Positions 1 to 64,000 of a DNA stretch of 64,000 nt are shown here, piece after piece. Numbering within the stretch: position 1 is the first letter of the stretch; each line of letters begins with the position of its first letter. Source of the stretch: Actinoplanes missouriensis 431 (GTDB taxonomy: Bacteria > Actinomycetota > Actinomycetes > Mycobacteriales > Micromonosporaceae); NCBI RefSeq assembly GCF_000284295.1, contig NC_017093.1:186001-250000 (forward strand), given 5' to 3'. The translations under genes and the position numbers were made by a program. The notes below the pieces were generated by a model. That model was not told where the DNA came from and did no database searches. It saw only the letters and a list, made by a program, of their open reading frames with translations.

Positions 1-1
1 C

Positions 2-361
2 CGGACCCGGCCGACCGGCCTGCTGCCGACGCTCACCGCGTTCGTCGCGATGCTGCTGCTGCTCTCGGTCAACGACCTCACCGGCGGCCGCGTCGACGTG
101 GCCCGGCTGGTCGGCCACGGCTTCGTGATCGTCGGTTACGTCCTGGTGGTGGCGCTGGCCCGGGGTGTGGGCGGGGCGGCGCGGCCACCCGGCGCCCGGA
201 TCGGCACGGGCTGGCGAGCACGGTTCGACCCGGACAGCGAGCCCACCGTCCCGGGCGCCGAGCCCACCGGCCCGGCTCGCCCCGGCCTGCGCCTGCTGCC
301 CCCGCTGCCGCCCTCGGGTCCGCTGACAGCCCGAGCTCCCCACGAAGACCGGGCCGCCTAG
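2..361 (+). CDS. C-terminal part of a membrane protein (5' end outside window)
   Basis: The reading frame is open from the window edge to a TAG stop and is read here as the last 119 codons of a longer gene. Two hydrophobic segments are visible, one around LTAFVAMLLLLSV and one around GFVIVGYVLVVALA. A basic, Pro-rich cytoplasmic-type tail without a recognisable domain follows. The real start is not in the window. I cannot assign a function; it could be the end of a small actinobacterial integral membrane protein. It converges on the next gene, which lies on the opposite strand. Confidence 0.6.
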   Translation, partial: RTRPTGLLPTLTAFVAMLLLLSVNDLTGGRVDVARLVGHGFVIVGYVLVVALARGVGGAARPPGARIGTGWRARFDPDSEPTVPGAEPTGPARPGLRLLPPLPPSGPLTARAPHEDRAA

Positions 362-422
362 CGTGCGGGCCCGTCCGCTCGCTCTCCGAATCCCCGCGAT
401 GTTGGAGAGTGAGCGGCGAGGG

Positions 423-656
423 TCAGCGGGCCGGCGGGCGGACCGAGAGCTCGCGCCACTCGTCCGGCCCGTTCAGCATGCCGCGGACCATGTCGAGGGC
501 CGCGTCCTCGCCGTCGAACTCGAAGAAGTGGGAAACGCCGTCGGAACCGCCGGCCCGCTGCTCGACATACCACTGGTCACCGCTGACCCGTAAGTAGACG
601 TCTTTGCGGGCCAGCCGGCCCCACTTGCCGTTCCACCAGTGCTTACGCTGCTCCAT
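423..656 (-). CDS. small conserved protein of unknown function, SOS-box preceded
   Basis: This encodes 77 residues with a Trp- and Arg-rich opening (MEQRKHWWNGKWGRLARKD), then a compact alpha/beta-looking middle (WYVEQRAGG, SHFFEFDGEDAAL) and no membrane segment. Composition and codon use look like a real small soluble protein rather than a shadow, and I recall similar short proteins in actinobacteria without a known role. The ATG is directly preceded by a long inverted repeat containing a perfect LexA-type box (657-695), and no good ribosome binding site lies outside that repeat. mscL is upstream on the same strand. Induction by DNA damage is inferred from the box only. Confidence 0.65.
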   Translation of the reverse strand: MEQRKHWWNGKWGRLARKDVYLRVSGDQWYVEQRAGGSDGVSHFFEFDGEDAALDMVRGMLNGPDEWRELSVRPPAR

Positions 657-695
657 CCCGGCACTGTATCGAACAAATGTTCGAACAGTGCCGGG
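657..695 (-). promoter_or_regulatory. SOS box (LexA site) inside a 17-bp-arm inverted repeat
   Basis: TCGAAC-AAAT-GTTCGA at 669-684 matches the Gram-positive/actinobacterial LexA consensus (cGAAC-N4-GTTCg) perfectly. The symmetry continues outward: CCCGGCACTGT (657-667) pairs with ACAGTGCCGGG (685-695), with one unpaired A at 668. The element ends exactly where the ATG of the 77-residue gene begins, and it also lies just after the mscL stop. It could act as a LexA operator, as an mscL terminator, or as both. No T tract follows the hairpin on the minus strand. Confidence 0.7.
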
Positions 696-719
696 GAGGC
701 GGATCTTTTTCGTTGTCCG

Positions 720-1178
720 TCAGCGAGGCGGCTGCTGCGAGTGCCGGCCGAGCACCTCGTCCAGGGCGCTGTTGGACACCTGGTGGCCCTGGCCGCGCAG
801 CAGCGCGTCGCGGATCTCGGTGAGCAGCTTGACCTCCTCGCTGGGCGCCTTCGGCGGCGGCTCCTCGCCGCGGCGGCGGCGCTCGGCGAGCCGGTTCAGC
901 GGGAACACCACGAGGAAGTAGAGCACCGCGGCGGTCAGCAGGAACGTGATCAGCGCGTTGATGAACGACGCGTAGTCGAACGGAACCTTGTTGATCTCGA
1001 ACGTGCCGGCGGTGAGGCCGGTGCCGCCGCCGAGCAGCTGGATCAGCGGCTTCAGGAACGCGTTGGTGAAGCTGGTCACCACCGTGGTGAAGGCAGCGCC
1101 GATGACGACGCCGACCGCGAGGTCGACGACGTTGCCGCGCATGATGAAGTCTTTGAAACCTTGGAGCATCTTGCTCAC
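720..1178 (-). CDS. mscL: large-conductance mechanosensitive channel MscL
   Basis: This is a pore-forming inner-membrane channel that opens under membrane tension and releases solutes on osmotic downshock. The 152-residue product has the family layout. A short amphipathic start (MLQGFKDFIMRGNVVD) leads into TM1 (LAVGVVIGAAFTTVV) with its Gly-rich pore face. A periplasmic loop follows, then TM2 (FINALITFLLTAAVLYFLVV), a basic RRRR cluster and a cytoplasmic helix (SEEVKLLTEIRDALL). I chose the GTG at 1178 because GGGAG lies seven bases upstream and the protein then begins like other MscLs; the frame stays open further upstream. It stands alone, with the SOS-box hairpin just downstream. Confidence 0.95.
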   Translation of the reverse strand: MSKMLQGFKDFIMRGNVVDLAVGVVIGAAFTTVVTSFTNAFLKPLIQLLGGGTGLTAGTFEINKVPFDYASFINALITFLLTAAVLYFLVVFPLNRLAERRRRGEEPPPKAPSEEVKLLTEIRDALLRGQGHQVSNSALDEVLGRHSQQPPR

Positions 1179-1289
1179 GGGCACTCCCGGGGGGCCGAAG
1201 TTCATCCGGCAACGGACGTGCCCGCCACCGGTCGGCGACAAACTACGCCGACCGGTCCCACCGTGTAACTTTCCGGCGCGCGTGGCGCG

Positions 1290-1643
1290 TCAGTCGAGTG
1301 CCGGCTCCTCGGCGGTGACCGCCTCGTCCACCGTGGGGTAGGTGTGCAGCACCTCAACCAGGCCGCTCACCTCGAGGATGCGCAGCACACCCCGCTGCGG
1401 AGCGGCCAGCCGGACCGTGCCGCCGGCGTCGTCGGTGCTGTTCTTCGCCCGCACGAAGACCGAGAGGCCGGTGGAGTCGCAGAAGGACACCTCGGCGAGG
1501 TCGAAGATCAGGCGGGTCCGGCCCTTCTCCAGCAGATCACTGATCTGATCCTGGAGCTGGGGGGCGGTCGCCATGTCAAGCTCACCAGCGACCGACACGA
1601 CAACCATGTCGCCGCGCTGTTCCGTTTGTACCGTCAGGGACAT
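1290..1643 (-). CDS. STAS-domain anti-sigma factor antagonist
   Basis: This is a 117-residue single-domain STAS protein of the SpoIIAA/RsbV type. Unphosphorylated proteins of this family bind an RsbW-like kinase and so free a sigma factor. The sheet-helix pattern is clear (VVVSVAGELDMATAPQL), and the phosphorylation loop reads FDLAEVSFCDSTGLSVFV, with Ser after CD as in active antagonists. The ATG at 1643 has GGAGG eight bases upstream; the open frame extends further but without support. It is divergent from the rsbR operon across 174 bp. That neighbourhood suggests it is a substrate of the phosphatases encoded there, but the partner kinase and sigma factor are not in view. Confidence 0.92.
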   Translation of the reverse strand: MSLTVQTEQRGDMVVVSVAGELDMATAPQLQDQISDLLEKGRTRLIFDLAEVSFCDSTGLSVFVRAKNSTDDAGGTVRLAAPQRGVLRILEVSGLVEVLHTYPTVDEAVTAEEPALD

Positions 1644-1817
1644 TCGCCGACCTCCAGTTATTGCTGAACGGTACTCCACGTACCGGGGGATGCGCAGAAC
1701 CGGACCCGGCACGTGTTGTTCCGTGGCCCGGCCTAATAGTTGGTCTACAGCAAGTAACGGACCTTCTGATGGTAAAGTCCGGCCGTTGCGCACGGATCGT
1801 GTGGTGGGGAGACAGTG

Positions 1818-2675
1818 ATGCCGCTGAGTTCGGACGAGGCGAGGCGGTTCGCCGACCTGCTGAAAGAACACGCGGAGTCACTCACTGCGCGATGGGCCGA
1901 GTTGGCCGGCGCCGGCCTGCGCGGCCGTCTCAGCGGCGCCGAGCTGCGGCGTCAGGTCGAGGACTTGCGGAAGGGCTTCGCGGAGGCGCTCAGCGCCGGA
2001 TCGGTGGACCTGACCGACGAGCGTTCGGCCGAGCTGCGCGCCCAGCTCGGTGAGCTGTCCAGCCACCGGGCCCGGCAGGGTTTCACCGCCACCGAGACGG
2101 CGGTCAGCATCTACGCGTTCAAGGACGCGGTGCTCGAGGTGCTCGGCGACGGCACCGACGCCGGCACGCTGCGGGACTACGTGGCGTTCTCCACGTTCGT
2201 GGACCGGGCCGCGCTGTTCACCTTCGACAGTTACGTGAAGGTGCGCGAGGGCCTCATCGCCGACCAGGCCGAGCAGCTTCTGGAGCTCTCCACCCCGGTG
2301 GTGAAGCTGTGGGAGGGCGTCGTGGCGGTGCCGCTGGTCGGCACGCTCGACTCGGCCCGCGCCCAGGTGGTGATGGAACGGCTGCTGCAGACCCTGGTGG
2401 ACACCAGCTCGCCGTACGCGATCATCGACATCACCGGTGTCCCGGCCGTCGACACGCAGGTCGCCCAGCACATCCTCAAGACCGTGGTGGCCGCCCGGCT
2501 GATGGGCGCGGACTGCATCATCTCCGGCATCCGCCCGCAGATCGCGCAGACGATCGTGGCGCTCGGCATCGAGTTCGGCGACATCGCGACGAAGGCCTCG
2601 CTCGCCGACGCCCTGCGCTACGTCCTGGGCAAGACCGGCAGCCGATCCCTTCCCGCCAAGCGCGCGGAGCGCTGA
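1818..2675 (+). CDS. rsbR: RsbR-type stressosome co-antagonist
   Basis: The 285-residue protein has an all-helical N-terminal sensor half (about 1-150, resembling the RsbRD N-terminal domain) and a C-terminal STAS domain (about 158-275). The STAS part carries the RsbR signature IIDITGVPAVDT followed by ISGIRPQIAQT. T213 and T245 lie where RsbR-family proteins carry threonines that RsbT phosphorylates, although I have not aligned them. In known stressosomes RsbR and RsbS build an icosahedral scaffold that holds RsbT until stress releases it. The ATG at 1818 is preferred over a GTG three bases earlier because GGGGAG then sits at normal spacing. It is the first gene of a six-gene run. Confidence 0.9.
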   Translation: MPLSSDEARRFADLLKEHAESLTARWAELAGAGLRGRLSGAELRRQVEDLRKGFAEALSAGSVDLTDERSAELRAQLGELSSHRARQGFTATETAVSIYAFKDAVLEVLGDGTDAGTLRDYVAFSTFVDRAALFTFDSYVKVREGLIADQAEQLLELSTPVVKLWEGVVAVPLVGTLDSARAQVVMERLLQTLVDTSSPYAIIDITGVPAVDTQVAQHILKTVVAARLMGADCIISGIRPQIAQTIVALGIEFGDIATKASLADALRYVLGKTGSRSLPAKRAER

Positions 2676-2676
2676 C

Positions 2677-3096
2677 GTGGAACGCGTCCCGGTCCTGAAG
2701 ATCGGTGACATCCTCCTCGTCTCGATCCAGATCGACATGGAGGACCAGGTCGCGCTGCAGTTGCAGGAGGACCTGGCCGAGCGGATCGTGGCGACCGGCT
2801 GCCATGGCGTGATCATCGACATCAGCGCGCTCGACATCGTCGACTCGTTCGTCGGCCGTACGCTCGCCACCATCGCCTCGGTCTCCCGGGTGCTGGACGC
2901 CGAGACCGTGGTGGTCGGCATGCGCCCGGCCGTGGCGATCACCCTTGTCGAGCTGGGTCTGTCGCTGCCCGGGATCCGGACGGCGCTCGACGTGGAGCTG
3001 GGCATCGAGATGCTGGCCCGCGCCCGTCAGGACAGCGACCCGGAACCGGACTTCGACGAGGATGAGCCTGACACGGCAGCGGTAACCACGCCGTGA
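2677..3096 (+). CDS. rsbS: RsbS-type stressosome STAS antagonist
   Basis: This 139-residue protein is a single STAS domain. The phosphorylation loop reads SALDIVDSFVGR, placing the acceptor at S57, as in RsbS. It starts with GTG one base after the rsbR stop. The last 25 residues are acidic and probably disordered (DSDPEPDFDEDEPD), an extension beyond the usual RsbS length of about 120. In known systems RsbS recruits and inhibits RsbT and is inactivated when RsbT phosphorylates it. Its order between rsbR and rsbT matches the canonical operon. The last four bases overlap rsbT. Confidence 0.92.
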   Translation: MERVPVLKIGDILLVSIQIDMEDQVALQLQEDLAERIVATGCHGVIIDISALDIVDSFVGRTLATIASVSRVLDAETVVVGMRPAVAITLVELGLSLPGIRTALDVELGIEMLARARQDSDPEPDFDEDEPDTAAVTTP

Positions 3097-3497
3097 CCGA
3101 GGAGAGCCAGCGGCTTCCGGTTTCGACCGACCAGGACGTGGTCCGGGTCCGGCAGCTGGTGCGTACCGTCGCGGTCGCGGTGAAGCTGTCGCTCGTCGAC
3201 CAGACCAAGCTGGTCACGGCCGCGAGCGAGCTGGCGCGCAACACCCTGGTCTACGGTGGTGGCGGCGAAGTGATCGTGAGCCGGGTGCAGAGCGACCGCC
3301 GTCCCGGTATCAGGATCGTCTTCGCGGACCAGGGCCCGGGCATCGCCGACCTGGACCTGGCGCTCACCGACGGTTACACCACCGGCGGCGGCCTCGGCCT
3401 CGGCCTCAGTGGCGCACGTCGCCTGGTCGACGAGTTCGAGATCCAGACCGAGGTGGGTAAGGGCACGACAATCACCGTTACCAAGTGGTGCCGATGA
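3093..3497 (+). CDS. rsbT: RsbT-type serine/threonine kinase (GHKL anti-sigma family)
   Basis: This 134-residue GHKL ATPase has the RsbT hallmarks. The N-box is ASELARNTLVYG, the G1 box is FADQGPGIADLD, and a glycine-rich lid (GGGLGLGLSGARRLVDEF) ends in GKGTTITVTKW. In known stressosomes RsbT phosphorylates RsbS and RsbR, leaves the scaffold and switches on the PP2C phosphatase RsbU. The GTG start overlaps the rsbS stop (GTGA), implying translational coupling. All ATP-binding motifs look intact, in contrast to the kinase head encoded two genes downstream. Confidence 0.93.
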   Translation: MTEESQRLPVSTDQDVVRVRQLVRTVAVAVKLSLVDQTKLVTAASELARNTLVYGGGGEVIVSRVQSDRRPGIRIVFADQGPGIADLDLALTDGYTTGGGLGLGLSGARRLVDEFEIQTEVGKGTTITVTKWCR

Positions 3498-4525
3498 GCG
3501 GAGACACGGTGGTATCGCTGCCCGAGGAGTTGCTCGGCGAAGGAGTCTGGTTCCGGGTCGAGGAGGCGGTCACCGCCGCCGCGGTCCGCCGAGCCGCCGA
3601 GCGTCTCGCCACCGATCTGGGCATGCCGGACCGCCGTGTCGCCGACCTCTCGATCGTCGCCGCCGAGGCGGCCGGCAATCTGGTCAAACACGCTGATCAG
3701 GGCCTCATCCTGGTACGCGCGGTACGCACCGCGGAACACGCCGGCGTCGAGATCATCGCGTTGGACAGCGGCCCCGGCATCGCCGACGTGGACCGGGCCA
3801 TCGGTGACGGGCACTCCACGGCCGGGACCCTGGGCATCGGGCTCGGCGCGATCCTGCGCCAGGCCAGCCGCTGGGACATGTACTCGCAGCCGGGCAGGGG
3901 CACGGTCCTGGCCGTGCAGGTGTGGCCGGTCGCGCCGCCGGCGCCGGGCTGGGTGGCGGGTCTGACCCGGCCGCTCCCGGGCGAGACGGTGAGCGGGGAC
4001 GCGTACGCGGTCCGCCAGGACGGTGACCGGAGGCAGGTGCTGGTCTGCGACGGCCTGGGGCACGGCGGTCTCGCGGCGGCCGCGTCCCACGAGGCGGTGC
4101 GGACCTTCCTGTCCGGCGCCTTCGCCCCGCCGGCAGCGACGGTCGACGCCCTGCACCGGGCTCTCAATCACACCCGCGGCGCCGCGCTCGCGGTCGCCGA
4201 GCTGGACACCTCGGCCGGCCTGGTCCGGTACGCCGGGCTGGGCAACATCGCCGGTACCGTGCTGGCGCCGGACGGCACCCGGCGCGGCATGATCTCGATG
4301 CCCGGGATCGCCGGTCACCAGCGCCGCCAGGTCCGTGAGTACGACTATCCGCTGGTCCCCGGCGCGGTGGTGCTGATGCACACCGACGGCGTGGTGGACC
4401 GCTGGAACCCGAGCGACTACCCCGGCCTGCTGACCCGCTCGCCCGAGGTGATCGCGGCGACCGTGCTGCGGGACGCCGGAACCCGCCGTGACGACGCCGG
4501 CGTCCTGGTGGCGCGCCCGTCATGA
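3494..4525 (+). CDS. RsbT-like ATPase fused to an RsbX/SpoIIE-type PP2C phosphatase
   Basis: The 343-residue product has two domains. Residues about 1-140 form a second RsbT-like GHKL fold, with N-box AAEAAGNLVKHA and G1 box LDSGPGIADVD. Residues about 150-340 form a small PP2C domain (VCDGLGHGGLAAAAS, then MHTDGVVDRW, ending TRRDDAGVLVAR). RsbX in Bacillus is such a small PP2C that dephosphorylates RsbS and RsbR and resets the stressosome, so this protein could join the kinase and reset activities in one chain. It starts at the ATG overlapping the rsbT stop (ATGA). The fold assignments are strong; the reset role is inferred from position and length. Confidence 0.85.
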   Translation: MSGDTVVSLPEELLGEGVWFRVEEAVTAAAVRRAAERLATDLGMPDRRVADLSIVAAEAAGNLVKHADQGLILVRAVRTAEHAGVEIIALDSGPGIADVDRAIGDGHSTAGTLGIGLGAILRQASRWDMYSQPGRGTVLAVQVWPVAPPAPGWVAGLTRPLPGETVSGDAYAVRQDGDRRQVLVCDGLGHGGLAAAASHEAVRTFLSGAFAPPAATVDALHRALNHTRGAALAVAELDTSAGLVRYAGLGNIAGTVLAPDGTRRGMISMPGIAGHQRRQVREYDYPLVPGAVVLMHTDGVVDRWNPSDYPGLLTRSPEVIAATVLRDAGTRRDDAGVLVARPS

Positions 4526-5874
4526 CCGGACCGACCGGCGAGCCGCTGATGAGCATGCGCCTGCGGGTCGAGCAGGACATCTTCGTGGTGCGGCAACTCG
4601 GCCGTGAGGTGGCCCGCGCGGTCGGCCTGGAGTCACAGGACCAGACCCGGTTCGCCACGGCGCTCAGCGAGGTGGGCAGGGTCCTGCTCGCTGCGGGCCC
4701 GGACGCTGAGGTGGTGTTCAGCGCCAGGCCGTACGGGGTACCTACGCTGCACGTGACGATGGCGCATCCGGTCCGTGGCGAAGCGGACCGGCTGGCCCCG
4801 CAGTTGCAGCAAGTCGGCCGGCTGGTCGACACGATGGAGGTCGACGATGGCAGTACCGGCACGGTCGTACGGATGGCTCGGCGTCTGCCGCCGGGTGCTT
4901 CGGAGCTGACGCCGGCCCGTATGGACGAGATTCGCTCCGGGCTGGCCGGCCATGTTCCCGGCAGCCCACTCGACGAGCTGGCGGTCCAGAACCAGCAGCT
5001 CATCGCGGCGCTGGACGAGGTACGTGCCCAGCGCGACGACCTCGCTCGGCTCAACGCCGAGCTGGAGGAGACGAACCGCGGCGTGATGGCCCTCTACCAC
5101 CAGCTCTCCGAGGAGCTGGAGGAGACGAACCGCGGTGTCGTGGCGCTCTACGCCGAGCTGGACGAGAAGTCGGTGCAGCTGCGGGCCGCGAGCGAGGCGA
5201 AGAGCCGGTTCCTGGCCAACGTGAGCCATGAGCTGCGGGCGCCGGTCACCGCGATCATCGGGCTGGGCCGGTTGCTCACCGACTCCGGCTCGGACGACCT
5301 CACCGAGGAGCAGAGCCGCCAGGTCGATCTGATCCGCACCTCGGCCAGCGACCTGCTGACCCTGGTCAACGGCCTGCTCGACCTCGCGAAGGCGGAGGCC
5401 GGCCGGATCGAGCCGAACTGGTCCGAGGTCGACCTCAGGGCGATGTTCGGACAGCTCCGCGGCACGTTGCGGCCGCTCGCCACCCGGCCCGAGGTGGACT
5501 TCGTGATCGACGAGCCGGCCGTGCCGTCGCTGCGCTCCGACGAGGTCCTGCTCGCTCAGGTGCTGCGCAACCTGCTGACCAACGCGCTGAAGTTCACCGA
5601 GTCCGGCTCGGTGCGGCTGAGCGTGCGCCCGATCGGCGGCGACGTCGAGTTCTCGGTCGCGGACACCGGCACGGGCATCCCGCCGGAGCTGCACGAACGG
5701 GTCTTCGAGGAGTTCTACCAGGTGCCCGGCAGCAAGCCGGTGAGCGGCCGGGGCACCGGCCTCGGCCTGCCCTACGCCCGCCGGCTGGCCGGGATCCTCG
5801 GCGGTGGCCTGCGGGTCGACTCCGAGCCCGGTTCCGGCAGCACCTTCACCCTGCGCCTGCCCGCGACGTCATGA
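4522..5874 (+). CDS. cytoplasmic histidine kinase with degenerate RsbT-like head
   Basis: This 450-residue protein has no membrane segment. Residues about 10-130 look like a third RsbT/RsbW-type fold (QDQTRFATALSEVGRV), but the N-box asparagine and the DxGxG box are missing, so it should not bind ATP. A coiled coil with a duplicated ELEETNRGV motif follows (about 155-220). The HisKA domain has FLANVSHELRAPV, giving H236 as phosphoacceptor. The HATPase_c domain has NLLTNALKFTESG, DTGTGIPP and GRGTGLGLPYARR. It overlaps both neighbours by four bases. The dead head could dock on RsbS or RsbR in place of RsbT and couple the scaffold to phosphorelay; that is inference. Confidence 0.88.
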   Translation: MTGPTGEPLMSMRLRVEQDIFVVRQLGREVARAVGLESQDQTRFATALSEVGRVLLAAGPDAEVVFSARPYGVPTLHVTMAHPVRGEADRLAPQLQQVGRLVDTMEVDDGSTGTVVRMARRLPPGASELTPARMDEIRSGLAGHVPGSPLDELAVQNQQLIAALDEVRAQRDDLARLNAELEETNRGVMALYHQLSEELEETNRGVVALYAELDEKSVQLRAASEAKSRFLANVSHELRAPVTAIIGLGRLLTDSGSDDLTEEQSRQVDLIRTSASDLLTLVNGLLDLAKAEAGRIEPNWSEVDLRAMFGQLRGTLRPLATRPEVDFVIDEPAVPSLRSDEVLLAQVLRNLLTNALKFTESGSVRLSVRPIGGDVEFSVADTGTGIPPELHERVFEEFYQVPGSKPVSGRGTGLGLPYARRLAGILGGGLRVDSEPGSGSTFTLRLPATS

Positions 5875-7424
5875 GCGCCGGCGTGCAGAGCAAGGTCCCG
5901 GCTACGGTGATGGTCGTCGACGACAGTGCCACGAAACGGTACCTGCTGGTCAGCTGGCTGACCCGGGCCGGTTTCGCGGTGCTGGAGGCGGAGACCGGCG
6001 GCGAGGCGCTGGACAAGCTCGTCGACGCCGAGGCCGACCTGGTCGTGCTGGACGTGAAGCTCCCGGACATGAGCGGCTTCGAGGTCTGCGAGCGGATCAA
6101 GACCGATCAGCGGTACGGGGTTCTGCCGGTCATCCACGTGTCCGCCCATGCCGTGGACGTGAACGACCGTACCCAGGGCCTGAACCGGGGTGCGGACGCC
6201 TACCTCGTCGAGCCGATCGAGCCGGACGAGCTGATCGCTACCGCACAGGCCGTGCTGCGCTACTACCGCGCCCGCCGTCGGGCCGAGCAGCTCGCGGAGC
6301 GGATGGTCCGCCTCGCCGAGACCACCCTGGCGATCAACTCGGCGGGCACCCTGACCGATCTGCTCGCCGCGGCGGCCGAGGGCGCGCAGGACATCTTCGG
6401 TGGTCCGGTCATGGTGGTCGCGGACACCTCCGAGGGCGAGAGTCTGGCCGCGGCGGGACAGCCCGCACGGGTACGGCCGTGGACCGTCCCGGAGCACGCG
6501 GTGGCCGTCGGGTCGCTGGTGCGCACCGACGAGCCGGCCGACTGGGACATGGTCGACTGGCCGGCGGGTGACACGGTCGCGGTCGCCGCGGCCCGGCTGC
6601 GCGCCGACCGGCCGCCGGTCTACGTCGCGGCGCCGGCAAGCACCCAGAACTCGGGTTTCCCGGTGTTGCGGCAGCTCTCCCAGGCGGTCGCCGCGGCCGT
6701 GGAGGCGCAGCGCTCCTTCGACGAGGAGCACCGGATCGCTGTCACGCTGCAGCGCAGCCTGCTGCAGTCGGAGCTGCCGAAGGTGCCCGGTGTGGAGCTC
6801 GCCGTGCGGTACGAGCCGGCCGGCGCGCAGACCGAGGTGGGCGGCGACTTCTACGAGCTGACCGTGCTCGGCGGCGAGCTGCTGGTGGCGATCGGTGACG
6901 TGGCCGGGCACTCGCTGCACGCCGCCACGGTGATGGCCGAGCTGCGGCACGCGGTCCGGGCGTACGCGGTCGAGGGCCATCCGCCGGGCGAGGTGCTGGA
7001 GCTGGTCAACCGCTTCATGCGCACGGTCCTGCCGGACGACTCGGCGACGCTCTGCCTGCTCACCCTGGACCCGGTCACCGGCCGGATCCGGATGGCCAGC
7101 GCCGGCCACCTGCCGCCGCTGGTGCACACCGACGGAGAGGCGCGGTTCCTGTCGCCGCGCGGCGCGCTGCTCGGCATCGCCGCGCCGCGCCGGGCCGAGC
7201 TGGAGTTCACCCTGCCGCCCGGTGGCACGCTGGTGCTCTACACCGACGGCCTGATCGAGCGGCGGGACACGGACATCGACGTGGGCCTGCGCGCCTTGTC
7301 GGCGATCGCCGGCGAGGTCGAGCCGGACCTCGACGCGTTCTGCTCCCGGCTGCTCACGCTGCTCGCGGGCCCCGGCGAGCAGGCCGACGACATCGCCGTC
7401 GTGGCGCTGCGCCGCAACGCCTGA
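5871..7424 (+). CDS. response-regulator receiver / GAF-like / PP2C phosphatase (RsbU-type)
   Basis: The 517-residue product is the likely output enzyme of the operon. Residues about 12-130 are a receiver with DD near the start and acceptor D61 (VVLDVKLPDMSG); the normally invariant Lys is Glu (E114, in YLVEPIEP). Residues about 140-275 form a GAF-like sensor. Residues about 285-515 form a SpoIIE-type PP2C domain with TEVGGDFYEL, IGDVAGHSLHAA, SAGHLPPL and YTDGLIERR, ending EQADDIAVVALR. It should dephosphorylate a STAS antagonist, perhaps the one at 1290-1643, under control of the kinase just upstream. The GTGA/ATGA-type overlaps place it last in the operon. Confidence 0.92.
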   Translation: MSAGVQSKVPATVMVVDDSATKRYLLVSWLTRAGFAVLEAETGGEALDKLVDAEADLVVLDVKLPDMSGFEVCERIKTDQRYGVLPVIHVSAHAVDVNDRTQGLNRGADAYLVEPIEPDELIATAQAVLRYYRARRRAEQLAERMVRLAETTLAINSAGTLTDLLAAAAEGAQDIFGGPVMVVADTSEGESLAAAGQPARVRPWTVPEHAVAVGSLVRTDEPADWDMVDWPAGDTVAVAAARLRADRPPVYVAAPASTQNSGFPVLRQLSQAVAAAVEAQRSFDEEHRIAVTLQRSLLQSELPKVPGVELAVRYEPAGAQTEVGGDFYELTVLGGELLVAIGDVAGHSLHAATVMAELRHAVRAYAVEGHPPGEVLELVNRFMRTVLPDDSATLCLLTLDPVTGRIRMASAGHLPPLVHTDGEARFLSPRGALLGIAAPRRAELEFTLPPGGTLVLYTDGLIERRDTDIDVGLRALSAIAGEVEPDLDAFCSRLLTLLAGPGEQADDIAVVALRRNA

Positions 7425-7451
7425 TTCCTTCACGCCTCCGGCGAGGCACAG

Positions 7452-7481
7452 TTGACGACTGCTATTCACTCAGTGAATAGT
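7452..7481 (+). promoter_or_regulatory. padR promoter with overlapping operator palindrome
   Basis: TTGACG (7452-7457) and AATAGT (7476-7481), 18 bases apart, form a plausible -35/-10 pair. A perfect 9-bp inverted repeat with one central base, CTATTCACT-C-AGTGAATAG (7462-7480), fills the spacer and covers the -10. The predicted transcription start falls on or one base before the ATG at 7489, so the mRNA would be leaderless, which agrees with the lack of a ribosome binding site. Autorepression by the PadR protein is the natural reading. Confidence 0.65.
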
Positions 7482-7488
7482 ACGACCC

Positions 7489-8028
7489 ATGTCCACCGCA
7501 CATGTCCTCCTCGGTCTGCTCGCCGGCGGCCCGCGGCATGGCTACGACCTCAAGCGGGCACATGACGAGCGCCTGCCACAGGCAAAACCCCTGGCGTACG
7601 GGCAGGTCTACGCCACGCTCGGCCGGTTGGAGCGGGACGGCCTCGTCGAGCAGTCCGGCCAGGAGCAGGAGGGCGGCCCGGAGCGCACGTCGTATGCGCT
7701 GACCAAGCTCGGCCGCGAGCGCCTGGACACCTGGCTCACCGAGGTCGAGCCGCCCGCGCCCTATGTCACCAGCACCCTGTTCAACAAGGTCGTCGTCGCT
7801 CTGCTGGCCGCCGACGCCGACCGGGCCCGGCAGTACCTGACCGCCCAGCGAGCCGTCCACATGGCCCGGATGCGCGAGCTGACCCGGACCAGAACCGGGC
7901 CGGGCACGACGGTCGGCGACGTGATCGCCGCCGACTACGCCATCGGGCATCTCGACGCGGACCTGCGCTGGTTGCAGACCACCATGGCCCGGGTCGCCGA
8001 ACTGCAGAAGGAAGTGACGACGCCATGA
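7489..8028 (+). CDS. PadR-family transcriptional regulator
   Basis: This 179-residue protein has the PadR winged-helix N-terminus (VLLGLLAGGPRHGYDLKR, then GQVYATLGRLERDGLVE) and an alpha-helical C-terminal dimerisation half of the Vir type. PadR proteins usually repress an adjacent transporter and release DNA on binding a small molecule. Here the stop overlaps the start of an ABC ATPase gene, so regulator and exporter are one transcription unit under the palindromic operator at 7462-7480. The start codon has no Shine-Dalgarno sequence, and the promoter spacing predicts leaderless translation. Confidence 0.93.
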   Translation: MSTAHVLLGLLAGGPRHGYDLKRAHDERLPQAKPLAYGQVYATLGRLERDGLVEQSGQEQEGGPERTSYALTKLGRERLDTWLTEVEPPAPYVTSTLFNKVVVALLAADADRARQYLTAQRAVHMARMRELTRTRTGPGTTVGDVIAADYAIGHLDADLRWLQTTMARVAELQKEVTTP

Positions 8029-8711
8029 CCGCTCACCTGCTGACCGCCACCGGCGTGCAGAAGAACTACGGGCCCACCCAGGCACTGCGCGGGGTCGACT
8101 TCAGCATCGCGGCCGGCGAGATCGTCGCGGTGACCGGGCCGAGCGGCTGCGGCAAGTCCACCCTGCTGCACTGCCTCGCCGGGATCCTCCGCGCCGATGC
8201 GGGCGAGATCCGCTACCGCGACCAGGACATCGGGCTCTTCTCCGAGGCGGCGCGGTCCCGGCTGCGCCGGTCCGACTTCGGTGTGCTGTTCCAGTTCGGG
8301 CAGCTGGTGCCCGAGCTGACGGCCGCCGAGAACGTCGCCCTTCCGCTGCTTCTTGCCGGTTCGGGGCGGCAAGAGGCGCGGAAGGCGGCGATCGGGTGGC
8401 TGGACAGGTTCGGGGTGGCCGACCTGGCCGACAAGCGGCCCGGCGCGATGTCGGGCGGGCAGCAGCAGCGCTGCGCCGCGGCACGGGCCCTGGTGACCGA
8501 ACCGCAGGTGATCTTCGCGGACGAGCCGACCGGCGCGCTTGATCAGCTCAGTGGTGAGCAGGTGCTGGGCGCGATGGTTCAGGTGGTGCGCGACCAGGGT
8601 GCGGCCGTCGTGCTGGTCACCCACGAGGCGACGATCGCGGCGTACGCGGACCGGGAGATCGTGCTCCGTGACGGCGCCGTGGATCCGACCGGGCTCGGGG
8701 TGACGCCGTGA
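8025..8711 (+). CDS. ABC transporter ATP-binding protein (MacB/LolD type)
   Basis: The 228-residue ATPase has Walker A GPSGCGKST (38-46), signature MSGGQQQRCAAARAL, Walker B VIFADEPTGALD and the switch His in LVTHE. The DEPTGALD sequence and size fit the MacB/LolD/FtsE branch, which works with FtsX-like permeases. It overlaps padR and the permease gene by four bases each. Such three-gene padR-ATPase-permease units usually export antimicrobial peptides, lipids or drugs; the substrate cannot be read from the sequence. Confidence 0.95.
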   Translation: MTAHLLTATGVQKNYGPTQALRGVDFSIAAGEIVAVTGPSGCGKSTLLHCLAGILRADAGEIRYRDQDIGLFSEAARSRLRRSDFGVLFQFGQLVPELTAAENVALPLLLAGSGRQEARKAAIGWLDRFGVADLADKRPGAMSGGQQQRCAAARALVTEPQVIFADEPTGALDQLSGEQVLGAMVQVVRDQGAAVVLVTHEATIAAYADREIVLRDGAVDPTGLGVTP

Positions 8712-10252
8712 GGCTCTCCACCCTGGTCCGGCTCAGCCTCGCCGGGAACCGGACCGACCGGCTGCGCACCGCGCTGACCGCCGCGAGCGCCGCGCTCGCG
8801 GCGGTGGCCCTGCTCGCCGCCGCGGCGGTGGCCTCGATCCGGGGCGGCGACCTGATCGACGACCCGGAGAGCCTGCGGACCCGCACCCCCGGCAGCGAGC
8901 ACTACGCGAGCGCTCTGCTCGCCGAGGGCGGCCTGCGACCCGGCGTGATCTTCACGATCCTGATGCTGGCGCTGCCGGTGCTCGCGCTGGCCGGCCAGTG
9001 CATCCGGCTCGGTGCGCCGGCCCGGGACCGGCGGCTCGCCGCCCTCCGGCTCAGCGGCGCGACACCGCGGCAGACCGTGCTGATCGCGGGTGCGGAGACC
9101 GCGGCGGCAAGCCTGCTCGGCTCGGTGATCGGGCTCGGGGTCTTCGCGGTGCTGCGCGCGACCCTGGACCCGCGGTCCGCCGACGGGCGGCTCTGGCTGC
9201 CGGTCGACGTGGTGCCCGACCCGCTGCTCGTTGTCGGGGCCCTGCTGCTCGTGCCGCTGCTCGCCGGTGCGATCGGTGTGCTGCTGATGCGGCGCGTCGT
9301 GATCACCCCGCTGGGCGTGGTGCGGCGGCTGCGGGAGAAGGGCCCGTGGCCGTGGCCGGGCGTGCTGATCGGCGTCGGGCTCGTCGCGTTCATCGGGCCG
9401 GAGGTGCTTCCCGACGACCGGGCCGCCGGGCTGCCCGAGCAGGCGCCGCTGTACTTCATGGCGGTGGGTGTGCTGCTCGCGACGTTGGGCGTGATCCTCG
9501 GCGTCGGCTGGATCTCGTACACCGCCGGGCGGCTGCTGCGGCGGTACGGGAAGGGCGCCGGCACGCTGCTGGCCGGCGCGCGACTGATGGCCGACCCGTG
9601 GAACGGCAGCCGCACGCTCGGCGCCCTTCTGGCCGCGATCGTGGTCGGCGCCGGCACGCTGAGCTTCCGGACCATGCTCGTCACCGATTTCGAGGCCTCG
9701 GCCCGATACGAGGAGATCATCGAGGGCACCGACTACTCCGGGTACGGCAGCGTCAGCGACCTGGGCTTCTACCTCGGCGCGATTCGGCTGCTCATGGTGG
9801 CGGTGTCGATCGCCGTGGCCGTCGCGGCGGCCGGTGTGCTCATCGCGTTCGTCGAGGGGATCGTGGCGCGGCGGCGGACCTACGCGGCGCTCACCGCGAC
9901 CGGCGTGCCGCGCCGCACGCTGACCTCGGTGCTGCTCTGGCACACGTTCGTGCCGCTGATCCCGGCGCTGCTGGTGGCCCTCGCGACGGGCGCCGCGCTG
10001 TTCCGGATGACCGGAACCGAGATCACCCTGGGCGCGCCCTATCAGCAGTGCGTCGATCCGAACCCGGTGAGCTGGGAGACCTGCGCGAAGGAGACGGTCG
10101 TGCCGCCGACGCTCGTGGTGCCGGTCCCGATCCCGTTCGCCGACCTCGCCCTCCTCGGGGGCGGCGCGCTCGCCGCCATGCTCCTGGTCGTCGGCGTGTG
10201 CGCGGTGGTGCTGCGGACCAGCGCCGATCTGGAGGAGCTTCGGGTGGGCTGA
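8708..10252 (+). CDS. FtsX-like ABC transporter permease
   Basis: The 514-residue membrane protein has two FtsX-type halves. Hydrophobic segments are seen near residues 20-45, 75-100, 125-155, 170-195, 210-230, 245-275, then 360-390, 410-440 and 475-500. A LGALLAAIVVGAGTL segment (about 300) starts the second half, and cysteines in the extracytoplasmic loop (about 445-462) may form a disulfide. The GTG start overlaps the ATPase stop. It pairs with the ATPase as an exporter of unknown substrate. A strong hairpin 30 bases after the stop probably ends transcription. Confidence 0.88.
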   Translation: MRLSTLVRLSLAGNRTDRLRTALTAASAALAAVALLAAAAVASIRGGDLIDDPESLRTRTPGSEHYASALLAEGGLRPGVIFTILMLALPVLALAGQCIRLGAPARDRRLAALRLSGATPRQTVLIAGAETAAASLLGSVIGLGVFAVLRATLDPRSADGRLWLPVDVVPDPLLVVGALLLVPLLAGAIGVLLMRRVVITPLGVVRRLREKGPWPWPGVLIGVGLVAFIGPEVLPDDRAAGLPEQAPLYFMAVGVLLATLGVILGVGWISYTAGRLLRRYGKGAGTLLAGARLMADPWNGSRTLGALLAAIVVGAGTLSFRTMLVTDFEASARYEEIIEGTDYSGYGSVSDLGFYLGAIRLLMVAVSIAVAVAAAGVLIAFVEGIVARRRTYAALTATGVPRRTLTSVLLWHTFVPLIPALLVALATGAALFRMTGTEITLGAPYQQCVDPNPVSWETCAKETVVPPTLVVPVPIPFADLALLGGGALAAMLLVVGVCAVVLRTSADLEELRVG

Positions 10253-10281
10253 GAGCGCGCGAAGGTTGGGGGCGCCGGGCC

Positions 10282-10314
10282 TTGCGCCCGCATCCGGGCC
10301 GGATGCGGGCGCAA
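10282..10314. terminator. bidirectional hairpin terminator between convergent genes
   Basis: TTGCGCCCGCATCCGG and CCGGATGCGGGCGCAA form a perfect 16-bp stem separated by one base. It lies between the permease gene (plus strand) and the oligopeptidase gene (minus strand). There is no T tract, as is common for actinobacterial terminators. Confidence 0.7.
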
Positions 10315-10384
10315 CGGCCGTGCGTGGCACCCGGGTCGCCTGGACTCTCGGGGGCCTTTTTCCGCTCGTACCAAAGGGGGTTTC

Positions 10385-12496
10385 TCAGACGGCCTTGACC
10401 ACGTCCAAGATCCAGGAAAGCACGAAGGCCTCCTCTTTCCAGGAGTCGTAACGGCCGCTGGGGCCGCCGTGGCCCGCGCCCATCTCGGTTTTGAGCAGGT
10501 ACGTGCCGCCGGGGGCGACCGCGCGCAGGCGGGCGATCCACTTGGTCGGCTCGTGGTAGAGGACGCGCGTGTCGTTGAGGCTGGTCACCGCGAGGATCTG
10601 GGGATAGTGCAGTTTCGCGACGTTCTCATAGGGGCTGTACGACTTCATGTACGCGTAGACCTCGGGGGACTCGAGCGGGTTGCCCCACTCCTCCCACTCG
10701 GTGACCGTCAGCGGCAGGCTCGGGTCCAGGATCGACGTCAGCGGGTCGACGAACGGCACCTCCGCGACGATGCCGGCGAACGCCTGCGGAGCGAGGTTCG
10801 CGACCGCGCCCATCAGCAGGCCACCTGCCGAACCGCCCCGCGCGACCAGACGCGACGCGGACGTCCAGCGGGCCCGGACCAGGGCCTCGGCGCACGCCAC
10901 GAAGTCGGTGAAGGTGTTCTTCTTCGCCAGCATCTTGCCGTGCTCGTACCAGCGACGGCCCAGCTCGCCGCCGCCCCGCACGTGCGCGATGGCGAAGACC
11001 ACGCCCCGGTCGAGCAGGCTCAGGCGGGCGATCGAGAAGTACGGGTCGATCGAGTGCTCGTAGGAGCCGTAGCCGTAGATGACAGCCGGGTTGTCGCCGT
11101 TGCGCTGCGTGCCCTTGCGGGCGACGATCGAGATCGGCACCCGGGTGCCGTCCGGCGCGGTCGCCCACTCGCGGAACTGCTCGTAATCGGCCGGGTTGTA
11201 GCCGCCGAGCACCGGCTTCTGCTTGCGCAGCGTCATCGCCCGGGTCACCAGGTCGACGTCGAACACCGACTCCGGCGTGACCAGCGAGGTGTAGCTGATC
11301 CGGACCGAACTCGTGTCGTACTCCGGGTTTCCGGCCAGCCCGACGCTGTAGATCGGCTCGGGGAACGGCATGTCGTACCGATCGGTGCTGCCGTCGGTCA
11401 TCACTCGCAGCCCGGTCAGGCCGTCCCGGCGCAGCGACACCACGACGTGCCGGGCGAACGCGTCCACCGACTCCAGACGGGTGCCCGGCTCGTGCGGGAT
11501 CAGCTCGATCCACTCACCCGGGTTGTCGACCGACGTGCAGGCCAGCGCGAAGTCCTCGGCGTCCCGGTTGTGCAGGATCAGGAACCGGTGACCGTGGTGC
11601 TCCAGGCTGTACTCCACGCCCTGGACCCGCTCGGCGATCAGGGCCGGCTCCGCCTCGGGACGGTCCGCGGGGATCACCCGTACCTCAGAAGTGATCTTGC
11701 TCTGCGCGTCGATGACGATGAACTTCTCGCTGCGGGTCAGGTCGACGCCCACCCAGAAGCGCTCGTCCGGCTCCTCGTAGATGATCGTGTCGGTGGTCTC
11801 GCCGACCACGTGCCGCCACACCCGGTACGGCCGCCAGGCCTCGTCGACCGTGATGTAGAAGAGCACGCTGCCATCGGCCGACCAGGCGCTGCCGTAGAAC
11901 GCGTCGCTGATCTCATCGGCCAGCACCTCGCCGGTGCGCAGATTCTTGATCTTGAGCACGAACCGCTCGTCGCCGGCGAAATCGGTGGAATAGGCGAGCC
12001 AGTTGCCGTCCGGGCTCACGTCGAACGTGCCCAGGGCGAAGAACTCCTTGCCCTCGGCGAGCTCGTTGCCGTCGAGGAGGACTTCCTCTCCCGGCTTCTC
12101 CGCGTCCATGGGCGGGTCGGTCTCGCCGGGGCGCACCGGCACCCGGCAGTGAATCCCGTACTGCTTGCCCTCGACCGTGCGCGTGTAGTACCAGTGGGCG
12201 CCCTTGCGGGTCGGCACCGACAGGTCGGTCTCCTGGGTCCGGCTGCGGATCTCCTGGAAGACCTTCTTACGCAGGTCGTCGAGGTGCGCCGTCGCCCTCT
12301 CGGTCCAGGCGTTCTCGGCCTCCAGGTACGCGATTGTCGCCGGGTCCTCTTTGTTCATCAGCCAGGCGAACTCGTCAGTGACCGTGTCGCCGTGGAAGGT
12401 GCGCTCAGAGGGCGACTGGTGGGCCGTGGGAGGCGCTTCGATCGTCACATGAAATACGTTACCGGCCGATTGGTCCGCGAAGAGTTTCTTACACAC
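10385..12496 (-). CDS. ptrB: oligopeptidase B / prolyl oligopeptidase family serine peptidase (S9A)
   Basis: The 703-residue protein has the S9A plan: an N-terminal strand and beta-propeller (about 20-420), then the alpha/beta-hydrolase domain. The nucleophile is S556 in ARGGSAGGLLMG; the Asp lies in SLNDTRV and the His in GAGHGGPSGR. It probably cleaves short peptides after basic residues in the cytosol, since no signal peptide is seen. The GTG at 12496 has AGGGGAG at good spacing; a GTG at 12448 would remove 16 poorly conserved residues and has no such site, so the start is uncertain. It is divergent from the FAD oxidoreductase gene. Confidence 0.92.
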   Translation of the reverse strand: MCKKLFADQSAGNVFHVTIEAPPTAHQSPSERTFHGDTVTDEFAWLMNKEDPATIAYLEAENAWTERATAHLDDLRKKVFQEIRSRTQETDLSVPTRKGAHWYYTRTVEGKQYGIHCRVPVRPGETDPPMDAEKPGEEVLLDGNELAEGKEFFALGTFDVSPDGNWLAYSTDFAGDERFVLKIKNLRTGEVLADEISDAFYGSAWSADGSVLFYITVDEAWRPYRVWRHVVGETTDTIIYEEPDERFWVGVDLTRSEKFIVIDAQSKITSEVRVIPADRPEAEPALIAERVQGVEYSLEHHGHRFLILHNRDAEDFALACTSVDNPGEWIELIPHEPGTRLESVDAFARHVVVSLRRDGLTGLRVMTDGSTDRYDMPFPEPIYSVGLAGNPEYDTSSVRISYTSLVTPESVFDVDLVTRAMTLRKQKPVLGGYNPADYEQFREWATAPDGTRVPISIVARKGTQRNGDNPAVIYGYGSYEHSIDPYFSIARLSLLDRGVVFAIAHVRGGGELGRRWYEHGKMLAKKNTFTDFVACAEALVRARWTSASRLVARGGSAGGLLMGAVANLAPQAFAGIVAEVPFVDPLTSILDPSLPLTVTEWEEWGNPLESPEVYAYMKSYSPYENVAKLHYPQILAVTSLNDTRVLYHEPTKWIARLRAVAPGGTYLLKTEMGAGHGGPSGRYDSWKEEAFVLSWILDVVKAV

Positions 12497-12585
12497 GCCG
12501 ACTCCCCTGATTAGAACATGTGTACGATGTGCCAGAGTGGACGATCTTCAGGGGGTCTCTAACTCCGTAAGGGGGAGGCATCGGT

Positions 12586-13713
12586 GTGAGTGATTCCCTT
12601 CTGGATGCACTCGTGGATATCTGCGGTCCCGGCTTCGCGCGCCCGGCCCGCACCGTCGACCAGGCCGCCGGCCGCCGCGCCCGCTTCGTCGCGCAGCCGG
12701 CCACGGCCACATCGGCCGCCGCGGTCCTGCGGCTCGCGGCCGAGCGCGGGCTGTCGTTCCGGGCGCGGGGCGCAGGCACAAAGATCGATTGGGGTACGCC
12801 CCCGGCAGGTCTCGACATCATCGTGGACACCGGCCGGCTGAACGGCATGTGGGACCACCGGGATTCGACGGCCGTGGTCGCCGCCGGCACACCGGTCTCC
12901 GCAGTTCAGGCCGCGCTGGCGCTCAAAGGTCAGCGGCTCGCCGTCGACCCGCCGTCACGCGGGGCAACCGTCGGCGGGATGCTGGCCGTCAACGAGTCCG
13001 GGCCGCTGCGGCACCGGTTCGGGAGCCCGGCCGCGCAGACCGCCAGCGTCTCGTTCGTCTCCGTCGCGGGCTCGGAGGAGACCTCCGACGGTGAGGACGG
13101 GCGACCCGGCATCGCCGAGATCGACGGCGTGCTCACCTCGGCGGTGCTGACCGTGGAGCCGCTGCCGGCGGCGCGGCGCTGGGTCGGGCGGACCGTCTCG
13201 ACACCCGCCGAGGTGGACGATCTCGTCTCCTCGGTGCTCGCTCAGGACGTGTCACCCAGCGGCATCGAGGTCGACCTGCCCGGCGCCGGTGGTGGCGTGC
13301 TCGCCCTGCTGCTCGAAGGCGCCGAGTCCGAGGTCACCGGGAGCGCCGACAAGGTCGCCGGCGCGTGGGGCGGCGGTGCCGTGGTGGCGTCGTCGGCGCC
13401 GTCCTGGTGGGGGCGGTACCCGTTCGCGGAGGGTGACGTGGCCGTGCGGATCGCCGTGCAGCCGCGACATCTGCAGGCCGTGGCGTACTCGCTGCGGGAC
13501 GCGGCCGGCGGGGCTGTCGCGATCCGGGGGTCGGCCGGGGTCGGGGCCGTGCATGCGGTGCTGCCCGGTGAGCTGGGGGTGACCCGGGTGCGGGAGATCG
13601 TCACGGCTCTGGAGCAGGTGCTGATCGCACGGCGGGGGAGGTTGGCCGTGGTGGCGGCGGCGCCGGAGATGGCGGTGCAGCTGCCGATGACGGAGACACG
13701 CGAGTTGTTCTGA
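12586..13713 (+). CDS. FAD-binding oxidoreductase (GlcE-like, PCMH/FAD_binding_4)
   Basis: The 375-residue protein has a PCMH-type FAD domain in its first half. Evidence is FVAQPATATSAAAVLRLA, then GAGTKIDWG, then the pyrophosphate loop region SRGATVGGMLAVNESGPLRHRFG. The C-terminal half is short and resembles the glycolate oxidase subunit GlcE rather than full-length GlcD. The usual partners (GlcD, the iron-sulfur GlcF) are not nearby, so the substrate is unknown. GTG 12586 has GGGGGAGG upstream. A 12-bp-stem terminator starts at its stop codon. Confidence 0.82.
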   Translation: MSDSLLDALVDICGPGFARPARTVDQAAGRRARFVAQPATATSAAAVLRLAAERGLSFRARGAGTKIDWGTPPAGLDIIVDTGRLNGMWDHRDSTAVVAAGTPVSAVQAALALKGQRLAVDPPSRGATVGGMLAVNESGPLRHRFGSPAAQTASVSFVSVAGSEETSDGEDGRPGIAEIDGVLTSAVLTVEPLPAARRWVGRTVSTPAEVDDLVSSVLAQDVSPSGIEVDLPGAGGGVLALLLEGAESEVTGSADKVAGAWGGGAVVASSAPSWWGRYPFAEGDVAVRIAVQPRHLQAVAYSLRDAAGGAVAIRGSAGVGAVHAVLPGELGVTRVREIVTALEQVLIARRGRLAVVAAAPEMAVQLPMTETRELF

Positions 13714-13740
13714 GCGCACGCCGCTCACGCGGCGTGCGCT
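13713..13740 (+). terminator. hairpin terminator of the FAD oxidoreductase gene
   Basis: AGCGCACGCCGC and GCGGCGTGCGCT pair perfectly around a TCAC loop, beginning on the last base of the stop codon. No T tract follows. Confidence 0.7.
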
Positions 13741-13776
13741 GGGCGGCGTCGGCCGCGCGGCGACTCCTGGGATCCT

Positions 13777-13811
13777 GGCAAGTTCTGGTTGTCACGGGGG
13801 CAGAACTTGCC
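13777..13811 (-). terminator. inverted repeat, probable terminator of the minus-strand reductase gene
   Basis: GGCAAGTTCTG (13777-13787) pairs with CAGAACTTGCC (13801-13811) around a 13-base loop, within the convergent gap. It lies 70 bases after the stop of the reductase-like gene at 13881. An operator role is less likely, since no gene starts here. Confidence 0.5.
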
Positions 13812-13880
13812 ACGGTCTCGTGGAGTTGCCGTGCGGCGGCGTTCTCGGCGGCCGCCATGCCCCGCGCGGCGACCCGGGGA

Positions 13881-14495
13881 TCAGCCTAAGGACGGGATTC
13901 GGGTCACTGCCTCCGCTGCCAAGTGACGACCCAGGCGCGCCACATCGCCGACCGCATAGGTCAGGTAGGCGAACTGGCCCACCTCCCGCACCCCGGTGAG
14001 GATCAGGTCGTCGACAAGCAGCTTGCGGCGTAGCAGCGGGGCGCCGTCGCCGAGGATCGCCGGGGCTATGCCGAGGATGATCTCGTCGAGGAGGCCGTGG
14101 TCGACGAACTGGCTGACCAGGTTGCCGCCGCCGGCCAGCCAGACGTTCTTGCCCTGGGCGGCCACCACCATCGCCTCGTGGACGCGGCGGACGTCGCCAC
14201 TGATCATGAAGACGTTGGCGTCCGGCACGGGCGGCAGGTCACGGTGGGTGAAGACCCAGCACGGCACGTCGCCGTACATGTCGTGCCAGTTCTCCGGCTC
14301 CTCGAGCAGGTTGTCGTTCTTCAGCACCCACTCGTAGGTGGTCGCGCCCATGGCGAACGCGCCGACGCCGGCGAAGAACTCGCCGAACGGGTTGGCGGTG
14401 CCCTCGTCAACCTCGAAGAGCCAGTCCAGCGAGTTGCTCTTGTCGGCGATGAAGCCGTCGATGCTGGTGGCGGTGTAGTACTGCGTCTTCGCCAT
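13881..14495 (-). CDS. dihydrofolate reductase-like (RibD C-terminal) family protein, copy 1
   Basis: The 204-residue protein has the YwjB/YyaP-type fold: MAKTQYYTATSIDGFIAD at the start, AFAMGATTYEWVL, then NVWLAGGGNLVSQF (the nucleotide-phosphate loop) and LLDEIILGIAPAILGDG. Members use NAD(P)H, but their substrates are mostly unknown; they are not the housekeeping DHFR. The ATG at 14495 was chosen because the upstream extension is unlike the family. The next gene upstream encodes a close paralogue on the same strand. This copy has an extra C-terminal stretch of about 20 residues (LGRHLAAEAVTRIPSLG). Confidence 0.88.
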   Translation of the reverse strand: MAKTQYYTATSIDGFIADKSNSLDWLFEVDEGTANPFGEFFAGVGAFAMGATTYEWVLKNDNLLEEPENWHDMYGDVPCWVFTHRDLPPVPDANVFMISGDVRRVHEAMVVAAQGKNVWLAGGGNLVSQFVDHGLLDEIILGIAPAILGDGAPLLRRKLLVDDLILTGVREVGQFAYLTYAVGDVARLGRHLAAEAVTRIPSLG

Positions 14496-14556
14496 GACCA
14501 ACACGATGCCACGACTCAGGCGACAAAAGGGGCAGATCGACCAGAGTTGAGAACGG

Positions 14557-15114
14557 TCAGCTGGGCTTGGACACGTCATAGGTGAGGTAGGCGAACTGGC
14601 CGATCGGCCGCGCCCCGGTCAGCGTGAAGCGGGACGACGTGATGCGCCGGGGCAGCACCGGCGCGCCCTTGCCGAGACTCACCGGGGCGACCCCGAGGAT
14701 CACCTCGTCGAGCAGGCCCTCGTCGGCGAACCGGGCGACCAGCTCGCCGCCGCCGACCAGCCAGATGTTCTTCCCCTGGGCCGCCGTCACCATCTCGGCG
14801 TGCACGGGCGCCACATCCCCCCGTACAAAATGAAGGTTTGCTCCGGGGATGGCCGGAAGCTCGCGTGAACTGAAGATCCAGGCGGGAGTGTCGCCGTAGG
14901 GCTCGATCCATTTCTTCGGATGCTCGAGCGCGTCCTCGTGGGCGAGGATCCACTCGTAGGTGGTGGAGCCCATCGCGAACGCGCCGATGCCGGCGAAGAA
15001 CTCGGCGAACGGGTTCTCCCCGCCCTCGTCGACCTCGAAGAGCCAGTCCAGCGAGTTGTGCTCGTCAGCGATGAAGCCGTCGATCGTGGTCGCGGTGTAG
15101 TACTGCGTCTTCAT
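14557..15114 (-). CDS. dihydrofolate reductase-like (RibD C-terminal) family protein, copy 2
   Basis: The 185-residue protein opens MKTQYYTATTIDGFIADE and shares NSLDWLFEVDEG, AFAMGSTTYEW, NIWLVGGGELVARF and LLDEVILGVAPVSLG with its downstream neighbour. The two are clearly a tandem duplication that has diverged. All motifs expected for an NADPH-dependent reductase fold are present in both. The neighbours give no substrate clue. The gap to copy 1 is 61 bases, so they may be cotranscribed. Confidence 0.9.
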   Translation of the reverse strand: MKTQYYTATTIDGFIADEHNSLDWLFEVDEGGENPFAEFFAGIGAFAMGSTTYEWILAHEDALEHPKKWIEPYGDTPAWIFSSRELPAIPGANLHFVRGDVAPVHAEMVTAAQGKNIWLVGGGELVARFADEGLLDEVILGVAPVSLGKGAPVLPRRITSSRFTLTGARPIGQFAYLTYDVSKPS

Positions 15115-15149
15115 GCCGCCGACCCTCTCACGAGGATCTGACAGAAACC

Positions 15150-17177
15150 TCAGGCATCGTTGCGGAGCACCAGGATCGCGATGTCGTCCCGCGGCTCCTC
15201 GACCGAGAAGTTGATCGTCGTCGAGCGCAGCCGGGCCGCCATCACGTCCGCCGGATAGCCGGCCAGCGGCGCGGACGCCTCCCGCAGCCGGTTCGAGCCG
15301 AACAGCTCGCGGCCGCGGCGGCGCTCGGTCACCCCGTCGGTGTAGAAGATCAGCGAGTCGCCCGGATCGAGCGTGACCACCACGTCCGGTGAGGTGATCG
15401 TCTCCAGCAGGCCGAGCGCGGTGCCGCCCTCACCGACGAACGACGTCTTGCCGTCCGCCCGGACCAGCACGGCGCGGTCGTGCCCGGCGAGGTGCAGGCA
15501 GACGCCGAGCGACGTGCCCTTGCGGGTCACCGAGGCCATGGCGAGCGTGCAGTACCGCCCGCCGCCGCGCTGCACCAGCGTCCGGTTGACCCGCCAGAGG
15601 ATCTCGCTCATCGCCTTGCCGTCGTCGACCAGGATCCGGATCACGTCGCGGACCAGGCCGGTCACGGTCGCGGCTTGCACGCCCTTGCCGGAGACGTCGC
15701 CGACCACCACCAGATGTTGATCGGTGCCGAACGGGACGACGTCGTAGAAGTCGCCACCCACCTCCGAGCCGGTCGGCACGTACTCCGCGGCGAACCCGAT
15801 GCCTTCCACGTGCGGCAGTGCCGGGGGAAGAAGAGAGGCCTGGAGGGTACGGGCCACCGTGCGCCGCTCGTCATGGATGCGCGCGTTGTCGATGGCGAGG
15901 GCCGCCCGCCGGGCCACGTCCTCCAGCACCGCGACCTCGTCGGCGTCGTGCCGGTGTTTCGGGTGCCGCCCGACCGCGAGCGTGCCGAGCCGGGTGCCCC
16001 TGGCGACCAGCGGCACGGCGTAACCCTCCGAGGGCGTACCGAACATGACCTGGGTGCCGAGCCGGGACGCCTCCTCCAGCCGGGCCAGGATCGACTCCGG
16101 CCCGGTCTCGGCGAGCGACGAGTGCAGGTCAGCGAGCTGGGACTCCTCGGCGTGGGTCGCGGCGGCGAGCTGGAGCCGGCCCCACGCGTCGGTGGTGTGC
16201 ACCGCGCACCACTGGCCGAGCCTGGGCACCACCAGCTGCGGGATCAGCGCCATCGTGAGGTTCACGTCGAGGGATTGCGCGAGCAGCTCGCTGGCCTCGG
16301 CGAGGAACGTGATCCAGGTCTGCCGGCGGACGTCGGCGCGGCGCAGCCGGTCATTCTCCAGATGCAGCGAGAACCGCTCGGCGACCATCGTGGCCAGGGC
16401 CTGCGCATATCCCACCGGGGAGGCGTCGAGCTCCAATTCACCCGAGTACGGCCGGTGCACGTCGAGCGGAACCCGGATTGTGTCGGCGTTGTCCCGCGGG
16501 GCCCGCCCGTACCGTGCCAGCAGTTGCCGGCCCATGCCGTCGCCGCGGTCGAGCCGCACCACGCCGCCGGCCGCGCCGGTCAGCCGGGCCAGCCGGGAGA
16601 GCAGATCGGCGGCGAGGTCGGCCAGGCCCTCGTCGGTGTGCCTGTCGTTGCCGCTGCGCAGCAGCCCGGTGAGGGCGCCGAGGCTGGGCGACTCGCCGTG
16701 CTGGGGCAGCCGGATCTGTGCGGCGCCGCTGCCGGACCGCTGGTCGAGCCGGAACCAGACGCCTTTGCCGTCGCCCTCGTGCACGGTGCCCCAGCGACTC
16801 GCGAAGTGGTCGACGAGCAGCAGGCCACGGCCGCGCTCGGCGACCTCGCCGATGTCCGGGCTCTCGTTCTTGGGCCCGACCGCGAGCTGCTCGACCGGGC
16901 CGGGCGCGAAGTCGGTGACGGTCACGGTGAGGCCGCCCGCGTCGGCGGTGACCTCTATCTCCAGCTCGGTGTTGGCGTGCACCACCGCGTTCGTGGAGAG
17001 CTCGGTGGTGAGCAGCAGCGCTTCGTTGAGCAGGCTGACGAGCCCGGTCTCCTCCAGCACGGAGCGGACGAGTGCACGGGCGGCCGCCGGGGTACGACGA
17101 TCATTGGGCAGCCGGGTTCTGCGCACCAGGGCATCCAGCGACGCACCTGTGGGAATCGTTCCGACCTCGGCTGGCAC
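15150..17177 (-). CDS. RsbW-like ATPase / GAF / PP2C (SpoIIE) phosphatase
   Basis: The 675-residue cytoplasmic protein has three parts. An anti-sigma-type GHKL domain (about 15-140) has an intact N-box (LTTELSTNAVVHA) and a GRGLLLVDHF lid. A GAF domain (about 270-420) contains the conserved YAVPLVARGTRLGTL stretch. A PP2C domain (about 430-672) has SEVGGDFYDV, VGDVSGKGVQAA, LAGHDRAVL and YTDGVTERR and ends EEPRDDIAILVLRNDA. Kinase and phosphatase for a STAS antagonist in one chain is a common actinobacterial plan. I chose GTG 17177 for its AGGAGAGG; an ATG at 17228 is possible. It is divergent from the giant hybrid kinase gene. Confidence 0.9.
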   Translation of the reverse strand: MPAEVGTIPTGASLDALVRRTRLPNDRRTPAAARALVRSVLEETGLVSLLNEALLLTTELSTNAVVHANTELEIEVTADAGGLTVTVTDFAPGPVEQLAVGPKNESPDIGEVAERGRGLLLVDHFASRWGTVHEGDGKGVWFRLDQRSGSGAAQIRLPQHGESPSLGALTGLLRSGNDRHTDEGLADLAADLLSRLARLTGAAGGVVRLDRGDGMGRQLLARYGRAPRDNADTIRVPLDVHRPYSGELELDASPVGYAQALATMVAERFSLHLENDRLRRADVRRQTWITFLAEASELLAQSLDVNLTMALIPQLVVPRLGQWCAVHTTDAWGRLQLAAATHAEESQLADLHSSLAETGPESILARLEEASRLGTQVMFGTPSEGYAVPLVARGTRLGTLAVGRHPKHRHDADEVAVLEDVARRAALAIDNARIHDERRTVARTLQASLLPPALPHVEGIGFAAEYVPTGSEVGGDFYDVVPFGTDQHLVVVGDVSGKGVQAATVTGLVRDVIRILVDDGKAMSEILWRVNRTLVQRGGGRYCTLAMASVTRKGTSLGVCLHLAGHDRAVLVRADGKTSFVGEGGTALGLLETITSPDVVVTLDPGDSLIFYTDGVTERRRGRELFGSNRLREASAPLAGYPADVMAARLRSTTINFSVEEPRDDIAILVLRNDA

Positions 17178-17227
17178 CCATGCATCCTCTCCTGCCGGTG
17201 GGTGTATGCACAAAGTCGTCTCTCGCA

Positions 17228-17257
17228 TTGACCCGGTCGGGCGAGAGAGGATAGGGA
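17228..17257 (+). promoter_or_regulatory. weak candidate promoter for the HAMP-array kinase
   Basis: TTGACC (17228-17233) is followed 18 bases later by TAGGGA (17252-17257), about 30 bases before the kinase ATG. The -10 is a poor match, so this is only a candidate within the 111-bp divergent spacer. Confidence 0.3.
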
Positions 17258-17288
17258 ACCCCGGCAGGAGACAGCGAGTGAGGACAGC

Positions 17289-21692
<4,404 letters not shown>

Positions 21693-21740
21693 GAGCAGCC
21701 CGGAGCAGGACTCGAACCGAACTGTGTGAGGTGGATACGC

Positions 21741-22289
21741 GTGGGTGAGCGCGCCAAGGCGCTTCTGGTCGACGACCGGCGGGACAACCTGCTGGCCCTG
21801 GAAGCGATCCTGCAAGGGCTGCCGGTGACCGCGGTCGCCGTGGAGAGCGGGGAGGCGGCCCTCAAGCAGTTGCTCACCGACGACTTCGCGGTGATCCTGC
21901 TCGACGCGCACATGCCCAACATGGATGGGTTCGAGACGGCCAGCCACATCAAGCGGCGGGAGCGGACCCGGCACGTACCCATCCTGTTCCTGACCGCTGC
22001 CGACCGCGATGCGCAACTCGCGCTCCGGGGTTACGCGGTCGGCGCCGTGGATTACCTCACGAAGCCGTTCGACCCGTGGGTGCTGCGCGCCAAGGTGTCG
22101 ATCTTCGTTGAGCTCTGGACGAAGAACCAGCAGCTCAAGGCCCAGGCCGAGGCGTCGAAGGAGCGGGAGACGCAGTGGCTCCAGCTCACCGAGACGATGG
22201 ATGAGGCGGCTCGGGTGCTGCGGGCCGGCGGCCCGGAGGCCGCCACCGAGGCGCTCGATCTGCTGGAGAAGGCCCGCTGGGGGAGCTGA
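21741..22289 (+). CDS. single-domain response regulator with C-terminal helical tail
   Basis: The 182-residue protein has a receiver domain (about 5-125) with DD (ALLVDDRRDN), acceptor Asp in VILLDAHMPNMDGF, the conserved Thr in LFLTAADRD and Lys in YLTKPFDP. A charged coiled-coil tail (about 125-180) follows, with no DNA-binding or enzymatic domain. It probably relays phosphate from, or tunes, the HAMP-array kinase encoded just upstream. I prefer GTG 21741 (GAGGTGG six bases upstream) over the GTG at 21726. Confidence 0.9.
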   Translation: MGERAKALLVDDRRDNLLALEAILQGLPVTAVAVESGEAALKQLLTDDFAVILLDAHMPNMDGFETASHIKRRERTRHVPILFLTAADRDAQLALRGYAVGAVDYLTKPFDPWVLRAKVSIFVELWTKNQQLKAQAEASKERETQWLQLTETMDEAARVLRAGGPEAATEALDLLEKARWGS

Positions 22290-22297
22290 GGTGCCGG

Positions 22298-22313
22298 TGT
22301 GACCTGAGTCACG
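22298..22313 (+). promoter_or_regulatory. CRP-like operator upstream of the pectate lyase gene
   Basis: TGTGACCTGAGTCACG matches the CRP/Cmr consensus TGTGA-N6-TCACA at all but the last base. It lies 86 bp upstream of the pectate lyase ATG and just after the stop of the response regulator gene. This is where a cAMP-receptor activator or repressor of a sugar-polymer enzyme would be expected. Confidence 0.55.
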
Positions 22314-22398
22314 CTGAACAACCTCGGCGGGCAGCCGCGCCACTACCGGGACGTGATCGCTTGATCATGCGGTCTTTCTTCCCCTGAGTAGGAGCAAC

Positions 22399-23949
22399 AT
22401 GCGGCACGCAATGCCTCCCACTGCCTCGGATCGCCGCCGGCGCCGCCGGCTGGTCACGGGCCTCGGCGCTGCCGGTGCTGCCGGTGCGGTCACCGCGCTG
22501 GTCGCCGTTCTCGTCCCGTCGGCCTCGGCCGCCACCCTGCTGTCCGAGGACTTCGAGGACGGCGCGAGCGGCTGGTCGAAGTCCGGCGGCACCTGGTCGG
22601 TGGTCACCGACGGCTCGAAGGTCTACCAGCAGGCCAAGGCCGACAGCGAGCTGGCCCGCGTCTTCGCCGGTGAGACCTCGTGGACCGATTACTCGGTGCA
22701 GGCGAAGGTCAAGCCGATCACCCTCGGCAAGGGTCTGGCCGGTATCGCGGCCCGGGCCAGCAGTGCCTCGAACATGTACCGCCTCGCGCTGACCTCGGCC
22801 GGCAAGGCCGAGCTGCAGTCCGTCAAGGGCAGCGCGGTCAGCGTGCTCGGCTCGGTGGCGGTCAGCAACCTCACCGCGTGGCACACCCTGCGCATCGACG
22901 CCTCGGGCAGCACCGTGACCGGTTACGTGGACGGCACGAAGGTCGCCGCCGGGACCGGGACGCTGGCCGGCGCCGGCCGGGTCGGCCTGATCACCAGCTA
23001 CGCGTCGGCCTCGTTCGACGACGTCGCGGTGAACCCGGTGACCGCCGCGCCCGCGACGCCGCCGGTCACCGCGTCGGCCTCGAAGACCGCCACGGCCGCC
23101 CCTTCGGCGTCGAAGACCGCTACCGCGTCGCCGTCCGCGTCCAAGACCGCTACCGCGTCACCGTCGGCCTCGAAGACCGCCACGGCGTCGCCGTCGGCGT
23201 CCAAGAGCGCGACCGCCGCCCCCACCCCGACCGCGACCGCCACCTCCGGCTCGGGCACCAGCCCGACCGCGGCGTGGCCGACCGCGACCAGCAGCAAGCC
23301 GGTGACCGCGACGATCCCGGTCTCCGGCACGCTGGACGGCGGCAACGTCCGCTACTACGGCAGCGGCGCCCTGGGCGGCGACGGCCAGGACGAGGGCCAG
23401 GACCCGATCTTCAAGCTGGCCGACGGCGCGGTGCTGAAGAACGTCATCCTCGGCGCCCCGGCCGCGGACGGCGTGCACTGCTCCGGCTCCTGCACCCTGA
23501 TCAACGTGTGGTGGGAGAACGTCGGCGAGGACGCGGCCACCTTCAAGGGTGGCGCCTCGGCGACCTACACCGTCGACGGCGGCGGCGCTCGCTCCGCCGA
23601 TGACAAGGTCTTCCAGCACAACGGCGGCGGCACGCTCACCATCAAGAACTTCCAGGTCTCCGACTTCGGCAAGCTCTACCGGTCCTGCGGCAACTGCTCG
23701 ACCCAGCACAAGCGCGCCGTCGTGGTGCAGAACGTGATCGCCACCGCCCCGGCGAAGAGCCTGGTCGGCGTCAACGCCAACTACGGCGACACCGCCACGC
23801 TGTCCAAGATCACCATCGTCGGCGACGACAAGCTGGACATCTGCGTCCGCTTCACCGGCAACAACACCGGCAAGGAGCCCACCAAGATCGGCTCCGGCCC
23901 GGACGGTGTGACCTGCAAGTACAGCGAATCCGACGTCACCTTCAAATGA
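22399..23949 (+). CDS. secreted pectate lyase (PL3-type) with N-terminal carbohydrate-binding-like domain
   Basis: The 516-residue protein starts with an Arg-rich signal peptide (RRRRRRLVTG, possibly Tat, cleaved near SASAA). A jelly-roll-like domain (about 46-215, FEDGASGWSKSGGTW to SFDDVAV) resembles laminin-G/DUF1080 sugar-binding modules. A linker of SASKTATA repeats (about 225-275) is encoded by near-identical 24-bp units. The C-terminal domain (about 300-516) has the PL3 features DGVHCSGSCTLINVWWENVGEDA and FQHNGGGTLTIKNF. It would cleave pectate outside the cell. RBS AGGAG precedes ATG 22399, with the CRP-like site upstream and a terminator right after the stop. Confidence 0.9.
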   Translation: MRHAMPPTASDRRRRRRLVTGLGAAGAAGAVTALVAVLVPSASAATLLSEDFEDGASGWSKSGGTWSVVTDGSKVYQQAKADSELARVFAGETSWTDYSVQAKVKPITLGKGLAGIAARASSASNMYRLALTSAGKAELQSVKGSAVSVLGSVAVSNLTAWHTLRIDASGSTVTGYVDGTKVAAGTGTLAGAGRVGLITSYASASFDDVAVNPVTAAPATPPVTASASKTATAAPSASKTATASPSASKTATASPSASKTATASPSASKSATAAPTPTATATSGSGTSPTAAWPTATSSKPVTATIPVSGTLDGGNVRYYGSGALGGDGQDEGQDPIFKLADGAVLKNVILGAPAADGVHCSGSCTLINVWWENVGEDAATFKGGASATYTVDGGGARSADDKVFQHNGGGTLTIKNFQVSDFGKLYRSCGNCSTQHKRAVVVQNVIATAPAKSLVGVNANYGDTATLSKITIVGDDKLDICVRFTGNNTGKEPTKIGSGPDGVTCKYSESDVTFK

Positions 23950-23954
23950 TGTGC

Positions 23955-23992
23955 CGGATGGCCGCCGGACACCCGGGTCCGGCGGCCATCCG
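23955..23992 (+). terminator. strong hairpin terminator after the pectate lyase gene
   Basis: CGGATGGCCGCCGGAC and GTCCGGCGGCCATCCG form a perfect 16-bp stem around ACCCGG, starting six bases after the stop codon. Confidence 0.85.
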
Positions 23993-24054
23993 AGTCGATG
24001 AGCCGGCCTCCTTCAAAACAGGCCCCTAGAGATCCACGGTTGGAGGGCGGCGCC

Positions 24055-24927
24055 ATGAGGCTCATCGACGACGAGTTGCGCGCGGCACTGCGCGCGGAAG
24101 CGGTCCGGCACCGCCCGGACCGCGAGCTGATGCTCGACCGGATCACACAGACCGCGATGCGCAACCAGTTCGCCCGGCACCGGGCCGTGCCGCGGCTGCG
24201 GATCACCGGCGCCGCCGTCGCGGTGGCCGCCGTTCTCACCGGCGGTGGATTCGCCCAGTGGGCGCTGGCCGGGGACGGCGCGCCCCCGCCGGCGCCGCCC
24301 GCTCCAGCCGTGAGCGCCTCGGTGGCGCCGCCGGCCTCGCTGTCCCCCTCCCGTACGCCGTCCCCATCCCCCTCGGCCTCGCATGCGCCGTCATCCCCGC
24401 CCGCGAGCGCCGCAACGAAGGACGCGAGCGCCGCAACGCCGGACGCGAGCGCCGGGACCAGGGAGAAGCCGCGCGGTTCATCCCCGGCCGGGTCGGCCCC
24501 GGCGACCAGCGCGTCCCCGTCGGCCGCGGGCACGACCGACCCCGCCGTACGCGGACCGCTCTGGTCGGACGGCTCGATCGACGCCTCCGGCGCTCAGGGC
24601 ACCGGTGTGGTGACGATCCGGACCACCCAGCGGCTCACCGCACTGGACGTGACGATCCGGGTGGCGCGAACCCCCGAGCTCGTCTCCCGCGGCGGCAGCG
24701 AGCAGGTCCCCGGCGCGAGCGTGACGAGCACCGTCACCGCAGAGGCGGACGCGCTGGTCTATCGCTTCCAGCTCTCCTCGGGCGACACTCTGGACCCGGG
24801 AACGTACGTCTTCTACGCGCGCTACACCTTCGCCGAGGGCGGCCGGGACGCCCGCGCGGACGCCTATGCCGCGACGGCCGTCACCGAGAGCGGCGCCACC
24901 GTGAACGTCACCGGATCACTCGGCTGA
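24055..24927 (+). CDS. single-pass membrane protein with Ser/Pro-rich linker and extracytoplasmic domain
   Basis: The 290-residue protein has a cytoplasmic helix (MRLIDDELRAALRAEA), one hydrophobic segment (about 56-75, ITGAAVAVAAVLTGGGFAQ), and a 100-residue low-complexity Ala/Ser/Pro linker with DASAATPDASAGT-type repeats. A C-terminal domain of about 100 residues follows that looks all-beta (GVVTIRTTQRLTALDVTIRV, YVFYARYTFAEGGRD). The N-terminus resembles membrane-anchored anti-sigma regulators, but no zinc-binding HCC motif is present. GGAGG lies upstream of ATG 24055. The function is unknown; it stands alone between two terminators. Confidence 0.8.
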   Translation: MRLIDDELRAALRAEAVRHRPDRELMLDRITQTAMRNQFARHRAVPRLRITGAAVAVAAVLTGGGFAQWALAGDGAPPPAPPAPAVSASVAPPASLSPSRTPSPSPSASHAPSSPPASAATKDASAATPDASAGTREKPRGSSPAGSAPATSASPSAAGTTDPAVRGPLWSDGSIDASGAQGTGVVTIRTTQRLTALDVTIRVARTPELVSRGGSEQVPGASVTSTVTAEADALVYRFQLSSGDTLDPGTYVFYARYTFAEGGRDARADAYAATAVTESGATVNVTGSLG

Positions 24928-24968
24928 GGACAGTTCCACGGCCGACCGCGCTCTCAGGAACTCCCCAA

Positions 24969-24989
24969 TCGCGATGTGACACCATCGCG
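24969..24989. terminator. short hairpin between convergent genes
   Basis: CGCGATG and CATCGCG pair around TGACAC in the 73-bp convergent gap, consistent with a weak bidirectional terminator. Confidence 0.4.
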
Positions 24990-25000
24990 GTATGTCGGGC

Positions 25001-25327
25001 TCAGGCTGTACTGCTGATCATCAGTGCGCTGCGCAGACCGGTGATGTCCAGCACCCGCATCAGGAAATCGCCCACGTTGGCGAGGGCCAGCACAGTCTGC
25101 GCATGTTGCGCCTTGCGGCTCAGCACCACCAGCGTGCCCAGACCCTGCGAGTCACAGAACGTCACACCGGCCATGTCGAGCACGATCCGCGACGGCGGCT
25201 CGGCGAGCAATTCGTTGACGACCGTGGACAGCTCGGTGACCGTGAGCACGTCGATTTCCCCGGCGAGCGCGATGACGACCTCGTCGGGGGCGCGATGAAC
25301 CGCGATGGACAGCTCCGGTCGCTCCAC
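25001..25327 (-). CDS. STAS-domain anti-sigma factor antagonist
   Basis: This 108-residue SpoIIAA-like protein has VVIALAGEIDVLTV and the acceptor loop LDMAGVTFCDSQGLGTLVVL, with Ser in CDS as phosphorylation site. GTG 25327 has no Shine-Dalgarno sequence, but TAGGCT sits seven bases upstream as a possible -10, so translation may be leaderless; no clear -35 is seen. It is divergent from hemL. The cognate anti-sigma kinase is not adjacent; the RsbW-like domain encoded at 15150-17177 is one candidate partner. Confidence 0.9.
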   Translation of the reverse strand: MERPELSIAVHRAPDEVVIALAGEIDVLTVTELSTVVNELLAEPPSRIVLDMAGVTFCDSQGLGTLVVLSRKAQHAQTVLALANVGDFLMRVLDITGLRSALMISSTA

Positions 25328-25463
25328 GCGAGTCAGCCTATCCTCTTACACGCGGTTCGGCCCGTTCGGCGCGGTCAGACCGGGCGCATCCGGACATCTC
25401 CCGGAGACGTGAGCAACCCTCTCGAGATACTCGCCGTACGCCGCTGACAGAATGGGAACCGCT

Positions 25464-26789
25464 GTGACCACGACATATCCCACCGCGGATCTTCCGTACC
25501 CGGAGGATGCCCCGGTCTCTCAGGCCCTGTTCGACCGTGCCCAGGCCATCGTGCCGGGCGGGGTCAATTCACCTGTGCGTGCCTTCCGGGCGGTCGGCGG
25601 CACGCCCCGATTCATGGTCTCGGGCAGCGGTCCGTGGATGACCGACGCGGATGGCCGGCGCTACGTCGACCTGGTCTGCTCCTGGGGTCCGCTGATCCAC
25701 GGGCACGCCCATCCGGAGATCATCGAAGCGGTGCAGCGGGCCGCCGCGTCCGGCACCAGCTTCGGTACGCCGACGGCCGGTGAGGTCGACCTGGCCGAGG
25801 AGATCGTCCGCCGGACCCCGGTCGACGAGGTGCGCCTGGTCAACTCCGGCACCGAGGCGACCATGACGGCGATCCGGCTGGCCCGGGGCTACACCGGCCG
25901 CTCCAAGATTGTGAAGTTCGCCGGCTGTTACCACGGTCACGTGGACGCGCTGCTCGCCGCGGCCGGCTCCGGCGTCGCGACGCTCGGCCTGCCCGACTCG
26001 CCCGGTGTGACGGGCGCGGCCGCCTCCGAGACGATCGTGCTGCCGTACAACGACGTCGACGCCGTGATCAAGGCGTTCGAGGTGGACGGCGCCGAGATCG
26101 CCGCGATCATCACCGAGGCGGCGCCCGGCAACATGGGCGTGGTCACGCCCAAGGACGACTTCAACGGCAAGCTCGCCGAGATCGCCCACCGGCACGGCGC
26201 GCTGCTGATCATCGACGAGGTGATGACCGGTTTCCGGGTCTCCGCCGGTGGCTGGGCCGGGCTGCACCCGGTCGACGCCGACCTCTTCACCTTCGGCAAG
26301 GTGATGGGCGGTGGCCTGCCCGCGGCGGCCTTCGGCGGACGCCGGGAGATCATGTCCCGGCTCGCCCCGGCCGGCCCGGTCTACCAGGCCGGCACCCTGT
26401 CCGGTAACCCGCTCGCGTGCGCGGCCGGGCTCGCCTCGCTGCGGCTCGCCGACGACGCGACCTACAAGCGGCTCGACGAGCTGGCCGGCACGGTCGGGTC
26501 GCTCGCCTCCGACGCGCTGACCGCCGCGGGCGTGCCGCACCGGCTGCAGTACGCCGGGAACATGTTCTCGATCTTCTTCACCGACGCCGAGGTCGTCGAC
26601 TACGACTCCGCGAAGACGCAGAACGCGGCCGCGTTCAAGGCGTTCTTCCACACCATGCTGGCCCGCGGCGTCTACCTGCCGCCGAGCGCCTTCGAGTCGT
26701 GGTTCGTGTCGACGGCGATCGACGACGCAGCGCTGGAACAGATCGCCGCGGCGGCGCCGCACGCGGCCCGAGCGGCAGCGGGAGCCTGA
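25464..26789 (+). CDS. hemL: glutamate-1-semialdehyde 2,1-aminomutase
   Basis: This PLP enzyme of the C5 heme pathway converts glutamate-1-semialdehyde to 5-aminolevulinate. The 441-residue product has the class III aminotransferase motifs [10 protein letters not shown] at the start, [43 protein letters not shown] and the PLP lysine in [19 protein letters not shown] prefer GTG 25464 (GGGA upstream, natural N-terminus) to ATG 25452. It heads a block that ends in cytochrome c maturation genes, linking heme supply and use. The phosphatase gene begins two bases after its stop. Confidence 0.96.
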
Positions 26790-26791
26790 TT

Positions 26792-27448
26792 TTGTCCGAG
26801 CCCACCAAGACCACGGTGCACGTGCTCCGGCACGGCGAGGTCTTCAACCCCAGCAAGATCCTGTACGGCCGGCTGCCCGACTTCCACCTCTCGGAGCTCG
26901 GCCACCAGATGGCCAAGGCCGCCGCCGAGGTGCTGGCCGGCCGGGACATCACGCACGTGGTGGCGAGCCCGCTGGAGCGCGCGCAGGAGACGGCCGCGCC
27001 GTTCGCCGCGGAGTTCAAGCTGGAGACGGCGACCGACGTCCGGCTGATCGAGAGCGCGAACTACTTCGAGGGCAAGCGGGTCTCGGTCGGCGACGGCGCG
27101 TTCAGCAACCCCCGGCACTGGTGGGTGTTGCGGGACCCGATCACCCCGTCCTGGGGCGAGGCGTACCTGGTGATCGCGCAGCGGATGTTCGCCGCGGTGC
27201 AGGCGGCCCGGGTCGCGGCCGAGGGCCACGAAGCGGTCTGCGTCTCGCACCAGCTTCCGATCTGGACACTGCGACGGTACGTGGAGGGCAAGCGCCTCTG
27301 GCACGACCCGCGTAAGCGTCAGTGCGGGCTGGCCAGCCTCACCTCGTTCCGCTTCGAGGGGTCCAAGGTGGTCGGTGTCGACTATTCGGAACCGGCCGCG
27401 CACCTGGTGGCCCTCTCCGCGACCGCCAAGACCGCCAAGGGGGCCTGA
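26792..27448 (+). CDS. histidine phosphatase family protein (phosphoglycerate mutase-like)
   Basis: The 218-residue protein has the RHG motif in VHVLRHGEVFNP, the second-site SPLERAQETA and the catalytic VSHQLPIW near the end. The TTG start is supported by GGGAG seven bases upstream and by the short gap after hemL. This phosphatase sits between hemL and the thioredoxin-like gene in many actinobacteria (Rv0524-Rv0529 order in Mycobacterium), but its substrate is not known to me. A glycolytic mutase role is unlikely in this setting. Confidence 0.9.
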   Translation: MSEPTKTTVHVLRHGEVFNPSKILYGRLPDFHLSELGHQMAKAAAEVLAGRDITHVVASPLERAQETAAPFAAEFKLETATDVRLIESANYFEGKRVSVGDGAFSNPRHWWVLRDPITPSWGEAYLVIAQRMFAAVQAARVAAEGHEAVCVSHQLPIWTLRRYVEGKRLWHDPRKRQCGLASLTSFRFEGSKVVGVDYSEPAAHLVALSATAKTAKGA

Positions 27449-27450
27449 CC

Positions 27451-28053
27451 GTGCGCCGCCTCCTGGCCGTCACCGTCGCAGCGGTCGCCGCTGCCGGGCT
27501 TCTGGCCGGCTGCGGCGAGGACAAGAACTGGACGAAGAACTGCGACACCACAGCGAACCTGGTGTTCGAGTGCACCGCGGAGAACCGCCCGCAGGTCTCC
27601 GACATCAGTGGTGAGCTGCTCGACGGCGGCAGTTATCGGGTCGCGGACGACCGTGGCAAGGTCGTCGTGGTCAACTTCTGGGGCTCCTGGTGCGCGCCGT
27701 GCCGTGCCGAGGCGGACGACCTGGAGAAGACCTACCAGGCCACCAAGGCCAAGGAGGTCGTCTTCATCGGGGTGAACAACCGGGACGACCGGGACTCGGC
27801 GATCAACTTCGAGCGGGGCCGGGTCACGTACCCGAGCATGTTCGATCCGGACGCGAAGCTGGCCATCCAGTTCGACCCGACCCAGGCGAGCACTCCCGGC
27901 ACGCTGATCCTTGACCGGCAGGGCCGGATCGCGGTCGCCATCCGCCGCGCCACCACGCTCGCCGAGCTCCAGCCCCTGGTGGAACGGGTGGCAGCCGAGG
28001 CCCTTCCGACCGCCCCACCCGCCACCCAAAAGCGGACTGAAGGCGGCGCCTGA
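27451..28053 (+). CDS. thioredoxin-like lipoprotein (TlpA/ResA/CcsX type)
   Basis: The 200-residue protein has a lipobox (LLAGC, Cys21) for membrane anchoring and a TlpA-like domain with WCAPC (C81, C84), followed by VVFIGVNNRDDRD and the cis-Pro region STPGTLILD. It should reduce the disulfide in apocytochrome c CXXCH motifs outside the membrane before heme ligation, using electrons from CcdA encoded next. The GTG start follows the previous stop by two bases, and the stop shares one base with the ccdA start. Confidence 0.93.
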   Translation: MRRLLAVTVAAVAAAGLLAGCGEDKNWTKNCDTTANLVFECTAENRPQVSDISGELLDGGSYRVADDRGKVVVVNFWGSWCAPCRAEADDLEKTYQATKAKEVVFIGVNNRDDRDSAINFERGRVTYPSMFDPDAKLAIQFDPTQASTPGTLILDRQGRIAVAIRRATTLAELQPLVERVAAEALPTAPPATQKRTEGGA

Positions 28054-28862
28054 TGGGCGACGCCTTCCAGAACACGGCCCTGAGCGGTCCTTTGCTACTT
28101 GCGATCGGCGCGGCCATGATTGCGGGTCTGGTGAGCATCCTTTCGCCGTGCGTGCTGCCGCTCGTGCCCGGCTACCTGTCCTACGTGACCGGGCTGGCTG
28201 GTAACGACCTGGAAGCCGCGATCGGCACGGGCCGCCCGGCCGAGAGCGGCACCACGATCACGAAGACGCGGACTCTGGCGCTCAAGGGTCGGGTGCTGCT
28301 CGGCAGCAGCCTGTTCGTGCTCGGTTTCGCGGTGGTGTTCACGCTCCTCACCACATTCATCGCGAACATCGGCTTCACCCTGAAGACCCACCAGGACGTC
28401 CTCAACATCGTGCTCGGCGTGCTGCTGATCGTGCTGGGGCTGGGTTACCTCGGCCTGATTCCGGGCCTGCAGCGCGAGGCCCGGTTCAAGAAGCTGCCGG
28501 CCGCCGGACTGCTCGGAGCGCCGGTTTTCGGGGCGATCTTCGCGGTTTCCTGGATCCCGTGCATGGGCCCGACCCTGAGCGCTGTCTACGCGCTCGCGGC
28601 TACCAGCGGGAGCACCGACCGCGCGGTGATCCTGGCGCTTGCCTTCAGCCTCGGCCTGGGCATCCCCTTCATCCTCTTCGGGCTGTTCTTCCGCCGGCTG
28701 CTCGGGGTCTTCCAGGCGATCCGCCGCAACAGCAAGTGGGTGACCCGGATCGGCGGCGCGCTGCTGATCCTTATCGGTGTCACCCTCGTCACCGGGCAGT
28801 GGAACTACTTCCTCGCCTGGTTGATGACTACCCTCAACTTCGGTCAGGAGCTGTACCTGTGA
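28053..28862 (+). CDS. ccdA: cytochrome c biogenesis protein CcdA
   Basis: The 269-residue membrane protein with six predicted segments carries the two redox cysteines in VSILSPCVLPLVPGYLSY and AVSWIPCMGPTLSA. It moves electrons from cytoplasmic thioredoxin to the extracytoplasmic thioredoxin-like lipoprotein encoded upstream. The order ccsX-like, ccdA, resB, ccsB is the actinobacterial system II set. The ATG overlaps the upstream stop by one base, and the stop overlaps the resB start by four. Confidence 0.95.
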   Translation: MGDAFQNTALSGPLLLAIGAAMIAGLVSILSPCVLPLVPGYLSYVTGLAGNDLEAAIGTGRPAESGTTITKTRTLALKGRVLLGSSLFVLGFAVVFTLLTTFIANIGFTLKTHQDVLNIVLGVLLIVLGLGYLGLIPGLQREARFKKLPAAGLLGAPVFGAIFAVSWIPCMGPTLSAVYALAATSGSTDRAVILALAFSLGLGIPFILFGLFFRRLLGVFQAIRRNSKWVTRIGGALLILIGVTLVTGQWNYFLAWLMTTLNFGQELYL

Positions 28863-30466
28863 CCGTCGTCGAGGATCGCCCGGTGACCGCCGAGCCACCG
28901 CCGCCGCGCCGGGTCAACCCGGTCTGGGCGCTGCTGCGCAACTCCTGGCGGCAGCTGACCAGCATGCGTACCGCGCTGATCCTGCTCTTCCTGCTCGCCG
29001 TCGCCGCGGTGCCCGGCTCGATCTTCCCGCAGCGCTCGGTGAACCGGGAGAACGTCTCCGAGTACTTCACGGCGCACCCGAAACTGGCGCCGGCGCTGGA
29101 CCGGTTCTTCGCGTTCGACGTCTACTCGTCGCCGTGGTTCGCCGCGATCTACCTGCTGCTCTTCACCTCGCTGATCGGGTGTGTGCTGCCACGGCTGCGG
29201 GATCACATCCGGGCGCTGAGGACCGTACCCCCGGAAGCGCCCAAGCGGATGGACCGCCTGCCGCAGCATGCCGCCGGGCTGGTGGGGCCGGAGGGCCCGG
29301 CCGAGACGGCCGAGAGCATCGCGCGGACCCTGCGCCGCAAATGGTTCCGGACCAGGGTGCGCGAGCTCCCGGACGGCGGCTGGGCGATCTCTGCGGAGAA
29401 GGGTTTCCTGAAGGAGACCGGCAACCTGATCTTCCACATCGCGATGCTGTCGGTGCTCGTGGGTGTCGGTTTCGGTCATTGGTACGGGTGGCACGGCAAC
29501 CGCCTGCTCGTCGGCGGCAATGATCAGGGGTTCTGCAACGCGATCACGCAGTACGACGACTCGGCGCTCGGCCCGCAGCTCGACGCCAGCGATCTGCCGA
29601 ACTTCTGCATGAAGCTGACCGACTTCGAGGCCACCTACCAGAGCACCGGGCAGCCGAAGTCGTTCAACGCGACGGTCGCGGTGACCGAGGACGACGGCCC
29701 CGCGAAGATCCGATCGTTCACGGTCAACGACCCGCTGCGGCTCAAGCACGCGAACGTCCACCTGCTCGGCCAGGGCTACGCGCCCGAGCTGAAGTACACC
29801 GACCGGTACGGCATCTCGCAGACCAAGGTCGTCCCGTTCCTGCCGGTCGACGGCATGCTGACCAGCGAGGGCGTCGCCCAGTTCGCGGACGTCAACATCG
29901 ACCCGAAGACCAACAACCGGGACGAGAAACTGCAGGTCGGCTTCGAGGGCGTGTTCCTGCCGACCGGTGACACCGACGGCAGCGCCCGCTCGCAGTTCCC
30001 GGCGCTGAACAATCCGGTGCTCTACCTGACCGCTTACCGCGGCGACCTCGGGCTGGACGTCGGCATCCCCGGCTCGGTGTACGCGCTGGACCGCGACCAG
30101 ATCGACAGCGGCGCGCTGAAGAAGCTCGGCGGCGACCGGCCCTACGCGCTCAAGCAGGGCGAGAAACTGACCCTGGACGACGGCACGACCCTGGAGTTCG
30201 TCGGGGTCCGTGAGTTCGCCACCCTCTCCATCCGGTACGACCCCACCCAGTTCCTGCTGCTCATCGGCTCGGTGCTGGGACTCGTCGGTCTGATGCTCTC
30301 GCTCGCCGTGCACCGGCGCCGGGTGTGGTTCCGGGTGCTCCCGGCAGCCGGCGGCGCCGCGGGGAGTAGCGTGATCGAAGCCGGTGGTCTGCCTCGCACC
30401 GACTATCCCGGGTTCGGCGACGAGTTCGCGGCGCTGACCCGAAGTTATAAGGAAGGGACGCCCTGA
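28859..30466 (+). CDS. resB: cytochrome c biogenesis protein ResB (Ccs1)
   Basis: The 535-residue protein has the ResB layout. Three N-terminal membrane segments (about 35-57, 95-115, 185-205) are followed by a large extracytoplasmic domain (about 210-470) and one C-terminal segment (LLLIGSVLGLVGLMLSLAV). With CcsB it forms the heme export and cytochrome c synthase complex. The GTG start overlaps ccdA (GTGA). The tail RTDYPGFGDEFAALTRSYKEG is typical of actinobacterial ResB. The next gene starts one base after its stop. Confidence 0.94.
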   Translation: MTVVEDRPVTAEPPPPRRVNPVWALLRNSWRQLTSMRTALILLFLLAVAAVPGSIFPQRSVNRENVSEYFTAHPKLAPALDRFFAFDVYSSPWFAAIYLLLFTSLIGCVLPRLRDHIRALRTVPPEAPKRMDRLPQHAAGLVGPEGPAETAESIARTLRRKWFRTRVRELPDGGWAISAEKGFLKETGNLIFHIAMLSVLVGVGFGHWYGWHGNRLLVGGNDQGFCNAITQYDDSALGPQLDASDLPNFCMKLTDFEATYQSTGQPKSFNATVAVTEDDGPAKIRSFTVNDPLRLKHANVHLLGQGYAPELKYTDRYGISQTKVVPFLPVDGMLTSEGVAQFADVNIDPKTNNRDEKLQVGFEGVFLPTGDTDGSARSQFPALNNPVLYLTAYRGDLGLDVGIPGSVYALDRDQIDSGALKKLGGDRPYALKQGEKLTLDDGTTLEFVGVREFATLSIRYDPTQFLLLIGSVLGLVGLMLSLAVHRRRVWFRVLPAAGGAAGSSVIEAGGLPRTDYPGFGDEFAALTRSYKEGTP

Positions 30467-30467
30467 G

Positions 30468-31430
30468 ATGGCGGAGCTGTCCAATCAGCTGATGGCCTTC
30501 ACCGTGCTGGCCTACCTGGCCGCCATGATCTGCTACGCGGCGGAGTACGCGTTCGGCAAGCGCAGCCACGTCGGCCGGGCGGCGACGCGTGAGCTGGTCG
30601 GCGCCGGTGCCCCGGTCGAGTCCGCGGCGCCGGTCGTGCAGAAGGTGCCCGTGGAGAAACCGGGCCGCGGTGAGCTGGCCGGCCGGATCGCGGTGATCTT
30701 CACAGTCCTCGGCTTCGCGCTGCACCTCGGCTCCACGGTCACCCGCGGCGTCGCCGCCGGCCGGATGCCGTGGGGCAACATGTACGAGTACATCCTCTCC
30801 GCGAGCCTGGTCGGCGCCGCGGTCTGGGTGGTCGTGCTGCTGCGCAAGCCGGCCCTGCGTCACCTGGGACTCTTCGTCTCGCTCACCCTGGTGGTGCTGC
30901 TCGGCGCGGCCAGCCTGATCGCGTACACGCCGGTCGGCCCGCTGGTGCCGGCGCTGAACTCGTACTGGTTCGTCGTCCACGTGTCGACGATCATCGTCTC
31001 GTCCGGCATCTTCCTGTTCGGCGCGGTCCCGGCCGCGATGTTCTTGATCAAGAACGGGTACGACGAGGGCAAGCGCAGCTTCCCGTACACGCTGGGCAAG
31101 CGGGTCGGCGACGCGTCCGCGCTGGAGCGGCTGACCTTCCGCCTGCACGCGTTCGCGTTCCCGCTCTTCACGTTCGGCGCGCTGATCGCCGGTCCGCTGT
31201 GGGCCGAGGCGTCCTGGGGCCGCTACTGGGGCTGGGACCCCAAGGAGGTCTGGGCGTTCATCTCCTGGATCGTCTACGCGGCGTACCTGCACGCCCGCGC
31301 CACGCCCAGCGTGAAGCGCACGGTGGCGACGTGGATCGCGCTGCTCGGCTTCGTGACGATGCTGATGAACCTGTTCGGTGTGAACCTGTTCTTCGAGGGC
31401 CTGCACAGCTACGCCAACGCCGGCGACTAA
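30468..31430 (+). CDS. ccsB: cytochrome c synthase subunit CcsB/CcsA (ResC)
   Basis: The 320-residue protein has eight or so hydrophobic segments and the WWD heme-handling motif WGRYWGWDPKEVWAF (about 246-260), with conserved external histidines (ALHLGS, FVVHVST, RLHAFAF). With ResB it binds heme and attaches it to apocytochrome c. RBS GGAAGGGA overlaps the end of resB. It is the last gene of the heme/cytochrome block. An untranslated spacer with a short direct repeat follows before a convergent gene. Confidence 0.95.
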   Translation: MAELSNQLMAFTVLAYLAAMICYAAEYAFGKRSHVGRAATRELVGAGAPVESAAPVVQKVPVEKPGRGELAGRIAVIFTVLGFALHLGSTVTRGVAAGRMPWGNMYEYILSASLVGAAVWVVVLLRKPALRHLGLFVSLTLVVLLGAASLIAYTPVGPLVPALNSYWFVVHVSTIIVSSGIFLFGAVPAAMFLIKNGYDEGKRSFPYTLGKRVGDASALERLTFRLHAFAFPLFTFGALIAGPLWAEASWGRYWGWDPKEVWAFISWIVYAAYLHARATPSVKRTVATWIALLGFVTMLMNLFGVNLFFEGLHSYANAGD

Positions 31431-31436
31431 CCTGAC

Positions 31437-31483
31437 CGGGCGGCTGGCGCCGCACGGTCCGGCTCGGGCGGCTGGCGCCGCAC
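31437..31483. repeat. 19-bp direct repeat in the ccsB 3' spacer
   Basis: CGGGCGGCTGGCGCCGCAC occurs at 31437-31455 and again at 31465-31483. Each copy contains the self-complementary GGCGCC. The role is unknown; it may be a remnant of a duplicated terminator. Confidence 0.6.
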
Positions 31484-31520
31484 GAGCCCACGGGTCATGC
31501 TCACCCCCGGTACGCGGTTG

Positions 31521-32219
31521 TCAACAGTCTCCCGCGGTCCAGGTGTCGTACCTGGTGACCCAGTCCAGGCACAGGCCGCCCCGGCTCATCCGCTGACCCG
31601 GGGCGGTTCCGGTCAGGGTGCCGACGTCCTCGCGCCAGTACCGTGCCGGCCCGCCGTCGGTGGGTTTCAGCTGCACGTTGTCGACGGTCAGCTTGGGCAC
31701 GTCGATGCGTACCGCCGGTTTCTTCGGGTCGGCGTGCACCTCGACGTACTGCTCGATGTTGGCGCTCGACCCGACCGGAAGCTTCTCCTTGGTCAGCAGG
31801 ACCCACTTGTTGTTCCAGAAGAGCCAGGCCTGCCAGACGCCGTCGGCATCGGTGTGCAGGTCGACCCAGACCTTGTCACCCGGCTTGATCGGGTATTGGT
31901 CGTAGAACTGCCAGGCGTTCGTGTTGGTGTTGAACGTGTAGACGCGCTGCTTGCCGGGGTTGGACCAGCCGGTCTCCGCCCAGCCGACCTCCAGCCATGA
32001 GATCCGGCCGCCGCCCATGTCACGTTTCGCCATGAACCGGCTCGCCACGAAGTCGTAGGTGTTCGGGCGTACCGCGACGTCCACCACCGAGATCCGGCCG
32101 GAGACGCCACTCCACTCGCCGCTGGTCCCGGCGCCCAGGTGGTGGTACCCACCGGGAGTGGTTAGTCCGACCAGCGCCACGGCAAGGAGCTTCACGAAGC
32201 GGTCAACGGGAGTGCCCAA
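31521..32219 (-). CDS. secreted beta-rich protein of unknown function
   Basis: The 232-residue frame begins with a short, weak signal peptide (VKLLAVALVGLTT). The mature part is rich in Trp, Tyr and Asp with alternating strand patterns (RISWLEVGWAETGW, RVYTFNTNTNAWQFYD, VWVDLHTDADGVWQAW). Two cysteines near the end (GLCLDWVTRYDTWTAGDC) may form a disulfide. This looks like a sugar-binding or protease-like beta sandwich, but I recognise no family. The start is unsure: TTG 32219 or GTG 32195, neither with a clear ribosome binding site. It is divergent from the UbiD gene. Confidence 0.65.
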   Translation of the reverse strand: MGTPVDRFVKLLAVALVGLTTPGGYHHLGAGTSGEWSGVSGRISVVDVAVRPNTYDFVASRFMAKRDMGGGRISWLEVGWAETGWSNPGKQRVYTFNTNTNAWQFYDQYPIKPGDKVWVDLHTDADGVWQAWLFWNNKWVLLTKEKLPVGSSANIEQYVEVHADPKKPAVRIDVPKLTVDNVQLKPTDGGPARYWREDVGTLTGTAPGQRMSRGGLCLDWVTRYDTWTAGDC

Positions 32220-32277
32220 TCACTAGTGACGGGACCTGCCAGGCGGCTCGCAGTGATCCGGTGCCAGACTGAGAGGC

Positions 32278-33738
32278 ATGGCGCCGCGTGGATTCCCCTA
32301 TGCCGATCTGCAGAGCTTCATCGCCGCCCTCGAGAAGGCGGGTGAGCTGCGCCGGATCAAAGTCCCGGTGGACCCGACGCTGGAGATCAGCGAGGTGGTG
32401 ACCCGGACCGTGCGGGCCGGGGGGCCGGCATTGTTGTTCGAACGGCCGACCCGGGGCGAGATGCCGCTGGTGATCAACCTGTTCGGCACCGAGAAGCGGA
32501 TGGCGATGGCTCTCGGCGTCGACCACCTCGACGAGATCGGCGAGCGGATCGGCGCGCTGGCCAAGCCGGAGCTCCCGGTCGGCTGGTCCGGCATCCGTGA
32601 GGGCATCGGCAAGGTGCTCCAGCTCAAGTCGGTCCCGCCGAAGAAGGTGAAGACCGCGCCCTGTCAGGAGGTCGTGCTCAAAGGCGACGAGGTCGACCTG
32701 GACCTGCTGCCCGGCCTCAAGGTCTGGCCGGGTGACGGCGGCGTCTTCCACAACTTCGGGCTGACCCACACGAAGCACCCGGAGACCGGCAAGCGCAACC
32801 TCGGCCTCTACCGCCTCCAGCAGCACTCCAAGAACACGCTCGGCATGCACTGGCAGATCCACAAGGACTCCACCGCGCACCACGCGGTCGCCGAGCGGCT
32901 CGGTCAGCGGCTCCCGGTCGCGATCGCGATCGGCTGCGACCCGGTGGTGACGTACTCGGCGAGCGCGCCGCTGCCCGGCGACATCGACGAGTACCTGTTC
33001 GCGGGCTTCCTCAAGGGCGAGCGCATCGAGATGGTGGACTGCCTGACCGTCCCGCTGCAGGTGCCGGCGTCGGCGCAGATCGTGCTGGAGGGTTACCTGG
33101 AGCCCGGCGAGCGCCTCCCGGAGGGGCCGTTCGGTGACCACACCGGCTTCTACACCCCGGTCGAGCCGTTCCCGGTGCTGCACGTCGAGACCATGACGAT
33201 GCGCAAGAAGCCGATCTACCACTCGATCGTCACGTCCAAGCCGCCGCAGGAGGACCACGGCCTCGGCAAGGCCACCGAGCGGATCTTCCAGCCGCTCCTG
33301 AAGATCCTGATCCCGGACATCGTCGACTACGACATGCCGGCCGCCGGCGTCTTCCACAACTGCCTCATCGTCTCCATCCGCAAGCGGTACCCGAAGCACG
33401 CGCAGAAGGTGATGAACGCGGTCTGGGGCGCGCACCTGATGTCGCTCACCAAGCTGATCGTGGTGGTGGACGAGGACTGCGACGTGCACGACTATCGGGA
33501 GGTCGCGTTCCGCGCGTTCGGCAACGTCGACTACTCCCGCGACCTGCTGCTCACCGAGGGACCCGTGGACCATCTGGACCACGCCTCCTACCAGCAGTTC
33601 TGGGGTGGGAAAGCGGGTGTCGACGCCACCCGTAAGCTGCCCGCCGAGGGTTACACCCGCGGCTGGCCGGAGGAGATGACCATGTCGCCCGAGGTGGTCA
33701 GTCTGGTGGACAAGCGCTGGAAGGAATACGGGATATGA
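32278..33738 (+). CDS. ubiD: UbiD-family decarboxylase of menaquinone synthesis
   Basis: The 486-residue protein is a prenylated-FMN decarboxylase. It has the UbiD N-terminal domain (PYADLQSFIAALEKAGELRR), RNLGLYRLQ, and the catalytic Glu-Arg-Glu region in LPEGPFGDHTGFYTP. In futalosine-pathway organisms this family is thought to decarboxylate the naphthoate late intermediate. The UbiA-type prenyltransferase gene overlaps its end (ATGA), and the UbiX homologue that makes its cofactor is encoded at 36210-36833. A role in menaquinone is therefore well supported by context. The ATG lacks a strong upstream purine run. Confidence 0.93.
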   Translation: MAPRGFPYADLQSFIAALEKAGELRRIKVPVDPTLEISEVVTRTVRAGGPALLFERPTRGEMPLVINLFGTEKRMAMALGVDHLDEIGERIGALAKPELPVGWSGIREGIGKVLQLKSVPPKKVKTAPCQEVVLKGDEVDLDLLPGLKVWPGDGGVFHNFGLTHTKHPETGKRNLGLYRLQQHSKNTLGMHWQIHKDSTAHHAVAERLGQRLPVAIAIGCDPVVTYSASAPLPGDIDEYLFAGFLKGERIEMVDCLTVPLQVPASAQIVLEGYLEPGERLPEGPFGDHTGFYTPVEPFPVLHVETMTMRKKPIYHSIVTSKPPQEDHGLGKATERIFQPLLKILIPDIVDYDMPAAGVFHNCLIVSIRKRYPKHAQKVMNAVWGAHLMSLTKLIVVVDEDCDVHDYREVAFRAFGNVDYSRDLLLTEGPVDHLDHASYQQFWGGKAGVDATRKLPAEGYTRGWPEEMTMSPEVVSLVDKRWKEYGI

Positions 33739-34622
33739 CGGCAGCCGTGGAGAAACCGGGGAAGGTGAAGGCCTTCCTGCGGCTCGTCATGATCGAGCAC
33801 TCGATCTTCGCGCTGCCGTTCGCGTACCTCTCCGCGCTCGTCGCCATCGACCGGGACGGCACCGGCCGGCACTGGGCCGATCTGGTGCTGGTCACGATCG
33901 CGATGGTCTCCGGCCGTACCTTCGCGATGGCGGCCAATCGCATCCTGGACCGCAAGATCGACGCGCAGAACCCGCGCACGCAGAACCGGGAGCTGGTCAC
34001 CGGCGCCGTCAGCGTGCGGACCGCGTGGACCGGCGCGCTCGTCTCACTGGTGATCCTGGTGATCGCGGCGGGCCTGCTCAACCCGCTCTGCCTGGTCCTC
34101 TCGCCGCTCGCCGTGATCCCGCTGGTGGTCTACCCGTACGCGAAGCGGTTCACGAACTTCCCGCACTACGTGCTGGCGCTGGCGCAGGCGGTGGCCCCGG
34201 TCGGCGCCTGGCTGGCGATCACCGGCACGTTCGAGGGCTCCGGGCCGGCGTGGGTGCTCGGCGTCGCGGTGGGTCTGTGGATCGGTGGCTTCGACATCAT
34301 CTACGCCTGCCAGGACGTGGAGGTGGACCGCCGGATCGGGGTGCACTCGACGCCGGCGCGGTTCGGCGTGCCGCTGGCGCTGAAGATCTCGACGGTGACC
34401 CACGTCCTGAGCTTCGCGCTCTTCGTCTGGTTTGGTCAGTGGGCCGGCCTGAGCTGGCTCTGGTGGATCGGGCTGCTCCTCACCGGCGCCGGCCTCGTCT
34501 ACCAGCACGTCGTCGTCACCCCCACCGACCTCTCCAAGGTCAACCGAGCGTTCTTCACCGCGAACGGCTTCATCGCGATCGCGCTCTTCGTCTTCGCCCT
34601 CCTCGACCTGATCCTGCTGTAA
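33735..34622 (+). CDS. mqnP: UbiA-family prenyltransferase (MqnP-like) for menaquinone
   Basis: The 295-residue membrane protein has eight or nine hydrophobic segments and the two Asp motifs of the family: MAANRILDRKIDAQNPRT (about 67-84) and YACQDVEVDRRIGVHS. It should attach the polyprenyl chain to the naphthoate precursor. The ATG overlaps the ubiD stop by four bases, so the two are translationally coupled. An SigE-type sigma gene follows 31 bases later on the same strand. Confidence 0.93.
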   Translation: MTAAVEKPGKVKAFLRLVMIEHSIFALPFAYLSALVAIDRDGTGRHWADLVLVTIAMVSGRTFAMAANRILDRKIDAQNPRTQNRELVTGAVSVRTAWTGALVSLVILVIAAGLLNPLCLVLSPLAVIPLVVYPYAKRFTNFPHYVLALAQAVAPVGAWLAITGTFEGSGPAWVLGVAVGLWIGGFDIIYACQDVEVDRRIGVHSTPARFGVPLALKISTVTHVLSFALFVWFGQWAGLSWLWWIGLLLTGAGLVYQHVVVTPTDLSKVNRAFFTANGFIAIALFVFALLDLILL

Positions 34623-34653
34623 CCGAATCGGTCCATCTCTCCGTCTTATCCGC

Positions 34654-35160
34654 GTGAGCGATAGAGAGGCCGAGTTCCGGGAGTTCGTCGCCGCGCGCAT
34701 GGAACCCTTGCGCGGGCTGGCGTACCTCACCTGCGGCGACTGGCAGCTGGCCGAGGACGCCGTCCTGGCCGCCCTGCCGAAGCTGTACGCGAAGTGGAAC
34801 CGCATCGACAACCACGACGCGTACGCGCGTACCGCGGTGGTCCGGGCCGCGATCGACGAGACCCGCCGCCCGTGGTGGCGGCGGGAGCGGTCGCACAGCG
34901 ACGCGCTGCCGGAACGCGCCGAGCCGGACTCCACCCAGGCGGTCCACGACCGGCTGCAGATGCGGTCCGCGCTGCGGCAGCTGCCCCCGCGACAGCGGGC
35001 GGTGCTGGTGCTGCGATTCCTCGAAGGGCTCAGCGTGGAACAGACCGCCGCGGCCCTGAGCTGCCCGCAGGGCACCGTGAAGGTCTACACCGCGCGTGGT
35101 CTCGCGACGCTCCGCCACATCATGGGCGCGGACCTGGAGGCACCCTATGCGACTCTCTGA
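34654..35160 (+). CDS. SigE-family RNA polymerase sigma factor (ECF-like)
   Basis: The 168-residue protein has sigma region 2 (FREFVAARMEPLRGLAYLTCGDWQLAEDAV, shown in part) and region 4 (ALRQLPPRQRAVLVLRFLEGLS, then EQTAAALSCPQGTVKVYTARGL). Length and motifs match the actinobacterial SigE family (SigE-related, 160-180 residues). GTG 34654 has no obvious ribosome binding site. The stop lies inside the next gene, which encodes a membrane protein likely to control it. Promoter targets cannot be read here. Confidence 0.93.
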   Translation: MSDREAEFREFVAARMEPLRGLAYLTCGDWQLAEDAVLAALPKLYAKWNRIDNHDAYARTAVVRAAIDETRRPWWRRERSHSDALPERAEPDSTQAVHDRLQMRSALRQLPPRQRAVLVLRFLEGLSVEQTAAALSCPQGTVKVYTARGLATLRHIMGADLEAPYATL

Positions 35161-36193
35161 GCTTCTCGAGGAGGCCCGGGCGGACGCGCCGCCGTCCCGC
35201 CTCGGCATCGACGACCTGGTGGCCGCCGGCCGGCGCCGGGTCCGTCGCAGGAACACCGGGTGGGCGATCGCGGCCGTGGTGGCGGTAGCCGCCGCGATCG
35301 GGGTGCCGCAGATCGTCGCCCGGCCGGCTTCAGCGCCGTCGCTTCCGGCGGCGACGCCCACCACGTCGGTGGCTCCCACCACGTCGGTGGCTCCCACCAC
35401 GTCGGTGGCGCCCACCTATTTCACATATGACACGACCTTCCATGGGTACGAGGTCGACGGCTTCCGGATCGACGACCCGGCCGCCATGCAACTGGCGTGG
35501 ACGTCAGCGGTAATCCGCAAGCCGGGTGCCGAGGACAGCGTGGGCAACGTCCTCGCTTATCAGCCCGGCGTCGAGCCGTTCCCGATGGACGGCGTGAAGA
35601 AGGACGACACCGAACCGATCGGGAGCCGTCCCGCGTACTTCACGGTCGAGGAGAGCGGCTCGAAGACGCTGCACTGGAAGTACGCGGACGACGGCTGGGC
35701 ACAGGTGAACTCCGACGGGATGACCAGGACGCAGATGCGTCGGGTGGCCGAGGGTTTCCGGCCCGGCGGTGGCAAGCCGCTCAGGACGGCCCTGCGCGCG
35801 TCCTACATCCCCGACGGCTATCACCTGATCTCGGCCGGCGTCGATCACGCCTATCTCGTGACCGAGAAGATGGTCCGGCTGATGTACGACTCCCCGTACC
35901 GCAGCCTCCCGCCGGGAGCCGTCAAGCCGCTCATCATGATCTCCCTGGAGGAGCTCCGCACGGGCGACTCATCGGACGCCACCACGAAGCCCTCCTGCGA
36001 CGCCGAGGGCAACGTGTGCAGCGTCCGGATGAAGGGCGGTGGTCATGCGCTGACCGTCTCCGGTCAGGGCCCCGACCTCGCCGAGATCCGCCGGGTCTTC
36101 GAGTCCGTCGACCTCGCCGACCCGGACGACCCGCAGTCGTGGGTCCCGGTGGATGAGGCGTTCCCCACCTCGGTACGGGTGACGGCCGGCTAG
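35147..36193 (+). CDS. membrane-anchored partner of the SigE-type sigma factor (putative anti-sigma)
   Basis: The 348-residue protein has a short cytoplasmic start (MRLSELLEEARADAPPSRLGIDD), a basic stretch (RRRVRRR), one membrane segment (about 36-58) and an external region. Three 18-bp repeats (35357-35410) encode a PTTSVA linker. The external domain of about 250 residues has no match I recognise, with a Cys pair in PSCDAEGNVCSV. ATG 35147 has GGAGG and overlaps the sigma gene by 14 bases. Gene order and topology suggest an anti-sigma factor, but the zinc-binding HXXXCXXC motif is absent. Confidence 0.75.
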   Translation: MRLSELLEEARADAPPSRLGIDDLVAAGRRRVRRRNTGWAIAAVVAVAAAIGVPQIVARPASAPSLPAATPTTSVAPTTSVAPTTSVAPTYFTYDTTFHGYEVDGFRIDDPAAMQLAWTSAVIRKPGAEDSVGNVLAYQPGVEPFPMDGVKKDDTEPIGSRPAYFTVEESGSKTLHWKYADDGWAQVNSDGMTRTQMRRVAEGFRPGGGKPLRTALRASYIPDGYHLISAGVDHAYLVTEKMVRLMYDSPYRSLPPGAVKPLIMISLEELRTGDSSDATTKPSCDAEGNVCSVRMKGGGHALTVSGQGPDLAEIRRVFESVDLADPDDPQSWVPVDEAFPTSVRVTAG

Positions 36194-36209
36194 CGGCACA
36201 CTTGAGGAC

Positions 36210-36833
36210 ATGCGCGAACCCTGGATTGTCGGCGTCTCCGGCGCCTCCGGCACCCCGTACGCGAAAGCGGTGATCACCGGACTGCTGGACGCCGGCGAGT
36301 CCGTGGACCTGGTGATCTCCCGGGCCGCCCGGCTGACCCTGCTGGACGAGACCGGCGCCACGGTCCGCGACGCGCACTGGAAGGACGACGTCTCCGCCTG
36401 GCTCGGCCGGGATCTGGGTGACCTGGCGTACTGGCCGGCCGGTGATCTGGCCGCCGGACCGAGCAGCGGGTCGTACCCGGTTCGTGGCATGGCGGTGGTC
36501 CCGGCGAGCACGGCGGCGTGCGCCGGGATCGCCATTGGACTGTCGAAGGATCTGCTGCAACGCGCGGCGGAGGTGAACCTCAAGGAACGGCGACGCACGG
36601 TGGTCGTTCCCCGAGAGACGCCGGTTACGCGCAGTCACCTCGAGCACCTGATCGCGCTCCACGATGCCGGTGCGGTGGTCCTGCCGGCGAGCCCGGGTTT
36701 CTATGGGTCCGGGGCAGGCGCCACCGCACAACAATTGATCGACTTCGTGGCCGGAAAGGTGCTGGACGCGCTGGGCGTACCGCACACGCTCTTCCGCAGA
36801 TGGACCGGCGAGATCGGCGAGGGACGCGCCTAG
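36210..36833 (+). CDS. ubiX: UbiX-family flavin prenyltransferase
   Basis: The 207-residue flavoprotein makes prenylated FMN, the cofactor needed by UbiD. Motifs are WIVGVSGASGTPYAK (FMN phosphate loop), VVPASTAACAGIAIGLS and RRTVVVPRETPVT (prenyl-phosphate site), ending PASPGFYGSGA. It is 3.6 kb downstream of the ubiD start on the same strand, so enzyme and cofactor supply are linked despite the sigma pair between them. The gene converges on bldC with a four-base overlap of the 3' ends. Confidence 0.94.
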   Translation: MREPWIVGVSGASGTPYAKAVITGLLDAGESVDLVISRAARLTLLDETGATVRDAHWKDDVSAWLGRDLGDLAYWPAGDLAAGPSSGSYPVRGMAVVPASTAACAGIAIGLSKDLLQRAAEVNLKERRRTVVVPRETPVTRSHLEHLIALHDAGAVVLPASPGFYGSGAGATAQQLIDFVAGKVLDALGVPHTLFRRWTGEIGEGRA

Positions 36834-37105
36834 CGCAACCCGTTGGGCGGGCCGTAACCCGCTCCCGGGTTCGTCGGCCCGTTGTTACGTGGCTTGTTGG
36901 CGGCGTCGTCCTCGCGCATCTCCTCGATCACGCCGTCGCCTTCCAGCAGCGCCCGGACCTCGGACTCGCGGAATCGGCGGTGTCCACCGGGAGTACGGAT
37001 GCTGCCGATGCGCCCGGCTGCGGCCCAGCGCGTAACGGTCTTGGGGTCGACGCGGAAGAGCGCGGCCACCTCGCCCGGCGTCAGCAGACGATCTCCAGTG
37101 TCCAC
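36830..37105 (-). CDS. bldC: BldC-type MerR-like developmental regulator
   Basis: The 91-residue protein has the BldC helix-turn-helix almost throughout: LLTPGEVAALFRVDPKTVTR, then RIGSIRTPGGHRRFRESEV. In Streptomyces, BldC binds head-to-tail arrays of direct repeats and holds back sporulation genes. This copy adds a disordered tail of about 30 residues (NNGPTNPGAGYGPPNGLR) to the usual 68-residue form. The GTG start has GAGGAGGGGG upstream. It is divergent from an Lrp/AsnC regulator across 211 bp. Confidence 0.92.
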   Translation of the reverse strand: MDTGDRLLTPGEVAALFRVDPKTVTRWAAAGRIGSIRTPGGHRRFRESEVRALLEGDGVIEEMREDDAANKPRNNGPTNPGAGYGPPNGLR

Positions 37106-37316
37106 AACCCCCTCCTCGTGTGTGTTCTGGAGCGGCCGGTGGTCACGCTGAGTGTCGGCTTGCTCGATCGGGACGTAAAGCCATTAGAGCACCGCCCCCG
37201 AACCAAGTCCGTGAAATGCGGAAAAAGCCCCGATTGCGACAACGGTCATTATCCTGCCGCCCATTCGCCGCTACCGGGCGTGAAGAGTCAAGCGCCACCC
37301 GATTAGGGTTTCAGTC

Positions 37317-37766
37317 ATGGACTCCATCGACCTCAAGCTGATCGACCTGCTACGAGAGAACGCTCGCTCGTCGTACGCCGAACTCGCTCGCAAGGTCGGG
37401 CTCTCCGCCCCCGCGGTGCACGAACGTGTGGGTAAGCTCGAGACCGCCGGCACCATCCGCGGTTACCGGGCCGACATCGACCATGAGGCGGTCGGCCTCG
37501 GTGTCACCGCGCTCATCGGCATCATCGAGGACTCCGGCGCCGACACCGACGACGTGCTGGCTGCGGTGCGCGCCATGCCCGAAGTGGAGAGCTGCTACTT
37601 CATGGCCGGGGTCGAGTCGTACCAGCTCACCGTCCGGGTCGGTTCGATCGCCGAGCTGGAGCAGCTGATCGTCCGGATCAACCGCACGCCCGGGGTCGCG
37701 TCGACGCGGACCGCGATCGCGCTCTCCACCAAGTGGGAGAACCGGCCCCAGCCGGGCCGGGCCTGA
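37317..37766 (+). CDS. Lrp/AsnC-family transcriptional regulator
   Basis: The 149-residue protein has an N-terminal HTH (IDLKLIDLLRENARSSYAEL, then GLSAPAVHERVGKLE) and a C-terminal RAM/AsnC domain (VESCYFMAGVESYQLTV). Such proteins bind amino acids or related ligands and form octamers. TAGGGT at 37303-37308, eight bases upstream of the ATG, could serve as a -10 for a leaderless mRNA, but no good -35 is seen. Its position between UbiX and MqnE genes recalls the Streptomyces order, though a link to menaquinone is not shown. Confidence 0.93.
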   Translation: MDSIDLKLIDLLRENARSSYAELARKVGLSAPAVHERVGKLETAGTIRGYRADIDHEAVGLGVTALIGIIEDSGADTDDVLAAVRAMPEVESCYFMAGVESYQLTVRVGSIAELEQLIVRINRTPGVASTRTAIALSTKWENRPQPGRA

Positions 37767-37775
37767 GATACCGTT

Positions 37776-38393
37776 CTAGCGGCGAGTGGCCAAACCGGGG
37801 TAATCCCGCACGAAACCCTCATCGTCGAGCGTCAGATCGGCGCTGAACGTCTCGCTGGCATAGCGCACCCGATCACCGCCGAGCGGTGTGTAAATCTGGT
37901 CGGCCTGCACCACTTCGAGACTCGGCACCAGAACCCAGGCGACGCTGAGCCGATGCGCCACGCCGCTCTCCGCGGTCAGCAGGCCCAGCCGGCGGATCGG
38001 CAGCGTGTTCGTGAGCGGGGAACCGCCCAGATCCACGTCGAACGCGCCGTAGAGCAGATCCGGGTCCTCGCTGCCCGGCAGCCCGGCACGAGCGTGTCCG
38101 GCCGCCACCAGGGCCGCGTCCAGGTCGCCCTGCTCGGAGGCGGTGATCCGCCAGCGCCCGGCGGCCAGCTCCAGCCGGACGCCGCGCGCCCAGCCCGCTC
38201 CCTCGGCCCGCACGTCGAACCGGGTGGTGACCCAGTCCTGGTCGGTCTGCAGCTCGTAATGGCACGCGTACGGCACCGGGTCGACGGCCAGGGCTGTTCC
38301 GTGCGCATAGAGCCCGGTGCGGTCCGCCAGCAGGGCGTGCTCGGCGCCGGGCACGTCACGGCGCTCCCAGAACAACGCGGTGGGCAGCGGCAT
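37776..38393 (-). CDS. putative glycolipid-binding family protein
   Basis: The 205-residue protein matches the putative glycolipid-binding family (PF06475) by the pattern ALFWERRDVPGAEHALL at the start, the central RWRI..GDLDAAL segment and the end ASETFSADLTLDDEGFVRDYPG. Members are beta-barrel-like and close to bacterial YkfE/LolB-type folds; their real ligand is unsettled. No signal peptide is present. It converges on the Lrp gene with nine bases between stops. Confidence 0.85.
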   Translation of the reverse strand: MPLPTALFWERRDVPGAEHALLADRTGLYAHGTALAVDPVPYACHYELQTDQDWVTTRFDVRAEGAGWARGVRLELAAGRWRITASEQGDLDAALVAAGHARAGLPGSEDPDLLYGAFDVDLGGSPLTNTLPIRRLGLLTAESGVAHRLSVAWVLVPSLEVVQADQIYTPLGGDRVRYASETFSADLTLDDEGFVRDYPGLATRR

Positions 38394-38551
38394 GCCGGTA
38401 ACGTACCCGTTCCGTGGCCGGGCTTCCCGTTTGACGCGGCCTTTGCGCCTTTCTTGCGCTTTTCCTTTGGTACGGGGTTTGCATGCCTCCCCGAGAAGCC
38501 GCGCGGCCGTCTGCCCGGTCCGGGCCGCAGCGCGGGCGCCGGGACACGGAG

Positions 38552-38592
38552 AAACGCAAGGCCCGGCACGTCACGTGCCGGGCCTTGCGTTT
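38552..38592. terminator. 20-bp perfect hairpin terminator with T tracts
   Basis: AAACGCAAGGCCCGGCACGT (38552-38571) and ACGTGCCGGGCCTTGCGTTT (38573-38592) are perfect complements around one C. It lies 70 bases after the DEAD-box helicase stop on the minus strand. TTT follows the stem in both directions, so it may work either way. Confidence 0.9.
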
Positions 38593-38661
38593 TATTCAGA
38601 TGCTCACTGAAGCGGTTTTTGTGGCTTCAGAGGTTTATGCGATCGCAGTTCGTTGGGATGC

Positions 38662-40473
38662 TCAGTAGCTGCGGGCCGGGCGCGGCGAGCCGAAGCGGCC
38701 CGACGGTCCCTCGCGGCGGTCGCCACGACCGGCGTCCCGGCGCTGACCGGCCGGACGGTCACCGAAGTGACGGTCGCCGCCCCGGTCACCACGCGGCGCA
38801 CGGTCGCCGAAGCCACCACGGTCGCGGTCACCGAAGCCACCACGGTCGCGGTCACCGAACGAACGCTGCGGACGGTCCCCGTACTGGGGGCGGTCGCCGT
38901 GCTGCGGGCGGTCACCGTGCTGCGGACGGTCGCCGTACTGGCCACGCTCGCCGGCCGGGCGGTCACCGTACTGCGGGCGGTCACCGTACTGCCGGTCGCC
39001 GGTCGGACGGTCACCGAACGGCCGATCTCCGTAGGAACGGCGCGGCCGGTCCCCGAAACGGTCGTTGCGGTCGCCGTAGGAACGCTGCGGACGGTCACCG
39101 TAGCCACCACGCGACGGCCGGTCGCCGAACCGGCGCGGACGGTCGCCACGCTCACGCCGCGGCTCCGGCTCCTCCACCACCGGGACGCCGCTCGGCTGGC
39201 GAGCGCCGGTGATCTCGGACAGCTTCTCGTCACCGACCCGGACGCGGGTCTCGGCCGGCGCGACGCCCGCCTTCGACAGCATCGCCTGGGTGGTGCGGCG
39301 CTGCTTCGGCAGAACCAGCGTCACGACCGCGCCGGACTCGCCGGCCCGGGCGGTGCGACCGGCCCGGTGCAGGTAGTCCTTCGGGTCCTTCGGCGGGTCC
39401 ACGTGCATGACCAGCGAGATGCCGTCGACGTGGATGCCACGCGCTGCCACGTCCGTGGCGACCAGGACGTTCGTCCGGCCTTCCTTGAACTCGGCGAGCG
39501 TGCGGGTGCGGACCCGCTGGGTCTTGCCGCCGTGCAGCGCGCCGGCGCGGACGCCGACCGCGGCAAGCTGCTCGACCAGCCGGTCCACGCCCATCTGGGT
39601 GCGGGCGAAGACGATGGTCTTGCCCTCACGGTTCGCGATCCACGAGGTGATCGGGAACTTCTCGGCCGGCGGGATCAGCAGCATGTGGTGATCCATCGTG
39701 GACACGCTGGCCTCGGCCGGCGCGGTCGAGTGGGTCACCGGGTCGTGCATGAACCGCTGGACCAGGGTGTCGACGTCACCGTCCAGAGTGGCCGAGAAGA
39801 GCAGCCGCTGCGCGTCCGCCGGGGTCTTCGAGAGCAGCTCGGTGACCTCGGGCAGGAAGCCCATGTCGGCCATCTGGTCGGCCTCGTCCAGCACGGTGAT
39901 CTCGACGTCGTCGAGCCGGCAGGCCCCACGCTCGATCAGGTCGCCGAGCCGGCCCGGCGTGGCGACGATCACCTCGACGCCGCGACGCAGAGCGTCCATC
40001 TGCCGGTCGTACGGAACGCCGCCGACGGCGGTCTTCAGGAAGACGCCGACCGAGCGGCCGATCGGCATCAGCGAGTCGGCGACCTGCATCGCCAGCTCAC
40101 GGGTCGGAACGAGGATCAGAGCCTTCGGGTAGTGCGGGCGGGCCTTGCCGCTCTTCGCGATCCGGGCCAGCACGGGCAGGCCGAAGGCGAGAGTCTTGCC
40201 GGAGCCGGTCTGTCCGCGGCCCAGCACGTCACGGCCGGCGAGCGCGTCCGGAACGGTGGCGGCCTGGATCTCGAACGGGGTGGAGATGCCCTCACGGTTC
40301 AGCACGCGGACGATCTCGGCGGGAAGGCCCAGGTCGGCGAAGGTGCGGACCGGCGCGGTCTCCTCGACAGCGGCCACCGGGGTCTCGTCACCGGCGACAA
40401 CGGTCTCTTCGATGGATGTTGCGGGGGTTTCGTTTACGGACGGGAACGTGCTGGGATCAGCGAAAGTGGTCAA
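38662..40473 (-). CDS. DEAD-box RNA helicase with Gly-Asp-Arg-Pro repeat tail
   Basis: The 603-residue protein has an acidic N-terminal extension (about 1-40), then the helicase core: GRGQTGSGKTLAFGLP (motif I), VLDEADQMADMGF (II), LFSATLDGD (III), VATDVAARGIHVDGI (V) and HRAGRTARAGESG (VI). The last 150 residues are Arg/Gly/Asp-rich with many YGDRPQ-like repeats, an RNA-binding disordered tail. It probably unwinds structured RNA in ribosome assembly or cold stress. TTG 40473 (AGAGAGG upstream) is preferred to ATG 40497. The promoter near 40600 leaves a 5' leader of about 105 bases. Confidence 0.93.
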   Translation of the reverse strand: MTTFADPSTFPSVNETPATSIEETVVAGDETPVAAVEETAPVRTFADLGLPAEIVRVLNREGISTPFEIQAATVPDALAGRDVLGRGQTGSGKTLAFGLPVLARIAKSGKARPHYPKALILVPTRELAMQVADSLMPIGRSVGVFLKTAVGGVPYDRQMDALRRGVEVIVATPGRLGDLIERGACRLDDVEITVLDEADQMADMGFLPEVTELLSKTPADAQRLLFSATLDGDVDTLVQRFMHDPVTHSTAPAEASVSTMDHHMLLIPPAEKFPITSWIANREGKTIVFARTQMGVDRLVEQLAAVGVRAGALHGGKTQRVRTRTLAEFKEGRTNVLVATDVAARGIHVDGISLVMHVDPPKDPKDYLHRAGRTARAGESGAVVTLVLPKQRRTTQAMLSKAGVAPAETRVRVGDEKLSEITGARQPSGVPVVEEPEPRRERGDRPRRFGDRPSRGGYGDRPQRSYGDRNDRFGDRPRRSYGDRPFGDRPTGDRQYGDRPQYGDRPAGERGQYGDRPQHGDRPQHGDRPQYGDRPQRSFGDRDRGGFGDRDRGGFGDRAPRGDRGGDRHFGDRPAGQRRDAGRGDRREGPSGRFGSPRPARSY

Positions 40474-40587
40474 GAGAACCTCTCTACGGGGGCGCATGCT
40501 CGCGAATGGCCCGCCGCGGCCTGATGCGACCGCTCGCTGAAATGCCCGCAAGAACGCCCGTGGCGCGCACCGGGTGGGCACGCCGCG

Positions 40588-40616
40588 TGAATATCTGTCA
40601 TTAGTGTACGGGTCAA
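40588..40616 (-). promoter_or_regulatory. candidate promoter of the DEAD-box helicase gene
   Basis: On the minus strand TTGACC (40616-40611) and TATTCA (40593-40588) are 17 bases apart. The predicted start near 40581 gives a leader of roughly 105 nucleotides, long for this compact genome and reminiscent of cold-shock helicase mRNAs. Confidence 0.5.
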
Positions 40617-40736
40617 CGGTTGTCCCACCGACCGCATTCCCGGCTGGTAGTGGGCAGGCTCACCCCGCAGCACAACCCTGCAAGCTTAGGCCCCCATGCC
40701 CGCACGGGCAAACACGCTGCGCAACCAGCCACCCGT

Positions 40737-40757
40737 CCGTGCCGGAATGTGGCACGG
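40737..40757 (-). terminator. hairpin after the Pro-rich protein gene
   Basis: CCGTGCC and GGCACGG pair around GGAATGT, 14 bases after the stop of the minus-strand gene at 40771. The stem is only seven base pairs. Confidence 0.5.
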
Positions 40758-40770
40758 ATCGCTACCGAAC

Positions 40771-42471
40771 TCAGTTGGACATGTTCTTGACCATGTCGGT
40801 GAACGCGTCACCCGCCGTGAACACGAAGATCAGGCTGATCGTCACCAGCAGGCCGAGCACGGCGAGCATCGCAATGACCACCTTCAAGTTGCTCCGCCGC
40901 TGGTCAACCGGGGCGTCGTGCCACCCCTGAGCCAGGATGTGCCCGGTCAGCGAACCGGAGTTCTCCACCGGGTCCATGCTGACCGGCATGGTCATGTCGA
41001 TCGACGGGTAGCCCCCGGTGCCGTACAGCGTCCCGCCGGCCTGCCCCCGCTGCTGCGGCACACCGTTCGGCACCGGCGTGGTGGGCGGGGCGCCGACACC
41101 GAACTGAAGCCCGGTCGGAACCGGCTGAGTCATGTCGCTGGAGACCGGCTGGGTCATGTCACCGGAAACCGGCTGCGTCATGTCGATGTTCTCCGGTGCG
41201 GACGGGAAACCCGGGTACGGCTTCGAGGCGGGCGTGCCATAGGTGGTGGACGAAACCGCACCGGAGCCGGCTCCGGACGACTGCCCGCTGGGCCTGGAGG
41301 CGGGCGGCATGCCGGCGGGCCCGGCCGTGGGCGGCAGGGTGTAGGCCGGCAGACCGTTTCCGATCATCGGAGGCGGCGGCACTATCGGCGGGATCGGCAT
41401 CGGGCCCGGCGGCACCGGGCTCGGCCCAGGACCGGGCGGAATCGGACTGGGACCCGGGCCGGGTGGCACCGGGTTGGGCCCCGGACCCGGAGGCACCGGG
41501 CTGGGGCCGGGACCCGGAGGAACCGGGCCGGGCGGCACCGGGCTGGGCGGCACGGGGCTGGGCGGGCCAGGGTTCGGCCCGGGGCCAGGGGGGACGGGCG
41601 CGGGTGGCACCGGGCCGGGCGTGGGGACCGGCGGATGCGGTCCCGGCTCGGGGCTGGGGCCAGGGGGAGGCGGCACCGGGCTCGGCGCGGGGCCGGGCGG
41701 AAGCGGTGTCGGAGCCGGCTCGGGTTCCGGGTCGGGCGCGGGCTCGACCGGTTTCGGCCGCGCCGGGATCGGCTGAGGCCCCGGCTCCGAGGGCTCCGAG
41801 GGCTCCGACGGCTTCGAGGGCTCCGAAGGCTTCGCGGGCGAAGGATCCCCGGGCTCCGGCTCGGATGGCGACGGCTTGCCGGGCACCGGCTCAGAGGGCG
41901 ACGGCTCGCCGGGCTCCGGCTCGGAGGGCGACGGCTCGCCGGGCTTCGGCTCGGAGGGCGACGGCTCACCAGGCTCAGGCTCGGCCGGCGCCGGCTCCGC
42001 GACCTTGGAACCGTTCGAGCTGGGCGTCTCGGCCGGCTGCGGAGCGCCGTAGACCGCCGGAGTGCCGGCGGAGTGCACCTCCCCGGCCTCAGGCCGGATG
42101 GCGCCGGGCACGGACGCCCGGGCCGCGTCAGCAGCCGGCGCCGCCGAAACAGGCCGAACAGATCCACCCGTAGAGGGAACCCCAGAAACCGGCGCCGACC
42201 CGCTGAAGGGCGCGGCTGAGATCGGAGCCGGCGCGGCTGAGACCGGCGCTGACCCGCTCACGGGTGCTGCGGAGACCGGCGCTGAGGCGGACACGGGTGC
42301 TGCGGAGACCGGCGCCGAGGCGGACACCTTCGGGGCTGGACCGGATGAGCCCCACAGCGTTCCGGGCGCGGGCGGGGGCGGCGGGGCGTACCCCTCACTG
42401 TCGGCCGCCGGCGGCCGCGCGGCGGACGGCGTGCCGGTCTCGCCGTCCCGGGTCGCCTGCTGCTCGTCCAT
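40771..42471 (-). CDS. very Pro-rich protein with C-terminal membrane anchor
   Basis: The 566-residue protein is mostly low complexity. SAPVSAAPVS repeats (about 50-105) are followed by about fifteen EPEPGEPSPSEP-like units (about 155-235), then PVPPGPGPSP-type repeats (about 255-365). Three DMTQPVS repeats (about 425-445) come before a single hydrophobic helix (about 532-555, VVIAMLAVLGLLVTISLIFVF) near the C-terminus. No enzymatic domain is seen. DMTQP and DMTMP threonines resemble targets of Pkn-type Ser/Thr kinases, which is inference. The topology suggests a cytoplasmic Pro-rich arm on a tail anchor, perhaps an envelope scaffold. Confidence 0.75.
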   Translation of the reverse strand: MDEQQATRDGETGTPSAARPPAADSEGYAPPPPPAPGTLWGSSGPAPKVSASAPVSAAPVSASAPVSAAPVSGSAPVSAAPAPISAAPFSGSAPVSGVPSTGGSVRPVSAAPAADAARASVPGAIRPEAGEVHSAGTPAVYGAPQPAETPSSNGSKVAEPAPAEPEPGEPSPSEPKPGEPSPSEPEPGEPSPSEPVPGKPSPSEPEPGDPSPAKPSEPSKPSEPSEPSEPGPQPIPARPKPVEPAPDPEPEPAPTPLPPGPAPSPVPPPPGPSPEPGPHPPVPTPGPVPPAPVPPGPGPNPGPPSPVPPSPVPPGPVPPGPGPSPVPPGPGPNPVPPGPGPSPIPPGPGPSPVPPGPMPIPPIVPPPPMIGNGLPAYTLPPTAGPAGMPPASRPSGQSSGAGSGAVSSTTYGTPASKPYPGFPSAPENIDMTQPVSGDMTQPVSSDMTQPVPTGLQFGVGAPPTTPVPNGVPQQRGQAGGTLYGTGGYPSIDMTMPVSMDPVENSGSLTGHILAQGWHDAPVDQRRSNLKVVIAMLAVLGLLVTISLIFVFTAGDAFTDMVKNMSN

Positions 42472-42648
42472 GGGTCCTCCCGACCACCGCTGCCGACGGT
42501 TCGGACGTCGGGCGCTGACCTTAACCGTGCCACATCAGCTTGCGTGAGCACACCCGGCGTCAGACTCACTCACCGGGCTACGGGTGTCCGATGGGTGGAT
42601 GGCCATTTCGGACGGATTTTCCGCCGGGCATATCGGATTAATCACGGA

Positions 42649-44433
42649 CTAATCGCTAGAGGACGAACTGGACCCCGAGGGCGAAACCGACTCCGAATCG
42701 GCCGAGGCGCTCGACTCGGCGGTGCTGCTGGACGAAGTCGTCTTCGTGGCGCTGCTCGACGTGGTGGTCTCCGTGGCGGGAGCCGAGGTTGTCTCGTCCG
42801 GTTTCGGCTGAGTCTGCGGCTCGGTCGTCGAGGGCTCGGTCACCGGTTTCGACGGCTCGGTCGACGTGGGCGGCTCGGTCGACGGTTTGGTCGGCGGCGT
42901 GGAGGTGTCCACGGGCGGGGTGGACGGCTTGGACGGCGGCGTCGAAGGGCTCTTCGGCGGGTCGGACGGCTTGGACGGCGATGTCGAGGGGCTCTTCGGC
43001 GGCGTCGTCGTCTTCGAAGGCGTCGGGTTGGAGGGCGACGTCGTCTTGCCCGGGGTCGCGCTGGTGCCCGGCACCGGCGTCTTCGACGGTGTCGAGGAGG
43101 GCGAACCCGGCGTGGTCGGGTCGGTCGTCACCGGCTCGTCCGGGTCGGGAGCGCCGAGGTCGGGCGTCTCGACGTCGCCCTCGATCGAGCCGAAGATCCG
43201 GGTGGCCGCGAAGAGGCGGCTCCACCGGACCGGCGTGAGTCGCACGTTCAGCCCGGTGCGCGGGGCCTCCACCATCATGCCGTCGCCGGCATACATCGCG
43301 ACGTGGTGAATGCCGGTCCAGCTGTTCGACGAGCTGAAGAAGAGCAGGTCACCGGGGAGCAGCGAGTAACGGGAGACCGCCCGGTCGCGGGTCTGGTAGT
43401 ACTGGTCGCGGGACACGCGGGTGAGCGGGTATCCGACACCGGGCGAGCGGTACGCCGCGTACATCAGGCCGGAGCAGTCGTACTGATCCGGGCCCTCCTC
43501 GGACCACACGTAAGGATCGCCGCGCTGCGCCAGCGCGAACTCCAGCGCCTTGATCGCCCGAGGGTCGGCGCCCCGGCCGGCCTCCGCGCCCGTGAGGTAC
43601 TGCGAGCCGAGGGCCTGGTCGGTCGCGTTCTGCGTGGTCTCCGCGGCGTTCAGCTCGGTCGCGTTCGCGGTCTCGAGTTTCTGCTGGGCCGCCTGCTTCT
43701 TGGTGAGCTGGCCGCTCAGCTTGGTCCACTCGGCGGCGAGCTGCGCGAATCGCGCGCTCGACGTGGTCTGCTCGTCGAGTGCCAGCTGCGCGGCGGTCTG
43801 GGCGGACTCCAGCCGACGGGCGGCCGACTCGTGCGCGGTGGCGTCACCGCGCTGCAGCCGGGCGAGCGACTCGAGGTCGAGCAGGCCCGAGCCGACGGTG
43901 CCGGGCGGAAGGGCGGCGGCCTCACGCACCGCGGCGTCGGCGGCCTCCACGGCGTTGGTCTGCGCGGCGCGGAGCGACTCCTGCGCGTCCAGGACCTTCT
44001 GCGCCGCGGTGGTGACCTGCGCCTTGGTGATGTCACGGTCCTGCCCGACCCGGATCAGCTGGTCGCCGAGGGCGGCGATCTCGGCCCGACCTCGCTCCAC
44101 CTGTTGCACGACCGGGCTGGTCGCGATGCCGGTGATCGAGGTGACCGGCAGGGCCGCGGTCGTGGTCGTGCCGGTCGGTGAGCCGGGGAGGACGAGCGTG
44201 CCGGTCTGCGTGGGCCGCGAGCCGGAGTTCGGGATCGAGGTCGAGGTGGTGGCGGAGGTGGCGGGAGTCGTCGCGGCGGGAACGGCCGGGTCGGTCGGCG
44301 CGGCCATCGCGGGAATCGGCTGGAAGAGGGTGGCGATCGCCGCCAGCACCGCTGCCGGGAGAGCGAACGGACGTAGACGCGACGGTGCGAAGCGTGACCG
44401 CCGGGTCGATCCGTACCGCAATGCCTTGGACAT
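42649..44433 (-). CDS. secreted NlpC/P60 peptidoglycan endopeptidase (RipA-like)
   Basis: The 594-residue protein has a signal peptide (about 20-45, ending AMAA), a coiled-coil domain (about 110-285), an NlpC/P60 domain (about 295-425) and a Ser/Thr/Pro-rich tail of about 165 residues. The catalytic Cys is in YDCSGLMYAAY and the His in GIHHVAMYAGDG. It probably cuts stem peptides (D-Glu to diamino acid) during cell separation or sporulation, with the coiled coil as an inhibitory or localising part. The long tail after the enzyme domain is unusual for RipA-type proteins. GGGAGATC precedes the ATG. Confidence 0.92.
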   Translation of the reverse strand: MSKALRYGSTRRSRFAPSRLRPFALPAAVLAAIATLFQPIPAMAAPTDPAVPAATTPATSATTSTSIPNSGSRPTQTGTLVLPGSPTGTTTTAALPVTSITGIATSPVVQQVERGRAEIAALGDQLIRVGQDRDITKAQVTTAAQKVLDAQESLRAAQTNAVEAADAAVREAAALPPGTVGSGLLDLESLARLQRGDATAHESAARRLESAQTAAQLALDEQTTSSARFAQLAAEWTKLSGQLTKKQAAQQKLETANATELNAAETTQNATDQALGSQYLTGAEAGRGADPRAIKALEFALAQRGDPYVWSEEGPDQYDCSGLMYAAYRSPGVGYPLTRVSRDQYYQTRDRAVSRYSLLPGDLLFFSSSNSWTGIHHVAMYAGDGMMVEAPRTGLNVRLTPVRWSRLFAATRIFGSIEGDVETPDLGAPDPDEPVTTDPTTPGSPSSTPSKTPVPGTSATPGKTTSPSNPTPSKTTTPPKSPSTSPSKPSDPPKSPSTPPSKPSTPPVDTSTPPTKPSTEPPTSTEPSKPVTEPSTTEPQTQPKPDETTSAPATETTTSSSATKTTSSSSTAESSASADSESVSPSGSSSSSSD

Positions 44434-44664
44434 GATCTCCCTGTCCGCGCCGGCCGAGACCGCGCTAGTCGTTCCTTATGGTTCATACCGCAGCGCGCGG
44501 ACCGGTGTCGATCGAAAGAAGATGAAAACACGCTGAGAAAATTTCAACTCCGCGGTGCCTTCCAAGATCATTTCAGATGACCGAGGTGACGCCCGCGCAC
44601 GTCCCGTGCTTGTTGTCGGACCCGGCACGTACCCTCGACGGCGAGGTGACGGAAAGGGGCGCAC

Positions 44665-45834
44665 ATGGACGCCGGGCTGAAACGGGAGCTCGAAGCCAAG
44701 GTCTACGCCGGTGAGAGGCTGACCCGTGAGGACGGCATCGCGCTCTACGAGTCGGACGATCTGACCTGGCTCGGCCGGCTGGCGCACCACAAGCGCACCG
44801 AGATGAACGGCGACCGGGTGATGTTCAACGTCAACCGGCACCTCAATCTCACCAACGTCTGTTCCGCCAGCTGCGCCTACTGCTCCTTCCAGCGCAAGGC
44901 GGGCGAGAAAGACGCCTACACGATGCGCATCGACGAGGCCGTTCGCAAGGCCAAGGAGATGGAGGACGAGCAGCTCACCGAGCTGCACATCGTCAACGGC
45001 CTGCACCCGACCCTGCCGTGGCGCTACTACCCGAAGGTACTGCGTGAGCTGAAGGCCGCGCTGCCGAACGTGAAGCTCAAGTGCTTCACCGCGACCGAGG
45101 TGCAGTGGTTCGAGAAGATCAGCGGCCTCTCGGCGAGCGAGATCCTCGACGAGCTGATGGACGCCGGGCTGGAGTCGCTGACCGGTGGCGGCGCCGAGAT
45201 CTTCGACTGGGAGGTCCGGCAGCACATCGTCGACCACGACTGCCACTGGGAGGACTGGTCACGCATCCACCGGCTGGCACACCAGAAAGGCATGAAAACC
45301 CCGGCGACCATGCTGTACGGGCATATCGAGGAGCCCCGGCATCGCGTCGACCACGTGTTGCGCCTGCGCGAGCTGCAGGACGAGACGGGTGGCTTCGTGG
45401 TCTTCATCCCGCTGCGCTACCAGCACGACTTCGTCGACTCGCAGGACGGCAAGATCCGCAACCGGCTCCAGGACCGCACGACGATGGCGATGCCGGCCGA
45501 GTCGCTGAAGACGTTCGCGGTCTCCCGCCTGCTCTTCGACAACGTGCCGCACGTGAAGTGCTTCTGGGTGATGCACGGCCTGTCGGTCGCCCAGCTCTCG
45601 CTGAACTTCGGTGCCGACGACCTGGACGGCTCGGTCGTGGAATACAAGATCACTCACGACGCCGACGCGTACGGGACGCCCCACACGATGCACCGCGACG
45701 ACCTGCTCGACCTGATCACGGACGCGGGTTTCCAGCCGGTCGAGCGCAACACCCGCTACGAGATCGTCCGGGAGTACGACAAGCCCGTCCCGCTGGCCGA
45801 ACGCCGCAGCGAACCGCAGCGAGTCTGGGCCTGA
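44665..45834 (+). CDS. mqnE: aminofutalosine synthase MqnE (radical SAM)
   Basis: The 389-residue enzyme joins 3-[(1-carboxyvinyl)oxy]benzoate with the adenosyl radical to give aminofutalosine, step two of the futalosine route. The iron-sulfur cysteines are C66, C70 and C73 (NVCSASCAYCSF). TELHIVNGLHPTLPW and VFIPLRYQHDF are typical of MqnE, and the tail RNTRYEIVREYD is conserved. GGAAAGGGG precedes the ATG. It is divergent from the NlpC gene and is followed by two small membrane-protein genes. Confidence 0.96.
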   Translation: MDAGLKRELEAKVYAGERLTREDGIALYESDDLTWLGRLAHHKRTEMNGDRVMFNVNRHLNLTNVCSASCAYCSFQRKAGEKDAYTMRIDEAVRKAKEMEDEQLTELHIVNGLHPTLPWRYYPKVLRELKAALPNVKLKCFTATEVQWFEKISGLSASEILDELMDAGLESLTGGGAEIFDWEVRQHIVDHDCHWEDWSRIHRLAHQKGMKTPATMLYGHIEEPRHRVDHVLRLRELQDETGGFVVFIPLRYQHDFVDSQDGKIRNRLQDRTTMAMPAESLKTFAVSRLLFDNVPHVKCFWVMHGLSVAQLSLNFGADDLDGSVVEYKITHDADAYGTPHTMHRDDLLDLITDAGFQPVERNTRYEIVREYDKPVPLAERRSEPQRVWA

Positions 45835-45896
45835 GCTGACGACCGACCGAGCCCGACGACAGACGCCGCAATGACCGGAAACCCGAGGACGCCCCG

Positions 45897-46319
45897 ATGA
45901 CCCAGCAGAGGAACGCGCGCGGCCTGCGCCGAGACGCCGGTGGCCGGCTGATGACCATCAGCGACCTGCTCGGGGCGGCGTTCGCCGGTCTGGCGGTCGG
46001 CCTCGTCGTGCTGTTGATCTTCGAGGCGGTGATGGCGCTCACCGGCCTCGGCACATTCGGCTCGTCGAACGGCTGGCTCGTGCTGATCCTCCCGGTCTGG
46101 CTCTTCGTCGAGGAGTTCCGGGCCGAGGGCTTCGGCGCGCACCGGGTCATGATGGCCGCGCTCGCCGCCGGTTTCGGCGTCGCGCTCGGGATGACCGTGG
46201 CCGGTCTGATCTCCGGAGTGGCGCCGGCCCTGGTGAGCGGCACGGCCGGAGCCGCCACCGGTACGGTCGTGTACTGCCTGGTCTGGTTCTACGGCCTCCG
46301 CTGGCTCAACCAACGGTGA
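45897..46319 (+). CDS. small integral membrane protein of unknown function
   Basis: The 140-residue protein has four hydrophobic segments (about 21-45, 58-70, 82-105, 110-130) and a basic N-terminus (RNARGLRRDAGGR). No family was recognised. It lies between mqnE and the DUF4229 gene on the same strand, so it may be cotranscribed with menaquinone genes; a direct role is not shown. Confidence 0.8.
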   Translation: MTQQRNARGLRRDAGGRLMTISDLLGAAFAGLAVGLVVLLIFEAVMALTGLGTFGSSNGWLVLILPVWLFVEEFRAEGFGAHRVMMAALAAGFGVALGMTVAGLISGVAPALVSGTAGAATGTVVYCLVWFYGLRWLNQR

Positions 46320-46340
46320 GGCTGAGGGAGAGATGAAGAG

Positions 46341-46703
46341 ATGAGCCCCGCCGTCAAATACACGCTCGGCCGGCTCGGCCTGTTCGTGGTCGCCTTGGCC
46401 GTGCTGCTGCCGTTCCCGTTGAACTTCCTGGTCAAGGTCATGGTCGCGTTCGTCGTGTCGGCCGTGCTCTCGCTCGTGCTGTTGCGCAAGTGGCGTGACC
46501 AGATGGCCGAGCATCTCGGTTCGGTCGCCGCCAAGCGCACCGCGGAGAAAGACCGGCTGCGTTCGGCGCTGGCCGGGGACGAGGACGCCGCAGCGGCCGG
46601 CGACCGGGTGGCCGCCGCCGACGCGAGCCACAAAGCAGGCGACAGCGCGGGCCCGGGCACCGGCGAGACGGCAGGCAGCGAGAAAGCCGCCGACGGCCGC
46701 TGA
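46341..46703 (+). CDS. DUF4229-family membrane protein
   Basis: The 120-residue protein starts with two close hydrophobic segments (YTLGRLGLFVVALAVLLPFP and FLVKVMVAFVVSAVLSLVLL), then an amphipathic charged helix (RDQMAEHLGSVAAKRTAEKD) and a disordered Ala/Gly tail. This is the actinobacterial DUF4229 layout, usually found beside mqnE or UbiA genes. Function unknown. GGGAGAG precedes ATG 46341. Confidence 0.88.
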   Translation: MSPAVKYTLGRLGLFVVALAVLLPFPLNFLVKVMVAFVVSAVLSLVLLRKWRDQMAEHLGSVAAKRTAEKDRLRSALAGDEDAAAAGDRVAAADASHKAGDSAGPGTGETAGSEKAADGR

Positions 46704-46755
46704 CATCAGTACGCACCAGCTGCCGATGTAACCCACCGGCGGCGACTCCGTGCTG

Positions 46756-46964
46756 TCCGTGAGCTAGCGTTTTCATCAGACCGCGTCTCAGCGAAGCCGG
46801 TGCGAAACCGGCGCTGTCCCGCAACTGTGATGCCCGCGACGAGCCGGGCTAGCCAGGTCGCCTGGACGCCGGTCGCGATTCAGCGCTCTCGGGGAGGGGC
46901 GCCTCGCAGACGGCGGCCACGAGCCCCTGTCGGCGAAGCACCACAGCCCGGCCGACAGGAGGAT
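46756..46964 (+). promoter_or_regulatory. cobalamin riboswitch with ribosome-site-sequestering hairpin
   Basis: The conserved core runs from AGCCGGTGCGAAACCGGC (from 46796) through GCTGTCCCGCAACTGTGA (46813-46830) to the B12 box AGCCAGGTCGCCTG (46851-46864), all hallmarks of the AdoCbl riboswitch. Downstream, CCTGTCGGC (46926-46934) pairs with GCCGACAGG (46951-46959), overlapping the Shine-Dalgarno AGGAGG (46957-46962) of the lipoprotein gene. This suggests translational control: bound cobalamin would favour the hairpin and shut off uptake. The outer boundaries are approximate. Confidence 0.92.
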
Positions 46965-46967
46965 TCC

Positions 46968-47897
46968 ATGCAGCGACGACGTCTTCTCACCACCGCGATG
47001 GTGACCACCGCCCTGGCTCTCGCCGGTTGTGCGGGTCAGGACGCGGATGAGCCGGCCGCGACGCCGGCGAGCTCCGCCGCGGGCTTCCCGGTCACGGTCG
47101 GCGCGGTGACCCTGGAGGCCCGGCCCGAGAAGATCGTCTCGTTGAGCCCGACCGCCACGGAGATGCTGTTCGCGATCGGCGCGGGCCCGCAGGTGACGGC
47201 GGTCGACGACCAGTCGAGCTACCCGGCCGACGCCCCGAAATCGGATCTGTCCGGCTTCAAGCCGAACGCCGAGGCGATCGCCGCGAAGGACCCGGACCTG
47301 GTGGTGGTCTCCAACGACACCGAGAACATCGTGGCGCAGCTCGGGAAACTGTCGATCCCGGCGTTCGTCGCGCCGGCCGCGACCACGCTGGAGGACACCT
47401 ACGCCCAGCTCGGTGACCTGGGCGCGCTCACCGGCCACCGGGCCGAGGCGGAGAAGACCGGCGCCGACATGGCGACTCGGATCGACGAGATCGTGAAATC
47501 GGTTCCGGCCCGCAGCCGGCCGCTGAGCTACTTCTACGAGCTCGGACCGGATCTCTACTCGGCCACCTCGAAGACGTTCATCGGATCGATCTTCGCGAAG
47601 TTCGGCATGACCAACGTGGCGGACGCCGCCGACGCGAGCGGCTCGTTCGGCGGGTACCCGCAGCTCACCCAGGAGGCGGTGGTCAAGGCGAACCCGGACA
47701 TGATCTTCCTGGCCGACAGCAAGTGCTGCCAGCAGTCCGCCGCGACGGTGACGGCGCGCAGTGGCTGGTCCACGGTGACCGCGGTGGAGAAGGGCCAGAT
47801 CTACGCGCTCGACGACGACATCGCGTCGCGCTGGGGTCCGCGGACCCCCGACCTGGTCCAGGCCGTCGCCGACGCGGTGGGCAAGGTCCCCGCGTGA
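46968..47897 (+). CDS. btuF: cobalamin ABC transporter substrate-binding lipoprotein
   Basis: The 309-residue protein has a lipobox (LALAGC) and a BtuF/FecB-type periplasmic binding fold (EKIVSLSPTATEMLFAIGAG, then SFGGYPQLTQEAVVKANPDMIFL). The riboswitch just upstream indicates corrinoids as the ligand rather than siderophores. An internal Cys pair (SKCCQQ) is unusual. AGGAGG before ATG 46968 is the riboswitch-controlled site. The stop overlaps the permease GTG. Confidence 0.93.
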   Translation: MQRRRLLTTAMVTTALALAGCAGQDADEPAATPASSAAGFPVTVGAVTLEARPEKIVSLSPTATEMLFAIGAGPQVTAVDDQSSYPADAPKSDLSGFKPNAEAIAAKDPDLVVVSNDTENIVAQLGKLSIPAFVAPAATTLEDTYAQLGDLGALTGHRAEAEKTGADMATRIDEIVKSVPARSRPLSYFYELGPDLYSATSKTFIGSIFAKFGMTNVADAADASGSFGGYPQLTQEAVVKANPDMIFLADSKCCQQSAATVTARSGWSTVTAVEKGQIYALDDDIASRWGPRTPDLVQAVADAVGKVPA

Positions 47898-48961
47898 TCG
47901 ATGCCGTGGCCCCGAAGCAGCGGGCCCGCTCTGCCGGGCTCCGGCCGGCATGGCTCGTCGCGGGCGCGCTCGCGGTGCTGGTGGCGACCCTGGCCGGCCT
48001 CGCCTTCGGCTCGGCGTCCCTGCCACCGGGCGGGGTCGCGGCGGAGATGCTCAACCTCATTCCCGGGGTACGGCTGGAGAGTGGCCTCACCGATCGGGAG
48101 GTCGCGATCCTGATGCAGCTGCGGCTGCCCCGGGTGGTGCTGGGCCTGCTGGTCGGCGCGATGCTGGCCCTCTCCGGCGCGGCGTACCAGGGCGCTTTCC
48201 GCAACCCGCTGGCCGACCCGCACCTGCTCGGCGTGGCGGCCGGCGCGGGACTGGGCGTCACGGCGGTGATCGTGCTCGGTGCCGGCAGCACCACGGAGGT
48301 GCCGGTGGGCGTACCCATGGCTGCTTTTGTCGGTGCGGTGACCGCGGTGGCGCTGACCTGGCTGCTGGGCGCGGCCGGCAGCCGGGACCGGACGCCCGCC
48401 GCGTTGATCCTGGCCGGTGTGGCCGTGTCGGCGTTCCTCTCGGCGGCGCAGACGTTCCTGCTGCAGCGGCACGTCGAGTCGCTGCAGGAGGTGTATTCGT
48501 GGCTGCTCGGCCGGCTCGCCACGGCCGGCTGGCACGACGTGCTGGTGATCCTGCCGTACGCGCTGGTGACGGGCGTGATCGTGTTGTCCCGGCGGCGCGA
48601 GCTGGACGTGCTGACGGTCGGTGACGCGGAGGCTGCGAGTCTGGGCCTGCATCCGCAGCGCAGCAGGTACCTGCTGATCATCGCGGCGTCGCTCGGTACC
48701 GCGGCGGCGGTCTCGGTCTCCGGGTTGATCGGTTTCGTCGGGATCATCGTGCCGCACACGATCCGGCTGCTGACCGGCCCGAGTTACCGGTCGCTGCTGC
48801 CGCTCTCGGTACTCTTCGGCGCCGCGTTCCTGACCCTGACCGACCTGCTGGCGCGGACCGTCGCCGGTGACGCCGAGATCCCGATCGGCGTCGTCACGGC
48901 ATTCCTCGGCGCGCCATTCTTCGTCCTGGTGATGCGCACCAGCCGCGCGGTGCCGACATGA
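47894..48961 (+). CDS. btuC: cobalamin ABC transporter permease
   Basis: The 355-residue FecCD-family permease has about ten membrane segments. Typical motifs are LRLPRVVLGLLVGAMLALSGAAYQG (shown in part: LPRVVLGLLVGAMLALSG), NPLADPHLLGVAAGAGLG and FVGIIVPHTIRLLTGP. It forms the membrane channel of the corrinoid importer with the ATPase encoded next. GTG 47894 overlaps the btuF stop. The final codons lie in the first copy of a 33-bp tandem duplication. Confidence 0.94.
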   Translation: MIDAVAPKQRARSAGLRPAWLVAGALAVLVATLAGLAFGSASLPPGGVAAEMLNLIPGVRLESGLTDREVAILMQLRLPRVVLGLLVGAMLALSGAAYQGAFRNPLADPHLLGVAAGAGLGVTAVIVLGAGSTTEVPVGVPMAAFVGAVTAVALTWLLGAAGSRDRTPAALILAGVAVSAFLSAAQTFLLQRHVESLQEVYSWLLGRLATAGWHDVLVILPYALVTGVIVLSRRRELDVLTVGDAEAASLGLHPQRSRYLLIIAASLGTAAAVSVSGLIGFVGIIVPHTIRLLTGPSYRSLLPLSVLFGAAFLTLTDLLARTVAGDAEIPIGVVTAFLGAPFFVLVMRTSRAVPT

Positions 48962-48996
48962 CCGATGCGCACCAGCCGCGCGGTGCCGACATGACC
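48931..48996 (+). repeat. exact 33-bp tandem duplication across the btuC/btuD junction
   Basis: The unit beginning GATGCGCACCAGCCGCGCGG occupies 48931-48963 and again 48964-48996 without a mismatch. It contains the last codons of btuC, its stop and the btuD ATG. The second copy therefore gives btuD an in-frame 11-codon extension and a second ATG (48991). Confidence 0.97.
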
Positions 48997-49812
48997 GACG
49001 CGATCACCGTCGAGGACTTGACGGTACGGCTCGACGGCACGCTGATCGTCGACGGCGTGAGCCTGACCGTCGCCGAGGGTGAATGGGTGACCGTGATCGG
49101 TCCGAACGGCGCCGGCAAGTCGACGGCGTTACGGGCGATCGGCGGCCTGTTGCCGTACACGGGAAAGGTTTTCTGGCATGGGTCTCCGATCGACCGCATG
49201 CATCGGCGGGACCGGGCCAAGGCGATCGCCACGGTGATGCAGTCGCCGGTGGTGCCACCGGCGATGGGCGTCTACGACTATGTGCTGCTCGGGCGTACGC
49301 CGTACATTCCGCCTCTGGGCCGCGAGTCGGCCTCGGACCTGGCCGTCGTCGACGAGGTTCTGGCCGCGCTTGACCTGGAGCCGTTCGCTGGTCGCCGCCT
49401 GGACACGCTCTCCGGTGGGGAGCGGCAGCGGGTCTTCCTGGCGCGGGCGCTCGCCCAGGGCGCCGGCATCCTGCTGCTGGACGAGCCGACCAGCGCGCTC
49501 GACATCGGCCACCAGCAGGAGGTGCTGGAGCTCGTCGACCGGCTGCGCGCCGAGCGGGGGCTGACCGTGCTGGCGACGATGCACGACCTCTCCACCGCCG
49601 GCGAGTACGCGGACCGCATGATCCTGCTGGCCGGTGGACGGGTGGTGGCGGCCGGTCCGCCCGCCGAGGTGCTGACCGAGACGAACCTGGCCGAGCACTA
49701 CCGGGTCCGGGTCCGGGTGATCGCGGGGGAGCGCGGGCCGCTGGTGGTGGCAACCAGACCGCAACCGAACAGCACTCAAAAACCAATTGATCAGACGATA
49801 AGTCCTTTATGA
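48958..49812 (+). CDS. btuD: cobalamin ABC transporter ATP-binding protein
   Basis: The 284-residue ATPase has Walker A GPNGAGKST, signature LSGGERQRVFLARAL, Walker B ILLLDEPTSALD and switch TMHDLS. Two starts are possible: ATG 48958, overlapping the btuC stop, or ATG 48991 in the duplicated copy, which gives the natural N-terminus MTDAITVEDL. The last 15 codons are A+T-rich (about 60%) against a G+C-rich body and hold a FliA-like promoter. The stop overlaps fliQ by four bases. Confidence 0.93.
   Translation: MTDAHQPRGADMTDAITVEDLTVRLDGTLIVDGVSLTVAEGEWVTVIGPNGAGKSTALRAIGGLLPYTGKVFWHGSPIDRMHRRDRAKAIATVMQSPVVPPAMGVYDYVLLGRTPYIPPLGRESASDLAVVDEVLAALDLEPFAGRRLDTLSGGERQRVFLARALAQGAGILLLDEPTSALDIGHQQEVLELVDRLRAERGLTVLATMHDLSTAGEYADRMILLAGGRVVAAGPPAEVLTETNLAEHYRVRVRVIAGERGPLVVATRPQPNSTQKPIDQTISPL
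49775..49801 (+). promoter_or_regulatory. candidate FliA/WhiG-type (sigma-28) promoter for fliQ
   Basis: CTCA (49775-49778), a 15-base spacer and GACGATAA (49794-49801) resemble sigma-28 promoters: GACGATAA matches GCCGATAA at seven of eight bases. From memory, FliA promoters in Actinoplanes read CTCA-N15-17-GCCGAA. The predicted start falls on the fliQ ATG, so a leaderless mRNA is expected. The site lies inside the final btuD codons. Confidence 0.5.
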
Positions 49813-50078
49813 CGGACACGATGGTGGTGGAACTCGCGCTCCAGGCCATGACCATCTCGGCGAAACTGGCAGCGCCGGTACTGCTGACCGCGCTCGGCGT
49901 CGGCTTCGTGATCTCGCTCTTCCAGTCGGTGACCCAGATCCAGGAGGCGACGCTCTCGTTCGTCCCGAAAGCGATCGCGATCGGGGTGGCGCTGCTGCTC
50001 ACCGGCAACTGGATGCTGCGCGAGATGCTGACCTTCACGACACAGCTGTACGAGAAGATCCCGCAGCTCCTGGCGTAG
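49809..50078 (+). CDS. fliQ: flagellar biosynthesis protein FliQ (orphan)
   Basis: The 89-residue protein is a full-length FliQ with two membrane helices (PVLLTALGVGFVISLFQSV and KAIAIGVALLLTGNWMLREM) and the conserved TQIQEATLSFVPK loop. FliQ is part of the FliPQR core of the flagellar type III export gate. No other flagellar gene lies in the window; fliP and fliR are normally adjacent. The ATG overlaps the btuD stop (ATGA). It ends at 50078, four bases from a convergent VOC gene. Confidence 0.94.
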   Translation: MTDTMVVELALQAMTISAKLAAPVLLTALGVGFVISLFQSVTQIQEATLSFVPKAIAIGVALLLTGNWMLREMLTFTTQLYEKIPQLLA

Positions 50079-50082
50079 AGGC

Positions 50083-50847
50083 TCACGGGGCGAGGATCGC
50101 GAAGCTCCCACCCTGCGGATCCGTCAGCAGCGCGTACCGTCCCGCGGAGATCGTCGTGGGCGGGTGCACGATCCGGCCGCCCAGCCGGTACGCGTGCTCG
50201 GCCGCCGCATCGCAGTCGCCCACCGCGAAATAGACCAGCCAGTGCGGTGGCAGGTCGTCGGGCCACCCGTTGCCGACCATCAGCTGGATGCCGGCCACCG
50301 ACTGCCGGTGCTGCTCGCAGAGCACGTAGGGCAGGCCGCCCACCTGGGTGTCCCGGTACTCCCAGCCGAACACCATGCCGTAGAACGCCATCGCCCCGGC
50401 CGCGTCCCGGGTGTTCAGCTCGGTCCAGCTCAGCGCGCCGGGGATGTTGAAGACCTCGGCGCCGCGCATCGTGCCGGCCTCCCAGACGCTGAACGGCGCG
50501 CCGGCCGGGTCCAGGAACGCGGCCATCCGGCCCTGATCCACCACGTCGAACGGCGCGACAAGCACCTTTCCGCCCGCCGCCTCGACCCGGGCCGCCACCG
50601 CGTCGGCGTCCGCGGCGGCGAAATACGTGCTCCAGGCGGTCGGCTGCCCCTCGCCGAAGAGCGGTCCCGCCCCGGCCACCGGCAGGCCGTTGCGCAGAAA
50701 CGTCGTGTAGCCCCCGAAGTCGTCGCCGGAGACGTCAGCGGTCCAGCCGAACATCCCGGTGTAGAAGCGGGTGGCGTCCGCGAGGTCGGCGGTGGCCAGA
50801 TCCACCCAGGTCGGCGCGCCGGGCGACGGAGCGGTCATGTCCCGCAT
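50083..50847 (-). CDS. VOC (glyoxalase/dioxygenase-fold) two-domain protein
   Basis: The 254-residue protein has two VOC modules (about 10-125 and 135-254). The first opens TWVDLATADLADATRFYTGMFGW, shown in part, and the second SWTELNTRDAAGAMAFYGMVFGWE. Both end in DPAGAPFSVWE- or DPQGGSFAIL-like strands. Similar proteins include the hydroxylase-associated and bleomycin-resistance-like families, but the metal site is incomplete and the substrate unknown. ATG 50847 or 50838 could start it. Confidence 0.88.
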   Translation of the reverse strand: MRDMTAPSPGAPTWVDLATADLADATRFYTGMFGWTADVSGDDFGGYTTFLRNGLPVAGAGPLFGEGQPTAWSTYFAAADADAVAARVEAAGGKVLVAPFDVVDQGRMAAFLDPAGAPFSVWEAGTMRGAEVFNIPGALSWTELNTRDAAGAMAFYGMVFGWEYRDTQVGGLPYVLCEQHRQSVAGIQLMVGNGWPDDLPPHWLVYFAVGDCDAAAEHAYRLGGRIVHPPTTISAGRYALLTDPQGGSFAILAP

Positions 50848-50972
50848 AGTCGCATTTCCATACCTTGCCCGGCATGAAAGTGTCGTGGTTCCGGCTCACC
50901 TGAACCCTCGGCGGCGCGGGGTCACCGGCAGCAGGGCGAGTGGTCTGGGCTGGGCGAAACCACTCGCCTGAG

Positions 50973-51833
50973 TCACAGCGCGGCGAGCGTGGCTTTCACC
51001 TGACCGACCGGGTCCGGGCCGAGCGGCCGGAGCACCAGCGTTCCCGCGCCGGCCTCGGCCAGCGCGCGAACCTTGGCCGGGCTCTCCGCCGCCGGGCCGA
51101 TCAGCGCGAACAGCTCGGACGGCTCGACGCCCAGCCACGCCGCCTGAATGCGCACCAGCTCGCCGGTCTCCCGCTCGATCGCCGCCGGGTCGTCGCTGAC
51201 GTGCAGCAACGTGAAGACGACCGCCTCGTGATCGTCCCGCCCGCCGCCGCGGCGGATCAGTTCCAGCGCCTCGGCCACGTCGGCCGGTCCCTTGCCCTCC
51301 GGGATGATCGTGCCGTCCGCGACCCGGCCGGAGAGCTCCAGCGAGCGCGGCCCGACCACACCGGTGACGATGGGCGGCGCCACCGCGGGCGGGTGCACCA
51401 GCTTCACGCCGTCGATGTGCACCTCGCGGCCGTGCAAGGTCACGGTCTCGCCGTCCAGCAGCCCGCGGACCGCGCGGATCGTCTCCTCGAGCAGGGCCAG
51501 CTTCGCCTTCCGCTCGGCGCCGACCTGGCGCATCCAGTCCGAAACGCCGTGACCGAGACCGGCCACCAGGCGGCCGGGGTGGACCCGGGCCAGCATCGCC
51601 AGCTCCATGGCGAGCAGAGCCGGGTTCCGCAGCGGCGCGGGCGCGATGCCGATGCCGACCCGGACGCGGGAGGTGGCGGCGAGGGCGAGCGCCGCGGTGC
51701 TGACCGATCCGGCCCAGCCCAGGTCCTCGACGACCCAGAGGTCGTCGACGCCGATCTCCTCCATCGCGGCGGCGAAGCCGGGCAACTCCTCGGGCGCGCG
51801 GTCGCGGTCGAACATCACTCCGATACGGGGCAT
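50973..51833 (-). CDS. LLM-class (luciferase-like) flavin/F420 oxidoreductase
   Basis: The 286-residue TIM-barrel protein has GFAAAMEEIGVDDLWVVEDL, RVRVGIGIAPAPLRNPALLA, HPGRLVAGLGHGVSDWM and PPIVTGVVGPRSLELSGRVADG, shown in separate pieces. These are typical of bacterial luciferase-like enzymes that often use F420 in actinobacteria. The ATG at 51833 shares a base with the stop of the upstream HelD-type gene (TGATG), so the two are translationally coupled. Confidence 0.9.
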   Translation of the reverse strand: MPRIGVMFDRDRAPEELPGFAAAMEEIGVDDLWVVEDLGWAGSVSTAALALAATSRVRVGIGIAPAPLRNPALLAMELAMLARVHPGRLVAGLGHGVSDWMRQVGAERKAKLALLEETIRAVRGLLDGETVTLHGREVHIDGVKLVHPPAVAPPIVTGVVGPRSLELSGRVADGTIIPEGKGPADVAEALELIRRGGGRDDHEAVVFTLLHVSDDPAAIERETGELVRIQAAWLGVEPSELFALIGPAAESPAKVRALAEAGAGTLVLRPLGPDPVGQVKATLAAL

Positions 51834-53842
51834 CAAGCGATCTTAAGCGGGTCCGGCAACGGTTGGGAGTGCAGAACCGACAGCCTCGTGACGGCGCGGG
51901 TGAGGACCACGTAGAGGCGGTTCAGGCCCTTCGGCTCGGCGGCCACGATGTCGGCGGGCTCGTGGACGATGACATGGTCGTACTCCAGGCCCTTGACCAG
52001 CGTCGCCGGCACCACCATGACGCGCGCCGCCGCCTCGACCTCGTCCGGGCTCGCGTGCTCGACGCCCGCGGCGGTCAGGTGCGCACGCAGCCGGTCCACC
52101 GCGCCGTCAGCGGCGATGACCGCGACTGATCCCTCGTGCGCGAGCGCCGCGGTGACCTCGGCCAGCGTCCGCGCGTCCAGAACCCCGGGCTCCGGCACCG
52201 CGATCACGGCGAGCTCGCCGTCGCGGCGCAGCGACTCCGCCTCCGGCACGTTCACCCCGAGCGCCGGCAGCAGGCGATTCGCCAAGGTCACAACCGCTTC
52301 CGGTACGCGGAAACCAACGGTCAGCGGAACCACCGCGGCGTCCGGTTTCCCCAGGTGACGAAGGATCTCCCGCCAGTCGGTGGTGGCCCACGGCGCGGTG
52401 CCCTGCGCGAGGTCGCCGAGAAGCGTGATCGAGCCGTGCTCGCTGCGGCGGGCGATCACCCGGGCCTGCATGGGGGAGAGATCCTGGGCCTCATCGACGA
52501 CCACGTGACCGAAACTGTTCTCCCGTTCGAGGAGACCCGCGGCCTCGTCGAGCAGGAGCAGGTCGGCCGCCGAGAACTTCGCCGACTTCACCGTCTTCGG
52601 CGGCTTCACCCAGCGGATCGCCTCCTGCTCCTCCTCGGTGAGCAGGTCGCCGGCCGCCGACGGGTCGGTCAGCAGGCCCACCACCAGCGACTCCGGGGTG
52701 ACGGCCGGCCAGGCCGACTCGAGGAACTCGGTGACCGGGGCGATCTTGCTCATCTTGCGGAGCCAGGTCTCGCTCGGTGAGTTGCCGGTGCGGTACTCCG
52801 ACTGGCGTTGCAGCAGGCCCACGACACGGGCCCGGACGCGTTCCCGGCCGACCGCGTACGGCAGGCCCTCGCGGCGCGCCTCGTCGACGATCCGGCGCAG
52901 CGGCTCCACGTCGATCCGCCAGCGGTAGGAACCGTCCGACACCATGATCGGCTCGGTCGGCTTGCGCAGTCGTCCCCACAGGACTCGGTGGAGCACCGCT
53001 GCCATCCGTACGTCATGTTTGACGAACGTGGCCGGCGCCGGGTCGACGGCCTTGACCGGCACCCGGGCGATCAGCTCCTCCAGAGTGGACTGCTGGACCT
53101 CGACCTCGCCCAGCGTCGGCAGCACCGCCGAGATGTAGGAGAGGAACGCCGTGTTCGGCCCGACGATCAGCACACCCGACCGGCGCAACCGTTCCCGGTG
53201 CAGGTAGAGCAGGAACGCGGCCCGGTGCAGGCCGACCGCGGTCTTGCCGGTGCCGGGCGCGCCCTGCACGCAGATCGAGTCGGCCAGCTCGGCCCGGACC
53301 AGTTCGTCCTGCTCCGGCTGGATGGTCGCCACGATGTCCCGCATCGGCCCGACGCGGGGCCGCTCGATCTCGGCGGTCAGGATCCGGCTCGTCGTGCCGA
53401 GCTCCTCGCCGCGGTCCAGGTGCTCGTCCTCGAAGCTGGTCAGATCACCCTTGACGAACCCGAACCGGCGGCGGGTCGCGACACCCTGCGGATCACGCAC
53501 GCTGGCCCGGTAGAAACTGCGCGACAGCGGCGCGCGCCAGTCCAGCACCATCGGCTCACCGGCGTCGTCGGTGACATGCCGCCGTCCCACGTGGTACGCG
53601 GTCTCCTCGATGTCGAGACGGCCGAAGAAGAGCGGCGTCTCCGGATCGTCGGCGAGCTCCTTGACCCGGCGGGCCATGTGCCGGCCCAGCTGCTCGGCGG
53701 TGTAGGCGTCCCCGGCGACCTTGTCACCGGTGGCGAAGAGCGATTGCGCCCGGTCGCGCATGCGGCGCAGCGCGGCCCGGGACTCGACGAGATGGGTACG
53801 TTCGGCGGCGAGTTCACTGTCGAGATCGATGGACACAGTCAT
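51833..53842 (-). CDS. helD: HelD/HelR-type RNA polymerase-associated UvrD-like helicase
   Basis: The 669-residue SF1 protein has an N-terminal coiled coil (about 1-70, ELAAERTHLVESRAALRRM), Walker A QGAPGTGKTAVGL, then VVVDEAQDLSPMQAR and a C-terminal RecA half with VMVVPATLVKGLEYDHVI. This fits HelD class II, which pulls DNA and stalled RNA polymerase apart; HelR members give rifampicin tolerance. I saw no rifampicin-associated element upstream. ATG 53842 is chosen for the family N-terminus; AGGA lies nine bases upstream. It is coupled to the LLM gene downstream. Confidence 0.9.
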   Translation of the reverse strand: MTVSIDLDSELAAERTHLVESRAALRRMRDRAQSLFATGDKVAGDAYTAEQLGRHMARRVKELADDPETPLFFGRLDIEETAYHVGRRHVTDDAGEPMVLDWRAPLSRSFYRASVRDPQGVATRRRFGFVKGDLTSFEDEHLDRGEELGTTSRILTAEIERPRVGPMRDIVATIQPEQDELVRAELADSICVQGAPGTGKTAVGLHRAAFLLYLHRERLRRSGVLIVGPNTAFLSYISAVLPTLGEVEVQQSTLEELIARVPVKAVDPAPATFVKHDVRMAAVLHRVLWGRLRKPTEPIMVSDGSYRWRIDVEPLRRIVDEARREGLPYAVGRERVRARVVGLLQRQSEYRTGNSPSETWLRKMSKIAPVTEFLESAWPAVTPESLVVGLLTDPSAAGDLLTEEEQEAIRWVKPPKTVKSAKFSAADLLLLDEAAGLLERENSFGHVVVDEAQDLSPMQARVIARRSEHGSITLLGDLAQGTAPWATTDWREILRHLGKPDAAVVPLTVGFRVPEAVVTLANRLLPALGVNVPEAESLRRDGELAVIAVPEPGVLDARTLAEVTAALAHEGSVAVIAADGAVDRLRAHLTAAGVEHASPDEVEAAARVMVVPATLVKGLEYDHVIVHEPADIVAAEPKGLNRLYVVLTRAVTRLSVLHSQPLPDPLKIA

Positions 53843-54042
53843 CCCCAGAATCCTCAAGGCTGGCTGCTCGCGTATCCGCAAGGCGGGTGGCCGCCGGCGG
53901 CGCGGGGACGTCCGGTGCGGTGCATGCTCACCACGGCCGTCAAGCGGCCCTCCACGCTACGCGGATTCCCCGGCCTGTCCACCGGATTTCGAGCTCGAGG
54001 TCGCCTCGCCGGGCCGATGTCTTCCTGGCTGAGAATGGGGGG

Positions 54043-54612
54043 ATGGCTGAGCAGGCGAACGTTCGGATCACTGATGCGCGGACCATGCGGGCGCTTGCGC
54101 ATCCGGCCCGGATCGAGATCGTGGAGTACCTGAGTTACACCGGGGCCTCGGTCACCGCCACCGAGTGTGCCGGCCTGGTCGGGCTGTCGCCCAGCGCGAC
54201 CAGTTATCACCTGCGGGAACTCGCCAAGTACGGGCTCGTCGAGCACGCTCCGAGCCAGGGTGACGGGCGCGAGCGGCGGTGGCGCAGCACCGGCTCCAGC
54301 CTGTGGATCGACAGTGACGCCGCGCAGCCGGAGTCGCTGGCGGCGGAGCAGGCGCTCGTCGACCTCTACATGACCCGGGACAAGGATCGGGTACGGGATT
54401 GGATGGCCCGGCAGCCGCAGGATCCGCGGGAGTGGCGGGACGCGAGCGCGCTGATGGGCCAGCAACTGGTCATGACGGCCGAGGAGCTGGCCGAGCTGAA
54501 CAAGAGGATCAGGGCGCTGATGGAGCCGTTCCGGATGCGGGACCGGCAGGCCGAGGCGCCGGAGGGAGCGCGCCGGGTCGTGGTGCAGTACGCGGCGTTC
54601 CCGATGGCATAG
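54043..54612 (+). CDS. ArsR/winged-helix transcriptional regulator
   Basis: The 189-residue protein has an ArsR-like winged helix (TMRALAHPARIEIVEYL, then SATSYHLRELAKYGLVE, wing RERRWRST) and a C-terminal helical part (about 95-170) with no metal-binding CxC motif. It is followed 43 bases later by an MFS exporter gene whose promoter is covered by a 38-bp palindrome, making it the likely repressor. No strong ribosome binding site is seen before ATG 54043. Confidence 0.9.
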   Translation: MAEQANVRITDARTMRALAHPARIEIVEYLSYTGASVTATECAGLVGLSPSATSYHLRELAKYGLVEHAPSQGDGRERRWRSTGSSLWIDSDAAQPESLAAEQALVDLYMTRDKDRVRDWMARQPQDPREWRDASALMGQQLVMTAEELAELNKRIRALMEPFRMRDRQAEAPEGARRVVVQYAAFPMA

Positions 54613-54620
54613 CCGCACCC

Positions 54621-54655
54621 TTGCCCGGATAGTTGTGAAGGAATACTTTCGAAGT

Positions 54656-54669
<14 letters not shown>
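54621..54669 (+). promoter_or_regulatory. MFS promoter and large operator palindrome
   Basis: TTGCCC (54621-54626) and TACTTT (54644-54649) are 17 bases apart, predicting a start at the ATG of 54656 (leaderless). A compound palindrome covers it: GTTGTGAAGGA (54632-54642) with TCCTTCACAAC (54659-54669) outside, and ATACTT (54643-54648) with AAGTAT (54652-54657) inside, centre TCG. It extends through the start codon. Confidence 0.7.
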
Positions 54670-57671
<3,002 letters not shown>

Positions 57672-57761
57672 GGGTTCCCAACTCTAATATCGGATTTCGT
57701 CTATTGACACGACTTGTTACGCCTCGCAGAGTTGAGGGCGTTCCGGGTAGTCTGACAAGCC

Positions 57762-57810
57762 GCCGCGTCCATCGTGGACTCGCCCACGATCGGTCCACGA
57801 TGGACGCGGC
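57762..57810 (-). terminator. 18-bp hairpin terminator after the SWIM/SNF2 pair
   Basis: GCCGCGTCCATCGTGGAC (57762-57779) pairs with GTCCACGATGGACGCGGC (57793-57810) around a 13-base loop that contains another CCACGAT. It lies 10 bases after the SWIM protein stop on the minus strand. No T tract. Confidence 0.75.
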
Positions 57811-57819
57811 CCCGGTCTG

Positions 57820-58635
57820 TCATTCCTCAGATCTGCCCAGCTCGCGATAGGCGGCCCGGAGCGTGTCCACGAGCGGGATGTGCCGCACCACCACCTTCGG
57901 CGGGTCGAGCGCACGCAGCAGCAGCTCCGGTGGCGCGGCGCCGCGAGCCGGCCGTTCCCGCAGCCGGCCCAGGCTGATCCCGGGGGCGTAGAAGTCGGCG
58001 AGCCGATCCTCCAGCGGCTCGTCCTCGACCGCGAGCGGGTCGGCTGTCTCCTCGTCCGGCTCGGGAGTGCCGCGCAGCTCGTCGAGGAGCGCGTCCCGGG
58101 CCTTGCCGCGCCAGGCCAGCACCAGGAACGGGTCGTCGTCGAACGCCTCGGCGAGCACGTAGAGCGCGGCTGAGCCGTGCTTGCAGGGGACACCCCAGTC
58201 CGGGCAGGAGCAGGAGATGTTCAGGTCCGAGGGGAAGAGCGGCATGCCGAGGTCGGTGAAGAGCTCGACGATCTCGTGCGGCATCTCGCCGGCCAGCAGG
58301 GCGGCCCGGTAGAGCGCCTGCCCGGCCAGCGCCGCGGTGATCTCGGCCCACTGCTCCTCGTCGTAGGCCTCGATCCGGATCTCCACCTGGTACGGCGTGG
58401 GCCGCGACCCCTGCACCCGAGCCGTCACCCGGCCCGGCAGCAGGGCGAAGTCCATCACCTGGCCCTTGCGCGCATAGGTCCGGCCCCGGGCCAGCCGCCC
58501 CGGCTGGCAGACGCTCTCCAGCACGTCGACGAACCGGCGTGACCACCACTGCTCGCCGATCTTGCCGCGCTGCGACCTGACCGCGAGGCCACCGTCCACC
58601 TTGATCGGCGGCCCGGACTCGAAGAACTGAGGCAT
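57820..58635 (-). CDS. SWIM zinc-finger protein
   Basis: The 271-residue protein carries the SWIM motif CxCxnCxH in ISCSCPDWGVPCKHGSA (about 140-157). An N-terminal domain begins WWSRRFVDVLES, and a helical, acidic C-terminus follows. SWIM proteins of this type travel with SNF2 helicases in bacteria, and here the helicase gene ends one base before this start. The pair probably works on DNA together, with the zinc finger as a binding or adaptor unit; the process is unknown. Confidence 0.92.
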   Translation of the reverse strand: MPQFFESGPPIKVDGGLAVRSQRGKIGEQWWSRRFVDVLESVCQPGRLARGRTYARKGQVMDFALLPGRVTARVQGSRPTPYQVEIRIEAYDEEQWAEITAALAGQALYRAALLAGEMPHEIVELFTDLGMPLFPSDLNISCSCPDWGVPCKHGSAALYVLAEAFDDDPFLVLAWRGKARDALLDELRGTPEPDEETADPLAVEDEPLEDRLADFYAPGISLGRLRERPARGAAPPELLLRALDPPKVVVRHIPLVDTLRAAYRELGRSEE

Positions 58636-58636
58636 G

Positions 58637-61600
58637 TCAGCGCACCGCCGCCGGGTCGAGCGAGAACAGCTCCCGCAGCTGATCGGTGCTCAGGTCGGTG
58701 ATCCAGTCCTCGCCGGTGCCGACGACCGAGGAGGCGAGCGACTTCTTCCGCTCGATCATCTGGTCGATCTTCTCCTCCAGCGTCCCGGTGCAGATGAACT
58801 TGCGCACCTGCACGTTGCGCGACTGCCCGATCCGGAACGCCCGGTCGGTGGCCTGGTCCTCGACCGCCGGGTTCCACCACCTGTCGAAGTGCACGACGTG
58901 GTTCGCCGCGGTCAGGTTGAGGCCGGTGCCGGCCGCCTTCAGCGAGAGCAGGAACACCATCGGCTCGGAGCCGGTCTGGAAGCGGTCGACGAGCTCGTCG
59001 CGGCGGGCCTTGCTGAGCCCGCCGTGCAGCCAGAGCACCGGGCGGTCGAGCTGCGCCGCGAGGTAGGGCTGGAGCAGCGAGCCCCACTCCGCGTACTGGG
59101 TGAAGACCAGGGCCTTGTCGCCGTCCTCCACGATCTCCTCGGCGAGCTCCTCCAGGCGCGCCAGCTTGCCCGAGCGGCCGGGCAGGCGGGACCCGTCCTT
59201 GAGCAGGTGGGCGGGGTGATTGCAGACCTGCTTGAGCTTCATCATGGCGGCGAGCACGTTGCCCCGGCGCTGGATGCCCTCGGTGCTCTCGATCTCGGCC
59301 ATCATGTCCTCGACGACGGCCTGGTAGAGGGTGGCCTGCTCGGGGGTGAGCGAGCACCACACCTTCATCTCGTTCTTCTCCGGCAGGTCCGAGATGATGC
59401 TCTTGTCGGTCTTGAGGCGCCGCAGCACGAAGGGACCGGTGGCCCGTTTCAGCGCGGCGGTGGCATCGGCGTCCTGCCGGTTCTCGATCGGCTCCTGGAA
59501 CCGCCGCCGGAACCGTTTCGCCGGCCCGAGCAGCCCGGGGTTGCAGAAGTCCATGATCGACCAGAGCTCGGCCAGGTGGTTCTCCACCGGCGTGCCGGTC
59601 AGCGCCAGCCGGGTCCGCGCCGGCAGCGCCCGGACCGCCTGGGACTGCCGGGTGCCACTGTTCTTGATCGCCTGAGCCTCGTCGCAGGCGACCCGCCCCC
59701 AGGTCACCCTCCGTAATGTCTCTAGATCACGCAGCGCAGTGCCGTAGGTGGTCAGCACCAGATCCGACTCGGCGACCACGGCGTCGAACTCCTCGCCGCG
59801 CAGCCGGGTGCCGCCGTGATGCACGTAGACCCGCAAGCTCGGCGCGAACCTCACCGCCTCTTTCTGCCAGTTGCTGACCAGCGACATCGGGCAGATCATC
59901 AGCGTTTTCTGCGTGGGGTCGGTGAGCATCAGCGACAGGGTCTGCGCGGTCTTCCCGAGACCCATGTCGTCCGCCAGGATTCCACCGAGTCCCAGGTGGG
60001 AGAGGAAGTTCAACCACGAAAGACCCCTTTCCTGGTACGGGCGGAGCGTCCCGTGGAAACCGGCCGGCGTCGGCAGCGGGGTCAGCCGCTCGGCGGCCTG
60101 CCCGGAGAGCAGGTCCCCGAGCATCCCGTCGGCGTCCACCTCGACCAGCGGCAGATCCTCGTCGCCGCCGTCGGCCACCTGCTGGAGCACCTCGCCGGCG
60201 GTGAGCTCACCCTCGTGACGGCGGCTCACCGCCTTGAGCGCGGCCTTCAGCTGGCGGTCGTCCAGCTCCACCCACTGACCGCGGACCCGGACCAGCGGCA
60301 CCTTGAGCCGTGCCAGCTCGGCCAGCTCCTCGGCGGTCACCGTGCTGTCGCCGATCACCAGGTCGAGCCGGAACTCGACGAGCTGCTCCAGGCCGAACCC
60401 GGAGTCGGCGACCGCGCGTGAGGCGCCGGCCTTGGACTTGCTCTTGGATCGGGTGGTGAGCTTGAGGCCGATGCCCTTGCGCCCGGCCCAGGACGGCAGC
60501 TGCACCCCGAAACCGGCCGCCTGCAGCAGCGGCGCGACCTGGCGGAGGAACTCGAACGCCTCACCGGTGGCGAGCGGCATCGCGGTCGGCTGCTTCTCCA
60601 GCAGCGCCACGTGCAGCAGCGGGAAGAGCCGGACCGCGCGGCCCAGCCCGGCCAGCAGCGTCTCGTCCGGGCGGCGGGGCAGGCCGGGGAAGCGCTCGCC
60701 CTGCCAGAGCGCCGCCGCTGACAGGTAGAGGCTGGGATCGTCGGCGGACTGCAGCGCGAACTCCAGCGACCACTGATCGTCGCCGGGCTGGGCCTCTCCG
60801 GGCTGGGCCTCTCCGGGCTGGGCCTCTCCGGGCTGGACCTCGCTGGGCGGTGGGGGTTCGATGAGCCGGAAGCTGACCCGGATCGGGCCGTTCGCCGCGT
60901 TCGCCGCCTGCATCCAGCCGTCCAGCGCCTGGCGCAGGTCGCGGACGTCCGCGCTCGCCGCGCCGGGCAGCGAGGGGTCGTCGATCGTGAGCGCGGAGAG
61001 CCAGCGGTCCGGCAGGGCGGCCTTGGGGCCCGGGCGGGCGCCGGCCAGGATCCGTTCCGGCATGACGTCCCGTGCGGCCTGGTCGACCAGGGCGTCCAGG
61101 GCGTCGCGGACCGTCCGGCCGATCGGGTGGGCGCCGCCGGTCGACCCGATCGCTCGCGCCACCGGGGGCATGCCGGCCGCGAAGTCCCGGTAGGTCGTCG
61201 CGTCCGCCCCGGTGAGCACCGGCCGCCAGCGCGCCGCGGGCACGCCCGACTCGATCACCAGCTGCGGCAGCATCCGGCCGCGCCGGGCCAGATCACAGGC
61301 GTAACCGGCGAGCAGGCAGAGGTATCGCAGGGACGGGCCGGCCGCCCAGGGGCCGCTCGGGTCGGGCTCGGCCAGCATCGCGAGCACCGGCGCGGCGGAC
61401 CGGGCCGGCACGGCGAGCACCGGGACCGTCCAGTCGCCGAGTCGAAGACCCCGGGTCGTGGCATCGAGGCCGGTCTCCGGCGAGGGGAGGGGTCCGCGCG
61501 CGGTGCCGGGCAGGGTGGCGGTCGCGGTCTCGGCCACCGCGTCGGCGACCGGCTCGCCCAGGGCGGCGCGCAGCGACTCGGCCGAGGCGGCGAAGGGGTG

Positions 61601-61726
61601 CGGCCGGGCGCTGCGGGCCCGGGAGGCCGACGTCGGCGGCAGATCGGGGTCCTCGGCCCAGAGCACGAGCCGTCCCGGACCGCCCCGGCCGGGCACCCAG
61701 CCACCATGAACGACGAGCACTTCCAC
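58637..61726 (-). CDS. SNF2-family DEAD/DEAH-type helicase
   Basis: The 1029-residue protein has an N-terminal bacterial SNF2-associated region (about 1-540) and then the two helicase lobes. Motif I is GGILADDMGLGKTAQTL, motif II is VACDEAQAIKN (DEAQ), TGTPVENHL follows, and the C-terminal lobe has SLKAAGTGLNLTAANHV and AFRIGQSRNVQVRKF. A PGEAQ repeat (about 295-316, three exact 15-bp units) sits in a linker. GTG 61726 is used. It forms an operon with the SWIM gene and is divergent from mqnC. Confidence 0.94.
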   Translation of the reverse strand: MEVLVVHGGWVPGRGGPGRLVLWAEDPDLPPTSASRARSARPHPFAASAESLRAALGEPVADAVAETATATLPGTARGPLPSPETGLDATTRGLRLGDWTVPVLAVPARSAAPVLAMLAEPDPSGPWAAGPSLRYLCLLAGYACDLARRGRMLPQLVIESGVPAARWRPVLTGADATTYRDFAAGMPPVARAIGSTGGAHPIGRTVRDALDALVDQAARDVMPERILAGARPGPKAALPDRWLSALTIDDPSLPGAASADVRDLRQALDGWMQAANAANGPIRVSFRLIEPPPPSEVQPGEAQPGEAQPGEAQPGDDQWSLEFALQSADDPSLYLSAAALWQGERFPGLPRRPDETLLAGLGRAVRLFPLLHVALLEKQPTAMPLATGEAFEFLRQVAPLLQAAGFGVQLPSWAGRKGIGLKLTTRSKSKSKAGASRAVADSGFGLEQLVEFRLDLVIGDSTVTAEELAELARLKVPLVRVRGQWVELDDRQLKAALKAVSRRHEGELTAGEVLQQVADGGDEDLPLVEVDADGMLGDLLSGQAAERLTPLPTPAGFHGTLRPYQERGLSWLNFLSHLGLGGILADDMGLGKTAQTLSLMLTDPTQKTLMICPMSLVSNWQKEAVRFAPSLRVYVHHGGTRLRGEEFDAVVAESDLVLTTYGTALRDLETLRRVTWGRVACDEAQAIKNSGTRQSQAVRALPARTRLALTGTPVENHLAELWSIMDFCNPGLLGPAKRFRRRFQEPIENRQDADATAALKRATGPFVLRRLKTDKSIISDLPEKNEMKVWCSLTPEQATLYQAVVEDMMAEIESTEGIQRRGNVLAAMMKLKQVCNHPAHLLKDGSRLPGRSGKLARLEELAEEIVEDGDKALVFTQYAEWGSLLQPYLAAQLDRPVLWLHGGLSKARRDELVDRFQTGSEPMVFLLSLKAAGTGLNLTAANHVVHFDRWWNPAVEDQATDRAFRIGQSRNVQVRKFICTGTLEEKIDQMIERKKSLASSVVGTGEDWITDLSTDQLRELFSLDPAAVR
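60785..60840 (-). repeat. 15-bp tandem repeat in the SNF2 gene
   Basis: GGGCTGGGCCTCTCC is repeated three times exactly (60785-60829) with a fourth, changed copy, encoding PGEAQ in frame. Copy number may vary among strains. Confidence 0.9.
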
Positions 61727-61863
61727 CCCCTGAAAAAGCCCCGTCGAGGTTACCCCCGGCCCGCCGCAGCGGGCCGCGAGCCGAGCCGCTGCGCACCGAT
61801 CTCGTTGCGAGCGGTGACCCGCGCCGCTGCCGACTCCGCGCGTGGAGTCGTACGCTTCGAGTC

Positions 61864-63105
61864 GTGACCGCGAATCCGGAGATCGACAGCATCCTGCAGC
61901 GCGGCGCCGACGGCGGGCGGATCACGCCCGAGGAGGCGCTGCTCCTCTACACGCAGGCCCCGTTCCACGCGCTGGGCGAGGCGGCCGACGCGGTCCGGCG
62001 ACGGCGTTACCCGGACGGCATCGTCACGTACCTGATCGACCGGAACATCAACTACACCAACGTCTGCGTCACCGCGTGCAAGTTCTGCGCGTTCTTCCGC
62101 GCGCCGAAGCACAAGGAGGGCTGGTCGCACCCGACGGAGGAGATCCTGCGGCGGTGCGGCGAGGCGGTCGACCTCGGCGCCACCCAGGTGATGCTCCAGG
62201 GCGGCCACCACCCGGACTACGGCGTGGCGTACTACGAGGACCTCTTCTCCTCGGTGAAGCAGGCGTACCCGCAGCTCGCGATCCACTCGATCGGCCCGAG
62301 CGAGATCCTGCACATGGCCAAGGTCGACGGCGTGTCGATCGAGGAGGCGGTGATCCGGATCAAGGCGGCCGGGCTGGACTCGATCGCCGGCGCCGGCGCG
62401 GAGATGCTGCCCGAGCGGCCGCGCAAGGCGATCGCCCCGCTCAAGGAGAGCGGCGAGCGCTGGCTCGAGGTGATGGCGGTGGCGCACCGGCACGGCCTCT
62501 CCTCGACCGCGACCATGATGATGGGCACCGGCGAGACGAACGCCGAGCGCATCGAGCACATCACGATGATCCGTGGCGTGCAGGACCTGGCGGTGGCGAA
62601 CGGCTATCGCGACGACGCCGTCGAGAAGGACCACACCGTCGGCGGCTTCCGGGCCTTCATCCCGTGGACGTACCAGCCGGAGAACAACCACCTGAAGGGC
62701 CGCACCCAGGCGACCACCGTGGAGTACCTGCGGTTCATCGCGGTCTCCCGGCTGTTCTTCGACAACGTCGCCCACCTGCAGGCGTCCTGGCTCACCACCG
62801 GCAAGGACATCGGCCAGCTCTCGCTGCACATGGGCGTCGACGACCTCGGCTCGATCATGCTGGAGGAGAACGTGATCTCCTCGGCCGGCGCCCGGCACCG
62901 GTCCAACCTGCAGGGCCTGATCTCGATGATCCGCACCGCCGACCGGATCCCGGCGCAGCGCGACACCTGGTACCGGCACCTCGCCGTGCACCGCACCGCA
63001 GCGGAGGACCCGACCGACGAGCGCGTGGTGTCGCACTTCTCCTCGATCGCGATCAAGGGCGGCGGAGCCGGGCGCACGCAGCTGCCGCTCGTGGACGCCT
63101 CCTGA
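61864..63105 (+). CDS. mqnC: cyclic dehypoxanthinyl futalosine synthase MqnC (radical SAM)
   Basis: The 413-residue radical SAM enzyme closes the spiro ring of dehypoxanthine futalosine. Iron-sulfur cysteines are C68, C72 and C75 (NVCVTACKFCAF). QVMLQGGHHPDYG, AGAGAEMLPERPRK and WTYQPENNHLKG are typical of MqnC. GTG 61864 has no Shine-Dalgarno sequence, and TACGCT eight bases upstream may act as -10 for a leaderless mRNA, without a good -35. It is the third mqn gene of the window and stands alone. Confidence 0.95.
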   Translation: MTANPEIDSILQRGADGGRITPEEALLLYTQAPFHALGEAADAVRRRRYPDGIVTYLIDRNINYTNVCVTACKFCAFFRAPKHKEGWSHPTEEILRRCGEAVDLGATQVMLQGGHHPDYGVAYYEDLFSSVKQAYPQLAIHSIGPSEILHMAKVDGVSIEEAVIRIKAAGLDSIAGAGAEMLPERPRKAIAPLKESGERWLEVMAVAHRHGLSSTATMMMGTGETNAERIEHITMIRGVQDLAVANGYRDDAVEKDHTVGGFRAFIPWTYQPENNHLKGRTQATTVEYLRFIAVSRLFFDNVAHLQASWLTTGKDIGQLSLHMGVDDLGSIMLEENVISSAGARHRSNLQGLISMIRTADRIPAQRDTWYRHLAVHRTAAEDPTDERVVSHFSSIAIKGGGAGRTQLPLVDAS

Positions 63106-63226
63106 CCCCTTTGGGGGGTGGTCGTCGGCCGTTCGGCCAGGTTCGGCTAGTCGGACCGGTGAGGGAGGGTTGCTCCTTCGTAACGAGGCCGCCTGTTGCC
63201 TGTACCCCGTCTTTGGCGCTGGTTAA

Positions 63227-63245
63227 GTTGCCTGCGTAAGGCAAC
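63227..63245. repeat. small inverted repeat in the mqnC 3' spacer
   Basis: GTTGCCT and AGGCAAC pair around GCGTA; the half-site GTTGCCTG also occurs at 63195-63202. The 292-base spacer 63106-63397 holds no gene I can support. Confidence 0.55.
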
Positions 63246-63334
63246 GAACACTTATGCGTCGCCAGCCGCGATCAGGTCGGTGACGAGCAGTCGGACCCGA
63301 CCGATGGCGGTCGTATATATAGAGAAGAAGGCCG

Positions 63335-63370
63335 AGGCCCCAACGTCGCAGCTCAGCGGCGGTGGGGCCT
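63335..63370. terminator. bidirectional terminator between convergent genes
   Basis: AGGCCCCA (63335-63342) pairs with TGGGGCCT (63363-63370). The minus-strand side continues into a pyrimidine-rich and then A+T-rich stretch (TTCTTCTCTATATATA), as expected for a terminator of the gene at 63398. Confidence 0.6.
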
Positions 63371-63397
63371 TCGCTGTGGGGGGCAGGTGGGGGGATC

Positions 63398-63781
63398 TCA
63401 GCTCAACCGGCGCGGGCCGGCCGGGAAAACGAGGACCTCGCCCGTGGTCTCCCGGCCGGCGCCCGGCGGCTGCACCGCCTTCTTGACCTCCAGCGCTCGC
63501 GCCATCCGCTCCGTACGCGCGGCCAGCAGCTCGGTGTGCTCATCGAGGTGCGAGAGCTCCGCCTTCAGCCCGGCCATCTCCGCGCGCAGGGCGATGACCT
63601 CCTGGCCGCTGCGTCGCGCGTCGCGGATGAACCATCCGGCACAGCCGATGGACAGCGCCTGCGCGAAGAGCAGTGCGGCGACGATCGGCGTTTCGTGCAT
63701 TTGGCTGAGGCCAGCGGCGATGAACGCCGCGCACGAGACACCGAGTCCGACATAGGCCAGGAAGCTGCGAGGGTGTTGCAT
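63398..63781 (-). CDS. small membrane protein with coiled coil
   Basis: The 127-residue protein has two hydrophobic segments (about 7-25 and 31-52), then a coiled coil (about 60-100, EVIALRAEMAGLKAELSHLD) and a disordered end. No family was recognised; the layout recalls small division- or envelope-associated proteins. A good start is ATG 63781. Confidence 0.7.
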   Translation of the reverse strand: MQHPRSFLAYVGLGVSCAAFIAAGLSQMHETPIVAALLFAQALSIGCAGWFIRDARRSGQEVIALRAEMAGLKAELSHLDEHTELLAARTERMARALEVKKAVQPPGAGRETTGEVLVFPAGPRRLS

Positions 63782-63916
63782 CTGGATCTCCGATCACGCC
63801 GGTTGGTTCGGTTGTGGCGTAGGAGGCGTGGCTGGCGGACCGCCTCCTGACACTCGCGCGTCAGCGCTGAGCGCCACTTTGTGACCGGCTTCACTCCCGC
63901 TAGCCGGCCCCATGGG

Positions 63917-64000
63917 TTAGAGCTGGCTGGGGTCCTGGCTCTCAGGACGGTCGCGATGCGTTTCACCCATCGACTGCACCGGCCTTGATCTGGCACCGCG
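63917..64000 (-). CDS. possible C-terminal end of a gene entering from the right edge
   Basis: An open frame from the edge ends in TAA with the hydrophilic sequence RPVQSMGETHRDRPESQDP shortly before the stop. It is too short to judge and is offered only as a possible gene end. Between it and the previous gene (63782-63916) nothing was seen. Confidence 0.25.
   Translation of the reverse strand, partial: RGARSRPVQSMGETHRDRPESQDPSQL

Follow-up and report, generated by a model that had tools for sequence, protein, structure and literature searches.

The window analysed here is a stretch of 64,000 nucleotides from the soil bacterium Actinoplanes missouriensis 431 (GCF_000284295.1, NC_017093.1, positions 186,001 to 250,000 of the forward strand), and all coordinates are window positions. 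Six consecutive genes encode RsbR, RsbS, RsbT, an RsbT-type ATPase domain fused to a PP2C phosphatase (TX), a histidine kinase (HK) and a receiver-PP2C response regulator (RR), and an RsbV-type gene lies divergently beside rsbR (Table 1). The open reading frames and Pfam matches agree with an earlier sequence-only reading of this set, which had recognised a normal RsbT, an RsbT-like/PP2C fusion and a terminal receiver-PP2C and had seen in them a stressosome joined to a two-component relay within one gene set. TX occupies the place of RsbX; Pfam matched no single-domain RsbX, its PP2C being fused to the ATPase domain. The four-base overlaps reported after rsbR-rsbS were also found, as GTGA at 3093 (S/T) and ATGA at 4522 (TX/HK) and 5871 (HK/RR), with a further ATGA at the T/TX junction only if TX starts at 3494 (a longer GTG frame opens at 3485); rsbR and rsbS are separated by a 1-base gap. 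RsbU_N was absent from the Pfam matches of HK and RR at E ≤ 1. By its sequence, the RR receiver is without the usual Lys.

Table 1. Features of the stressosome-type locus and its divergent neighbour (window positions).
Feature	Position	Strand	Evidence or remark
rsbV-like STAS, anti-anti-sigma type, 117 aa	1293..1643	-	divergent from rsbR
rsbR: RsbRD_N sensor domain + STAS	1815..2675	+	Pfam PF14361 E 1.8e-23, STAS E 2.1e-14
rsbS: single STAS	2677..3096	+	Pfam STAS E 2.8e-10
rsbT: GHKL switch kinase, N-box Asn and DxGPG intact	3093..3497	+	Pfam HATPase_c E 2.3e-13, residue alignment
rsbTX: RsbT/RsbW-type ATPase domain fused to SpoIIE-type PP2C	3494..4525	+	Pfam HATPase_c_2 E 1e-8, SpoIIE E 2e-13
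HK: histidine kinase, 450 aa	4522..5874	+	HisKA E 1.4e-18, HATPase_c E 3.9e-29
Pseudo-RsbT head of HK, residues 9-125	4546..4896	+	pairwise, profile, fold, tree and residue evidence
Coiled-coil linker of HK, residues 173-222	5038..5187	+	column conservation, helix prediction
RR: receiver + middle region + SpoIIE-type PP2C, RsbY-like layout	5871..7424	+	Response_reg E 9.1e-23, SpoIIE E 3.9e-46

The tightly packed order R-S-T-TX-HK-RR recurred in all 38 named relatives, which are near relatives by design because patterns taken from the head in the window were used to find them. Of 32 more distant actinomycete loci retrieved by matches to the head, 31 have this order too; in the remaining one, a single head-PP2C protein replaces HK and RR. 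Conservation of gene order elsewhere, on which the sequence-only reading had depended, thus holds among near and distant relatives alike. Two near kinases (L061 and L088) are frame-broken in their records; they were counted for gene order but excluded from the six gene profiles and from alignment A4 (29 of the 39 near kinases, that is, the window plus 38), the L061 head being kept in alignment A1 (27 of 39). Two other loci (L207 and L208), not retrieved by any linker match, arrange their rsbT-, rsbR- and rsbS-like genes differently, and neither TX nor a head nor the linker was listed for them.

The head of HK is a relative of RsbT that has lost its ATP motifs. It was matched by no Pfam or NCBIfam family, nor was it listed at E ≤ 0.001 in a PF13581 search of its own genome, so the case for homology is built on pairwise comparison, profile searches, the predicted fold and the tree. 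Head and RsbT of the window are 49% identical over 51 aa (E 1e-9; blastp, two-sequence database), and an RsbT query against the whole 8.77-Mb genome, which holds 70 HATPase_c_2 matches at E ≤ 0.001, ranked RsbT itself, TX and then the head (E 3e-6). The predicted head fold is GHKL of the RsbW/SpoIIAB type (Z 13.8 to 15.8), which upholds the earlier expectation for a structure prediction; the nearest structures among the matches listed were RsbW, UsfX, SpoIIAB and Rv1364c, with no RsbT structure among them. In a counted alignment the N-box Asn occurred in 0 of 25 actinomycete heads versus 25 of 25 RsbT proteins and the DxGPG columns were lost in all 25 heads, and by eye the Asn was seen in no head in the alignment of 39 kinases, as the sequence-only reading had noted for the window.

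That reading suggested that the head could let the kinase ride on the RsbR/RsbS scaffold; in this model the head would take an RsbT seat, and the kinase would be held there and switched or released on scaffold phosphorylation. The head does retain an RsbT-type fold and alpha-1/alpha-2 sequence and is encoded alongside RsbR and RsbS at the loci inspected. However, STAS partners in SpoIIAB-type complexes dock against the nucleotide/lid region, which is lost in the 25 counted heads, and headless kinases hold the same gene place at two loci (L154 and L156), so we consider this seat unlikely. The same headless kinases count against the idea that the head is a decoy, binding RsbT at the GHKL dimer face so that less of it is free and the effect is feedback, not activation; GHKL anti-sigma kinases dimerise and the alpha-1 face is common to RsbT and heads, but such a decoy is improbable. 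While the ATP and lid region is lost, the alpha-1 arginines matching RsbT R19 and R23 are kept (25 of 25 and 22 of 25 heads, respectively), an R19-like arginine being common among related GHKL domains. In the model for Bacillus subtilis, RsbT R19 and R23 are buried in the RsbU-binding face, and RsbT D92 is marked together with RsbU R91 in the linker analysis (PMC12143880); the position of D92 is acidic (D or E) in all 25 RsbT proteins of the same operons and is not kept by the heads. Together, the kept arginines and the lost ATP/lid region would fit a role on the effector side no less well than binding to the scaffold.

The head is also the least conserved part of HK, with 30 of 117 columns invariant versus 47 of 69 in HisKA (29 kinases), did not score in eight PP2C-type effectors and is missing from some kinases. 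A worn remnant that acts only as a dimerisation cap and carries no signal would account for this pattern, but five charged and polar head residues (R24, D40, R43, S49 and R53) are invariant throughout the class (25 of 25 heads), which seems to exceed the needs of a bare cap, and we think such a remnant quite unlikely.

Behind the head sits a linker of the form TNxGVxAL(Y/H), with two TNRGVxALY copies in the window (5071-5097 and 5125-5151, 18 residues apart). Among the 29 kinases 33 of its 50 columns are invariant versus the 30 of 117 in the head, and HK residues 149-253 are predicted as one continuous helix in which the linker runs into HisKA. The linker was found once in its own genome and in 41 of 394 genomes of the class, and all 41 loci, inspected individually, are R-S-T-TX operons; two further R-S-T-TX operons, in which the profile picks up the linker (L205 and L206; 19 to 21 bits), stand outside the 41. 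Nine linker places were fetched, four of which (G371, G134, G440 and G361) already had a nearby RsbT-type match and five of which were blind, and in one locus (L196) the linker is split across two frames. On plasmids it occurred in 27 records, 25 of which also have rsbT (the other two at E 0.2 and 0.8). The protein part that it precedes is either a kinase or a PP2C phosphatase, and a clear head may be present or not, a head-linker-PP2C protein being known from Streptomyces; the head is dispensable in Xanthomonas and Variovorax kinases because the linker is present there without it. The linker is thus the feature common to effectors with a head, with a non-scoring head and without one, and in the samples searched it is confined to R-S-T-TX operons. 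It is not universal, since the motif is absent from the loci of Paraburkholderia (L153, L159) and of Phaeobacter (L160), where the heads retain ATP motifs. The sequence-only reading did not mention the linker. Descent from the RsbU linker was considered and dropped: T-N-R-G-V-V resembles RsbU T89-x-R91-G92-x-Q94, but the likeness is short, only T-x-R-G is common with the residues named in PMC12143880, and Listeria RsbU has S-L-R-T-E-Q there.

It could be supposed that HK and RR are mere neighbours, functionally unrelated to the stressosome genes. We found no point in favour of this, and it is very improbable given that the gene order is kept across orders and phyla, that the samples searched show the linker in these operons only, and that knockouts of the upstream and downstream modules of Vibrio vulnificus gave similar phenotypes (PMC10014275). 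Stressosome operons with a two-component system are already known, V. vulnificus being an example. Eleven architectures have been described downstream of rsbRSTX, including the V. vulnificus VvD1/VvD2 loci (PMC9237108), which like the window carry a minimal stressosome followed by a kinase and a response regulator in place of sigB. The window differs from loci of this type in that RsbX carries a fused RsbT-type domain, the kinase has a pseudo-RsbT head and TNxGV linker, and the output is a REC-PP2C. The window shares RsbR, RsbS and RsbT with the RsbRST(X) module, which is further characterised by a large pseudo-icosahedral complex. Some downstream proteins contain RsbU_N and the majority have none, and the section of PMC9237108 on these proteins does not mention an RsbT-derived head; in the literature searched, we found neither such a head nor the common linker described.

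Other systems share single elements. The Bacillus cereus pair RsbK-RsbY likewise combines a histidine kinase with a REC-PP2C partner; it feeds RsbV, RsbW and SigB, and a helix ahead of the kinase is regulatory (PMC4574943). RsbK, however, is a transmembrane hybrid kinase controlled through methylation by RsbM, and its species is said to be without a stressosome route, whereas the window kinase follows rsbRST-TX and bears an RsbT-like head. In B. subtilis and Listeria, RsbT acts on RsbU, an effector with a helical linker before its catalytic domain (PMC12143880); in the window there is no RsbU_N match and the effector itself carries an RsbT-type domain. The S-helix is a coiled-coil switch between an input and a kinase or PP2C (PMC1592074), a role that the linker may share; read against the published description, the linkers show TNxGV (as ETN, QTN, DTN or ATN..G) and apparently not the ERT signature of the central heptad.

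As to output, the sequence-only reading had found no sigma factor or RsbW and left the output open. The first part stood: no sigma or RsbW match occurred in the 38 near loci at E 1e-5 (Listeria and S. microflavus queries). It had, however, overlooked the divergent RsbV-like gene, which adjoins rsbR in 38 of 38 named relatives (85 to 99% identity) and whose product is ∼31 to 34% identical to Listeria RsbV over ∼100 aa, which narrows the output more than had been said; this STAS protein is the likely substrate of the REC-PP2C. Of 20 distant stretches, a few of which are short, 18 gave no RsbV-like match. Sigma factor genes lie near PP2C-type effectors in 4 of 85 loci scanned (L149, L157, L198 and L200).

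We weigh effector-side control of the kinase as follows. RsbR and RsbS would form the sensor scaffold and RsbT the switch kinase, with TX resetting the scaffold. A dimer of pseudo-RsbT heads would cap the long helix that continues without a break as the phosphoacceptor helix. Once freed by stress, RsbT may dock on the head, on the linker or on both, altering the coil as RsbT does on the RsbU linker. HK would then pass phosphate to the RR receiver, and the phosphorylated REC-PP2C would dephosphorylate the neighbouring RsbV-like protein, leading to release of a SigB-type sigma factor whose gene lies at another place; a PP2C may be driven directly by this head and linker in other lineages. Each binding and phosphotransfer step is one we infer. 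The scheme as a whole is favoured by the conserved gene order, by the single head clade with ATP-motif heads at its base and by the finding of the linker in R-S-T-TX operons. Gating at the linker gains support because the heads have lost the ATP site yet retain the R19/R23 equivalents, because RsbT, unlike the heads, keeps D92 as D or E, and because the continuous helix joins linker to HisKA; the missing receiver Lys, the headless kinases, the commonness of an R19-like arginine, the linker's incomplete distribution and its short likeness to RsbU count against the scheme. Phosphatase output is supported because the B. cereus pair passes from kinase to REC-PP2C to RsbV (PMC4574943) and by the sigma factor genes near PP2C-type effectors at four loci; counted against the scheme are also the RsbV-like matches missing from distant stretches, the sigma and RsbW matches missing from near loci, and the lack of a positive interaction result for V. 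vulnificus RsbT and VvD1 (PMC9237108). On balance, a stressosome operon with two-component phosphatase output and a kinase gated at the linker has, in our judgement, an even chance of being right.

For the exit of a signal from stressosomes without RsbU and SigB, PMC9237108 found most downstream proteins to be without RsbU_N and reports no positive interaction of RsbT with the kinase VvD1. Head and linker are small, specific coupling candidates that connect a single input device with effectors of two kinds (kinase and PP2C), and their fusion in several phyla may show how stress sensors plug into different outputs. More tentatively, and with the balance against it, the linker might be a general RsbT-operated switch swapped between kinases and PP2C, and the head a captured RsbT with catalysis lost and the effector-binding face kept, which together would be the missing coupling device of such stressosomes.

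Head and linker were found in Actinomycetota, Deinococcota and Pseudomonadota loci. A head profile run phylum-wide matched in 32 of 396 genomes, many matches being short frames that resemble stand-alone RsbT; taken as listed, the count bears on homology and not on the distribution of the fusion. In the tree, the heads form one clade apart from RsbT (support 95/99). Those read from Deinococcus, Sphingomonas, Paraburkholderia and Phaeobacter retain ATP motifs, as does the head of Deinococcus radiodurans R1, so the fusion looks old and motif decay later. An ancestral dead state was dropped, as the ATP-motif heads branch at the base of the head clade, with the caveats of several long branches and of Caballeronia, which may be drawn to the dead set. 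From heads with ATP motifs through heads that have lost them to heads that no longer score or are missing, the series offers a natural set for following a switch kinase as it becomes a pseudoenzyme domain.

The six genes rsbR, rsbS, rsbT, TX (an RsbT/RsbW-type ATPase-PP2C fusion), HK (a histidine kinase) and RR (a receiver with a SpoIIE-type PP2C) lie on a single contig of 8.77 Mb. Four of the five junctions are 4-base GTGA/ATGA overlaps (T/TX counted only with the TX start at 3494), and rsbR and rsbS are separated by a gap of 1 base. Pfam agreed with the domains that a sequence-only reading had assigned to all six products. In a genome list in which the closest named relatives were Actinoplanes, all 38 named loci (near loci) showed an identical order of all six genes, with the RsbV-like gene (85 to 99% identity) adjoining rsbR. 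Of 32 further loci from more distant actinomycetes, each taken around a match to the N-terminal domain of HK (the head), 31 carried R-S-T-TX-HK-RR; in the remaining one (L135), R-S-T-TX was followed by a head fused directly to PP2C. The observation made in the sequence-only reading, which had described a dead RsbT-like domain on the kinase and proposed gene order elsewhere as a check, was right and is general.

Coordinates of the operon and of other signalling features in the window
Feature	Position	Strand	Basis or remark
rsbR, rsbS, rsbT, TX, HK, RR	1815-7424	+	ORF positions and Pfam
RsbV-like STAS gene, 117 aa	1293-1643	minus	upstream of operon, divergent
Tandem-duplicated TNRGV unit	5071-5151	+	18-residue period
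Receiver of RR	5907-6242	+	DAYLVEP at usual Lys-Pro place
RsbW-like ATPase, middle region, SpoIIE-type PP2C	15150 to about 17190	minus	PF13581 E 2e-12; sequence reading
Hybrid histidine kinase, 1467 aa	17289-21692	+	sequence reading
Small receiver-like frame	21693-22286		directly after hybrid kinase

The kinase head is RsbT-derived. It shares 49% identity across 51 aligned residues with the RsbT encoded two genes upstream, ranks third behind RsbT and TX when that RsbT is queried against the whole genome (E 3e-6), and a profile of 27 heads matched the resident rsbT (E 6e-10). The AlphaFold2 model of the head was confident (pLDDT 88, pTM 0.83), and its predicted fold bore out the GHKL-like character expected from sequence: all four Foldseek matches at E ≤ 0.001 were RsbW and UsfX chains, and the best ten VIA-align rows were RsbW, UsfX, SpoIIAB and Rv1364c (Z 13.8 to 15.8; rmsd 2.0 to 2.9 across 102 to 117 residues), followed by LvrC (11.1) and SiaB (10.6), and at Z ≤ 8.6 by the ATPase domains of histidine kinases. 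Actinomycete heads are dead: when 25 heads were aligned with 25 RsbT (5 near loci, 20 distant), the N-box Asn was present in 0/25 heads but 25/25 RsbT, and the DxGPG Asp and Gly were absent from every head. The D92 position, D or E in 25/25 RsbT, was likewise not kept, while R24, D40, R43, A45, A47, S49 and R53 were retained in 25/25 heads. By alignment, head R24 and R28 are placed with R19 and R23 of Listeria RsbT; in B. subtilis RsbT, R19 and R23 are described in excerpts of PMC12143880 as buried in the modelled RsbU interface.

The head query (E ≤ 1e-4) matched 62 of 100 genomes, including 58 of 60 of the same genus (its own counted); the weaker places listed include a few that are RsbT itself. 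Among plasmids it matched nine records (Streptomyces, four; Deinococcus, two; Embleya, Nonomuraea and Sphingomonas), and the two Streptomyces records inspected were both head-PP2C. Kinase heads of Deinococcus (three records), Sphingomonas (one), Paraburkholderia (two) and Phaeobacter (one) retained Asn and DxGxG; that of Caballeronia did not, and Xanthomonas vasicola and Variovorax carried headless kinases at the equivalent gene place. A tree built from 67 domains placed heads with and without ATP motifs in a single clade (28 rows, support 95/99), separate from a clade of 26 of the 28 RsbT (98/94) and from TX domains (11 rows, 100/100); the placement of Phaeobacter and Listeria RsbT, outside the RsbT clade, was not resolved. 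Dead heads, Caballeronia among them, formed one set within the head clade (21 rows, 98/98). The simplest reading of these sequences would be a single old fusion with catalysis lost later, with long branches and missing lid columns as caveats. In eight same-order genomes (G079, G099, G177, G202, G264, G274, G400 and G423), head-profile matches crossed one TGA in a frame of ∼150 aa, and these are probably RsbT genes. Two loci (L207 and L208) had the order rsbT-like, rsbR-like, rsbS-like, and neither TX nor the linker was listed for them; this is a different stressosome-type arrangement.

Between head and kinase lies a linker with the consensus L-E-x-T-N-x-G-V-x-A-L-Y. Across 29 kinases, invariant columns numbered 33/50 in the linker, 30/117 in the head and 47/69 in HisKA. 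A 53-aa linker query matched 41 of 394 class genomes at one place each, and an R-S-T-TX operon was found on inspection at all 41 (the window plus 19, 12 and 9 loci fetched in three sets). A search of the window's own genome gave one linker match. The effector, encoded downstream of R-S-T-TX, was a kinase with head at 31 places and a head-PP2C in one genome (G471). Of the remaining nine places, five were fetched with no prior evidence of their context, and four already had an RsbT-type match listed nearby. Eight of these nine effectors matched the PP2C portion of the RR profile, their N-terminal region giving no convincing head score (0 to 7 bits); the ninth (L196) was a kinase that lacks a head and is interrupted by a frame break. 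On plasmids, a 34-aa linker query (E ≤ 1) matched 27 records, 25 of which also carried rsbT (11 read directly, 14 from D. radiodurans judged by coordinates); the other two were Priestia (E 0.2 and 0.8). Two motif copies occurred in 38/38 near loci, spaced by 18 residues, and in 19 of the 20 loci L119 to L138 (single in L135). Motif-bearing loci of Deinococcus, Sphingomonas, Xanthomonas, Variovorax and Caballeronia and the streptomycete PP2C forms had one copy; the motif was not found in the Paraburkholderia or Phaeobacter loci examined. The TNRGV unit is double in actinomycete kinases and single in the other lineages with the motif. The full-length HK model placed residues 149 to 253 in a continuous helix from linker into phosphoacceptor helix, at a pTM (0.44) that makes domain placement unreliable.

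The operon type is already known; what appears to be new is the pseudo-RsbT head together with the operon-specific linker, and the mechanism is a proposal. Neither an RsbT-derived effector head nor the linker was found described in the portions compared of the stressosome literature searched (PMC9237108, PMC10014275, PMC4976288, PMC8115616, PMC7522486 and PMC12143880), the 2005 Pane-Farre survey of RsbRST modules aside, which may already mention the fusion.

Output partners differed among lineages: REC-PP2C in the inspected actinomycete kinase loci, REC-GGDEF in D. psychrotolerans, a REC-kinase in two other Deinococcus and in Xanthomonas, and a receiver inside the kinase protein in Sphingomonas. 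No sigma factor or RsbW was matched in the 38 near stretches at E 1e-5, and a SigB/SigF-family gene lay near the operon in 4 of 85 loci scanned (L149, L157, L198 and L200), all with PP2C effectors. In near relatives the RsbV-like neighbor is most likely the target. Receivers usually carry Lys-Pro where that of RR has DAYLVEP; at this place the partners in Deinococcus have DAYLAHP or DAYLTHP, and those in Xanthomonas DAYLIHP. For comparison with the window operon, the known RsbK-RsbY pathway of B. cereus runs from a kinase through a REC-PP2C to RsbV, according to excerpts of PMC4574943. Elsewhere in the window, the RsbW-like ATPase protein 8 kb from the operon is a possible further partner-switching component, and the hybrid kinase carries near-identical HAMP-like repeats of ∼92 residues in a long array, together with a kinase and a receiver.
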